Assembly: GCA_013816405.1 (NCBI GenBank)
Contig: JACDEL010000019.1
Location: forward strand, 1 to 41,188
Origin: Chloroflexota bacterium
Lineage (GTDB): Bacteria > Chloroflexota > Limnocylindria > QHBO01
Reading direction: 5' to 3'
Length of the DNA stretch: 41,188 nt
Positions within the stretch are counted from its first letter, which is position 1; every line of letters starts with the position of its first letter. The position numbers were made by a program, and so were the translations under genes. Under the pieces are notes generated by a model, which was given only the letters and a program-made list of their open reading frames with translations, did no database searches and was not told the DNA's origin. Shown one piece after another: positions 1-41,188 of the stretch.

Positions 1-395
1 CCGGCGCACGGCTGCGGGACGCGATCGATGCCATGGCCGGGCGCGTGGAGCGGGAGCAGCAGGTCAAGGTGGAGGCGATCGTCGTCGGCGACGCCGACCT
101 CGTCGAGCATGCCCGCGCCCTCGTCTCGGCGCTCGGTGAGGCAACGCTCAATGCCGCGAGGCACTCGGGCTCGACGGAGGTATCGGTCTATGTGGAGGTC
201 GAGGAAGACGCGATCAGCGCGTATGTGCGCGACCACGGGACCGGGTTCGACCCCGAAGCGGTTGCCACCGACCGGCGAGGGATCGCCGATTCGATCGTCG
301 GCCGCATGGAGCGCCACGGTGGGACGGCCCAGGTGAACAGCCACCCCGGCGCCGGGACCGAGGTCGTGATGCGCCTTCCCAGGAAGCCGGCATGA
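1..395 (+). CDS. Sensor histidine kinase, C-terminal ATPase part (partial)
   Basis: The gene enters from the left edge; the reading frame is open from base 3, so the ATG at 33 is internal. The visible part is a GHKL ATP-binding domain of the NarX/DesK (HisKA_3) type. An N box is seen in GEATLNAARHS, a G1 box in DHGTGFD, and a late G box in the GAGTEVVMRLP ending. The dimerisation/phospho-acceptor and sensor regions lie outside the window. It overlaps the next gene, a NarL-type response regulator, by 4 bases (ATGA), which fits a kinase-regulator pair acting in one signalling pathway. The stimulus cannot be told from this fragment. Confidence 0.85.
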   Translation, partial: GARLRDAIDAMAGRVEREQQVKVEAIVVGDADLVEHARALVSALGEATLNAARHSGSTEVSVYVEVEEDAISAYVRDHGTGFDPEAVATDRRGIADSIVGRMERHGGTAQVNSHPGAGTEVVMRLPRKPA

Positions 396-1051
396 CCGCC
401 CCCACTCGCGCCGCGGCGGGCGTCACCGTCTTCGTCGTCGACGACCACGAGCTCTTCCGCTCCGGCGTGCGTTCGGAGCTGAGCCGCACCTGCCGGATCG
501 TCGGCGACGCCGGGACCGTTGAGGAGGCCGTTGCGGGGATCGTGCGGGCCGATCCCGACGTGGTGCTGCTCGACGTCCACATGCCGGCCGGAGGGGGTCG
601 CGGAGTGATCGAGGGGGTTCGCTTGCAGGGCTCGAAGGCTCAGTTCCTGGCGCTTTCCGTTTCAGATGCAGCCGAGGATGTAATCGGCATCATCCGGGCT
701 GGCGCCCGCGGCTACGTCACCAAGTCGATCTCGGCAGATGAGCTGGTTGCCGCCGTGCACCGCGTCCACGACGGGGACGTCGTCTTTTCGCCGCGCCTGG
801 CGGGCTTCGTGCTTGATGCGTTCGCGGGCGAGTCTGATCAGCCGATCGACCCCGAGCTCGACCTCCTCACCGCCCGCGAGCGCGAGACCCTGCGCTTCAT
901 CGCGCGCGGCTACACCTACAAGGAGGTCGCATCCGAGCTGCACATCTCGGTCAAGACCGTTGAGACGCATGTCTCAGCCGTCCTGCGCAAGCTCCAGCTC
1001 TCGAACCGATACGAGCTGACTCGCTGGGCCTCCGACCGCCGCCTGGTCTAG
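392..1051 (+). CDS. NarL/FixJ-family response regulator
   Basis: A 219-residue DNA-binding response regulator. An N-terminal receiver domain shows the acidic pair DD (17-18), the phospho-acceptor Asp61 in VLLDVHMP and the conserved Lys111 in YVTKS. A LuxR-type helix-turn-helix follows at about 159-215 (LTARERETLRFIARG, then VSELH-like and VKTVETHVSAVLRKL). The kinase upstream would phosphorylate it and it would then control transcription; targets are unknown. Translation is coupled to the kinase by the ATGA overlap at 392. Its TAG stop interlocks with the stop of the convergent membrane protein gene (shared CTAG at 1048-1051). Confidence 0.92.
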   Translation: MTAPTRAAAGVTVFVVDDHELFRSGVRSELSRTCRIVGDAGTVEEAVAGIVRADPDVVLLDVHMPAGGGRGVIEGVRLQGSKAQFLALSVSDAAEDVIGIIRAGARGYVTKSISADELVAAVHRVHDGDVVFSPRLAGFVLDAFAGESDQPIDPELDLLTARERETLRFIARGYTYKEVASELHISVKTVETHVSAVLRKLQLSNRYELTRWASDRRLV

Positions 1052-1674
1052 GTCCCTACCTTCTCCGTCGAGCGGTCGAGCGCGCGTCGCATCACCAGGC
1101 CGGTCGTGATGAGGGCGTACAGGCCGGAGAGGCCGACCCAGATCGCCAGCGGCCAGCTCTCGGCGGCGATTCCGTCCGAAAGCCCGGGGAGGTTGCCGGC
1201 CACGATGAGCGCAAAAGCGACGAATCCGAACACGACCGCCGCCAGGGGCCAGCCGATCAGCTGCCTCGGGACGAGGAATGCGCCGAAGGCCGCGACCGCG
1301 AGGCCGATGAGCATGGCGAACAGCCCGGCCATGAGACCGACAAGCTCCGGCTCCGTGATCCCGAACCGCGAGATCTCCCATTGCTGGAGGACGACGTTCA
1401 GGATGGCGGAAAGCCCGATCCCGATCGCCAGGATGCCGATGCCGAGGGGGCGCGGCATGAGCCACGAGCCGAACGATAGGCGGGCGGCGACCAGCACGCC
1501 GAGCGCCGACAGGACTCCCCAGACCAGCGACCACGCGCCCATCTGGGCGAGGCGTGGCGCATCCCACACCAGCTGGATGCCGACGAGGAACGGCAGGACC
1601 GCGAAGAGCGACGCGACGAAACCGGTGAACGAGAGGGCAGCCCAGGTCAGGCTGCGACCCGGGGAGAGCGTCAT
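1048..1674 (-). CDS. Polytopic membrane protein of unknown function
   Basis: A 208-residue hydrophobic protein with about six predicted membrane spans, for example around residues 10-35, 45-65, 75-95, 108-132, 140-160 and 175-197, and a short charged tail (RRALDRSTEKVGT). I do not recognise a family. Its start overlaps the stop of the upstream SnoaL-like gene by 4 bases (ATGA read on the minus strand), so the two are probably co-translated from one mRNA. It is convergent with the response regulator, sharing a CTAG stop block. No catalytic motif is evident; it could be a small sensor, a scaffold or a transporter fragment. Confidence 0.75.
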   Translation of the reverse strand: MTLSPGRSLTWAALSFTGFVASLFAVLPFLVGIQLVWDAPRLAQMGAWSLVWGVLSALGVLVAARLSFGSWLMPRPLGIGILAIGIGLSAILNVVLQQWEISRFGITEPELVGLMAGLFAMLIGLAVAAFGAFLVPRQLIGWPLAAVVFGFVAFALIVAGNLPGLSDGIAAESWPLAIWVGLSGLYALITTGLVMRRALDRSTEKVGT

Positions 1675-2063
1675 GCGCCCTGGAAGAAGTCGTTGATGGC
1701 CGCGGTGTCGTCCGAGAACGCCCAGCGCTTGGTGATCTTCCCATCCTTCATGTGATAGATCTCGGCGACCTTGTAGTCAAAGGTCCGCCCATCCTTCGTT
1801 GCGTGTGCGTTCGCCAATACGACCGTGTGATCGTCGTTTGCGATCACGTCGTGAGCGTCTCCAGTAATTTCGTAGGGCGGAGGCGTGTCGCCACCCATCC
1901 CGAATCGTGCGGCCAGAGCCTCCTTGCCAATGATCGGCTCGGCGCGGCCAATCTCGTGCCATTCGATGTCGTCGGCGACCATGTCGGCCATGCCTTGGAC
2001 ATCACCGCTGTTGAAGCTCTCCGTCATCTTGCGAACCAGGGTGGCATTGGGGTGGTCGGTCAC
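1671..2063 (-). CDS. SnoaL-like (NTF2-fold) protein
   Basis: A 130-residue protein with the small alpha+beta cone layout of SnoaL/NTF2-like proteins. A helical start (LVRKMTESFNSGDVQGMADMVADDIEWHE) is followed by strands ending in IYHMKDGKITKRWAFSDD, the typical final hairpin of the family. Family members are hydrolases, isomerases, polyketide cyclases or non-catalytic binding proteins; no specific substrate can be assigned. The start is a GTG (CAC on the plus strand at 2061-2063) preceded by a strong AGGAGGAG ribosome binding site. A TATGAT box at 2096-2101 on the minus strand could be its -10. It is translationally coupled to the downstream membrane protein. Confidence 0.8.
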   Translation of the reverse strand: MTDHPNATLVRKMTESFNSGDVQGMADMVADDIEWHEIGRAEPIIGKEALAARFGMGGDTPPPYEITGDAHDVIANDDHTVVLANAHATKDGRTFDYKVAEIYHMKDGKITKRWAFSDDTAAINDFFQGA

Positions 2064-2095
2064 GGGGACTCCTCCTGTGGGGAACGTGGACCGAG

Positions 2096-2101
2096 ATCAT
2101 A
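2096..2101 (-). promoter_or_regulatory. -10 box for the SnoaL-like gene
   Basis: TATGAT on the minus strand, about 33 bases before the GTG start. It leaves room for a short leader containing the AGGAGGAG site. No convincing -35 is visible. Confidence 0.35.
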
Positions 2102-2158
2102 GTCGCCCGCCCCCAGAGCCGCGGCCGCCGCTGACAGTCCCAGACGAAGGGGCTGGAT

Positions 2159-2171
2159 GAGACCGAGTCTC
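2159..2171. promoter_or_regulatory. Candidate Zur operator (GAGAC-N3-GTCTC)
   Basis: A perfect 5-base inverted repeat with a 3-base spacer, followed directly by another GTCTC half-site. It sits where the -35 region of the Fur-family gene would lie, 10 bases upstream of its TAGTAT -10 box. Position alone suggests self-regulation of the zinc uptake operon by its first gene product. The sequence does not match the AT-rich Zur boxes of model bacteria. Confidence 0.4.
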
Positions 2172-2180
2172 GTCTCGTGC

Positions 2181-2186
2181 TAGTAT
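2181..2186 (+). promoter_or_regulatory. Leaderless promoter -10 of the zur-znu operon
   Basis: TAGTAT ends 6 bases before the ATG at 2193, so transcription should start at or next to the start codon. No Shine-Dalgarno site is present. Confidence 0.6.
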
Positions 2187-2192
2187 CGGGGC

Positions 2193-2636
2193 ATGGATCG
2201 AGCATCGCTGGCCGCAGGAGATCGGCTCGTCGCGGCAGGCGAGCGGGTCACCCGTCAGCGCCTCCAGGTTGCGAACGTGCTGGCCGCCGCCGGCCGTCAG
2301 CTGACCGCCGACCAGGTCTACGGCAGCCTTCGGCGGCAGGTGCCGAGCATCGGGCGTGCGACCGTCTTCCGTTCGCTTGAGACGCTCGTGGATGCCGGCC
2401 TCGCACGCCGCCTGGAGCTCGACGGACACGTCTACGCCTATGTCGCGTGCCTGCCGCAGCACCACCATCATCTCGCCTGCACGAACTGCGGCCGCGTGGA
2501 GGAGATCGACGAGGCCTACGTCCGCCCCATCGCAGACCGCCTGGAGCGTGACATGGGCTTCCAGGTTGACGACGCGCGTCTCGACTTCTACGGTCGGTGC
2601 GCCACCTGCCGGACGGAGGAGTCGCCCGCGTCATGA
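2193..2636 (+). CDS. zur: Fur-family metal regulator, probably zinc-responsive (Zur)
   Basis: A 147-residue Fur-fold repressor. The winged helix-turn-helix occupies about 15-85, with recognition helix IGRATVFRSLETL. The metal-sensing dimerisation half follows, with the His-rich run QHHHHLAC (89-96) and two Cys pairs, C96/C99 and C136/C139, that make the structural zinc site. Family members repress metal uptake genes when the metal is bound. Placement as first gene of a ZnuA-ZnuC-ZnuB operon makes zinc the most likely signal, though manganese or iron sensing is not excluded. The ATG is chosen because it lies 6 bases after a TAGTAT box (leaderless). The stop overlaps the znuA start by 4 bases (ATGA). 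Confidence 0.85.
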   Translation: MDRASLAAGDRLVAAGERVTRQRLQVANVLAAAGRQLTADQVYGSLRRQVPSIGRATVFRSLETLVDAGLARRLELDGHVYAYVACLPQHHHHLACTNCGRVEEIDEAYVRPIADRLERDMGFQVDDARLDFYGRCATCRTEESPAS

Positions 2637-3517
2637 GGAACCTCCTGGCCGCCGGCCTGCTCGCCCTTGCCCTCGTAGCCTGTTCGGGCCGCCCTTCCTC
2701 GTCCCCCTCATCCGCGCTTAGGGTGGTCACCACGACGACCGTCTTCGCGGACATCGTCCAGAAGGTCGGGGGGAGCCGCGTGGTCGCGACGTCGATCATC
2801 CCGCCGGGGGTCGGGCCCGAGGATTACGAACCGAAGCCCGATGATGCGGTCAAGCTGGCCGATGCCCAGCTGGTTGTCTCCAACGGGGTGGGCCTCGACA
2901 ACTTCCTCGACCACCTTCTCGCCTCCGGCACCGGCGGCGAGACGCAGCGACTGGTGCTCGGCGATGGCATCCCGACCATCACCGTCGACGGCGAACCGAA
3001 CCCGCACTTCTGGCTCGACCCGATGCTCGTTAAGCAGTTCTACCTGCCTGCGATCGTAACCAGCCTCTCGGCGATCGAGCCAGGCGGCCAGGCCCTCTAC
3101 CAGGCAAACGCCGATGACTACGCCGCCCAGCTCGACACGCTCGACGCGGAGCTGAAGGCCAGGATCGATGAGATCCCCGCCGCCAACCGCAGGCTCGTGA
3201 CATTCCACGATGCGTTCCCGTACTTCGCAAGGCACTTCGGCTTCGAGCTCATCGGCGTCATCCTCGCAAACGTCGGCCAGGATCCATCGGCTGCCGAGCT
3301 CGCGGCCCTCGTCGACAAGGTGAAGGCTGCGCACGTGAACGCGGTCTTCTCCGAGGCGCAGTTCAGTCCGCGGCTCTCGGAGACGCTCGCCTCGGAGGCG
3401 GGGATCACGCACGTGGTGACGACGCTCTACAACGACGCCCTCGGACCGCCTCCCGCGGACACCTACCTCGGCCTCATGCGATGGAACGTCGGTCAGATCG
3501 TTCCGGCATTGAAATGA
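2633..3517 (+). CDS. znuA: Zinc/manganese ABC transporter binding lipoprotein
   Basis: A 294-residue cluster A-I solute-binding protein. An N-terminal lipoprotein signal is seen (LLALALVAC, lipid-modified Cys near 16), then the ZnuA/TroA fold. Metal-ligand positions are visible at PHFWLDP, in FHDAFPYFARHFGF and at the C-terminal NDALG Asp. The first ligand loop, normally DPHxYEP, reads GPEDYEP, so the first His is Glu here, and there is no His-rich loop. The protein would capture zinc or manganese outside the membrane and hand it to ZnuB. The ATG at 2633 is preferred over an upstream start in the same frame because it begins the signal peptide and makes an ATGA overlap with the regulator gene. 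Confidence 0.88.
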   Translation: MRNLLAAGLLALALVACSGRPSSSPSSALRVVTTTTVFADIVQKVGGSRVVATSIIPPGVGPEDYEPKPDDAVKLADAQLVVSNGVGLDNFLDHLLASGTGGETQRLVLGDGIPTITVDGEPNPHFWLDPMLVKQFYLPAIVTSLSAIEPGGQALYQANADDYAAQLDTLDAELKARIDEIPAANRRLVTFHDAFPYFARHFGFELIGVILANVGQDPSAAELAALVDKVKAAHVNAVFSEAQFSPRLSETLASEAGITHVVTTLYNDALGPPPADTYLGLMRWNVGQIVPALK

Positions 3518-3527
3518 GCTCGGGCAG

Positions 3528-4394
3528 GTGACCCCATCAGTGACAAGCGCGCCGCCGCCTAGGCGTGCTGCCGCGCCGGCTGGCCCGATCGCGGTCGCCG
3601 TCGAAGGGGTGACGGTCGGCTACGATCACCGTCCGGCACTGACCGATGTCTCCCTCAGCGTCACCGCGGGATCGCTGCTGGCGGTGATCGGGCCAAACGG
3701 GGCCGGCAAGAGCACCCTGCTCAAGCTCATCGCGGGAATCATCAAGCCGTGGACCGGCCGGCTGACCGTCCTGGGCGGACCGCCCGGCTCGAGCGCCGGC
3801 AGGATCGCCTACCTGCCACAGGCGGAGGCCGTCGACTGGGAGTTCCCGGTCACCGTCGCCGAGGTGGTGATGATGGGCCGATACGGACGCCTCGGCTTCC
3901 TGCGCGAACCGCGACGGCGCGACCGCGAAGTGGTCGGCCAGGCGCTCGACAAGGTCGGGATGGGCGAGGCGACCGATCGGCAGATCGGCGCCCTCTCGGG
4001 CGGCCAGCGCCGTCGCGTCTTCCTGGCTCGCGCCATCGCCGCCGAGCCGGACCTCTACCTGCTGGACGAGCCGGTGACAGGCGTCGACGCCACGACCCAG
4101 GAGGACCTGATGGACGTCCTGGAGGGCGAGGCTCGGGCGGGCAAGACCGTGATCGCCACCACGCACGACCTCATCTGCGCCGCGCAGCGCTTCCACCAGG
4201 CAGCCTTCATCAATGGCCGGCTCGTTGCCGCGGGGCCTGCGAACCTGGTGCTCGATCAGCAGCTGCTGGCCGAGACGTACGGTGGCCACGTCCTGGTCCT
4301 GCCGGGAGACGGCGGCAGGGTCATCATCGATGACGCCCACCACCACGACCAGGCTCCCTCGGGGGAGCACCACTATCACGAGGACTCGCGCTGA
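3528..4394 (+). CDS. znuC: Zinc/manganese ABC transporter ATPase
   Basis: A 288-residue ABC ATPase. Walker A is GPNGAGKST (55-63), the Q-loop YLPQAE, the signature LSGGQ (156-160), Walker B LYLLDEP with the switch His in ATTHD. It powers uptake through ZnuB. The C-terminus (about 268-288) is rich in His, with DDAHHHD and GEHHYHED; tails like this occur in zinc transport systems and probably bind metal in the cytoplasm. The start is a GTG 10 bases after the znuA stop. The gene ends in TGATG, overlapping the permease start by one base. Confidence 0.92.
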   Translation: MTPSVTSAPPPRRAAAPAGPIAVAVEGVTVGYDHRPALTDVSLSVTAGSLLAVIGPNGAGKSTLLKLIAGIIKPWTGRLTVLGGPPGSSAGRIAYLPQAEAVDWEFPVTVAEVVMMGRYGRLGFLREPRRRDREVVGQALDKVGMGEATDRQIGALSGGQRRRVFLARAIAAEPDLYLLDEPVTGVDATTQEDLMDVLEGEARAGKTVIATTHDLICAAQRFHQAAFINGRLVAAGPANLVLDQQLLAETYGGHVLVLPGDGGRVIIDDAHHHDQAPSGEHHYHEDSR

Positions 4395-5257
4395 TGGACC
4401 CCGTCAGCTTCATCACCGACCCGCTGGCCTACGGTTTCATGCAGCGCGGCCTGGTCGCATCGGTCCTGGTCGGCATCGTCTGCGCGGTGATGGGCACCTT
4501 CGTCGTCCTGAAGGGCCTCGCCTTCATCGGTGATGCCGTCAGCCACGCCACGTTCCCCGGGCTAGTCATTGCCTACATCGTCGGTGCGCCGCTGTACATC
4601 GGCGGAGCGATTGCCGCCGTCGCGACCGCACTCGCCATCGGCCTGGTCTCACGCCGGGGAAGGCTGCGCTTCGACACCTCGGTGGGGGTGCTTTTCGCCG
4701 GAACCTTCGCCTTCGGCGTCCTCCTCTTCAGCACCATCAAGAACTACGTCGCCGACCTGCTCGGCTACCTGCTCGGCAACGTGCTCGGGATCAGAACGGC
4801 TGACCTGATCCAGCTCGCCATCCTTGGCGCGATCGTGCTTGCGGTCGTCCTCCTCATCCGCAAGGAGCTGCTGTTCGCGACCTTCGATCCGCTCGGCGCG
4901 GCGGCATCGGGGCTGCCGGTGGCGTTTCTGGAGTACCTGCTGCTGGCGCTCCTTGGGGTGACCATCGTGGTGAGCATCCAGGCGGTCGGGATCATCATGG
5001 TCGTGGCGATGCTGGTCACGCCATCGGCCACCGCCCAGCTGATCGTCGTCCGCTTCGGGCGAATGATGCTGATCGCCGTCGTGATCGCGGCGCTTTCCGC
5101 GGTCAGCGGGCTCTACCTCAGCTTCTACCTCAACCTCGCCTCGGGGGCCTCGATCGTCCTGATCGAGACGATCTTCTTCCTCGTGGCCCTGGTCCTGGGA
5201 CCGAGGACGGGGCTCCTCTCGCGCGCCCCGAGGGCCATCGGCCAGGGCGCGTCCTGA
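4394..5257 (+). CDS. znuB: Zinc/manganese ABC transporter permease
   Basis: A 287-residue ABC-3 family permease with about eight hydrophobic spans. Family hallmarks include GDAVSHATFPG near 50, VGVLFAGTFAFGVLL and the late VGIIMVVAMLVTPSATAQL. It forms the membrane channel of the ZnuABC importer. It is the last gene of the Fur-znuA-znuC-znuB operon, its start joined to znuC by TGATG. It is followed by a convergent small gene only 7 bases away, with no obvious terminator in between. Confidence 0.92.
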   Translation: MDPVSFITDPLAYGFMQRGLVASVLVGIVCAVMGTFVVLKGLAFIGDAVSHATFPGLVIAYIVGAPLYIGGAIAAVATALAIGLVSRRGRLRFDTSVGVLFAGTFAFGVLLFSTIKNYVADLLGYLLGNVLGIRTADLIQLAILGAIVLAVVLLIRKELLFATFDPLGAAASGLPVAFLEYLLLALLGVTIVVSIQAVGIIMVVAMLVTPSATAQLIVVRFGRMMLIAVVIAALSAVSGLYLSFYLNLASGASIVLIETIFFLVALVLGPRTGLLSRAPRAIGQGAS

Positions 5258-5264
5258 TCACCGC

Positions 5265-5492
5265 CTAGGCCGGTTCGACAGGCTCGTCCACAATAGGCTC
5301 TTCGACGCCCGCCTCTTCCCCGCCAGGATCGTCGCTGGTTGGCTCAGGCGCCGCTGGCTCATGGGCCCGTGGCTCGGGTGCCCGATCGGCAGCCTCGCGG
5401 GCCTTCAGCTCGGCGAGCAGGGCCTCACGGCGAGCTTCGGCCTGTGCATGCGCATCGGCCTCTTCGCGTTCCTGCTCGCCCCTGCGTCTCAT
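5265..5492 (-). CDS. Small charged coiled-coil-like protein
   Basis: A 75-residue protein not matched to any family I know. The first half is a highly charged helix with Ala/Glu/Arg heptad-like content (EQEREEADAHAQAEARR). The second half is a Pro/Glu-rich acidic tail (EEPIVDEPVEPA). Support for a real gene comes from a TAGACT box ending 9 bases before the ATG, the leaderless arrangement used by confirmed genes nearby, and from a snug fit between znuB and the next minus-strand gene. Composition alone could also arise by chance in GC-rich DNA. Confidence 0.5.
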   Translation of the reverse strand: MRRRGEQEREEADAHAQAEARREALLAELKAREAADRAPEPRAHEPAAPEPTSDDPGGEEAGVEEPIVDEPVEPA

Positions 5493-5501
5493 CTCGAGCG
5501 G

Positions 5502-5507
5502 AGTCTA
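5502..5507 (-). promoter_or_regulatory. Leaderless promoter -10 for the 75-residue protein
   Basis: TAGACT on the minus strand, 9 bases before the ATG. The same hexamer serves the HAD hydrolase gene at 29183-29188. Confidence 0.4.
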
Positions 5508-5523
5508 CGCCCGAGGCGCGGCC

Positions 5524-6009
5524 TCAGTAGCCCGGCGCGTTGTTGGGGCTCGCTGACGAAGTGGCGGCCTGACTGGCCGACGATTCGTCGACCGGCGCGA
5601 TGAACCACTTGCCACCGATCCCCTCGCCGTTCGCATCGCCCGCGGCCTTATCGCCGCTGTAGTAGTAGAGCGGCTGTCCGCCGTGGGTGATCTGCTTGCT
5701 GCCGTCATCGCGGGTCGTGGTCGCAAATGAGCCGCTGACGCCGTCACCGGCGTTCACCGACGAGCCATCGCCCAGGAATGGCGGCCACGGGTCGACACAG
5801 CCCGCGTTGCAGGTGCTGGTGCCGTCGGTATCGGCCTTGAAGATGTAGAGCGTCATGCCGCCAGCTCCCGCAAGTGCGTCACCGGCGTCGGTATGCGAGA
5901 CCGTGACGTCGATGCCAGCGGAGCTCGGCCCGGCGCTTCCCGCGCCCGTTCGGGGAGTGCATGCAGCGAGCAGCAGCAGGCCGACGGCGGTGATTGTGGC
6001 GAGGCGCAT
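5524..6009 (-). CDS. Secreted-repeat lipoprotein (PF03640 type)
   Basis: A 161-residue lipoprotein with signal LLLLAAC (Cys near 17). It has two copies of the short repeat known from the 'secreted repeat of unknown function' family: one with MTLYIFKADTDGTSTCNAGC and WPPFL, the second with PLYYYSGDKAAGDANGEG and KWFIAPVDE. Function in the family is unknown; members are exported and often sit near electron-transfer or sigma/anti-sigma genes. The ATG has a good AGGAGAAG site about 8 bases upstream. A Ser/Ala-rich tail ends the protein. Confidence 0.85.
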   Translation of the reverse strand: MRLATITAVGLLLLAACTPRTGAGSAGPSSAGIDVTVSHTDAGDALAGAGGMTLYIFKADTDGTSTCNAGCVDPWPPFLGDGSSVNAGDGVSGSFATTTRDDGSKQITHGGQPLYYYSGDKAAGDANGEGIGGKWFIAPVDESSASQAATSSASPNNAPGY

Positions 6010-6029
6010 CGGTTCTTCTCCTGGCGCAG

Positions 6030-6058
6030 ATTGAGTGACGAAGTTGCCCTCTTTTCAA
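6030..6058 (-). promoter_or_regulatory. Possible sigma70-like promoter of the repeat lipoprotein
   Basis: On the minus strand TTGAAA (6053-6058) and CTCAAT (6030-6035) are separated by 17 bases and would give a short leader holding the AGGAGAAG site. The -10 match is only partial. Confidence 0.3.
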
Positions 6059-6142
6059 GGTACGCTCGGCGTTACACCCCGGGGGTCGTCCGCCAAGTGG
6101 CCTACGGTACTTTCCCGTCATCGACATGGCCTGCGAGCTGGC

Positions 6143-6148
6143 TACGCT
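6143..6148 (+). promoter_or_regulatory. Leaderless promoter -10 of the zinc finger gene
   Basis: TACGCT ends 6 bases before the ATG at 6155. No ribosome binding site is present; this decides the start over an upstream in-frame ATG. Confidence 0.5.
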
Positions 6149-6154
6149 CGTCCA

Positions 6155-6814
6155 ATGCCAGTCTTTGAAAACGGATGGATCTGCCGCGAGTGCTGGTCCG
6201 CGAACCGAGAGCAGGATTCGCGCTGCTATCGCTGCCACGCGGTGCCCAAGCGCCGGGAGACGCCGGCGGCCTCGACCTTCTCGACGCCGGATGGGATGCC
6301 CAAGGAAGAGCGGAAGAAGGTAACCAGCCTGACCGGGACCCCGGCGGCGGCGAGGGTCGAGCCGATCCCCCCCGAGCCGGCTGTGCCGATCGCCCCCCGC
6401 GCGCCGCGTCGGCCCATCTTCATGCCGAAGCTCCGCGCCGCGAATGCGGCCGTTGCTCATGGGATCAGCCAGGCGAGGTGGCTCTTCCGAGTCGTCATGA
6501 ACGCCCCGGGCGCAGGCATCACCAGGCTGACGACCAGCGTCCGGAGCGGGACCAAGCGCGTCAGTGGTGCGGCTCGGGGCGCTGCTTCGCACAAGCGCGC
6601 CTGGCTGAGCGCGGCATGGATCATCTCCGCGTTCAGCTGCGCGCTGCTCTTCTCAGTAGCGCTCCGAGCTCCGCTAGCGGCGAGTCTGCTGGTGGTGGCC
6701 AGCGTGGCGATCTTCAGCGGGTTGACGTCAGCGATCACGACCGACATTTCGGAGCGCCAGGGTCGATCCACGGACAAGGTCCCGCCGCTCCTCCAGGAGC
6801 TCGACGAGGTCTAG
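6155..6814 (+). CDS. RanBP2-type zinc finger protein with C-terminal membrane hairpin
   Basis: A 219-residue protein. Residues 7-28 match the RanBP2 zinc finger closely: W8, C10-x2-C13, three residues to N17, six to C24, x2, C27. A Pro/Ala/basic linker follows. Near 150-195 there are two hydrophobic segments (WIISAFSCALLFSVAL and LAASLLVVASVAIFSG), so the finger probably faces the cytoplasm from the membrane. RanBP2 fingers bind proteins, ubiquitin or RNA in eukaryotes; in bacteria their role is mostly unknown. A start 120 bases upstream is possible but lacks support, while the ATG at 6155 follows a leaderless -10. A bidirectional terminator follows. Confidence 0.72.
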   Translation: MPVFENGWICRECWSANREQDSRCYRCHAVPKRRETPAASTFSTPDGMPKEERKKVTSLTGTPAAARVEPIPPEPAVPIAPRAPRRPIFMPKLRAANAAVAHGISQARWLFRVVMNAPGAGITRLTTSVRSGTKRVSGAARGAASHKRAWLSAAWIISAFSCALLFSVALRAPLAASLLVVASVAIFSGLTSAITTDISERQGRSTDKVPPLLQELDEV

Positions 6815-6846
6815 TAGGCGTCTCGGGCTCGCTGCCAACATCCATG

Positions 6847-6879
6847 ACACCCGCCGGGCATGTGCCGGGCGGGTGTTTC
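6847..6879. terminator. Bidirectional terminator between convergent genes
   Basis: ACACCCGCC (6847-6855) pairs perfectly with GGCGGGTGT (6868-6876), with an inner GGCA/TGCC pairing. It is followed by a short T run on the plus strand. It lies between the zinc finger gene and the cupredoxin gene. Confidence 0.7.
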
Positions 6880-6905
6880 CGATGGTCGCGACACCTGTCC
6901 GCCGA

Positions 6906-7385
6906 TCAGTTGACGGTGAAGTCGATGACCATCCCCTGCGACACGTGGCCCAGGATGTTGCAGATGATCGCGTAGTGCCCTGCGGCCAGCGTCGCGCTGA
7001 AGGTCCCTGACTTGCCAGCGGCTGTCTCCGGCACTTCGCCGACGGGGCTGAAGTCGTCCTCGACCACCACGCCATCGACGAGGGGCAGGTCCTTGGCCAG
7101 GGTATCGGTCTTCAGGATGACGAACTCATGGTCCATGGTGCCAGCGTTGGTGACGTTGAAGGTTACCGGCCCTGCGGGCGCCGAGCTGGCGCTCAGCGCA
7201 ATTGCGAACTCGGTGAGCGTCGCGGTGATCGTCGTCCCGGCCGGCGACGCGGTCGTGGCGGACGACGACGGCGCCGCGCCTGATGGCGATGCAGTTGCGC
7301 CGGGTGATGACGCAGTCGAGCCGCACGCTGCCAAGACGACAGCGAGCCCGATGACCGCGATCAAGGGGGCGTGGTTGATTTTCAC
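6906..7385 (-). CDS. Cupredoxin (blue copper) lipoprotein
   Basis: A 159-residue exported protein. Signal peptide with lipobox LAAC (Cys21), a low-complexity Ser/Ala/Pro/Thr linker to about 50, then a plastocyanin/sulfocyanin-like domain. All four type I copper ligands are visible: His86 in MDHEF, Cys142, His147 and Met152 in the spacing C-x4-H-x4-M. It probably carries electrons at the outer membrane face, in respiration or copper handling. The start is a GTG with only a weak GAGG upstream. Its partner oxidase is not in the window. It is divergent from the FMN reductase gene across a 189-base region with repeats. Confidence 0.87.
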   Translation of the reverse strand: MKINHAPLIAVIGLAVVLAACGSTASSPGATASPSGAAPSSSATTASPAGTTITATLTEFAIALSASSAPAGPVTFNVTNAGTMDHEFVILKTDTLAKDLPLVDGVVVEDDFSPVGEVPETAAGKSGTFSATLAAGHYAIICNILGHVSQGMVIDFTVN

Positions 7386-7421
7386 GGGGGTTTGCCTCAG
7401 CTAACGGATGGCGTGGACCGC

Positions 7422-7490
7422 AAGGTGCGCCACGTGTGCATGCACCTTCGTCGTGGAGCCATGGCAGACGGATGGGCCAAACGGCACCTT
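7422..7490. repeat. Three copies of the heptamer GCACCTT in the divergent region
   Basis: AAGGTGC at 7422-7428 and GCACCTT at 7442-7448 form an inverted repeat with a 13-base spacer. A further GCACCTT lies at 7484-7490. Start-to-start distances of 20 and 42 bases are close to two and four helical turns. It may be a regulator site for the cupredoxin or the FMN reductase gene. Confidence 0.35.
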
Positions 7491-7517
7491 TACGGGGGCC
7501 AAGAGGCGGTCCAAACC

Positions 7518-7561
7518 TTGACAGAAATGGTTGCCGGTGCAACTACGTGTGTAGATAGTTG
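7518..7561 (+). promoter_or_regulatory. Promoter/operator of the FMN reductase gene
   Basis: A consensus TTGACA (-35) at 7518-7523 is followed at 7540-7561 by an inverted repeat CAACTA-N10-TAGTTG, with an inner CTAC-N4-GTAG dyad. The dyad covers the expected -10 position, so a bound repressor would block the promoter. The form resembles MarR- or BlaI-type sites; which regulator binds is unknown. Confidence 0.45.
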
Positions 7562-7574
7562 AGGAATCAATCAC

Positions 7575-8156
7575 ATGACCAGAGTCATGCAACCCATTCG
7601 TCTTCTCGGAATCGCGGGCAGCCTGCGCAGCGCCTCGTTCAACCGAGCGCTGCTGCGCGCCGCCGTCGAAATGGCGCCGTCGGGCGTCCAGATCACGACG
7701 TTCGACGAGCTCGCCGCGCTGCCCTTCTACGACGGCGACGTCGAGGCGGCCGGTGACCCGATCCCCGCTCGGTCGTTTCGTGCGGCAATCGACAGCGCCG
7801 ACGGCGTCCTGATCACCACTCCCGAGTACAACGACGGCACCAGCGCCGTCCTCAAGAACGCGATCGACTGGGCCTCGCGCCCGCCTCAGCGGACGCTGGC
7901 CGGCAAGGTGGTGGCGGTGATGGGCGCGTCCGTGACCCCGAGTGGAGCCCGCGGTGGAATCGAATCGGTCAAGCGCGCAGTGCGCCGCGCCGGCTCCGAA
8001 GTGCTCGACGAGCAGGTGGCCATTCCATCGGTCGCCGATGCCTTCGACGCCGACCTGCAGCTCACCGATCCGCTGATTCGCGCTGAGGTGGCAGGCCTGG
8101 TGGCCACGCTGGCTGCGCGGGCTCGCGCCGCATCCGAGGAGAAGCTCGCGGCCTAA
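7575..8156 (+). CDS. NADPH-dependent FMN reductase family protein
   Basis: A 193-residue flavodoxin-fold reductase of the YieF/ChrR/azoreductase group. The FMN phosphate loop is GSLRSASFNRALLRAA (about 14-29). The second hallmark is TTPEYNDGTSAVLKNAIDW (about 80-98), which contacts the isoalloxazine. Such enzymes reduce quinones, chromate or azo compounds with NAD(P)H and protect against redox stress. A GAGG site lies about 11 bases upstream of the ATG at 7575; an internal ATG at 7587 is an alternative. A dyad over the promoter suggests inducible expression. Its TAA stop shares bases with the stop of the convergent maltokinase gene. Confidence 0.85.
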   Translation: MTRVMQPIRLLGIAGSLRSASFNRALLRAAVEMAPSGVQITTFDELAALPFYDGDVEAAGDPIPARSFRAAIDSADGVLITTPEYNDGTSAVLKNAIDWASRPPQRTLAGKVVAVMGASVTPSGARGGIESVKRAVRRAGSEVLDEQVAIPSVADAFDADLQLTDPLIRAEVAGLVATLAARARAASEEKLAA

Positions 8157-9496
8157 CGGGCTGCGAGGCGCTCCAGGGCGCCGAGCGGCAGCCAGGTCCA
8201 GTCCGGCCGGTTGTTCGCCTCGTACACCACTTCGTAGCACGCCTTCTCGAGCTCGAAGGCGGCAAGCAACGGCGCCTGATCTGGCCTGAGCCCGCCATAT
8301 CCTTCCAGCAGGGCGGCTCGGGCCGCCCCAAGCCACTGGCTGCGCCCACCCGACGATGGGTCCCGGCCGACCGTGGCATGCGCCGCGTAATCGAGCGACC
8401 GCAGCATGCCGGCCAGGTCGCGCAACGGAGACGCCGATGCCCGACGCTCGGCGAGCGTTCGCGCCGGCTCGCCCTCGAAGTCGATGACAACGAACGCATC
8501 GTCGGTTCGGAGCAGCTGGCCCAGGTGGTAGTCGCCATGGATTCGGCTCACGCGAACCGCACCTGATTGCTGAATCGCGGCGAGGCCGGCCGTGATCCTG
8601 GGGACGAGATTCGCCAGGCGGGGCCGCAACGCGTCGTCGAGCACATCCACAGCGTCCCTCAGCTGCCTCTTGGCTCCAGTACTCCATTCGGAGAGCTCCT
8701 CCTGCGTCGCGAGCCGGGATGGGAAGCCCGGCGTCACGGGACGGGAAGCCAGTGCCTCGTGCATCGCGGCCGTGAGGCGGCCGATCTGCTCGACCCCTCG
8801 AAGCGCCTCTGCCGGCCCTTCCGGCTCCACTGAAAGGCGGTCGAGGACCCAGCTCCACGCGTCACCCGCCGACGGTACGAGCTGCTGGAGCATTGCGGCC
8901 GAATGCTGCTCGCCGTCAAGGAGATAGATGGCCGATCCCGCCAGCAGCGGCGCCTCACGGAAGCCGACTTCGGTCAGGAACGCGTTCACCTCGACCTCGG
9001 GGTTGGTCCCTGGCTCCACCAGCCGGTACAGCTTCAGCATCAGCGACTCGCCCAGCGCCACCGACGTGTTCGACTGCTGCACCTCCAGCCGGCGTTCGGC
9101 CGCTGACGCCAGCGCCGCAGCCCCACCCGGGAGCAGCTCCGACCCCGCATTGGTTGGCGAGAATTGCCACTGGCCGCGAGCACCGGCGAGTTCGCCCCCG
9201 CCGAGCATCAAACCGGCGATTGCGCTCCACACCCCGTCGCCGTCCCGCGGCTCCGAGAACAGGTCACCCACGAGCACCACCGGCACGAGATAGCGCGCAC
9301 GGGCACCCACGGCATCGGTCGCCTCGAGCACGACCAGCCAGCCGGCGGATTCGTCGATCTGCGAAGCATCGAGCAGCTCGACGCGCGTCAGCGTCCGGCT
9401 CTTGCCTCGATACCAGCGCTGCGCCGCAACCCACTCGGGAGTGAACGCCGACGCCAGGCGCTGGAGCCGATGATCAGGCGTCGGCCTGGGAGCCAT
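8153..9496 (-). CDS. mak: Maltokinase
   Basis: A 447-residue kinase of the Pep2/Mak family, which phosphorylates maltose to alpha-maltose 1-phosphate with ATP. The phosphotransferase core is seen as RIHGDYHLGQLL (catalytic Asp at about 322) and VVIDFEGEP (338-344) followed by LAERRASASPLRDLAGMLRS, a family signature. The N-terminal cap starts with WVAAQRWYRGKSRT. It overlaps the upstream trehalose synthase gene by 23 bases, so the two are translationally coupled; in mycobacteria the two proteins form a complex. The product normally feeds GlgE for alpha-glucan synthesis; no glgE is in this window. It is the last gene of the operon. Confidence 0.92.
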   Translation of the reverse strand: MAPRPTPDHRLQRLASAFTPEWVAAQRWYRGKSRTLTRVELLDASQIDESAGWLVVLEATDAVGARARYLVPVVLVGDLFSEPRDGDGVWSAIAGLMLGGGELAGARGQWQFSPTNAGSELLPGGAAALASAAERRLEVQQSNTSVALGESLMLKLYRLVEPGTNPEVEVNAFLTEVGFREAPLLAGSAIYLLDGEQHSAAMLQQLVPSAGDAWSWVLDRLSVEPEGPAEALRGVEQIGRLTAAMHEALASRPVTPGFPSRLATQEELSEWSTGAKRQLRDAVDVLDDALRPRLANLVPRITAGLAAIQQSGAVRVSRIHGDYHLGQLLRTDDAFVVIDFEGEPARTLAERRASASPLRDLAGMLRSLDYAAHATVGRDPSSGGRSQWLGAARAALLEGYGGLRPDQAPLLAAFELEKACYEVVYEANNRPDWTWLPLGALERLAAR

Positions 9497-11150
9497 CGGT
9501 CAGCAGGAACCAGTAGAACCCGTGGGGGGCAAAGGTCAACAGGTATGGCAGCTCACCGATTGGCGGGAAGCGGACGTGACCGATCATCTCGAGCGGCACC
9601 ATGCCGTCGAAGGCGCGCAGGTCGAGCTCGACGTACTGCACGAAGCGCGACAGGTTGGCGACGCACAGGATGGTGATCCCCTCGTGCTCGCGCAGGTAGG
9701 CGAGCACCCGCGTGTTCGCGGGGTCGAGGAACTTGAGCGACCCACGCCCGAAGGCCGGGTAATTGCCTCGCACGCGCAGGATGCGGCGCATCCAGTGCAG
9801 CAGTGAGCCGGGAATACGCTCCTGCGCCTCGACGTTGACCGCCTGGTACCCGTACACCGGATCGACGATCACCGGCGAGTAGAGCGCGGCCGCATCGGCG
9901 CCCGAGAAGCCTGCATTGCGGTCGGGCGTCCATTGCATCGGCGTCCGAACGCCGTTGCGGTCCCCCAGGTAGACGTTGTCGCCCATCCCGATCTCGTCGC
10001 CGTAATAGATGACCGGGGTCCCCGGCATCGACAGCAGCAGGCCGTTGAGCAGCTCCAGCCGGCCGCGGCTGTTCTCGACGAGGGGCGCGAGCCTGCGCCG
10101 AATCCCCATGTTGATGCGGGCACGGAGATCGGCCGCGTACTCCTTCCACATGTAGTCGCGCTCGTCGGCGCTGACCATCTCGAGCGTCAGCTCGTCGTGA
10201 TTGCGCAGGAAGAGAGCCCACTGAGCGGTGTCCGGGATCGCTGGCGTGCGCTCCATGATGTCGACGATTGGGGAGCGGTCCTCCTTGCGCAGGGCGATCC
10301 AGATGCGCGGCATCAGCGGGAAGTGAAACGCCATGTGGCACTCGTCACCGTCGCCGAAGTAGGGACGCACGTCGTCAGGCCACTGGTTCGCCTCCGCCAG
10401 CAGCATTCGACCGGGGTGCTTCGCGTCCATTGCCGCGCGGAGCCTTTTCAGCACCGCGTGGGTCTCCGGCAGGTTCTCGCCGTTGGTCCCCTCGCGCTCC
10501 ACCAGGTAGGGGACCGCGTCGAGCCGCAGCCCATCCACGCCCATCTCCAGCCAGAAGCGCATCGCCCGGACCACGGCGCGCAGCACGGCGGGCGTGTCGA
10601 AGTTCAGATCGGGCTGGTGGCTGAAGAAGCGATGCCAGTAGTACTCCTGGCGCCCGTTGTCCCAGGCCCAGTTGCTTGTCTCGGTGTCGTTGAAGATGAT
10701 CCGGGCGTCCGCGAACTTCTTGTCATCCTTCGACCAGACGTACCAGTCCTGGCGCGGATTGGTGCGCGACGCGCGCGACTCGACGAACCACGGATGCTGG
10801 TCGCTGGTGTGGTTGATGACCAGCTCGGTGATGACCCGCAGGCCACGCTTGTGCGCGGCCCGAACGAAGGCGCGGAAGTCGGTGCGGGTGCCGTACGGCG
10901 GGTGGACGTTGGTGTAGTCCGCGATGTCATACCCGTCGTCGCGCATCGGCGAGGGGTAGAACGGCATCAGCCAGATGGCGGTGACGCCCAGGGCGGCGAT
11001 GTAGTCGAGCTTGCTGGTAAGGCCGATGAAGTCGCCGATGCCGTCTCCCGACGAGTCGGCGAAGGCCTTCACGTGCAGCTGGTAAATGACCGCGTCCTTG
11101 TACCAGAGCGGGTCGCTGCCCAGCGGCGCGGACGCGGATCTGCGGGTCAC
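9474..11150 (-). CDS. treS: Trehalose synthase (maltose alpha-D-glucosyltransferase)
   Basis: A 558-residue GH13 (subfamily 16 type) enzyme that interconverts trehalose and maltose. The barrel begins at DAVIYQLHVKAF. Catalytic residues are visible: nucleophile Asp211 in GLRLDAVPYL, acid/base Glu253 in LLAEANQWPDD and Asp319 in RNHDELTLE. Length is normal for a TreS without a fused kinase. With the maltokinase it would convert imported trehalose to maltose and then maltose 1-phosphate. The start is GTG 31 bases after the permease stop; a TACCCT box ends 7 bases before it, so the gene may also have its own leaderless transcript. Confidence 0.95.
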   Translation of the reverse strand: MTRRSASAPLGSDPLWYKDAVIYQLHVKAFADSSGDGIGDFIGLTSKLDYIAALGVTAIWLMPFYPSPMRDDGYDIADYTNVHPPYGTRTDFRAFVRAAHKRGLRVITELVINHTSDQHPWFVESRASRTNPRQDWYVWSKDDKKFADARIIFNDTETSNWAWDNGRQEYYWHRFFSHQPDLNFDTPAVLRAVVRAMRFWLEMGVDGLRLDAVPYLVEREGTNGENLPETHAVLKRLRAAMDAKHPGRMLLAEANQWPDDVRPYFGDGDECHMAFHFPLMPRIWIALRKEDRSPIVDIMERTPAIPDTAQWALFLRNHDELTLEMVSADERDYMWKEYAADLRARINMGIRRRLAPLVENSRGRLELLNGLLLSMPGTPVIYYGDEIGMGDNVYLGDRNGVRTPMQWTPDRNAGFSGADAAALYSPVIVDPVYGYQAVNVEAQERIPGSLLHWMRRILRVRGNYPAFGRGSLKFLDPANTRVLAYLREHEGITILCVANLSRFVQYVELDLRAFDGMVPLEMIGHVRFPPIGELPYLLTFAPHGFYWFLLTDGSQADA

Positions 11151-11157
11151 GCCAGAG

Positions 11158-11163
11158 AGGGTA
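11158..11163 (-). promoter_or_regulatory. Possible internal leaderless promoter for treS
   Basis: TACCCT on the minus strand, 7 bases before the GTG start of treS. It would allow treS-mak expression independent of the transporter genes. Confidence 0.4.
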
Positions 11164-11181
11164 CCCGACAGGGCCGAGGGT

Positions 11182-12069
11182 CTAGCCCTTGACCGAGCCT
11201 CCCACGATGCCGCGCACGAAGAAGCGCTGCAGGCCGAAGAAGACGATCAGCGGCAGCGCCATCGAGATGAAGGCCGCTGCTCCGAGGAACTCCGTTCCTG
11301 CGCCCTGCGACGTCACCAGCCCGGCGATGCTGACCGTCAACGGCAGGTTGTCCGGATTTACGATGCTGATGTAGATGAGCGCCACCAGCAGGTCGTTCCA
11401 GACGAACAGGAACTGGAAGATCGCCAGCGCGGCGATAGCCGGCACGCTCATCGGCAGGGCAAGGCGGAAGAAGCTGGTGACCGAGCTGGCTCCGTCGATC
11501 GCCGCCGACTCGAACACCTCGCGCGGCAGTGAGCCCATGAAGTTCCGCAACAGGTAGATCGCGAACGGCAGCCCATAGGCCGTGTGCGCCAGCCAGACCG
11601 CCAGGAAGGTCCCCGCGATCCCCCAGCTTGCGAACAGGCTGAGGACCGGAATCAGGGTCGCCTGCAACGGGACGACGAGCAGCCCCACGACCACCACGAA
11701 CAGGATGTTGCGGCCGGGGAACTCCATCCAGCTGAAGGCGTACGCGGCAAAGGCGGCCACGAAGATCGGGATCACCGTGGCAGGGATGCTGATGAAGAGG
11801 CTGTTGAGGAAGTTGGTGCCGATGTTGCTCTGGCCCAGGACGTGCGCGTAGTTCTCGAAGGTGAAGTTGTATGGCGGGAAGAGCGCCGACCACCAGCCCG
11901 TGCCGAATGCCTCCGTCGCGGGACGGAAGGAGTTGACGAAGAGCCCGAAGGTTGGGATCGCCCAGATGACCATCAGCACGATCAGCGCGGTGTGCAGGCC
12001 GATGTGCTGTCGCGCGAACCATCCCTGCTCCGGTCCGGCCTGGTCCAGCCCTGGGCTGGTGGCGGTCAT
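11182..12069 (-). CDS. Alpha-glucoside ABC transporter permease (AglG/MalG type)
   Basis: A 295-residue sugar permease with about six spans. The ATPase-coupling EAA loop reads EVFESAAIDGASSVTSFFRLALPMS. Stretches such as FAAYAFSWMEFPGRN and VPLQATLIPVL resemble the AglG branch for trehalose, sucrose and maltose. It pairs with the upstream AglF-like permease, which it overlaps by 4 bases (ATGA). The N-terminus is cytoplasmic and charged. Substrate assignment rests on the adjoining treS and maltokinase genes and the AglE-like binding protein. Confidence 0.9.
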   Translation of the reverse strand: MTATSPGLDQAGPEQGWFARQHIGLHTALIVLMVIWAIPTFGLFVNSFRPATEAFGTGWWSALFPPYNFTFENYAHVLGQSNIGTNFLNSLFISIPATVIPIFVAAFAAYAFSWMEFPGRNILFVVVVGLLVVPLQATLIPVLSLFASWGIAGTFLAVWLAHTAYGLPFAIYLLRNFMGSLPREVFESAAIDGASSVTSFFRLALPMSVPAIAALAIFQFLFVWNDLLVALIYISIVNPDNLPLTVSIAGLVTSQGAGTEFLGAAAFISMALPLIVFFGLQRFFVRGIVGGSVKG

Positions 12070-13043
12070 CGAACCGCCTCCTGTGCCCGGAAGCGACCGA
12101 TGTTGAAGAACATGATCGGGATGATCGCGAGCAGAAGCACGACGGCGATCGCGCTGGCCCGGCCGTACTGGCCGAACTTGAACATCTCGGCATACATCTC
12201 GTTGGCGATCACGTTGGTATTCAGGTTCCCGCTCGTCATCGTGAAGACGACGTCAAAGGCCTTCAGGGCCGTGATGATCATGGTGGTCGACACGACCACG
12301 AGTGTGGGCACCAGCAGGGGAAAGACGATGCCGCGGAACACCTGCCATTCCGTGGCGCCATCCATGCGTGCCGCTTCCATCAGCTCGGGGTTGATCCCCT
12401 TGAGTGCGGCCGAGATGATGACCATCGCGAAGCCGGTCCACATCCAGGCCATGACGATGATCAGCATGAAGGTGTTGACGCTGAAGTCCTCGATCTGCAG
12501 CCAGGGGATCGGACCCAGCCCGGCCACACCGACCGCCGCGTTGAGCGTCCCGGTCTGGACGGCTCCCGGTGGCTTGTACTGGTACATGTACAGCCAGATC
12601 ACGCCGGCGGCGACCATGCTGATGGCGAGCGGCACGAAGATCACGCTCTTGGCGAACGATTCGTACTTCACCTTGTCGACGAGGACGGCCACGAGCAGCC
12701 CGAAGCCCACCACGAAGAGGGTCAGGAAGATCAGCCACAGCAGGTTGTTCTTGAGGGCCGACAGGGCGTCCGCGCTGCCGAAGAACCAGAAAAAGTTGTC
12801 CAGCCCGACGAAGGTCTTGCCGAGGCTATCCTGGAAGCTGCGAAGGATCGTGCCGATCATCGGATAGACGAGGAACAGCGCGAGGAAGGCGAGGGCGGGA
12901 GCCAGCCATAGCCACGGCCGGATAGCCGGCCGCCGGCGCTCGGGCAGGATGCGCAGCACCTGCTCCGTGGCCCAGATGTAGCCGATCAGGACTCCAGGCA
13001 CGCCAACGACCACGATGGCCGCAGTGATCAGCTTGTCGGTCAT
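12066..13043 (-). CDS. Alpha-glucoside ABC transporter permease (AglF/MalF type)
   Basis: A 325-residue permease with an extra N-terminal span (about 5-25) before the core. The EAA loop is ELMEAARMDGATEWQVFRGIVFPLLVP near residue 220-245. It heterodimerises with the AglG-like protein to form the sugar channel. The ATG has a strong GAGGAGGAG site immediately upstream. That site can pair with CTCCT about 8 bases before it, and a large hairpin lies between this gene and the binding protein gene, so expression relative to the binding protein is probably lowered post-transcriptionally. Confidence 0.9.
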   Translation of the reverse strand: MTDKLITAAIVVVGVPGVLIGYIWATEQVLRILPERRRPAIRPWLWLAPALAFLALFLVYPMIGTILRSFQDSLGKTFVGLDNFFWFFGSADALSALKNNLLWLIFLTLFVVGFGLLVAVLVDKVKYESFAKSVIFVPLAISMVAAGVIWLYMYQYKPPGAVQTGTLNAAVGVAGLGPIPWLQIEDFSVNTFMLIIVMAWMWTGFAMVIISAALKGINPELMEAARMDGATEWQVFRGIVFPLLVPTLVVVSTTMIITALKAFDVVFTMTSGNLNTNVIANEMYAEMFKFGQYGRASAIAVVLLLAIIPIMFFNIGRFRAQEAVR

Positions 13044-13074
13044 GCTCCTCCTCGGAGATCAGGAGGTCCGTTGC

Positions 13075-13108
13075 GGACCGAGACGCGGCACGCGCCGCGC
13101 CTCGGTCC
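13075..13108 (-). promoter_or_regulatory. Intercistronic hairpin after the binding protein gene
   Basis: GGACCGAG pairs with CTCGGTCC and inside it CGCGGC pairs with GCCGCG, around a 4-base loop, with one mismatch. No U tract follows. It probably acts as partial terminator or 3' end protector, giving more binding protein than permease mRNA, as in malE-malF of enteric bacteria. Confidence 0.6.
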
Positions 13109-13126
13109 TTGGCAGGTCAGGTCCCG

Positions 13127-14401
13127 CTACGCCGCGGGCTTGTAGGCGTCGTCGGCGACCGTCTGCAAGGCCTTCAGGGCCTCATCGACTGTCTCCGAGC
13201 CCGAGGTCAGGCTGACCAGGTGCGACCAGAAGGCCGCATTCATCGCGCTCGGCATCAGGTCCGACGCATCGAACACGAACTGCTCCGCGTTCGCGACCGC
13301 TGCCCCGGCGTTCTTGCTGAAGTCGTCTGGGTAGGAGGTCGCATTCTTGTTCGCTGACAGCGCGCCGCCGGCCTTGACCCAGATGTCCTGGGCCTTGGCG
13401 GTCACCAGGTACTTCATCAGCGACTTGGCCGCATCGGTGGCGTGGAACATGCCGAACAGGTCACCCGCGCCCTCGACCGCCTTCGTGTAGTCCGGGTTGA
13501 TGGCCGGGAACGGGAAGGCGTTGAAGTCGGTACCTGCCTTGAGGTCGGCGAACTTGCCGAGGCCACTCATGAAGTTGGCCTGCTCGAAGAACTCGCAGCC
13601 GGGAGGGCTCTTGAAGAGCGGATCCCCAGCCAGCTCGAACTTCGTCGCGACGGCATTGGTACCGCCGCCGTAGGTGTTCTTGACGACGTCCATGTACAGG
13701 TCAAAGGCGGCCTTGATCTTGGGGTCGGTCCACTTGACCTTGCCCGCCCACCAGTCGTTGTACACCTCCGGGCCTGACTGGCGAAGCAGGATGTTCTCGA
13801 TCCAGTCAGTCGCTGGCCAGCCTGACGCGTCGCCCGACTCGATGCCAACGCACCACAGTGAATCTGCGTCGCCCATGTTGGCCTGGCCCTGGGAGATGAG
13901 CTCGTCCCATGTCGCCGGTGGGCTCGCCGAGTAGTCGTGGCTCGCCGTGTTGTAGTAGATCAGACCCTTCAGGGCGGCCTTGATGAAGATGCCGTAGGTC
14001 TTGCCGTCCGACTTGCCCAGGTCCACGAGGGCGGGCGAAGTCTCGTCGGTGTAGGTCCCGATGTCGAGGACCTCGTCGAGCGGCTGCAGCGCGCCGGCCT
14101 TGGCGTATTCGGCCATCTGCCCGGGGCCTGGGAGTCCGGCGAGGTCCGGCAGCACGCCGGTCGGGATGCCGGCCGCCAGGATGTCGTTGATCGAGCGCGT
14201 GCCCTGGTACTTCACCTTGTTGCCCGTATCGGTCTCCCACGGCTTGACCATGGCAAGGAAGGCGTCCTGCTCAGCATCGGTCCATGTGCCGATGACGGTT
14301 ACGGTCTTTGGATCTGCTCCGCTCGGAGTCGAGGTGCCGCACGCCGCCATCACGAGAGCGATGACCACGAGCGGCAAGAACCAACGGAATCGTCGCGCCA
14401 T
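13127..14401 (-). CDS. Alpha-glucoside-binding lipoprotein (AglE type)
   Basis: A 424-residue family 1 extracellular sugar-binding protein. The signal ends in LVMAAC (Cys21). AglE-like stretches include YAKAGALQPLDEVLD, then SLWCVGIESGDASGWPATDW. It captures the sugar at the cell surface and delivers it to the two permeases. An upstream in-frame start exists, but the ATG at 14401 begins a proper signal peptide and has GGAGG 5 bases upstream. The gene is followed by the strong hairpin at 13075-13108. The likely ligand is trehalose or another alpha-glucoside, inferred from TreS and maltokinase downstream. Confidence 0.9.
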   Translation of the reverse strand: MARRFRWFLPLVVIALVMAACGTSTPSGADPKTVTVIGTWTDAEQDAFLAMVKPWETDTGNKVKYQGTRSINDILAAGIPTGVLPDLAGLPGPGQMAEYAKAGALQPLDEVLDIGTYTDETSPALVDLGKSDGKTYGIFIKAALKGLIYYNTASHDYSASPPATWDELISQGQANMGDADSLWCVGIESGDASGWPATDWIENILLRQSGPEVYNDWWAGKVKWTDPKIKAAFDLYMDVVKNTYGGGTNAVATKFELAGDPLFKSPPGCEFFEQANFMSGLGKFADLKAGTDFNAFPFPAINPDYTKAVEGAGDLFGMFHATDAAKSLMKYLVTAKAQDIWVKAGGALSANKNATSYPDDFSKNAGAAVANAEQFVFDASDLMPSAMNAAFWSHLVSLTSGSETVDEALKALQTVADDAYKPAA

Positions 14402-14419
14402 GAGATCCTCCATTACGAA

Positions 14420-14435
14420 GCCACCAATGGGTGGC
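14420..14435. other. Small hairpin between ATPase and binding protein genes
   Basis: GCCACC-AATG-GGTGGC, a perfect 6-base stem with a 4-base loop, 18 bases upstream of the binding protein start. It may be an mRNA processing or stability element; its role is unproven. Confidence 0.35.
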
Positions 14436-14453
14436 ATTGCTCGTGGCTGGTCG

Positions 14454-15545
<1,092 letters not shown>

Positions 15546-15621
15546 CCGCATCTTCCTCTGGAGGGGTCTGCGCTCGCCCATCGGGCGGGTCAACCAAGCC
15601 GCGCGCTACCGCGGGTCCTGC

Positions 15622-15639
15622 ATCATAAGACACCGTGTC
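15622..15639 (-). promoter_or_regulatory. Promoter and dyad of the alpha-glucoside operon
   Basis: On the minus strand a TATGAT -10 (15622-15627) is preceded by a perfect 11-base palindrome, GACAC-C-GTGTC (15629-15639). The palindrome lies in the -35/-10 spacer and reaches into the last codons of the upstream racemase gene. It is a likely repressor site for sugar control; no regulator gene is adjacent. Confidence 0.45.
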
Positions 15640-16720
15640 ACCGGGGGGAAGATGCCTCGTCGGCCAGTCCCCAGAGGTCGCCGACCGTGAAGCCTTCGGG
15701 AAATGGGTCGGCCGGGTCGAGTGCGTACTCGGCCCGTCCGGTGATCCAGGCGCTCCCTGTCAGCTGCGGAACCACGGCGCGATACGGGCCGACTGTCGTC
15801 TCGCGCAACAGCCGCCCGGTCCAGGCCGTGCCCAGGATCCCCTCGTGCACGAAGTCGTCGCCGATGGCGAGCTTGCCTCGAGCGTGGAGGACGGCCATGC
15901 GGGCGCACGTGCCCGTGCCGCATGGAGAGCGGTCGAGGACGCCGGTGAACGATTCGGGGCGATTCCAGTCGAGGGTGCCGGAGGAGACGACCACCGTGTT
16001 CTTGCCATGCGCGCCGGCGAGCGTCGGTGGCGCCGTGAGCTCGACGATGCTGATGCCGCGGATCTCGGGGTGGTCGGGATGCGCGACGGGAATCTGCTCG
16101 TGGGCCGCCGCCTTCAGCATCTCGCCCAGCCGCACGATGTCGCGCCCCTCGTCGGGCGTCAGCCGGAGGCCGAGCGCCGAGGCCTCGACGATCGCGTAGA
16201 ACATGCCGCCCCAGGCGACGTCGACCTTGACCCGTCCGATCTGCGGCACCTCGACCGGCGCGTTGATCTCGATCGCGAAGGCGGGGACGTTCTCGAAGGT
16301 GATCGAGGTGGCCTGGCCGTCGCGCACGTCGGCGCGGATCCGGATCAGGCCGGCCGGGGCTTCCAGGGTGAGCTGGGTGATCGGCTCCGTCACTGGAACC
16401 AGCTTCTCGGCGATGAGCACGGTGGCGGTGCAGATCGTGTTCGATCCGCTCATCGCCGGGTATTCGGCCTGCTCCATGATCACGAAGCCGGCATCGGCCT
16501 TTGGGTCGGTGGGCGGCAGGATCACGTTGGCGCAGAGGGCCGGATAGCCGCGCGGCTCGCGCAGCATCAGGCGTCGCAGCCGGTCCCCGTGCTCGGCGAG
16601 GTGGTTGCGCTTCTCGAGCATGGTCGCGCCTGGGACGTCGTGGACTCCGCCGACGATGACCCGCCCCGGCTCGCCGCCGGCGTGCGCGTCGACGGCGGTG
16701 ATGGTCGTGTCCAGTCGCAT
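15638..16720 (-). CDS. Proline racemase family protein (hydroxyproline epimerase/dehydratase)
   Basis: A 360-residue enzyme of the proline racemase superfamily, which uses two opposing residues to exchange the alpha-proton of proline or hydroxyproline. The second catalytic Cys is present (Cys267 in DRSPCGTGTC). The first, normally in MCGH, is Ser91 in MSGSNTICT. Ser/Cys members are linked in the literature to trans-3-hydroxy-L-proline dehydration and/or 4-hydroxyproline epimerisation rather than to plain proline racemisation. No hydroxyproline catabolic genes flank it. It is upstream of, and on the same strand as, the sugar operon, but that operon has its own promoter-like sequence. Confidence 0.85.
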   Translation of the reverse strand: MRLDTTITAVDAHAGGEPGRVIVGGVHDVPGATMLEKRNHLAEHGDRLRRLMLREPRGYPALCANVILPPTDPKADAGFVIMEQAEYPAMSGSNTICTATVLIAEKLVPVTEPITQLTLEAPAGLIRIRADVRDGQATSITFENVPAFAIEINAPVEVPQIGRVKVDVAWGGMFYAIVEASALGLRLTPDEGRDIVRLGEMLKAAAHEQIPVAHPDHPEIRGISIVELTAPPTLAGAHGKNTVVVSSGTLDWNRPESFTGVLDRSPCGTGTCARMAVLHARGKLAIGDDFVHEGILGTAWTGRLLRETTVGPYRAVVPQLTGSAWITGRAEYALDPADPFPEGFTVGDLWGLADEASSPR

Positions 16721-16761
16721 GCCGGCATGGTGCCACGCCTGCGCTGCTCGGGGACTTCGCG

Positions 16762-16767
16762 CATAGT
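16762..16767 (+). promoter_or_regulatory. Possible leaderless promoter of the ketosynthase cluster
   Basis: CATAGT ends 9 bases before the GTG at 16777. It is a weaker match than the TANNNT boxes elsewhere. Confidence 0.35.
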
Positions 16768-16776
16768 GACCGCCTC

Positions 16777-17460
16777 GTGGTCAGCCTCCTCAACGCCCGT
16801 TCCACCGCGCACGAGCTGCTCGACGCGGAGCACCTCGACCTGATCGAGCTGCGCAGGAACCTGCGCGAGATGGCTATGCTGAATCGGCTCCCGGGAGGCA
16901 CCGGCGACAGCGTGCGGGCTGTCGAACGACTGCTCGGCGAGCAGTCCGAGGCGACTGTGCTGGACGTTGGGACGGGCTCCGGCGACTTCGTGCGGCGGCT
17001 GCGCCGGCGACGACACGTCGAGGTGATCGCGTCGGACCTGCGGCCGGAGGTGCTCGAGATTGCCGCTCGTAACCTCTCCGGTACCAACCATGTGTCTCTC
17101 CTGAAGGCCGATGCCCGCGCGATCCCGCTGGCCGACGGCGAGGTGGACATCGCCCACGCCTCGCTGCTGATGCATCACTTCGATCCCGATGACGCGATCG
17201 CCGCCCTGTCTGAGATGCGACGGGTGTCCCGGCTTGGCGTCGTCATCAACGACCTGCGACGCGGCCTGCTGCCCTTCGCCATGACCGCGGCCGCTGTCCT
17301 GGCCCTGACCCGCGGTGCCTACACCCGGCACGACGGCGTCCTCTCGGCCCGCCGCGCCTACACCCTGGCCGAGCTCGACACCCTGGCGGCCAAGGCGGGC
17401 CTGAAGCGCAGCAGCAGGAGCGGGCGGTTCTGGCCCCGCGTCACGACGGTGTACCGATGA
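16777..17460 (+). CDS. Class I SAM-dependent methyltransferase
   Basis: A 227-residue methyltransferase. The SAM-binding loop is VLDVGTGSGDF (about 62-72), then the acidic SDLRP at the end of strand 2, KADARAIPL and the post-IV stretch ASLLMHHFDPD. The late hydrophobic LLPFAMTAAAVLALTRGAY and DGVLSARRAYTLAEL resemble methyltransferases that sit beside FAD oxidoreductases and polyketide synthases. It probably methylates a small acyl or aromatic intermediate. It starts with GTG, has no visible ribosome site, and overlaps the oxidoreductase gene by 4 bases (ATGA). It is the first gene of the four-gene cluster. Confidence 0.85.
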   Translation: MVSLLNARSTAHELLDAEHLDLIELRRNLREMAMLNRLPGGTGDSVRAVERLLGEQSEATVLDVGTGSGDFVRRLRRRRHVEVIASDLRPEVLEIAARNLSGTNHVSLLKADARAIPLADGEVDIAHASLLMHHFDPDDAIAALSEMRRVSRLGVVINDLRRGLLPFAMTAAAVLALTRGAYTRHDGVLSARRAYTLAELDTLAAKAGLKRSSRSGRFWPRVTTVYR

Positions 17461-18641
17461 GCGCCCCCGGCCTCGACTGCGAGGTCCTGGTGGTCGGCGC
17501 GGGGCCGGCGGGCTCGGCAGTTGCGGCGGCCCTCGCGGCGGACGGGCGCGACGTGCTGATGGTGGAGGCACGAGCCCATCCGAGGCCGAAGGCCTGCGCC
17601 GAGTACGCCAGCCCGCGAATCGTGGAGGAGCTGCGCCGGCTCGGCCTCCCGGAGGCGGGATGGCAGCGCGATGCGCTCCCCCTGGCCGGCATGCGCGTGA
17701 TCCGAGGCCGGGATGCCGTCGACGTTCGATACCGGGATGCGGTCGGTCCTCGCAGCGCATGGGGGCTCGACCGTCTCATCTTCGACACGGCGCTGGCGGC
17801 ACATGCCACGGCCTCCGGCGCCCGTCTCGTCGAGCACGCAGCCTTCGACGAGCCCGTCTGGACCGACGGGCGAGTCAGCGGGGCAATCGTCTCCACCCCG
17901 GAGGGAGCGACGACGATCCGCAGCCGCTGGCTGGTTGGCGCCGATGGCGCCCGCTCGCGAGTCGCGAATCGGCTCGGCGTGGAGCGTCCCGTCATCGCGC
18001 CGCGGCGGCTGGGCATGGTCGCGCATTACGAGGCCGACCCCGAGCTTGCCGATCATGGGGAGATGCACGTCGGCCCCGGGTGGTACGTGGGGCTCGCCCC
18101 GCTGGCCGGCGGGCGGTTGAACGTTGGGATGGCGCTGCCAATGGAGAAGGTGCGCCGCAGCGCGAAGGAGCAATTCCAGGCGGCGATCGAGGGCATCCCC
18201 GCGGTCGCCGCTCGCCTTGCGGGCCGCAGGCGCCTGACGCCGATCACGGGTGCCTCGCCGATCGGGCATCGCGTGGGGCGAGCGGCGGGGCCCGGTTGGC
18301 TGCTGGTGGGCGATGCGGCCGGGTTCATCGACCCGTTCACCGGGGAGGGAATCTACCGCGCGCTGCGCTCTGCCCGGGCCGCCGCGGAGTCGCTGGCCCG
18401 AAGCGACGATGACGTCGAGGACCGCTACCTCGCCGCGCGGCGGCACGCGTTCGCGGCCAAGGACGCCCTCACCTGGCTCGTCCAGGGAATGCTCGTCTCC
18501 CCTCCGTTGATGGGCTATGCGCTGCGCCGTCTCGCGTCCCGGCCCGCCACGGCCCTGCGCCTGGGCAGCGCCCTGGGGGATTGCCGCCCGGCCAGCGACG
18601 CGCTCTCGCCATTCTTCCTGGCGCAGGTCCTTAGGCCATGA
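17457..18641 (+). CDS. FAD-dependent oxidoreductase, geranylgeranyl reductase family
   Basis: A 394-residue flavoprotein. The N-terminal dinucleotide fold is VLVVGAGPAGSAVAAAL (about 10-26), followed by the ACAEYASPRIVEEL stretch and, in the middle, LVGADGARSRVAN. The second FAD motif is LLVGDAAGFIDPFTGEGIYRAL. The family includes geranylgeranyl reductases and aromatic hydroxylases; the tail (VSPPLMGYALRRL and further) is like that of oxidoreductases in type III polyketide clusters. It may hydroxylate, oxidise or reduce a polyketide or isoprenoid intermediate. Start and stop both overlap neighbouring genes by 4 bases. Confidence 0.85.
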   Translation: MSAPGLDCEVLVVGAGPAGSAVAAALAADGRDVLMVEARAHPRPKACAEYASPRIVEELRRLGLPEAGWQRDALPLAGMRVIRGRDAVDVRYRDAVGPRSAWGLDRLIFDTALAAHATASGARLVEHAAFDEPVWTDGRVSGAIVSTPEGATTIRSRWLVGADGARSRVANRLGVERPVIAPRRLGMVAHYEADPELADHGEMHVGPGWYVGLAPLAGGRLNVGMALPMEKVRRSAKEQFQAAIEGIPAVAARLAGRRRLTPITGASPIGHRVGRAAGPGWLLVGDAAGFIDPFTGEGIYRALRSARAAAESLARSDDDVEDRYLAARRHAFAAKDALTWLVQGMLVSPPLMGYALRRLASRPATALRLGSALGDCRPASDALSPFFLAQVLRP

Positions 18642-19081
18642 AGAGCCGGGTGCAGATCCACATCGACGCGCCGCTGGAGCGGATCTTCCCGCTGGCGGCC
18701 GAGGTCGAGCGCTGGCCCGAGCGCCTTCCCCACTACCGCTACGTGCATCGCCTGCCCGCCTCGAACGGGGAGCGTCGCTTCGCGATGGGCGCTCGCCGCG
18801 GCCCGATCCCGGTGCGCTGGGAGGCGATCCAGCGCCCACTCCCCGAGGAGCGGCGCATCGAGTTCACGCACACCGGCGGCGTGACGCGCGGCATGCAGGT
18901 CGCCTGGCGTTTCGAGCCGAGCGACGCCGGCTGGGAGGTCAGCATCGAGCACGAGCTGGAGCTGCACTGGCCGCTCATCGGCGCGCTGGCGGCCGAGCGG
19001 GTGATTGGGCCGCAGTTCGTCGAGGCGATCGCGCGCCGGACGCTCCGCCGCGTGAAGGTGCTGGCGGAGGCGCGCTCGTGA
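18638..19081 (+). CDS. SRPBCC (START-like) polyketide cyclase/aromatase-type protein
   Basis: A 147-residue protein with the Bet v1-like fold of the SRPBCC superfamily. It opens with the typical strand and helix (VQIHIDAPLERIFPLAAEVERWPERLPHY), continues with strands such as IPVRWEAIQRP and GMQVAWRFEP, and ends with a long helix. In polyketide pathways such proteins fold and dehydrate nascent chains to aromatic rings; others bind lipids or act as dehydratases. Its place between an FAD oxidoreductase and a ketosynthase supports a cyclase role, but this is inference. It is joined to both neighbours by 4-base overlaps (ATGA and GTGA). Confidence 0.82.
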   Translation: MKSRVQIHIDAPLERIFPLAAEVERWPERLPHYRYVHRLPASNGERRFAMGARRGPIPVRWEAIQRPLPEERRIEFTHTGGVTRGMQVAWRFEPSDAGWEVSIEHELELHWPLIGALAAERVIGPQFVEAIARRTLRRVKVLAEARS

Positions 19082-20307
19082 GACGTGTGGCAGTGACGGG
19101 GATCGGCGCCGTGACCCCCATCGGCTCCGGAGCGGATGGGCTTTGGGCCGGCGTGGTGGCCAATCGGTCGGCGGTGCAGGCGATCGACCGCTTCGACGCC
19201 TCACCATTCCCTTCGCGGATCGCCGCCCAAATCAACGACTTCGTGCCAACCGATCACCTTGACGCCAGGCGGGCGAGACGCCTTGACCGGTTCAGCCAGC
19301 TCTCGGTCGCGGCCGCACGGATGGCCGTCGGCCAGTCCTGCCTGACCGATGCCGATCGGTCCGATGGCCGCACCGGGGTCTGGATCGGGTCGGCGCTGGG
19401 TGGGGTCGCCTTTGGCGAAGAGCAGCACGCGGCCTACGTCCTCGGCGGCATCCGGGCGGTGGCGCCGACGCTCGCCACGGCCGTCTTCGGTGGGGCGGGG
19501 GCGAGCAACGTGGCGATCGACCTCGGCAGTCGCGGGCCGGCGGTGGGGAACGCCAATTCCTGCGCCTCAGGCGCGGTCGCCATCGGGCAGGCGTTCGGCG
19601 CGATCCGCTCGGGAGTGGTCGACGTGGCAATCGCAGGTGGAGCGGAGGCTCCCCTCGCGCCCCTGACGCATGGCGCATTCGCGATGATCCGCGTCCTGTC
19701 GACGCGCAACGACGATCCGGCCAGCGCCTCGCGGCCGTTCGATCGCGACCGCGACGGGTTCGTCATGGCGGAGGGCGCGGCCATGCTGGTGCTGGAGGCC
19801 TGGGAATCCGCGGAGCGGCGTGGAGCCACCATCCTCGGTGAAGTCGCCGGCTTCGGCGCTTCGACCGATGCCTATCACCTGACAGCGCCGCTCCCCTCCG
19901 GCGAGGCAGCGGCTGCGGCGATCACGACGGCCCTGGCGGACGCTGGTGTTGCGGCGGAGGAGATCGGCTACGTCAACGCGCACGCTTCGAGCACGCAGCT
20001 CAACGAGCTGGCCGAGACGAAGGCATTCAATCTCGCACTGGGAGCGCACGCCGACGCAGTGCCCGTGTCCGGCACCAAGGGGCTGTTCGGCCATGCGCTG
20101 GGGGCGAGTGGGGCGATCGAGGCGGCGATCACGGTCATGGCGCTCCGCACCGGTCTCCTGCCGGGGACCTGCAATCTCGTCAACCTCGACGAGCGCTGCG
20201 ACCTGAATGTCCTGCGCGAGCCCCTCTCGGCGCGGCCGCGGGCTGCTCTCTCGACCTCCTTTGGCTTCGGTGGCATGAACGCGGCGCTCGTCTTTCGCGC
20301 GGTGTAG
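19078..20307 (+). CDS. Beta-ketoacyl synthase (KAS II/FabF-like)
   Basis: A 409-residue condensing enzyme. The thiolase fold starts at RRVAVTGIGAVTPIG and the catalytic triad is intact: Cys162 in NSCASGAV, His302 in NAHASSTQ and His339 in GLFGHALGASG. The usual NAHGTST loop reads NAHASST, which hints at a divergent branch rather than housekeeping FabF. It would extend an acyl chain from a carrier protein; no carrier protein, acyltransferase, ketoreductase or dehydratase is nearby. The GTG start makes a GTGA overlap with the cyclase gene. An in-frame upstream extension is only a shadow of the preceding genes. It ends 6 bases from the convergent kinase gene. Confidence 0.9.
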   Translation: MRRVAVTGIGAVTPIGSGADGLWAGVVANRSAVQAIDRFDASPFPSRIAAQINDFVPTDHLDARRARRLDRFSQLSVAAARMAVGQSCLTDADRSDGRTGVWIGSALGGVAFGEEQHAAYVLGGIRAVAPTLATAVFGGAGASNVAIDLGSRGPAVGNANSCASGAVAIGQAFGAIRSGVVDVAIAGGAEAPLAPLTHGAFAMIRVLSTRNDDPASASRPFDRDRDGFVMAEGAAMLVLEAWESAERRGATILGEVAGFGASTDAYHLTAPLPSGEAAAAAITTALADAGVAAEEIGYVNAHASSTQLNELAETKAFNLALGAHADAVPVSGTKGLFGHALGASGAIEAAITVMALRTGLLPGTCNLVNLDERCDLNVLREPLSARPRAALSTSFGFGGMNAALVFRAV

Positions 20308-20313
20308 CGGGCG

Positions 20314-21627
20314 TCACGCGGGAAGGCGCATCCAGAACCGAGCGCCACCCCCCGGTCGATCATCCACCCCGATATCGCCGCCGTGCGCCTCGGCCGCCGC
20401 CCGCGCCGTTGCGAGGCCCAGTCCCGCACCGCCGCCTCGAGCGCCTGCTCCGCGCTGGAACGGCCCGAAGATGAGCTCCCGTTCCTCCAGGCGGACGCCC
20501 GGCCCGCGGTCCAGCACATCGACCTCGAGCACCGTGCCCTCCTCAGGGGAAGTCGCCCTGGCCTGGATCTCAACCGCGGAACCTGGCGGCGCATGGGTGA
20601 TCGCGTTCGCCACCAGGTTGCCGATTGCCTGCTCAGCGCGAACGCGGTCGAGATTGACCTGCGCATCGCTGGCATCTGCCACAAGGGAGACCTCGGCTGC
20701 CCGCGCCAGCGGCTGCAGGCGCCGGACCACGCTCTCCGTGAGGTCGCTGACGATCGTCGGGACCCGCACCAGCGGGCGGCCCGTGGCCTCGGCCGCCACC
20801 AGCTCGATGAGGTCGGCGGCCAGGTCGGCGAGCCGTGCGGCGTCCCCTCGAGCATCCCGCAGCGCGGCACGCAGCTCAAGGTGCGAGACGCGCGGATCGT
20901 CCGCAAGCTCGAGCTCCGCCTGGAGCGCCGCGAGCGGGGTCCGCAGGTCGTGGGAGGCGGCGGCCAGGAACGACTTCTGGCGCCGCACGTTCTCGGAGAC
21001 GCGGTCGAGCATCCGGTTCAGGGTCCTGGCCAGCATGCCGAGCTCGTCGAGCCGCCGCGGCTCACGAAGCCTCCGCTCGAGATCGGCCTGTGAGATGGCG
21101 GCTGCCTCGGCCGTCATGGTTGCCACCGGGCCAAGGGCACGTCCGGCCAGCCACCAGCCGCCGAAGCCGGAGACGAGAATTGCTGCGAGCCCGGCCAGCC
21201 CAAGCAGGCCTGCCAGCGCGGTCTGCGCCGCCGCGACGGGCTCGAGATCAGCGCCTGCTACCACGGTCATTCCGGCCCCCGCGCGGTTGACGCGCACGAG
21301 GACCGATCGGCCGCCAATCGTCGTCGCGCCGCCGGTCCAGGGCGCCGCCGTCAGCGCCGGAGCGCCCGCGCTCGCCTCCGACCTGGCCCCGTCGGGCCTG
21401 AACAGGATGACCCATACTCCGGCGGTGTCCCGGTCGCCCTCCTGGAGTCCGCCCTGCTGATCGTTCTCGAGTGCGGACTCGACGGCGGCGATGCGCAGCT
21501 CCACCCGGCGTCCCAGCTCGGTGCGCAGAACCTCGCCGAGCTGCACCCAGATGATCGCCCCGAGCACCACGATGGTGACCCCCACGGCGGCGGCATACGC
21601 CAGCGCAAGCCGCGTGCGGATCGTCAC
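20314..21627 (-). CDS. Membrane sensor histidine kinase
   Basis: A 437-residue kinase. TM1 is at about 9-30, then an extracytoplasmic sensor of about 110 residues with no recognised domain, then TM2 at about 138-162. HAMP and HisKA domains follow, with phospho-acceptor His226 in AAASHDLRTPLA. The ATPase has N box AIGNLVANAITHAPP, G1 LDRGPGV and G2 GAGLGLATARAAAEAHGG. It phosphorylates the response regulator encoded just upstream, which it overlaps by 4 bases. The signal is unknown; the acidic secreted protein encoded divergently is a candidate partner. Confidence 0.92.
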   Translation of the reverse strand: MTIRTRLALAYAAAVGVTIVVLGAIIWVQLGEVLRTELGRRVELRIAAVESALENDQQGGLQEGDRDTAGVWVILFRPDGARSEASAGAPALTAAPWTGGATTIGGRSVLVRVNRAGAGMTVVAGADLEPVAAAQTALAGLLGLAGLAAILVSGFGGWWLAGRALGPVATMTAEAAAISQADLERRLREPRRLDELGMLARTLNRMLDRVSENVRRQKSFLAAASHDLRTPLAALQAELELADDPRVSHLELRAALRDARGDAARLADLAADLIELVAAEATGRPLVRVPTIVSDLTESVVRRLQPLARAAEVSLVADASDAQVNLDRVRAEQAIGNLVANAITHAPPGSAVEIQARATSPEEGTVLEVDVLDRGPGVRLEERELIFGPFQRGAGARGGGAGLGLATARAAAEAHGGDIGVDDRPGGGARFWMRLPA

Positions 21628-22322
21628 CTCCGTCTCGCAGAACGAGGCGGGACTGGAGGGCGCAGTACGTACCCAGCGCCACGGATCGTCTCGATTCGGG
21701 GGCGGTCCTCGCCAGCGCCGAGCTGCTCTCTCAGCGTCCGCACGTAGACGTCGATGATCCGCGGCGAGCCATCGAACGCCCAGTCCCAGACCTGCTCGAG
21801 GATCGTGGAGCGGCTGAGCACCGTGTCCGGCTGGCGCATGAAGAACTCGAGCAGGGCGAACTCGCGAGCGGTCAGGGTGAGCGCCCGCACCCCGGCGACC
21901 GCTCGGTGCGCCACCGGATCGAGCTCCAGGTCGCCCAGGCCTAACCGCACGGGCCGCTCGACCGCTCCCCGTCGCGCGAGCGCGCGCAGGCGAGCAAGCA
22001 GCTCGGCGAAGGCGAAAGGCTTGACCATGTAGTCATCTGCCCCGGCGTCGAGTCCGCGCACGCGGTCCTCAACCGCTCCGCGCGCGGTCAGGAAGAGGAC
22101 GGGCGTCCACTTGCCGGCGGCTCGCAACTCCGCGCAGAGAGCGTAGCCATCGCCGTCAGGGAGGACGACGTCGAAGATCATGGCGTCGTAGGAGGACTCG
22201 GTGGCCATCCATCGGCCATCCTCGATGGTCGCGGCGTGGTCGACGGCGTATCCCTCTCGCCGGAGTCCGCGAAGGACGACCGCGCTGAGCCGAACATCGT
22301 CCTCGAGCAGCAGGATCTTCAT
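21624..22322 (-). CDS. OmpR/PhoB-family response regulator
   Basis: A 232-residue regulator. Receiver domain with acidic ED/DD (7-9), phospho-acceptor Asp51 in MIFDVVLPDGDG and the conserved Lys in YMVKPFAFAELLARL. A C-terminal winged helix follows, with TLTAREFALLEFFMRQPDTVLSR and IIDVYVRTLREQLG. It should bind direct repeats as a dimer; such a repeat is present upstream at 22420-22440. The ATG at 22322 is chosen because the fold starts at MKILLLEDD; a longer in-frame start adds only unlikely sequence. The next gene is its kinase. Confidence 0.92.
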   Translation of the reverse strand: MKILLLEDDVRLSAVVLRGLRREGYAVDHAATIEDGRWMATESSYDAMIFDVVLPDGDGYALCAELRAAGKWTPVLFLTARGAVEDRVRGLDAGADDYMVKPFAFAELLARLRALARRGAVERPVRLGLGDLELDPVAHRAVAGVRALTLTAREFALLEFFMRQPDTVLSRSTILEQVWDWAFDGSPRIIDVYVRTLREQLGAGEDRPRIETIRGAGYVLRPPVPPRSARRR

Positions 22323-22419
22323 GGTCGTCTCGTTCGTCGCACGCCACCATGGTTGCAAGTGGAATGTGAGTGGGGGATGAGGGAATCGGCCGGCAAGATG
22401 GTTGGCATCGGGCTCGCAC

Positions 22420-22441
22420 GTTAACCGCCGGTTCACGAACG
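22420..22441. promoter_or_regulatory. OmpR/PhoP-type direct repeat operator
   Basis: GTTAACCGCCG followed directly by GTTCACGAACG gives two GTTMAC half-sites with an 11-base period, the layout bound by OmpR/PhoP-family regulators. The first 17 bases are also a near palindrome. It lies between the regulator gene and the acidic secreted protein gene. Confidence 0.5.
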
Positions 22442-22499
22442 GGCGCGCATCCTCGCGCAAGAGTCCGGCACTGAGACTGGACCGAACGAGGAACACACC

Positions 22500-22790
22500 A
22501 TGAATCTGAGACGACTGCGCGGCCCGCTCGTGGCTGCGATCGCAACGATGCTGCTGGCAGGCGGGAGCGTGGCCCTGGCCACCGACCCGTCCGTCCCGCC
22601 TGCATTTGCAGGCACCTCAGCCGAGGAGCCCGAGACCTCCGGCCCCGATACCGACCTGCTCGAGGTCGAGGACCAGGGCGGCGCAAATGATGCCGCCGAG
22701 GCCAACGATCCCGCCGAGGCCGATGCCGGTGCACCTGACACCGACAACGTCCAGGAAGAGGTCGGCGACCAGAGTGGCGTAGCGGACTGA
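22500..22790 (+). CDS. Small acidic secreted protein
   Basis: A 96-residue protein of unknown family. A Sec signal peptide (basic MNLRRLRG, hydrophobic LVAAIATMLLAGGSVALA) ends near 27. The mature part is strongly acidic and disordered-looking, with repeated Ala-Glu-Asp-Pro runs such as NDAAEANDPAEADAG, and has no Cys. The ATG has a GAGGAAC site 6 bases upstream. It is transcribed away from an OmpR-type two-component system and shares its control region, so it may be the target or the periplasmic/cell-surface partner of that system. Low-complexity acidic exported proteins can bind cations, but that is a guess. A terminator follows. Confidence 0.72.
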   Translation: MNLRRLRGPLVAAIATMLLAGGSVALATDPSVPPAFAGTSAEEPETSGPDTDLLEVEDQGGANDAAEANDPAEADAGAPDTDNVQEEVGDQSGVAD

Positions 22791-22812
22791 CGCGAAGCTG
22801 ACTCACTAGCTC

Positions 22813-22853
22813 AACGCCGTCGTCCGCCAATGGTGGGCGATGGCGTTTCTGTG
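22813..22853 (+). terminator. Rho-independent-like terminator
   Basis: AACGCC (22813-22818) pairs with GGCGTT (22842-22847), and the inner arms pair with a few G-U or mismatched positions. The sequence TTTCTGTGT follows. It ends the acidic secreted protein transcript ahead of the XdhC gene. Confidence 0.6.
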
Positions 22854-22870
22854 TGGATGAGGCCCTGCGC

Positions 22871-22876
22871 TAGCAT
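22871..22876 (+). promoter_or_regulatory. Leaderless promoter -10 of the XdhC gene
   Basis: TAGCAT ends 6 bases before the GTG at 22883. The surrounding GCTAG(C/T)ATCGGG is almost identical to that before the Fur-family gene at 2180-2190. Confidence 0.6.
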
Positions 22877-22882
22877 CGGGCC

Positions 22883-23893
22883 GTGTCCGAGCTGGCGCAG
22901 ATTCTCGACGCGGCGGAGGCGATGGCTGCCAGGGGCGAGCCGATGGCCCTGGCGACCGTCGTCGCCACCCGCGGCTCGACCTACCGGCGCGCCGGCGCGC
23001 GACTCCTGATCCCGGCTGACGGCGAGCCGATCGGCAACATCAGCGGCGGCTGCCTGGAGGGCGACGTGGCGCGCATCGGTCGCGAGGTGATCGCCTCTGG
23101 CGAGCCACGCACGGTCGAGTTCGACATGACCGCCGATGAAGACGCGGTGTGGGGCTACGGGCTCGGCTGCAACGGGGCGATCGAGCTCTTCGTCGAGCCG
23201 ACCGCCGGCGCCCTGGAATCCGTGGGGGCGCTTCGCACCGGACAGGGCGCCTGCCTGGTCATCCCGCTCGACGGCCCATCCGCAGGCTTGCACCGCCTCG
23301 AGACCTATGGCGCCGCCGCCGCGGCTCTGCATGACGGCCGGCCGCGCGTCGAGGAGGTCGGCGGCGAGCGCATCTTCTACGAGCCGCTGCTTCCGCCGCT
23401 GCGGCTCCTGGTCTGCGGCGCCGGCCACGACGCCATCCCGCTGGTGCGACAGGCGATGGAGCTGGGTTGGCGGGTGGTCGTGGTCGACGTGCGCCAGGCG
23501 CTGCTGACGCCGGAGCGCTTCGGCGCTGGGGTCGACTTCGCCAATCCGGATCCCGAGGCCGCCGCCGACGCACTGGCCCCGGACGAGCAAACGGCGGCCA
23601 TCCTGATGAGCCACAACTATCTGCGCGACATCGCCTACCTGCGCTCTTTCCTCGACAGGCCGCTCGCCTACCTGGGTGTGCTCGGTCCCCGCGGCCGGAC
23701 CGAGCAGATGCTGGCCGAGATCGAGGCGCCAGATGCCATCGCCCGCCTACACGCCCCGGCGGGCCTGGACATCGGGGCGGAGAGGCCCGAGGAGGTAGCG
23801 CACGCCATCATCGGCGAGATCCTGGCTGTCACCCGCCAGCGCGAAGGCGGGCTGCTTCGGGATCGGCGTGGCGCGATCCACGATCTGGGCTAG
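22883..23893 (+). CDS. XdhC/CoxI family molybdenum-hydroxylase maturation protein
   Basis: A 336-residue protein. The N-terminal XdhC_CoxI domain has VVATRGSTYRRAGARLLI and the conserved Cys motifs ISGGCLEGDV and GYGLGCNGAIEL. A C-terminal Rossmann domain begins at LLVCGAGHDAIPLVRQA and includes MSHNYLRDIAYLRSFL and LGVLGPRGRTEQ. Family members bind molybdenum cofactor and insert it, in sulfurated form, into xanthine dehydrogenase or CO dehydrogenase-type enzymes. No such enzyme is in the window. The GTG start follows a leaderless -10. The stop interlocks with that of the convergent cyclase gene (CTAG). Confidence 0.88.
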   Translation: MSELAQILDAAEAMAARGEPMALATVVATRGSTYRRAGARLLIPADGEPIGNISGGCLEGDVARIGREVIASGEPRTVEFDMTADEDAVWGYGLGCNGAIELFVEPTAGALESVGALRTGQGACLVIPLDGPSAGLHRLETYGAAAAALHDGRPRVEEVGGERIFYEPLLPPLRLLVCGAGHDAIPLVRQAMELGWRVVVVDVRQALLTPERFGAGVDFANPDPEAAADALAPDEQTAAILMSHNYLRDIAYLRSFLDRPLAYLGVLGPRGRTEQMLAEIEAPDAIARLHAPAGLDIGAERPEEVAHAIIGEILAVTRQREGGLLRDRRGAIHDLG

Positions 23894-26800
23894 GCGTTCG
23901 ACAGCCCGACGGCCTCATCCAGGCGTTCCAGGAGAGCGGGTGCTCCCAATCGGGTAAAGATGGACCGGGCCTCGGTGGCGGCGGCCTCAACCTCGGGACT
24001 CTCGCCGCCTACGAATTTCACGAAGTCCAGTTGGCAGAGGGCAAGGTCGAACCAGCACCCGAGATCGCGCCATTGGCGGATGGCATCGCGATAGGCCGCT
24101 ACGGCCTCATCTGGGTCGCCAGTGAGCGCCGCGACGCCGGCTTCCGTGGCACGCGCCGCCGCATTGATGGCGCGGCCATGTGATCCAGATTGGCGCTGCG
24201 CTTCGGCTGCGGCTCGCGCCTGCTCCGGCATTCCCGCCCACAGGGCAGCCCGCGCGAGCATCGGCTCATCGGGTGAGATGCCGCCCTTGAGCGCGTCGAG
24301 GGCAGTCGCGTAGGACGCGTGAGCATCCGCGAACCGACCCTCCATGAACGCAATCCATCCCTTCGTTGACGTGAATTGAAAGATCACTGTCGGCTCGTCG
24401 GAGGTTGCCGCGAATGCCTCGAGCCGAGCCAGCCCAGCGTCATACGAGCGACCGCGGAGCACGTCCGAGACGGCCCCGAATGAATCGACCACCATTCGAT
24501 CCGATGGCGCGAGCTCGACATCCTGCAGCTCCGAGAGGATGGATTCGGCGCTGTCCCACTCGCCCACGTGGAGCGCGGACTCTGCCGCATTGCCGCCCAT
24601 CGTCGCCATGGCCTCGACCGCGCCGGCTCGCTTCGCGTCCTCGAAGCCCTGCGCCGCAATCTTCCAGCTAGCGACGGGGTCTTCCAGAGAGAGCACGCTG
24701 CTGAGGTTGATGCGGGCCCGAAAGATGGCATTGGGGAGCTCATACGACGAACTCATCTCGAGCACGCCGCGAAGGCCGGCAACCGATTCCCGAATACGTC
24801 CGCCGAAGCCGAGGGAGGTCGCCCGCGTGTTCAAGATGTCCGCGATCTCCGGCACCATGTCAAGCCGCTCGGCCAGCGGCAACGCACGATCCGCCCACTC
24901 CACGGCAGGCGCGAGTTCGCTGTGCAGCATGTACGCGCGTGAGAGCGCACCCCACACCGAGACGATGCTGGCGTCCTCCTCCAGCCCCGCCAGGCCCGGG
25001 AGGGCGGCGGTGATCTCCTCGATTGCGGCGGCTGGCTGCGCGCCGGTGGCGAGCTGGCGGCCGAGGCTGGCGAGGGCGCGGGCCTCGCTCGGCTTGTGCC
25101 CGGCCTCCTGCGCAGCGGATCTCGCCCGACGCAGGTAGCCCACGGCCTGCTCGTACCTGCCGGCGGCGCCCGCCGCATCCCCGGTCTGCCGCAGCAGCTG
25201 CGACTGGTGCTCGGGATCGGGTGTGACGTCCAGGGCCAGCTCGAGGAAGCGGACCGCCTGCTCATGCGAGCCGAGGCCCGTGGCTCGCACGGCCGCGCGC
25301 TGGAGCAGCTCCGCGGCATGCGCGCGGATCCCTTCCGCGTCGGGGTCCTCGGGCGCGCTCCGGTACGCATCGAGGTAGTGCGACGCAGTGGCGTCGATGA
25401 TCTCGTCATCCTGGAGCGACTCGAAGTGCTCGCCCGCCGCCAGGTGCACCACCTTGCGATCGCGCTTGGTCAGGGTTCCGTAGGCCACGTCCCGGACCAG
25501 CGCCTGCACAAAGCCGTACTGACCCCGCTCCGGCGACTTGGGATCGGAATCGAGCGTGAGCAGCTCACGCCGAACCAGCGCGTGGAGGCGTGCGTCGAGA
25601 TCGTCACCCTGGCCTGTGACCGCCTTTAGGCCCTTCAGCGTGAAGGTCTGCCCAAGGACCGATGCGTACTGGAGCAGGGACCTATCGGTGGCATCCAGGG
25701 CATCCAGGCGGGAGGCGATCAGGGCGTGCAGCGTCGCCGGAACCGCCAGCGTGCTCAGGTCGCCCACCGGCCGATAGACGCCGTCGTCCTGCTCGAGCCG
25801 GCCGTCCTGCAACAGCATCCGCACCGTCTCGACGGCGTAAAGCGGGATTCCCTCCGCGCGGGACACGATCTGTTCGATCGTCGGCTCTGGCAGGCCGGGG
25901 ACCAGGCTAGCCAGGATCTCGCGGATCACCTCGTCGGAGAGGGGTTCGAGGTCGAGGCTGGTGAAGCTGCGCTGCCCGGCGCCCCAGTTGGGACGACGCT
26001 CGAGCAGCTCGGGGCGCGCCAGGGTGATGATGTAGATGGCGTGACCACGGCTCCACTCGAGCATGTGGTCGATGAAGTCGAGCTGGCCAGGATCGGCCCA
26101 GTGCAGATCCTCGAAGACCAGGACCGCCGGACTGTCGCCGGCGACGCGCTCGAAGAAGGTGCGCCACGCGGGAAAAAGGTCGTCGCGCCCGCCGGACTCC
26201 GCATCGGCCATGCCCAACAGCTGCTCCAGGCGTGGTGCCAGCCAGCGCCGCTCCGCCTCGTCGGGGACGAAGTTCTCGAGGGCCTTGGCGAGCTTGGCGC
26301 GCGTGGTGGCGGGGTCATCCAGTTCCAGCAGGCCGACCCTGCTACGCACCATCTCCGCAAGTGCCCAGAAGCTGATCCCCTCGCCATAGGCGGGCGAGCG
26401 GCCCTGATGCCAGAGCACGTTCAGCTTGATGCCGTCGATGTACTTCAGGAACTCCCAGGCCAACCGGCTCTTCCCGATCCCGGCCTGACCGATGATCGAG
26501 AGCAGCCGCGGGCGCTTCTCGCGAGGTGCCGCGTGGAAGAGGTCCTTCACGAGGCGCATCTCGGTATCGCGGCCCATGAAGGGAGCCTCGAGCTGGTCAG
26601 CGCGGCCGACCCCGCCACGCTGGGCCACCACCCGCACGGCACGATAGGCGGGCACCGGGCTGACCTTCCCCTTCAGCTCCTGCTCACCGACCGTCTCGAA
26701 GACGATCGAGCTCTCGGCGCTCTGGCGGGTCGCCTCGCCGACAATCACTGTTCCCGGCGGAGCCACCGACTGCAGGCGCGAGGCGGTGTTGACCAGGTCC

Positions 26801-27420
26801 CCGGCGACCATCCCCTGGTTCGACGCCCCCAGCGTGACGGCCGCCTCACCGGTCAGGACGCCGGCCCGGGCGCTGAGCTTCTCGCCCTCGTGCCCGAGGT
26901 GGCTGACCGCATCCACCAGCTCGAGCGCTGCACGCACCGCCCGCTCGGCGTCGTCCTCGTGCGCCACGGGGGTGCCCCAGACTGCCATCACGGCGTCGCC
27001 GATGAACTTCTCGACGGCCCCTCCGTATCGCGTCACGATCTCCTGCGCGACCCCGAAGTACTCCGTCAGCTGCTCACGCACCGCCTCCGCATCGCGGGAT
27101 TCGGACATCGAGGTGAAGCCGACCAGGTCGGCGAAGAGGACGGAGACCAGCTTTCGCTCGGCCACCGTGCTCGCGGAGCCAGCGTCGGGTGCAACAGCGG
27201 GAGACACAGCGGGCTGCGGTGCGACGGCAGGTGCGCCGTTCGTCGCTGAGCTCTGGGTTGCCGGCGTGCCTCCAAGCCCAAACCCACACTCCGGACAGAA
27301 TTTCGGGGTCCCTTCATAGGGTGTCGAGCACGACGGACATGCCTGTTGCAGGCGAGTGCCACATTCGGCACAGAACTTCTGGTTCGGGGATGCGGCGGCG
27401 CCGCAGGTCGGGCACAGCAT
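23890..27420 (-). CDS. Zinc-ribbon adenylate cyclase with AAA/STAND ATPase and TPR repeats
   Basis: A 1176-residue signalling protein. Residues 3-45 form a double zinc ribbon with Cys pairs 3/6, 17/20, 28/31 and 42/45. A Pro/Ala linker leads to a class III cyclase domain (about 88-265) with all key residues: metal-binding Asp98 and Asp142, base-specifying Lys138 and Asp208, and Asn211 and Arg215 for the transition state. An ATPase follows, with Walker A GQAGIGKS (311-318) and Walker B VLVFEDLHWAD. From about 620 onward there are helical TPR-like repeats. It should make cAMP under control of the ATPase/TPR sensor. The ATG at 27420 follows a TATTCT box; an in-frame extension into the MoaA gene is rejected. 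Confidence 0.88.
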   Translation of the reverse strand: MLCPTCGAAASPNQKFCAECGTRLQQACPSCSTPYEGTPKFCPECGFGLGGTPATQSSATNGAPAVAPQPAVSPAVAPDAGSASTVAERKLVSVLFADLVGFTSMSESRDAEAVREQLTEYFGVAQEIVTRYGGAVEKFIGDAVMAVWGTPVAHEDDAERAVRAALELVDAVSHLGHEGEKLSARAGVLTGEAAVTLGASNQGMVAGDLVNTASRLQSVAPPGTVIVGEATRQSAESSIVFETVGEQELKGKVSPVPAYRAVRVVAQRGGVGRADQLEAPFMGRDTEMRLVKDLFHAAPREKRPRLLSIIGQAGIGKSRLAWEFLKYIDGIKLNVLWHQGRSPAYGEGISFWALAEMVRSRVGLLELDDPATTRAKLAKALENFVPDEAERRWLAPRLEQLLGMADAESGGRDDLFPAWRTFFERVAGDSPAVLVFEDLHWADPGQLDFIDHMLEWSRGHAIYIITLARPELLERRPNWGAGQRSFTSLDLEPLSDEVIREILASLVPGLPEPTIEQIVSRAEGIPLYAVETVRMLLQDGRLEQDDGVYRPVGDLSTLAVPATLHALIASRLDALDATDRSLLQYASVLGQTFTLKGLKAVTGQGDDLDARLHALVRRELLTLDSDPKSPERGQYGFVQALVRDVAYGTLTKRDRKVVHLAAGEHFESLQDDEIIDATASHYLDAYRSAPEDPDAEGIRAHAAELLQRAAVRATGLGSHEQAVRFLELALDVTPDPEHQSQLLRQTGDAAGAAGRYEQAVGYLRRARSAAQEAGHKPSEARALASLGRQLATGAQPAAAIEEITAALPGLAGLEEDASIVSVWGALSRAYMLHSELAPAVEWADRALPLAERLDMVPEIADILNTRATSLGFGGRIRESVAGLRGVLEMSSSYELPNAIFRARINLSSVLSLEDPVASWKIAAQGFEDAKRAGAVEAMATMGGNAAESALHVGEWDSAESILSELQDVELAPSDRMVVDSFGAVSDVLRGRSYDAGLARLEAFAATSDEPTVIFQFTSTKGWIAFMEGRFADAHASYATALDALKGGISPDEPMLARAALWAGMPEQARAAAEAQRQSGSHGRAINAAARATEAGVAALTGDPDEAVAAYRDAIRQWRDLGCWFDLALCQLDFVKFVGGESPEVEAAATEARSIFTRLGAPALLERLDEAVGLSNA

Positions 27421-27429
27421 TGGGGCGAA

Positions 27430-27435
27430 AGAATA
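27430..27435 (-). promoter_or_regulatory. Leaderless promoter -10 of the zinc-ribbon cyclase gene
   Basis: TATTCT on the minus strand, 9 bases before the ATG at 27420, lying downstream of the MoaA stop. Confidence 0.5.
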
Positions 27436-27470
27436 CTTGCGCGGAGCGGGCGTGCCTAGGCGGTTCGGCC

Positions 27471-28496
27471 TTATCCGCCGATATAGCTCATCTCGACCTT
27501 GGGCAGGGTCGCGGTTTCCGCCGACCGGATCTCGGAATAGCGGTCGTCGCGGGCCTCCCAGATTCCGCGCAGGGTCGCCTCCAGGTCGCCGTCCGAGGCA
27601 CCGCCGCGCAGCAGTGTCCGCAGGTCGTGGCCACTGGTCGCGAAGAGACATGTGTACAGCTGCCCATCGGCGGAGAGGCGGGCGCGATTGCAGTCGCCGC
27701 AGAACGGGCGGCTGACCGACGCGATGATCCCAATCTCGCCGGCTCCGTCGGCATAGCGGTAGCGCTCCGCCACCTCGCCGGGATTCGTGGGAGCCATCGG
27801 CTCAAGGGGAAATTCCGCGCTGATCGTCGCCAGGATCTCGTCCGCCGAGGTGACCTCGTCCAGGCGCCAGCCGTTCGAGTGGCCGACGTCCATGTATTCG
27901 ATGAAGCGCAGGATGCGGCCGGTTCCCCGGAAACGACGGGCCATCGGCAGCACGGCATGCTCATTCCAGCCGCGCTTCACCACCATGTTCAGCTTGATCG
28001 GGCCGAGGCCGGCGGCCTCCGCAGCCTCGATCCCGGCCAGCACCCGCGAGACGGGCACGCCGGCGTCGTTCATCCGCCTGAAGGTGGCGTCGTCATCGGC
28101 GTCGAGGCTGACGGTGACCCGATGCAGCCCAGCCTCCCGCAGCGCCGAGGCGTGCTCCGGCAGCAGCACGCCGTTGGTGGTCAGGGTCAGGTCCTGGACA
28201 CCCCGGATCCCCGCCAGCAGGCTCACGAGGGTGGGGATCTCCCGACGGACCAGCGGCTCGCCGCCGGTGAGGCGCACCTTCTCGACGCCGAGTCGGGTGA
28301 AGATGGCCACCATGCGCGCGATCTCGCCGAAGGTCAGCAGCTCGGCGCGCGGCAGGAAGGCATGGTCGGGGCCGAACACCGCCCGCGGCATGCAGTACAC
28401 GCATCGGAAGTTGCAGCGGTCGGTGACGCTGATGCGGAGGTCGCGGAGCGGCCGTCCGCGCGTGTCGCGGGGCAACATGGGGAGCAACTCGGGCAT
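27471..28496 (-). CDS. moaA: GTP 3',8-cyclase, molybdenum cofactor biosynthesis protein A
   Basis: A 341-residue radical SAM enzyme that rearranges GTP to 3',8-cyclo-7,8-dihydro-GTP, the first step of molybdenum cofactor synthesis. The SAM cluster Cys are C28, C32 and C35 in [20 protein letters not shown] follows. The second 4Fe-4S cluster is held by C266, C269 and C283. The C-terminus ends in Gly-Gly, as required in characterised MoaA. The ATG at 28496 lies 8 bases after a TAGGAT box and gives a leaderless transcript. Other moa/moe genes are not in the window, though XdhC lies one gene away. Confidence 0.95.
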
Positions 28497-28504
28497 GGGC
28501 GCAG

Positions 28505-28510
28505 ATCCTA
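28505..28510 (-). promoter_or_regulatory. Leaderless promoter -10 of moaA
   Basis: TAGGAT on the minus strand, 8 bases before the ATG; it overlaps the stop region of the HAD gene. Confidence 0.5.
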
Positions 28511-29176
28511 CGCCGGGGCGGGGACCAGTGCCTCAAGGGTGGTGGGAAGACCGGCCAGGTCGGTCAGTTCGGCAGCTCGCGGCAGCTCGGTTCGCTCGCG
28601 CAGGCGGTTGATCCACACGCAGCGCAGGCCAAGCCGTGCACCCGGCTTGATGTCGTGGAAGAGGGACGCTGCGACGTGGGCGTGCAGCGCGGGATCGGCA
28701 CCGGACTGCGCGAAGAACGCCTCCCAATGGCGGAGGGCAGGCTTGTAGGAGCCGATCTGGGAGGCCACGATTCGCAGGTCGACCGGTATCCCGATCGCCC
28801 GGAGCGAGGCGTCGAGCAGGTCCGCGTCGGTGTTCGAGAGGATCGCAAGCCGCCACCCGCGCCTCCGCAGCTCCCGGAGGACCAGGGGAACCTCGGCGAA
28901 GACCGGCCATTCGGGTAGCGACGAGCCCAGAGCACCCTCCGCTCCGGCCGGCACCTCGAGGCGGGCGAGGCCGGCGACCTCGGCGAGGGTCTCGGCCATG
29001 ACGTCGCGGTACGTGAGACCCCGGCCCGCCTGAACGGCCGGCTCCAGCTGGTGGTAGAGGGTCAGGAGGGCGTCCGCGTCGGCATTAGGCCACAGACGGG
29101 CAAGCGAGCCGCGGATGCCAGACATCCAGTCGATGAGCGTGCCGTAGCAGTCGAACGTCGCCCATCGGTCGCTCAT
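28508..29176 (-). CDS. HAD-family hydrolase, haloacid dehalogenase-like
   Basis: A 222-residue HAD hydrolase close in layout to type II 2-haloacid dehalogenases. The nucleophile is Asp9 in FDCYGTLID, motif II is ILSNTD, the motif III Lys is in [10 protein letters not shown] and motif IV is [21 protein letters not shown]. The usual second Asp of the DxD phosphatase motif is replaced by Tyr (DCYGT), as in dehalogenases, so a carbon-halogen substrate or a divergent phosphatase role are both possible. TAGACT lies 6 bases before the ATG. Confidence 0.85.
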
Positions 29177-29182
29177 CCGGCG

Positions 29183-29188
29183 AGTCTA
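29183..29188 (-). promoter_or_regulatory. Leaderless promoter -10 of the HAD hydrolase gene
   Basis: TAGACT on the minus strand, exactly 6 bases before the ATG at 29176. Confidence 0.55.
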
Positions 29189-29196
29189 CGGGGCAG

Positions 29197-30018
29197 TCAG
29201 AGGCCCAGGCATACCTTGCCGTAGAAGACCGGAATGTCGAGCGCGACGTGGATCGCGATCGGCAGCAGCAGCGACCGGGTTCGGAGGGCCATCGCGCCAA
29301 GGATGAGGCCCGCTGCGGCGGTGGCGGCCATGACCGGCAGGGGCGATCCCGTGAAATCGGTCCCGGTACCGTGCGCCAGGCCGAAGACCAGTGCCTGCAA
29401 CGCGAGCGCCGTCGCCGTCCCCGTGACCGGCGTCAGCCAGCGCAGGAGCGCTCCGCGATAGGCGACCTCTTCCATGCTGGCGTTGGCGACGGCGAAGGCG
29501 AGCGCCGGAATGAGGCTTCCCAGGTCGCGTGGCATGGGCGACACGGGTCCGAAGAAGGGCTTCGCCAGGATCGGTCCGAGGAGAATTGCGGCAACGGCAA
29601 TCACGGGCAGCCCGGCCAGCGAGGTGAGGAGCCATGGGCGTGACGGCCAGCGCAGCCCCAGGTCAGCGGGGTCGGCCCGCACGATTCGGACGAGCACCGC
29701 GACTGCGCCGAGCATGACCACCGCACCGATGATCCGCAGGGCCGCGAACGGAGCGAACCGGTCTGCGCAGGCGAGGTCGCGGGCGAATGCTGGCAGGGGG
29801 ACACCAGTCCAGGCCATGTTCAGCGCAACCGCGAGGCAGCCGGCCCACACCAGGACCGCCCGGCTCGTCCCCTCTTCCGGCCCGCGCCGTCGATGGACGA
29901 GCGAAGCCACCAATCCCGCCAGGAGCAGCACCAGCGCCGGCAGGCGCATCGACTCGACTGCCGCTCCTGCAAGGAGGAGGACCAGCGGCAGCAGCGTAGC
30001 GGCCGGGACGCGGTTCAT
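29197..30018 (-). CDS. CPBP-family intramembrane metalloprotease
   Basis: A 273-residue integral membrane protein with about eight spans. The CPBP (CAAX protease and bacteriocin-processing) motifs are present: EExxxR in SMEEVAYRGALLRW, FxxxH in FGLAHGTG, and HxxxD in AIHVALDIP near the C-terminus. Eukaryotic relatives cleave prenylated proteins; bacterial members process peptides or confer immunity, and the substrate here is unknown. The start is set at 30018 because the upstream in-frame extension is hydrophilic and overlaps the divergent dehydrogenase gene. No clear ribosome site is seen. Confidence 0.85.
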   Translation of the reverse strand: MNRVPAATLLPLVLLLAGAAVESMRLPALVLLLAGLVASLVHRRRGPEEGTSRAVLVWAGCLAVALNMAWTGVPLPAFARDLACADRFAPFAALRIIGAVVMLGAVAVLVRIVRADPADLGLRWPSRPWLLTSLAGLPVIAVAAILLGPILAKPFFGPVSPMPRDLGSLIPALAFAVANASMEEVAYRGALLRWLTPVTGTATALALQALVFGLAHGTGTDFTGSPLPVMAATAAAGLILGAMALRTRSLLLPIAIHVALDIPVFYGKVCLGL

Positions 30019-30043
30019 GCGAGGCGTGGCAGCATGTTCGCCG

Positions 30044-31432
30044 ATGACGCCCCACGACGCCTTCCTCGACACGCTGCGCGCCGCGGTCGGGGCGAGCCAC
30101 GTCCTGACCGATCCGGACCTGCGCGTCTCGTACGAGACCGATTGGACCCGCCGTTGGCGTGGCGAGGCGCTGGCCGTCGTGCGTCCCGCGACGACCGATG
30201 AGGTGACCGCGGTGCTGCTGGCCTGCGCGGCGGCGGGCGCGGCGGTGATTCCGCAGGGTGGCAACACCGGGCTGGTGGGTGGTTCCGTGCCACGTGCCGT
30301 CGCCGATGGCCCGCAGGTCGTTGTCTCGACCCTGCGCCTGCGGGACGTCGAGCCCGTGGACGCCCTGGCGGGTGAAGCGATGGTCGGTGCGGGCGTGACG
30401 CTGGCCGCTTTGCAGGCTCACCTGCGTCCCGCCGGATTCACCTTCGGGGTCGACCTGGGGGCAAGGGACTCGGCGACCATCGGCGGCATGATCGCCACGA
30501 ACGCGGGCGGCATCCACGTCCTGCGCCACGGGCCGATGCGCGCGCAGCTGCTCGGCCTGGAAGCCGTCCTGGCCGACGGCGGCGTCGTGCGACGCCTGCC
30601 GGGGATGGTCAAGGACAACACCGGATACCACCTCCCGTCGCTGCTGGCGGGCAGCGAGGGGACGCTGGCCGTGATCACGCGTGCACACCTGCGCGTCGTT
30701 CCGATCAGGCCGCGACGGGCAGTGGCCCTGCTCGCCCTGGAGCGGGTCGGAGACGCCGTATCACTGGCGGGGGATCTGCGGCGATCGCTGCCGGAGCTGG
30801 CCGCAGCCGAGCTCTTCTTCGACGACGGAATGGAGCTCGTCCTGCACCACGCTGCGGTCGACCGGCCGTTTCCCAACCGCCACCCGGCCTACCTGCTCCT
30901 CGAGGCCGATGGAGACGACGACCCGACCGAGCTGTTGGCGGACGCCGTCGCGAACGCCATCGGGGTCGACGACGCGGTTATCGCGTCCGACGAGGCCGGA
31001 CGCGCCAGGCTGTGGAACCTGCGGGAGCGGCATACCGAGGCGATCTCCGCCGAGGGGGTAGCGCACAAGCTCGACGTGACGCTACCGCTCGCGCGCCTCG
31101 CCGAATTCATCGGGCGCGTGCCGGTGCTGGTGACCGCGACGAGGCCCGGCTCCGTGACCTACCAGTACGGGCACGTGTGCGACGGAAACATGCACGTGGG
31201 GATCATCGGTCCGGCGCCCGACGACGAGGCCGTGGACGATGCCGTCCTTCGACTCACGATCGAGATGGGTGGGTCGGTGAGCGCCGAGCACGGGATCGGC
31301 GCCGCCAAGGTGGCCTGGCTGGAGGCAGATCGCGGAGTTGCTGACGTCTCCGCCATGCGGGCAATCAAGCGAGCGCTCGACCCGGGCTGGATGCTGAACC
31401 CCGGTGTCCTGCTGCGCGAAGCCGAGGCTTAG
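30044..31432 (+). CDS. FAD-linked 2-hydroxyacid dehydrogenase (GlcD/D-2-hydroxyglutarate type)
   Basis: A 462-residue flavoprotein of the VAO family. The FAD_binding_4 domain holds the pyrophosphate loop PQGGNTGLVGGSVP (about 70-83) and IGGMIATNAGGIHVLRHG. The C-terminal FAD-oxidase domain has YQYGHVCDGNMHVGIIGP and ends in SAEHGIGAAKVAWL and LDPGWMLNPGVLL. Such enzymes oxidise D-lactate, glycolate or D-2-hydroxyglutarate and pass electrons to a carrier. Partner subunits (GlcE/GlcF) are absent, which favours a single-subunit dehydrogenase. A weak CATGTT box lies 5 bases before the ATG. The stop is shared with the convergent TauE gene (TTAG). Confidence 0.9.
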   Translation: MTPHDAFLDTLRAAVGASHVLTDPDLRVSYETDWTRRWRGEALAVVRPATTDEVTAVLLACAAAGAAVIPQGGNTGLVGGSVPRAVADGPQVVVSTLRLRDVEPVDALAGEAMVGAGVTLAALQAHLRPAGFTFGVDLGARDSATIGGMIATNAGGIHVLRHGPMRAQLLGLEAVLADGGVVRRLPGMVKDNTGYHLPSLLAGSEGTLAVITRAHLRVVPIRPRRAVALLALERVGDAVSLAGDLRRSLPELAAAELFFDDGMELVLHHAAVDRPFPNRHPAYLLLEADGDDDPTELLADAVANAIGVDDAVIASDEAGRARLWNLRERHTEAISAEGVAHKLDVTLPLARLAEFIGRVPVLVTATRPGSVTYQYGHVCDGNMHVGIIGPAPDDEAVDDAVLRLTIEMGGSVSAEHGIGAAKVAWLEADRGVADVSAMRAIKRALDPGWMLNPGVLLREAEA

Positions 31433-32166
31433 GGCAGGAAGATCAGCTTCAGCCCGGCGACCAGCAGGACAGCTGCCAGCGCGCGGCGGATCCAGGGAGC
31501 CGGCATGCGCCGGCTGCCGAGCTGCGACCCCAGTGCCCCGCCGATAGCCACGGCCCCCAGCCAGAGCGGGATGGCCGAGGGCAGGCTGCCGACCGATGCC
31601 AGGTTGCCCGCCAGGCCGGAGATCGAGTTGGCCAGGATGAAGGCGGCCGAGGTGCCTGCCGCGAAGCGCGTCCCCGCCCAGCCAGCGGCGAGGAGCAACG
31701 GCGTCAGGAAGATGCCGCCACCGGTGCCGGTCAGCCCCGCGAGCAGGCCGATCCCCGCGCCGGCGAGGACGGCCGCGGGCCAGGGAGCCCGCGGTGGGAA
31801 GTCGGCCCCGGCATCCGAGGCTGTCCATCCGAACCGCGCGGCCGCCACCAGCAGGACGGCCCCGACCAGGGGCCGATAGATCGTCGTCGGCAGGGTGAGT
31901 CCGCCGCCGACGAACGCGGCCGGAATCGAGCCGACCAGGAAGGGGAGGAGCGCCCTGGGTTGGACATACCCGGCGCGAGCGAAGCGCAGCGTCACGATGC
32001 TGGCCACCAGGATGTTGAGGACCAGCGCGGTCGGCTTCATCTCCGCCGGAGCCACACCGACCAGCACCATGCTGGCGAGGTAGGCGGAGGCACCGGCATG
32101 CCCGACGGACCCGTACAGGAGCGCGGCAACCAGGAAGAGGAGAGCCAGGATCAGGGTCGGATCCAC
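31429..32166 (-). CDS. TauE/SafE-family membrane transporter
   Basis: A 245-residue protein with about eight hydrophobic spans and the two-half layout of the TauE/SafE (DUF81) family. The first half holds GSVGHAGASAYLASMVLVGVAP and the second GLTGTGGGIFLTPLLLAAGW, related G-rich segments that line the translocation path in this family. Members export sulfite, sulfoacetate or other organic anions. No sulfur genes flank it except the DsrE-like gene two genes away. The GTG start lies 6 bases after a TAGGAT box. Confidence 0.87.
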   Translation of the reverse strand: MDPTLILALLFLVAALLYGSVGHAGASAYLASMVLVGVAPAEMKPTALVLNILVASIVTLRFARAGYVQPRALLPFLVGSIPAAFVGGGLTLPTTIYRPLVGAVLLVAAARFGWTASDAGADFPPRAPWPAAVLAGAGIGLLAGLTGTGGGIFLTPLLLAAGWAGTRFAAGTSAAFILANSISGLAGNLASVGSLPSAIPLWLGAVAIGGALGSQLGSRRMPAPWIRRALAAVLLVAGLKLIFLP

Positions 32167-32172
32167 GCCGCG

Positions 32173-32178
32173 ATCCTA
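32173..32178 (-). promoter_or_regulatory. Leaderless promoter -10 of the TauE/SafE gene
   Basis: TAGGAT on the minus strand, 6 bases before the GTG at 32166. Confidence 0.55.
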
Positions 32179-32284
32179 GGGGGCTAGGCTGATGCACGTT
32201 CTTGAGACCGAGGCGGAGCCGACCGAGCTGCGGGCGATGTTGATGCGCACGGCGGGCCAACGAGCCCACCCGGAGTAGGGAGCG

Positions 32285-33640
32285 TCAGCGCCGCGTGGTG
32301 GCTGCCTTCGCGAAGAGCAGGCCCATGACGCGGGCCACCGTCGGGAACGCGTGGATCGTGTCCGCGAGCACGGGGAGCGGCGTCTGCAGCTTCACGGCCA
32401 GGACTGCCTCGTGGATCGCCTCGCTGACGCCGGGCCCGGCCATGAAGACGCCAGCGAGCGTCTTCGCCCCACGGTCGACCACGACGGTGACATGGCCCTC
32501 CGCTTCGGCGGCCTCGCCCTTGGCGGTCGATGCCAGGTCGCTGGTCAGCTCCTCGGCATCGATGCCGCGCTCCTTCGCCTGCTCGACCAGCAGCCCGACG
32601 GAGGCAGCCTCGGGATCGGTATAGATGGCGCGCGGGATGGCTCGGAAGTCCGGCTTCACATCCTCGCCGAGTGCGATCCGGGCCACCAGCTCACCCTCGT
32701 AGTGGCTGACGTGGGTGTGCATCTCGGGACCCGCCGGGTCGCCGGCCACGAAGACCCCCGGCGCGATGCGCAGCCGTGCATCGGGCGTCAGCCTGGCCGA
32801 CGAGACGTCGACGTCAACGCTCTCCAGCCCGAGTCCGGCCAGCGGCACAGTGCGGCCGATGGCAAGCAGGACCGCCGCGCCCTCGACGGTCGTGCCATCG
32901 TCGAGGTCGAACCGATGCCGACCTTTCGTGCCTCCACCCGCATGGGCCGCGACCGCCCGCGCCCCGGTGTGGATGGTGACCCCGTCGCGCGTCAAAGCCT
33001 TGGCGACGGCGGCCGAGCTGCGTTGGTGGTCGCGCGGCAGGATCCGCGGGCTGGGCACCACCAGCGTGACCGGAACGCCATACCGCGCGTAGACCTGCGA
33101 CAGCTCCACTCCCGTTGGGCCGGCACCCAGGATCAGCAGGCTCTCCGGCAGCTCCCGGGTCGAGGTGGCTTCGCGGTTCGTCCAGTACGGGATGTCGGCT
33201 AGGCCCGGCAGCTCTGGCACCTTGGCCGTAGAGCCGACGGCGACGATCACGGCGCCGGCCTCGAGTGAGTGCTCGACGCCATCGTGGCTGACGAGCAGCC
33301 GGCCTGGCCCATCGAGGCGGGCGCTGCCGCGCATCGGCACCGCGCCGGCCTTCTCCAGGTCAGTGAAGTGGCGAGCGTCGTCGGGGTAGTCGATCCCCTC
33401 GCGGCTGATCATCCAGTCGCGACGCGCCGACGCCTTTGGCCACGGGTAGTCCCCGCCGCCGGCATGCACCGCCGCCGAATGGAGGAGGGACTTCGAGGGC
33501 ATGCATGCGAAGAACGGGCAGGCGCCGCCGAACAGGTCGCGGTCGACGATCGCCACCGAGGCGCCGAGCGACCGCGCCTTGAATGCCGCGGCCTCGCCCG
33601 CCGGGCCTGCACCGATGATCGCCAGGTCGAATCGTTCCAT
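32285..33640 (-). CDS. FAD/NAD(P) disulfide oxidoreductase, dihydrolipoamide dehydrogenase-like
   Basis: A 451-residue two-dinucleotide-fold flavoprotein. FAD site IIGAGPAGEAAA (8-19), redox pair Cys41/Cys46 in GGACPFFACMPSK, NAD site LILGAGPTGVELSQVYARYG, second FAD motif GVFVAGDPAG, C-terminal dimerisation domain. In lipoamide dehydrogenase the C-terminus has HxHPTxxE with a catalytic His-Glu pair; here it reads HAFPTVAR, so the catalytic His is Phe432 and the Glu is Arg437. It is therefore probably not a standard lipoamide dehydrogenase; the natural substrate is unknown. The ATG at 33640 starts the FAD fold and follows a TATCAT box by 9 bases. Confidence 0.85.
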   Translation of the reverse strand: MERFDLAIIGAGPAGEAAAFKARSLGASVAIVDRDLFGGACPFFACMPSKSLLHSAAVHAGGGDYPWPKASARRDWMISREGIDYPDDARHFTDLEKAGAVPMRGSARLDGPGRLLVSHDGVEHSLEAGAVIVAVGSTAKVPELPGLADIPYWTNREATSTRELPESLLILGAGPTGVELSQVYARYGVPVTLVVPSPRILPRDHQRSSAAVAKALTRDGVTIHTGARAVAAHAGGGTKGRHRFDLDDGTTVEGAAVLLAIGRTVPLAGLGLESVDVDVSSARLTPDARLRIAPGVFVAGDPAGPEMHTHVSHYEGELVARIALGEDVKPDFRAIPRAIYTDPEAASVGLLVEQAKERGIDAEELTSDLASTAKGEAAEAEGHVTVVVDRGAKTLAGVFMAGPGVSEAIHEAVLAVKLQTPLPVLADTIHAFPTVARVMGLLFAKAATTRR

Positions 33641-33649
33641 TGGCGCAGC

Positions 33650-33655
33650 ATGATA
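33650..33655 (-). promoter_or_regulatory. Leaderless promoter -10 of the disulfide oxidoreductase gene
   Basis: TATCAT on the minus strand, 9 bases before the ATG at 33640. Confidence 0.45.
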
Positions 33656-33728
33656 GGGCGCCACAAGCGGGACCCGGGGCGAGGCGTTCACCTAGCGGGA
33701 CGAGGCCCATTCAGGAGACACCGGCCGC

Positions 33729-34091
33729 CTAGTAGCTGAGAACGCGGTCCGCTGCGAAGACGAGCTCGACGAGCCGCTCCGGCGGGGCGAACTCGACGCT
33801 CTTGCCACCGAGTGCCTCGACCGTGACTTCGCGAGCCTTGCTCGACATCCCCGAGGCGTAGAACGTGGCGCCGCCCGCCGCCAGCGCCTCGAAATGCTCC
33901 CGCAGGCTGCCGGTCCCGATCCCCTGCACGAGGTCCATCGTCGAGTCGCGAAGGAGAGCCACGGCATCGCCAGCCAGGAACAGGTCGACCTCGTGGCCGC
34001 TCGACAACGCGGTGCGCGCAACTAGGAAACCAAGGGCTGCGCGGGTCGGGTGCTCGGGGCCGGAAGTGATGTGGACCAGGAGTCGACTCAT
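33729..34091 (-). CDS. DsrE-family protein
   Basis: A 120-residue DsrE/DsrF-like alpha/beta protein: a first strand and helix LLVHITSGPEHPTRAALGFLVARTAL, the VDLFLAGDAVALL strand, then EHFEALAAGGATFYASGMSSKAR. In canonical sulfur-relay DsrE/TusD proteins a Cys in the last region carries persulfide; this protein has no Cys, so sulfur transfer by that route is unlikely. Single-domain DsrE relatives of unknown role are common in bacteria. The ATG has a GAGAGGAA site about 7 bases upstream and overlaps the HutI stop by 4 bases (ATGA), so it is translated with imidazolonepropionase. Confidence 0.8.
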   Translation of the reverse strand: MSRLLVHITSGPEHPTRAALGFLVARTALSSGHEVDLFLAGDAVALLRDSTMDLVQGIGTGSLREHFEALAAGGATFYASGMSSKAREVTVEALGGKSVEFAPPERLVELVFAADRVLSY

Positions 34092-35323
34092 GGGTGATTC
34101 CTCTCGATGTGGGGACGCGCGGATCTTGCCATGGATGTCGCTCCGGCCAGGGTGCCACCGATCCAGGTTTGGAGCGGTCGAACGGACCCGAGATTCAGGC
34201 CGAAGGCCCCTTCATGCTCCGCGTCCCAGGCGACCAGGTCGGCATCGGCGCCGACCTCCAGCGCTCCTTTTCGGGCGGCAAGCCCCAGGGCTGCGGCGCC
34301 TCCTGTCGTCGCCGCGGCGACGGCCTCCTGCATCGTCATTCCGAGCATCGTGGCGCCCAGGCCGATCACCAGTGGCATCGCACCCCACGCGCCGAACGTG
34401 CCGGCGTTGGCGTCGCTGGCCAGGGCCACCGTCACGCCGGCGTCGAGGAGGGGGCGCGCTGGCGGAAGGCCGCCGCGCATGACGATCGCGGGACCGGGGA
34501 GCAGCGTCGCCACGGTACTTGAGCCGGCAAGGGCAGCCACGCCGGCGGCATCGAGCTGCTCGAGGTGATCGGCACTCGTCGCGCCGAGCCGAGCGGCCAG
34601 CTCAGCTCCACCGGAGCGGGTCAGCTGGTCGGCATGCATCCGGATCCCCAGGCCGAGGCCAGCGGCGGCCCTCAGGATTCGTTCGCTTGCCTCGAGCGAG
34701 AAGAAGTCACGATCGCAGAAGACGTCACAGAATTCCGCGAGTTCGCCAGCGGCCACGGCCGGGAGAATCTCCTCGGCAACAACCTTGGTGTATTCGTCCA
34801 TGGAACCGGCGTCGGGCGGGACCGCATGGGCTCCCAGAAAGGTGCGCACCACGCGGATCGGGAGCTCGGCGGCCGCCTCGCCGATCAGGCGCAGGGCGCG
34901 CAACTCCTCGGTCGTGGAGAGGCCGTAGCCCGACTTGCACTCGATCGTGGTCGTGCCCGACGCCAGCTCCGCCCGCAGCCGGTCCTCGATCGCGGCTCGG
35001 ATCTCGTCGTCAGAGCCGGCGCGCGTCGCAGCCACGGTGCGCAGGATCCCGCCGCCGGTGTAGGGAGCCCCCGCCAGCCGCGCAGCGGCTTCGTCAGATC
35101 GGTCGCCCAGGAAGGCCGGGTGCGTGTGCGCGTTGACCAGGCCGGGGGTGACCAGGGCATCGGCCAGGTCGGTGATGGCTTCCGTCTCGGGTGCATCGGC
35201 GCGGGCACCGAGCCATGCGATCTGTCCGTCGCGCACCAGGATCGCCCAGGGCAATGGCCCGTCATACGGCTTCGGCCTGAGGAGCCGGCCACGCCCGATG
35301 ACCAGGAACGGATCGGCAGGCAT
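34088..35323 (-). CDS. hutI: Imidazolonepropionase
   Basis: A 411-residue amidohydrolase that opens the imidazolone ring of 4-imidazolone-5-propionate to N-formimino-L-glutamate in histidine degradation. Metal and substrate motifs are clear: VNAHTHPAFLGDR, ECKSGYGLS, RTFLGAHAVPP, MHADQL, SADHLEQL and ALASDANAGT. No hutH, hutU or hutG is nearby; the gene is paired only with a DsrE-like gene. The ATG at 35323 is preferred because homologues start there and it lies 7 bases after a TATGGT box; an in-frame extension upstream overlaps the EamA gene and is rejected. Confidence 0.92.
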   Translation of the reverse strand: MPADPFLVIGRGRLLRPKPYDGPLPWAILVRDGQIAWLGARADAPETEAITDLADALVTPGLVNAHTHPAFLGDRSDEAAARLAGAPYTGGGILRTVAATRAGSDDEIRAAIEDRLRAELASGTTTIECKSGYGLSTTEELRALRLIGEAAAELPIRVVRTFLGAHAVPPDAGSMDEYTKVVAEEILPAVAAGELAEFCDVFCDRDFFSLEASERILRAAAGLGLGIRMHADQLTRSGGAELAARLGATSADHLEQLDAAGVAALAGSSTVATLLPGPAIVMRGGLPPARPLLDAGVTVALASDANAGTFGAWGAMPLVIGLGATMLGMTMQEAVAAATTGGAAALGLAARKGALEVGADADLVAWDAEHEGAFGLNLGSVRPLQTWIGGTLAGATSMARSARPHIERNHP

Positions 35324-35330
35324 CGGGCCA

Positions 35331-35336
35331 ACCATA
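35331..35336 (-). promoter_or_regulatory. Leaderless promoter -10 of hutI
   Basis: TATGGT on the minus strand, 7 bases before the ATG at 35323 and just after the EamA gene stop. Confidence 0.45.
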
Positions 35337-35340
35337 GCCC

Positions 35341-36273
35341 CTAGCCGATCTCGGGCTCGGCCACCGGCCGGCGTGCGGGCTCGCCTCGCAATCGGAGCGT
35401 GGCAAGCACGAGGCCGACCAGGATCACCCCGGCGCCCAGCAGCTGTATGGCGGACGGCGCCTCGCCCAGCAGCAGCATCGCCAGCAGCACCGAGCCGACC
35501 GGCTGGAGGGTCAGGATCACGCTGGTCAGTGCGGCCGGCAGCCGCGGCAGCGAGACGCTGATGATCAGCCAACCGACGACCTGCGAGGTGAGGGCCAGGA
35601 CGAGCAGCCATCCGTGCGATGGCCAGCTCGGGACCAGATCGACCTCCCCCAGCGGCAGCCCGATCACCACCGAGGCAAGGGCGCCGATCAGGGTCGCGTC
35701 GAAGAGCGGTCCGGCCGGGCGGCGCAGGTCGGAATTGCCGCGCCGCAGGACGAGCAGGAAGGCGGCATACACGAACCCCACCACGATCCCCAGGATCACG
35801 CCCAGGCCCGGGTTGGCGCCGTATGCGCCGGTGCCGATGACGCCTGAGATGAGCACGACGCCAGCCAGGACGACCGGCAGCGCCAGCAGCGTGCGCCTGG
35901 GCGGCCGCTCGCCGAGGATCATCCAGGCCAGGAAGGCCACGAGCACGACCTGCATGTTGCCGAGTACCGTCGCCAGGCCGGCGCCGACGAGGGCGATCGT
36001 GTGGTGCCAGATCACGAGGTCCAGCGCCAGGAAGATGCCGGCCAGCATGGCGAGCCGCACCTGCGCGGCGGGGCGCGGGCCATAGGCGCGCCGCTCGAGA
36101 TATGCGATCAGGCCGAGTGCGGGGAGCGCATAGGCGCAGCGAAAGATGGCCGCCGTGGCCGGCTCGACGTCGGCCAGCCGTACCAGGATGCCGGAGAAGG
36201 CGATCGACAGCGCCCCGAGCACCGCCGTCATCACCGGGCGGCGGCCGAGCGCCGCAAAGACAGCCACGATCAT
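35341..36273 (-). CDS. EamA-family (DMT superfamily) transporter
   Basis: A 310-residue permease with ten predicted spans arranged as two EamA repeats. The first starts at ALSIAFSGILVRLADVEPATAAIFRCAYALP and the second near LIGALASVVIGLPLG. The end of each repeat shows the typical pattern VVLVAFLAWMILGERPPRR and LLAMLLLGEAPSAIQLLGAGVILVG. Family members export amino acids, nucleosides or drugs; the substrate cannot be read from sequence. The start at 36273 is chosen from the domain start and a TACGCT box 9 bases upstream; the long in-frame extension is the shadow of the divergent cyclase gene. Confidence 0.87.
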   Translation of the reverse strand: MIVAVFAALGRRPVMTAVLGALSIAFSGILVRLADVEPATAAIFRCAYALPALGLIAYLERRAYGPRPAAQVRLAMLAGIFLALDLVIWHHTIALVGAGLATVLGNMQVVLVAFLAWMILGERPPRRTLLALPVVLAGVVLISGVIGTGAYGANPGLGVILGIVVGFVYAAFLLVLRRGNSDLRRPAGPLFDATLIGALASVVIGLPLGEVDLVPSWPSHGWLLVLALTSQVVGWLIISVSLPRLPAALTSVILTLQPVGSVLLAMLLLGEAPSAIQLLGAGVILVGLVLATLRLRGEPARRPVAEPEIG

Positions 36274-36282
36274 TGCCTGCGC

Positions 36283-36288
36283 AGCGTA
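36283..36288 (-). promoter_or_regulatory. Leaderless promoter -10 of the EamA transporter gene
   Basis: TACGCT on the minus strand, 9 bases before the ATG at 36273. It is the same hexamer as before the zinc finger gene. Confidence 0.4.
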
Positions 36289-36304
36289 CCGGAGCGAGCT
36301 GGTT

Positions 36305-36452
36305 ACCACGTCACGTTGTTCATCAGCGCCGGGGACGCCTGCCACGACCGAAATTGCACGCGGATACCACGGTACGTGGTGCCGGCCTGGAAATTTCGCG
36401 GCAACGAGGGTCGCATCGGCTCCTCGCGCGCCGATGAACCACGTCACGTAGT
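36305..36452. repeat. Three copies of the palindromic element ACCACG-N3-CGTNGT
   Basis: Copies at 36305-36319 (ACCACGTCACGTTGT), 36366-36380 (ACCACGGTACGTGGT, a perfect inverted repeat) and 36438-36452 (ACCACGTCACGTAGT). Centres are 61 and 72 bases apart, near six and seven helical turns. They fill the divergent region between the EamA transporter and the cyclase-like gene and look like a multi-site operator. The regulator is unknown. Confidence 0.6.
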
Positions 36453-36489
36453 AGGCGTCGGGTGGCTTGCCGTCCGACGGCTGGCCGAC

Positions 36490-36495
36490 GACACT
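36490..36495 (+). promoter_or_regulatory. Possible leaderless promoter -10 of the cyclase-like ATPase gene
   Basis: GACACT ends 6 bases before the GTG at 36502. The spacing matches the other leaderless genes, but the first base departs from consensus. Confidence 0.35.
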
Positions 36496-36501
36496 TGCGC
36501 C

Positions 36502-39117
36502 GTGACCGAGATTCCGACCGGGACCGTCACGTTCCTGTTCACCGACATCGAGGGCTCGACCCGCCTTGCCGAGACGCTGGGCGAGGCGTGGCCCCCGCTG
36601 CTGGAACGGCATCGCCAGATCGCCCGAGCGGCGTGGGCGGAGCAGCACGGCGTCGAGATCGGGACCGAGGGCGACTCCTTCTTCGTGGTCTTCACCAGCG
36701 CGCCACAGGCGACGACGGCCGCGGTCGCAGCGCAACGCGGCCTCGCGGCGGAAGTGTGGCCGGAGGGCGGCCAGGTCCGGAGCCGGATGGGCCTGCACAC
36801 CGGGGAGGGCTTGCTGAGCGGCGGCTCGTACGTCGGGCTCGACGTGCATCGCGCGGCGCGGATCGCGAACGCCGGCCACGGCGGCCAGGTCCTGCTGTCG
36901 GCCACGACCCGGTCATTGGTCGAGGGTTCGCTGCCGGAGGGCGTCAAGCTGCGCGAGCTGGGGGAGCATCGGCTCAAGGATCTCTCACGACCCGAGCGCA
37001 TCTGGGACCTCGCGATCGAGGGGATCGACCGCGACTTCCCCGCGCTGCGCACCCTCGACGCGGTTCCCAACAACCTGCCGACGCAGCTGACCTCGTTCCT
37101 AGGGCGCCAGCGCGAGATCGCGGAGGCGCGGCAGCTGCTCATCGACGGTCGGCTGCTGACGCTGACCGGGCCGGGCGGCACCGGGAAGACCCGCCTCTCG
37201 CTCCAGATCGCGGCGGACGCCACCGATCGGTTCCCCGATGGGATCTATTTCGTGCCGCTTGGCACCATCAGCCAGCCGGAGCTCGTGCTGCCGACCATCG
37301 CCCAGGCGCTGGGCCTGGTCGACCCTGGGACGCGGGCGCTCGAGCGGCTGATGGAGCACATCGGTCCCAAGTGCTTCCTCCTCGTGCTTGACAACTTCGA
37401 GCAGGTCAACGATGCCGCAGCGCAGATCGCCGAGCTCCTGGCGAGGGCGCCGAAGATCTCGGTGCTGATCACCAGCCGCAGCCCGCTTCGGGTCTACGGC
37501 GAGCGCGAATATCCGGTCCCCCCGCTAGGCGTCCCCGATCCCATGCACCTCCCCGACCTCGAGCAGTTCTCCACATACGAGTCGGTGGCGCTCTTCGTCG
37601 AGCGCGCGATGGCGGTCCGGCCTGACTTCGCGGTCACCAGCGCCAATGCTCCGGCGGTGGCCGAGATCTGCGTACGGCTCGACGGGCTTCCATTGGCGAT
37701 CGAGTTGGCGGCGGCGAGGGTTCGGGTCCTCAGCCCGCAGGCCATCATGGAACGGCTGGGCGACCGCCTGAAGCTCCTCTCCGGTGGCTCGCGTGACCTC
37801 CCGGAGCGGCAGCAGACACTGCGCGGCGCGATCGCCTGGAGCCACGACCTGCTCGAGGAGGCCGACCAGCGCGTCTTCGCCCGATTCGCGGTCTTCGCCG
37901 GAGGAGCCCCCCTCGACGCGATCGAACGCGTCGTCTTCGACGGAGGCGACACGGCCGATCCTCTGGATGCCATCAGCTCATTGGTTGACAAGAGCCTCGT
38001 GCGCCAGGAGAGCAAGCCGGACGGAGAACCGCGCTTTCGGATGCTGAGCACGATCCGCGAGTTCGCGATGGAGCGGCTGGCCGAACGAGGGGAGGCGGAC
38101 GAGCTGGCCGAGCGCCACGCCGCCTGGGTCCTGGCCCTGGTCGAGGCGGGCGCCGTCGCCATCTTCGGACCGGAGCAGAAGGCGGTGCTGGACCGATACG
38201 AGCACGAGCACGACAACATCCGTGCCGCCCTGGGTCGTGCTACCGCCCTCGACCATGCCGAGATGGCGATGAACATCTTCGCTGGCTCATGGCGCTTCTG
38301 GCAGATGCGCGGATACCTGGCCGAGGCACGCGAGCATGCCGAGCGGGTGCTGGCGCTACCGGACTGCCGCGACTTCCCCGACGTCCGAGCGCTGGCGCTT
38401 GAGGCGGCCGGCGGGATCGCGTACTGGCAGGGCGCACTGCCGGCGGCACGAGCCTGGTACGAGGAGGCGGTCGACCTGGCCCGCGCGTCAGGCGACCCGG
38501 GCAGGATCGCCAATGCCGTCTACAACATCGGCTTCACTCTCACGTTCAGCGGGGAGGACCAGCTCGCTGCCCGCACCCTGGCGCAGGAGGCGGTCGACCT
38601 GTACCGCCAGATCGGCGACGAGGCCGGCGTCGGCCGGTCCCTGTGGGGGCTCGCCAACACCTTCTACTTCTTCAACGATTTCGAGGGCGGCCTGGCAGTT
38701 GCCAACGAGGCGCTCGACATCTTCCGCCGCCTCGACGATCGGTTCATGACCGCATGGTGCCTGTACATGAGGGGCCTCTATAGCCTGAAGTCCGATCCAG
38801 CCGCCATGCGGCGCGACCTGGAGGAGGCGCTCCCCTTGTTTCTCGCCGCCGAGGACAAGTCCGGCTACGCGCTGATCTTCGATGCGTTCGCCGCCCTGTA
38901 CTGGACGGAGGGTGACGTCGATCGCGCGGTGCGACTGGCGGGCTTCTCAGCCGCGACCGAGGCGAGCACCGGCGTCGGCCTTGCCAAGATGAATCGCGAG
39001 GCCGCCGGCTTTTACGTCGAGACCCTCACCGAGGACCCGGCCCTGGCGGCCGCCCACGCCGAGGGTCAGCAGCTGAGCCTCGAGCAGGTCACCGCCCTGG
39101 CGCTGGGCCAGGATTAG
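36502..39117 (+). CDS. Cyclase-homology/STAND ATPase/TPR protein with degenerate cyclase site
   Basis: An 871-residue protein. The cyclase-homology domain (about 8-172) keeps the metal Asp residues 15 (FTDIEGS) and 58 (EGDSF). The base-specifying Lys position is Gly54 and the catalytic Asn position is His116 (GLDVHRAAR), so cyclase activity is doubtful. An NB-ARC-like ATPase follows, with Walker A GPGGTGKT (223-230), Walker B CFLLVLDNFE, ITSRSPLRVYGEREYPVPPL and LPLAIELAAARV. The rest is TPR-like helical repeats. There is no C-terminal LuxR helix-turn-helix. It is probably a nucleotide-gated sensor/scaffold. The GTG start gives the family-typical opening VTEIPTGTVTFLFTDIEG; an upstream in-frame extension is rejected. 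Confidence 0.87.
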   Translation: MTEIPTGTVTFLFTDIEGSTRLAETLGEAWPPLLERHRQIARAAWAEQHGVEIGTEGDSFFVVFTSAPQATTAAVAAQRGLAAEVWPEGGQVRSRMGLHTGEGLLSGGSYVGLDVHRAARIANAGHGGQVLLSATTRSLVEGSLPEGVKLRELGEHRLKDLSRPERIWDLAIEGIDRDFPALRTLDAVPNNLPTQLTSFLGRQREIAEARQLLIDGRLLTLTGPGGTGKTRLSLQIAADATDRFPDGIYFVPLGTISQPELVLPTIAQALGLVDPGTRALERLMEHIGPKCFLLVLDNFEQVNDAAAQIAELLARAPKISVLITSRSPLRVYGEREYPVPPLGVPDPMHLPDLEQFSTYESVALFVERAMAVRPDFAVTSANAPAVAEICVRLDGLPLAIELAAARVRVLSPQAIMERLGDRLKLLSGGSRDLPERQQTLRGAIAWSHDLLEEADQRVFARFAVFAGGAPLDAIERVVFDGGDTADPLDAISSLVDKSLVRQESKPDGEPRFRMLSTIREFAMERLAERGEADELAERHAAWVLALVEAGAVAIFGPEQKAVLDRYEHEHDNIRAALGRATALDHAEMAMNIFAGSWRFWQMRGYLAEAREHAERVLALPDCRDFPDVRALALEAAGGIAYWQGALPAARAWYEEAVDLARASGDPGRIANAVYNIGFTLTFSGEDQLAARTLAQEAVDLYRQIGDEAGVGRSLWGLANTFYFFNDFEGGLAVANEALDIFRRLDDRFMTAWCLYMRGLYSLKSDPAAMRRDLEEALPLFLAAEDKSGYALIFDAFAALYWTEGDVDRAVRLAGFSAATEASTGVGLAKMNREAAGFYVETLTEDPALAAAHAEGQQLSLEQVTALALGQD

Positions 39118-39917
39118 CTCGGGGCGGCCAGGTCGCGGCGCGGGAAGACCACGAGCGCATACGCGACCGGGATCACAATCGCGACCGCCAGGATCAGGAA
39201 GTCCAGCGGGTCGGTCTTGCCGGTCAGGATCTTGCCCGGGTTGAAGTGGTGGAAGAGCGAGTACTGCTGTGTCCAGGCGGCGTCCCGCCAGAGGGACCCC
39301 AGGATCTCCAGGAAGTAGTTGATCAGCAGATAAGCAAGGGTCAGGCCGATCGCCGGCGCATGCCGGTCGAACGAGACGGAGGCTGCCAATCCGAACGCGG
39401 CGAATGCGGACCACAGCATCAGCCCGTTGAGGAAGACGAGCGGCATCTGGGCCAGGTCGAGCTCGTCGCCGACGCCCTGGATCGCAACGCCGATCAGCTG
39501 GCCGCCGAGTAGCGCAGCCATCACGATCGCGATCAACGAGGCCGATGCCGCCGCCAGCGTGAGGTACAGCGTTCGCCGCGAGATCGGTCGTGCGAGCAGC
39601 ACCTCCAGCGTCCCGGCCTCTCGCTCGCCGGCGATCGAACTGACGGTCGAGCCGACCGCGAAGATCCCCACGAAGGCGATGGCGAGCGGGTGCTGAAGGC
39701 CGAGCGTTAGCGCCCCGGGCAGGGTGAAGAGGCTCCCCGAACCGAAGTTGAGCAGCTCTTTCGGAATGGCTCCCGAATTGGCGAGGTTCTTGAATGCATC
39801 GGCGAAGGCGACGTAGATGACAGGGATCAGGATTCCCCAGCCGATCGAGGCGAGCACCACCGCCAGGAGTCGCACCCGGTTCCAGCGCAGGGTCTGCAGG
39901 TAGAGGCGGAGGTTCAT
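39114..39917 (-). CDS. ABC-2 type transporter permease
   Basis: A 267-residue membrane protein with about six spans, at residues 17-37, 70-98, 117-145, 160-183, 185-205 and 240-262. The cytoplasmic segment AGEREAGTLEVLLARPISRRTLYL is the hallmark of ABC-2/NatB-like permeases. With the upstream ATPase, which it overlaps by 4 bases (ATGA), it would form an exporter for a drug, lipid or ion; the substrate is unknown. Its stop interlocks with that of the convergent cyclase-like gene (TTAG at 39114-39117). Confidence 0.9.
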   Translation of the reverse strand: MNLRLYLQTLRWNRVRLLAVVLASIGWGILIPVIYVAFADAFKNLANSGAIPKELLNFGSGSLFTLPGALTLGLQHPLAIAFVGIFAVGSTVSSIAGEREAGTLEVLLARPISRRTLYLTLAAASASLIAIVMAALLGGQLIGVAIQGVGDELDLAQMPLVFLNGLMLWSAFAAFGLAASVSFDRHAPAIGLTLAYLLINYFLEILGSLWRDAAWTQQYSLFHHFNPGKILTGKTDPLDFLILAVAIVIPVAYALVVFPRRDLAAPS

Positions 39918-40849
39918 CCGCGCACCTCCTCGCTAGCATCATCGCCGGCGTAGTACTCGAGGAACGCCTCTTCCAGTCGTGCCGGCTCGATCGTCAGGTC
40001 CTCGAGCGAGGGCGATGCGATGGCCCGCACAAACTCGGAGACGTCGCCCAGCAGCGTCGCGCTCATCTTGTTGCCATCGACCCTCACGTCGGCCAGGCCG
40101 GGGATGCCGGCGAGCTCGGGCGCAGCGCCACGCCAGCGCAGCTCCACCTTCCGCTTGCGGCGCGCCAGCAGGTCGTCGACGTTCTGGAGTGCCATCAGCT
40201 GGCCGGATCGGATGATCGCGACCCGATCGCATACGCGCTCGACCTCGGACAGCACGTGGCTCGAGAAGAAGATGGTCCGGCCCTTCTTGCGCTGGTCGTC
40301 CATCAGGGCATAGAAGGCGTGCTGCATCAGCGGGTCCAGGCCCTCGGTCGGCTCATCCAGGATCGCGAGCTCCGGGTCGTGCTGAAACGCCTGGATCACC
40401 CCGATCTTCTGGCGCATGCCACGTGAGTAGTCCCGCACCTTCCTGCGCAGCACCGATGGTGGCATCTGCAGCCGTTCGCACAGCTCCTCGCGCATCGCGG
40501 CACCGCGGTCCTGCAGGTCGGCGAGGTAGTCGAGCGCATCGGCTCCGCTCAGTGAGTCGTACAGCGCGATGCCGCCGGGGAGGTAGCCGGTGCGCCGCCG
40601 GATCTCGACCGAGTCGGCCTCGATGTCCAGACCTAGGACCCTCGCTGAGCCCTCCGTGGCGTGCAGGAAGCCGAGCAGGGTGCGGATCAAGGTCGACTTG
40701 CCGGCGCCGTTCGGGCCCAGGAAGCCAAAGATTTCGCCCGACCGGACGTCAAGCGTGAGGTCGAGAAGGGCCTTGACCGTGTCGTAGTGCTTGGTCAGAC
40801 CCTTGGTCGCGATCACCGCCTGAGGGGCGCCTGTCGGCTCGGCCTGCAT
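39914..40849 (-). CDS. ABC transporter ATPase (CcmA/NatA exporter type)
   Basis: A 311-residue ATPase. Walker A GPNGAGKST (45-53), signature YSRGM (141-145) in place of LSGGQ, as is common in this exporter subfamily, Walker B LAILDEPTEGLDP and switch His in FFSSHVLSEVERV. The C-terminal region (about 225-311) is the DUF4162-like extension common in this group. It drives the ABC-2 permease encoded next. The ATG at 40849 is chosen over an upstream in-frame start because it lies 7 bases after a TAGATT box and starts where the family does. Confidence 0.92.
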   Translation of the reverse strand: MQAEPTGAPQAVIATKGLTKHYDTVKALLDLTLDVRSGEIFGFLGPNGAGKSTLIRTLLGFLHATEGSARVLGLDIEADSVEIRRRTGYLPGGIALYDSLSGADALDYLADLQDRGAAMREELCERLQMPPSVLRRKVRDYSRGMRQKIGVIQAFQHDPELAILDEPTEGLDPLMQHAFYALMDDQRKKGRTIFFSSHVLSEVERVCDRVAIIRSGQLMALQNVDDLLARRKRKVELRWRGAAPELAGIPGLADVRVDGNKMSATLLGDVSEFVRAIASPSLEDLTIEPARLEEAFLEYYAGDDASEEVRG

Positions 40850-40856
40850 GCGATGC

Positions 40857-40862
40857 AATCTA
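40857..40862 (-). promoter_or_regulatory. Leaderless promoter -10 of the ABC exporter operon
   Basis: TAGATT on the minus strand, 7 bases before the ATG at 40849. Confidence 0.5.
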
Positions 40863-40904
40863 CACCGACGACGATCAGCGCATGGCGAGAGGAGCGTTCG
40901 CCTT

Positions 40905-40913
40905 TGGTACACT
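40905..40913 (+). promoter_or_regulatory. Extended -10 promoter of the transhydrogenase gene
   Basis: TGG-TACACT forms an extended -10. It would give a leader of roughly 70 bases before the ATG at 40987, unlike the leaderless genes nearby. No good -35 is visible. Confidence 0.4.
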
Positions 40914-40986
40914 TCGAATCCCGAACCGCCGTCGCCATCGAGACGTGGCGGTTCACGTTGTGCAAGCCTCAAGAAAGCGGACCCGC

Positions 40987-41188
40987 ATGAAGATCGCTGT
41001 CCCTCGCGAGACCGCGCCCGGCGAGACGCGCGTGGCTCTCTCGCCGGAGGCCATCACCGCCCTGATCGCCGATGGCGTTGATGTGGTCGTGCAGTCGGGC
41101 GCCGGTGATGCCTCGTTCATCAGCGACGATGCCTTCCGCGAGGCCGGGGCCAGCATCGTCCCGGACGCGGCCGCGCTCTACGGCGCGG
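40987..41188 (+). CDS. pntA: NAD(P) transhydrogenase alpha subunit, N-terminal part (partial)
   Basis: The first 67 codons of a gene that runs off the right edge. The opening MKIAVPRETAPGETRVALSP is typical of the alpha subunit of proton-translocating NAD(P) transhydrogenase, and VVQSGAGDASFISDDAF then AGASIV continue the match. This enzyme couples hydride transfer between NADH and NADP+ to proton movement. Alanine dehydrogenase is related and shares the first domain, but its usual opening (VPKEIKNNEYRVALTP-like) fits less well. A weak AAGAAAG precedes the ATG. It is divergent from the ABC exporter operon. Confidence 0.75.
   Translation, partial: MKIAVPRETAPGETRVALSPEAITALIADGVDVVVQSGAGDASFISDDAFREAGASIVPDAAALYGA

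Follow-up and report, generated by a model that had tools for sequence, protein, structure and literature searches.

Helically phased palindrome arrays, a putative dispersed intergenic family in Limnocylindria

Results

The window locus

The window, by which we mean the whole 41,188-nucleotide stretch of DNA analysed here, contains a minus-strand gene for an EamA-family transporter (35341..36273; Pfam PF00892; orthologues in G001–G003) next to a plus-strand gene for a guanylate-cyclase/NB-ARC/TPR protein (36502..39117; Pfam PF00211, PF00931, PF13424). An earlier note had described a transporter and a signalling ATPase transcribed apart, neither encoding a DNA-binding domain; the orientation is as described and Pfam finds no such domain in either gene. 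Throughout, G000 denotes the window's genome, G001, G002 and G003 its congeners and G066 a genome from another family of the same class; these are draft assemblies (G000 95%, G001 89% and G003 76% complete).

Between the two genes, the motif ACCACG-N3-CGTNGT starts at 36305, 36366 and 36438, with a total span of 148 bp, exactly where the earlier note had placed its three copies. Motif searches delimited a left outer palindrome ACCACGTCACGTTGT (36305..36319, plus strand), a central palindrome ACCACGGTACGTGGT (36366..36380, plus strand) and a right outer palindrome ACCACGTCACGTAGT (36438..36452, minus strand). As that note had also claimed, the central copy is a perfect inverted repeat, each outer copy is one base off and the spacing is near-helical: the central site lies 61 bp from the left site and 72 bp from the right, start to start, or about 5.9 and 6.9 turns. 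When one mismatch was allowed, the window yielded six matches counting both strands, all at the three sites, against an expectation of 0.69, and none of 100 shuffled windows reached six. The genome scan that the note had proposed confined the exact pattern to this site in the 2.5 Mb assembly.

The note had overlooked that the outer palindromes are mutually inverted over some 26–28 bp (TACCACGTCACGTTGTTCATCAGCGC ... GCGCCGATGAACCACGTCACGTAGTA), which gives the array inward-facing ends. The longer arm common to both outer copies, TACCACGTNACGTNGTTCATCRGCGC, points inward; flank profiles place the inner extension of the left site, TCATCAGCGC, at 36320..36329 (plus strand; class consensus TCAWCRRCRC) and that of the right site, GCGCCGATGA (reverse complement TCATCGGCGC), at 36428..36437 (minus strand), so that the right palindrome is inverted relative to the left, extension included. 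From TACC to AGTA, the whole element occupies 36304..36453 (150 bp), with both genes outside it. The sequences GCGCAGSNTA and ACTTGC adjoin both start codons (36274–36290 and 36485–36501) and are kept in the congeners; they may hold leaderless −10 elements, and the array lies outside both.

Apparent gain of the window segment

The EamA//cyclase gene pair is retained in G001, G002 and G003 with 75–83 bp between the genes and neither motif nor array, a result that the earlier note had itself named beforehand as refuting its reading. The spacer in G000 measures 228 bp; removal of 36304–36453 (150 bp) leaves 78 bp, the length found in G002, and the remainder aligns. As the difference runs from edge to edge of the array, the segment looks like a gain ending at the outer palindromes. 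An outer TA flanks the element on both sides, the empty site being too diverged to prove a 2-bp target-site duplication. The window copy is probably a late arrival, since it is the single array of its core class (ACYACG, the G001 type) in its genome.

Filled and empty loci were also found elsewhere: the loci of the G000 arrays C16 and C30 are empty in G001, that of G001 C142a is empty in G000 and G002, and that of G001 C224 is empty in G003.

Recurrence across genomes

A core-neutral pattern (ACCA-N7-TGGT twice, with spacing free between 51 and 81 bp) matched 17 times in G000, 22 in G002, 7 in G001 and 11 in G066, and its reversed control gave no matches in these four genomes. This strict pattern missed the window array, and the arrays of the G001 class came from an outer-arm search, which returned seven inward-facing pairs from G001, each enclosing one or two further palindromes. 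Apart from the window copy, intergenic arrays of three or more palindromes with inward-facing outer sites number about a dozen in G000, a similar dozen or so in G002, and seven in G001.

The seven G001 arrays lie between an amidase gene and an unknown gene, an F420-type monooxygenase gene and cofD, a nitrilase gene and a small membrane gene, an XRE-type gene and an MFS gene, a paaD-like gene and a cobalamin adenosyltransferase gene, a nitrilase gene and a monooxygenase gene, and a membrane protein gene and a HesB-like gene, names that reflect our reading of translations, mostly without Pfam. Several of the orthologous places in G000, G002 and G003 are filled by arrays built alike around a different core, ACCAAT-N3-ATTGGT.

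In a 400-genome sample of the phylum Chloroflexota, only stray matches (at most three per genome) were found outside the class, and most genomes of the class were without ACCA-class arrays. The arrays in the class-level relatives G066, G008, G144 and G135 may belong to the same family or to a parallel one. The largest array seen, with eight palindromes at spacings of 50–52 and 71–72, lies on G066 C20 (L134:2428-2839) between genes for a formamidopyrimidine-DNA glycosylase and an alpha-amylase. Those of G002 (contigs C2, C4 and C7; L124-L133) seem clustered, the C4 ones all falling within 224–504 kb of 1047 kb, which could reflect chromosome geography.

After orthologues had been merged, simple heuristic gene calls placed about 10 of 16 loci between tandem genes, 4 between convergent genes and 2 between divergent genes, a distribution that matches random intergenic placement and is unlike that of operators. 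The flanking proteins examined were metabolic, transport or unknown proteins, with no transposase and no recurrent DNA-binding protein or regulator among them. The orthologous arrays C65 and C4f (L121:2273-2344, L131:2336-2407) are preceded, at a distance of about 38 bp, by a tRNA gene; in G001 the same locus has the tRNA and a tilS-like gene and lacks the array.

Helical phasing and site anatomy

All 57 spacings in G000, G001, G002 and G066 measured 51–52, 61–62 or 71–72 bp, within a search range of 51–81 bp, giving a vector strength R of 0.981 at a period of 10.4 bp; among stray single matches elsewhere, 8 of 21 were in phase. For the first eight arrays, the observed phasing strength was matched in none of 20,000 random draws. 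No next-neighbour distance of up to 150 bp in the examined arrays was off phase, and the two longer ones, 112 and 123, are compatible with a missed middle site. We read this phased spacing as pointing to protein dimers bound along a single face of B-DNA.

In the ACCARY class, outer sites follow the profile TACCAAYSNNRTTGGTACAACNGCRC (44 sites), and in the ACYACG class TACCACGTNNCGTGGTTCAWCRRCRCST (16 sites), with a block one turn from the core common to both classes and TA at nearly every outer edge of the arrays. Middle sites show weaker flanking C/G contacts on both sides, and their core is conserved as strongly as the cores at the ends.

Core replacement at orthologous loci

The core varies by species, being ACCARY in G000 and G002, ACYACG in G001 and ACAARY in G003, where the switch is read from one G001 assembly and, for G003, from one clear array. 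That G003 array, at the locus of G000 C16, has three sites of this third class with spacing 51,51. G000 and G002 share nine orthologous array loci, and for five G001 loci the orthologue in G000 or G002 is an ACCARY locus. Despite the other core, spacing is kept at four of these five: G001 C17 and G000 C12 (51,82); G001 C142b, G000 C60 and G002 C2a (61,71–72); G001 C199 and G002 C7b (72,51); and G001 C224 and G000 C28b (72,51, plus one extra site in G001). At the C111 locus it differs (62,72 vs 72,51). Replacement of the core with spacing kept suggests a trans-acting factor with changed specificity and is unlike the behaviour of neutral relics.

Spacers can be aligned between G000 and G002 at several loci and cannot be aligned with G001. 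The arrays C30/C7a, C4c and C23 are not orthologous and yet have similar spacers, which suggests that elements were copied.

At G000 C28 (L073 reverse complement ~495-650), the ACCA-class array has next to it a second one whose sites belong to the ACAA class (ACAAGCACCGGTTGT, ACAACCACCACTTCT, ACAACCACTATTTGT, spaced by about 51 bp), so three core classes coexist in G000. Single ACAA-class palindromes occur 48–82 bp outside ACCA-class arrays (L120:2343, L122:2303, L123:2337).

Discussion

Interpretation of the arrays

We consider it somewhat more likely than not that the window palindromes are one copy of a dispersed, partly mobile intergenic family, here termed phased palindrome arrays, whose sites are bound on one helix face by a putative dimeric protein that coevolves with them. 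A family element is an intergenic, non-coding unit of about 120–190 bp with at least three 15-bp dyad sites at spacings of 5, 6, 7 or 8 helical turns, in which outer sites with a 10-bp extension (WCAWC-N-RCRC) face inward. Comparison of the genomes shows that arrays recur at many unrelated intergenic loci with helical phasing, that loci and spacing are inherited vertically, that at least one copy, the one in the window, looks gained by insertion, and that the core half-site has been replaced between species at the same loci. Variation of the core between species suggests that a DNA-binding protein and its sites evolve together. Such a dimeric protein would occupy the sites on one helix face and might join them in a nucleoprotein body, looped or wrapped; a lineage-specific change in its specificity would drive the core change, and the elements would spread by copying through an enzyme.

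Several observations count against this reading. The flanking proteins examined include neither a recurrent DNA-binding protein nor a transposase, no Y1 transposase is present in any of the four genomes, the C111 locus did not keep its spacing, and a basic chromosomal function would hardly be expected to go with the lack of ACCA-class arrays in most of the class's genomes.

Alternative explanations

The alternative that survives best, which we nevertheless think rather unlikely, is that the arrays are passive relics of miniature inverted-repeat transposable elements (MITEs), that is, of non-autonomous transposons whose end-binding transposase has been lost and which have no host function. It draws on the inward-facing terminal inverted repeats of about 28 bp, the TA at nearly every outer edge, the insertion-like gain of exactly 150 bp, the copies with similar spacers, the lack of a gene-orientation preference and the patchy occurrence in the class. 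As in MITEs, the terminal inverted repeats accompany a lack of coding capacity (no conserved reading frame, and stops in several copies), and the window locus offers filled and empty sites (150 bp vs G002, with short spacers in G001 and G003). However, decay would not hold phase at 57 of 57 spacings, nor would it preserve the distances between sites at orthologous loci whose spacers have diverged and whose cores have changed together; the middle-site core is as conserved as the ends; and no transposase gene was seen next to an array. Passive relics would account for the gain and for the ends, and leave the phase and the replacement of cores unexplained.

The earlier note had proposed an operator, and part of that proposal stands: the sites look protein-binding, lie on one helix face, are not due to chance and have no obvious binder next to them. 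What fails is their assignment to the gene pair. Control of the EamA transporter and the cyclase-ATPase through DNA loops between three repressor or activator sites would suit the divergent promoter region, the helical phase and the position of each outer site within about 30–50 bp of a start codon. Yet the motif is absent from all three congeners that keep the divergent pair, no sigma-70-like promoter was found in the window region, and the same architecture stands beside unrelated genes in all orientations, including the four loci between convergent genes, which offer no promoter to be controlled. We reject an operator of this gene pair on the strength of its absence in the congeners and of the convergent loci, and regard a classical operator as improbable; it accounts for the divergent position at the window only. 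The array, being upstream of both genes, could affect them, which would be a side effect and not the reason for its presence.

A structured RNA or a REP/BIME-type hairpin, acting in a transcript or as single-stranded DNA, is very improbable: every site is palindromic, and shuffled sequences fold less well than the window array (z −5.1 and −5.6), but other arrays have no such advantage over their shuffles (G002 C4f +1.0, C4b −0.8), the range of fold scores (z = −9 to +1) and the lack of complementarity between spacers argue against RNA, helical-turn spacing would be meaningless for it, Rfam matched only neighbouring tRNAs and not the arrays, and the RAYT (Y1) transposase domain PF01797, present in 5 of 14 control genomes, is absent from G000–G003.

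Other origins were also considered. Neither core class has a match in IMG/VR, and the window array has no plasmid or phage match; two matches in Bacteroidales contigs were set aside as chance, as no second array site lies near either. A protein-coding reading of the arms (Y-H-x-x-W-F-N in one frame) was also dismissed, as stops occur, the right arm is inverted and the spacings are not divisible by three.

Significance

Returning to the favoured reading of a protein-bound, partly mobile family, we offer tentatively, as a bolder claim that we hold to be less than likely, that the arrays are chromosome-wide, helically phased multi-site nucleoprotein anchors unlike named families, in which the protein and all its dispersed sites would switch recognition sequence together between sister species, each species having its own site code at the same loci. 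Dispersed palindromic elements as such are common in bacteria; this array family appears not to have been described previously, our literature search having found nothing on phased or regularly spaced palindromes, nor on palindromes of Limnocylindria. A family locked to whole turns at constant loci, with species-wise replacement of its core, would be a natural record of protein–site coevolution, and the arrays provide concrete bait for the binding partner.

Comparison with known systems

Looping repressors of the LacI, GalR and NagC type likewise have several dyad sites on one helix face, suited to loops; unlike theirs, the arrays are not tied to a target gene or promoter, are found at convergent loci and are not retained at the EamA//cyclase pair in the congeners. 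Serine-resolvase res sites comprise three dimer sites, expected to be spaced by whole helical turns, which the arrays resemble, but the arrays are many dispersed copies with symmetric, inward-facing outer sites, and no cognate recombinase was found among the flanking proteins examined.

MITEs such as Correia/NEMIS share the length of 100–200 bp, the terminal inverted repeats, the intergenic position and the insertion-like gain seen for the window copy. The arrays differ in their strong internal palindrome copies at helical spacing and in their vertical retention with conserved spacing, and no parent or related autonomous transposon was found beside any array examined.

Like the arrays, BIMEs are extragenic, genome-scattered arrays of short palindromes in alternating orientation. 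In REP/BIME elements, the palindrome bears a conserved tag, GTAG or CGTC, at its foot (PMC3733652); our flank profiles of 44 and 16 outer sites show TACC outside and WCAWC inside, with no invariant tag tetranucleotide. We found no paper on the phase of BIME palindromes; the arrays described here are phased at 10.4 bp, with spacing fixed to whole turns over 51–82 bp, which may set them apart from BIMEs. Unlike BIMEs, they have neither that tag nor a RAYT gene, they number about 12 per genome as against hundreds of REPs, and their core differs between congeneric species.
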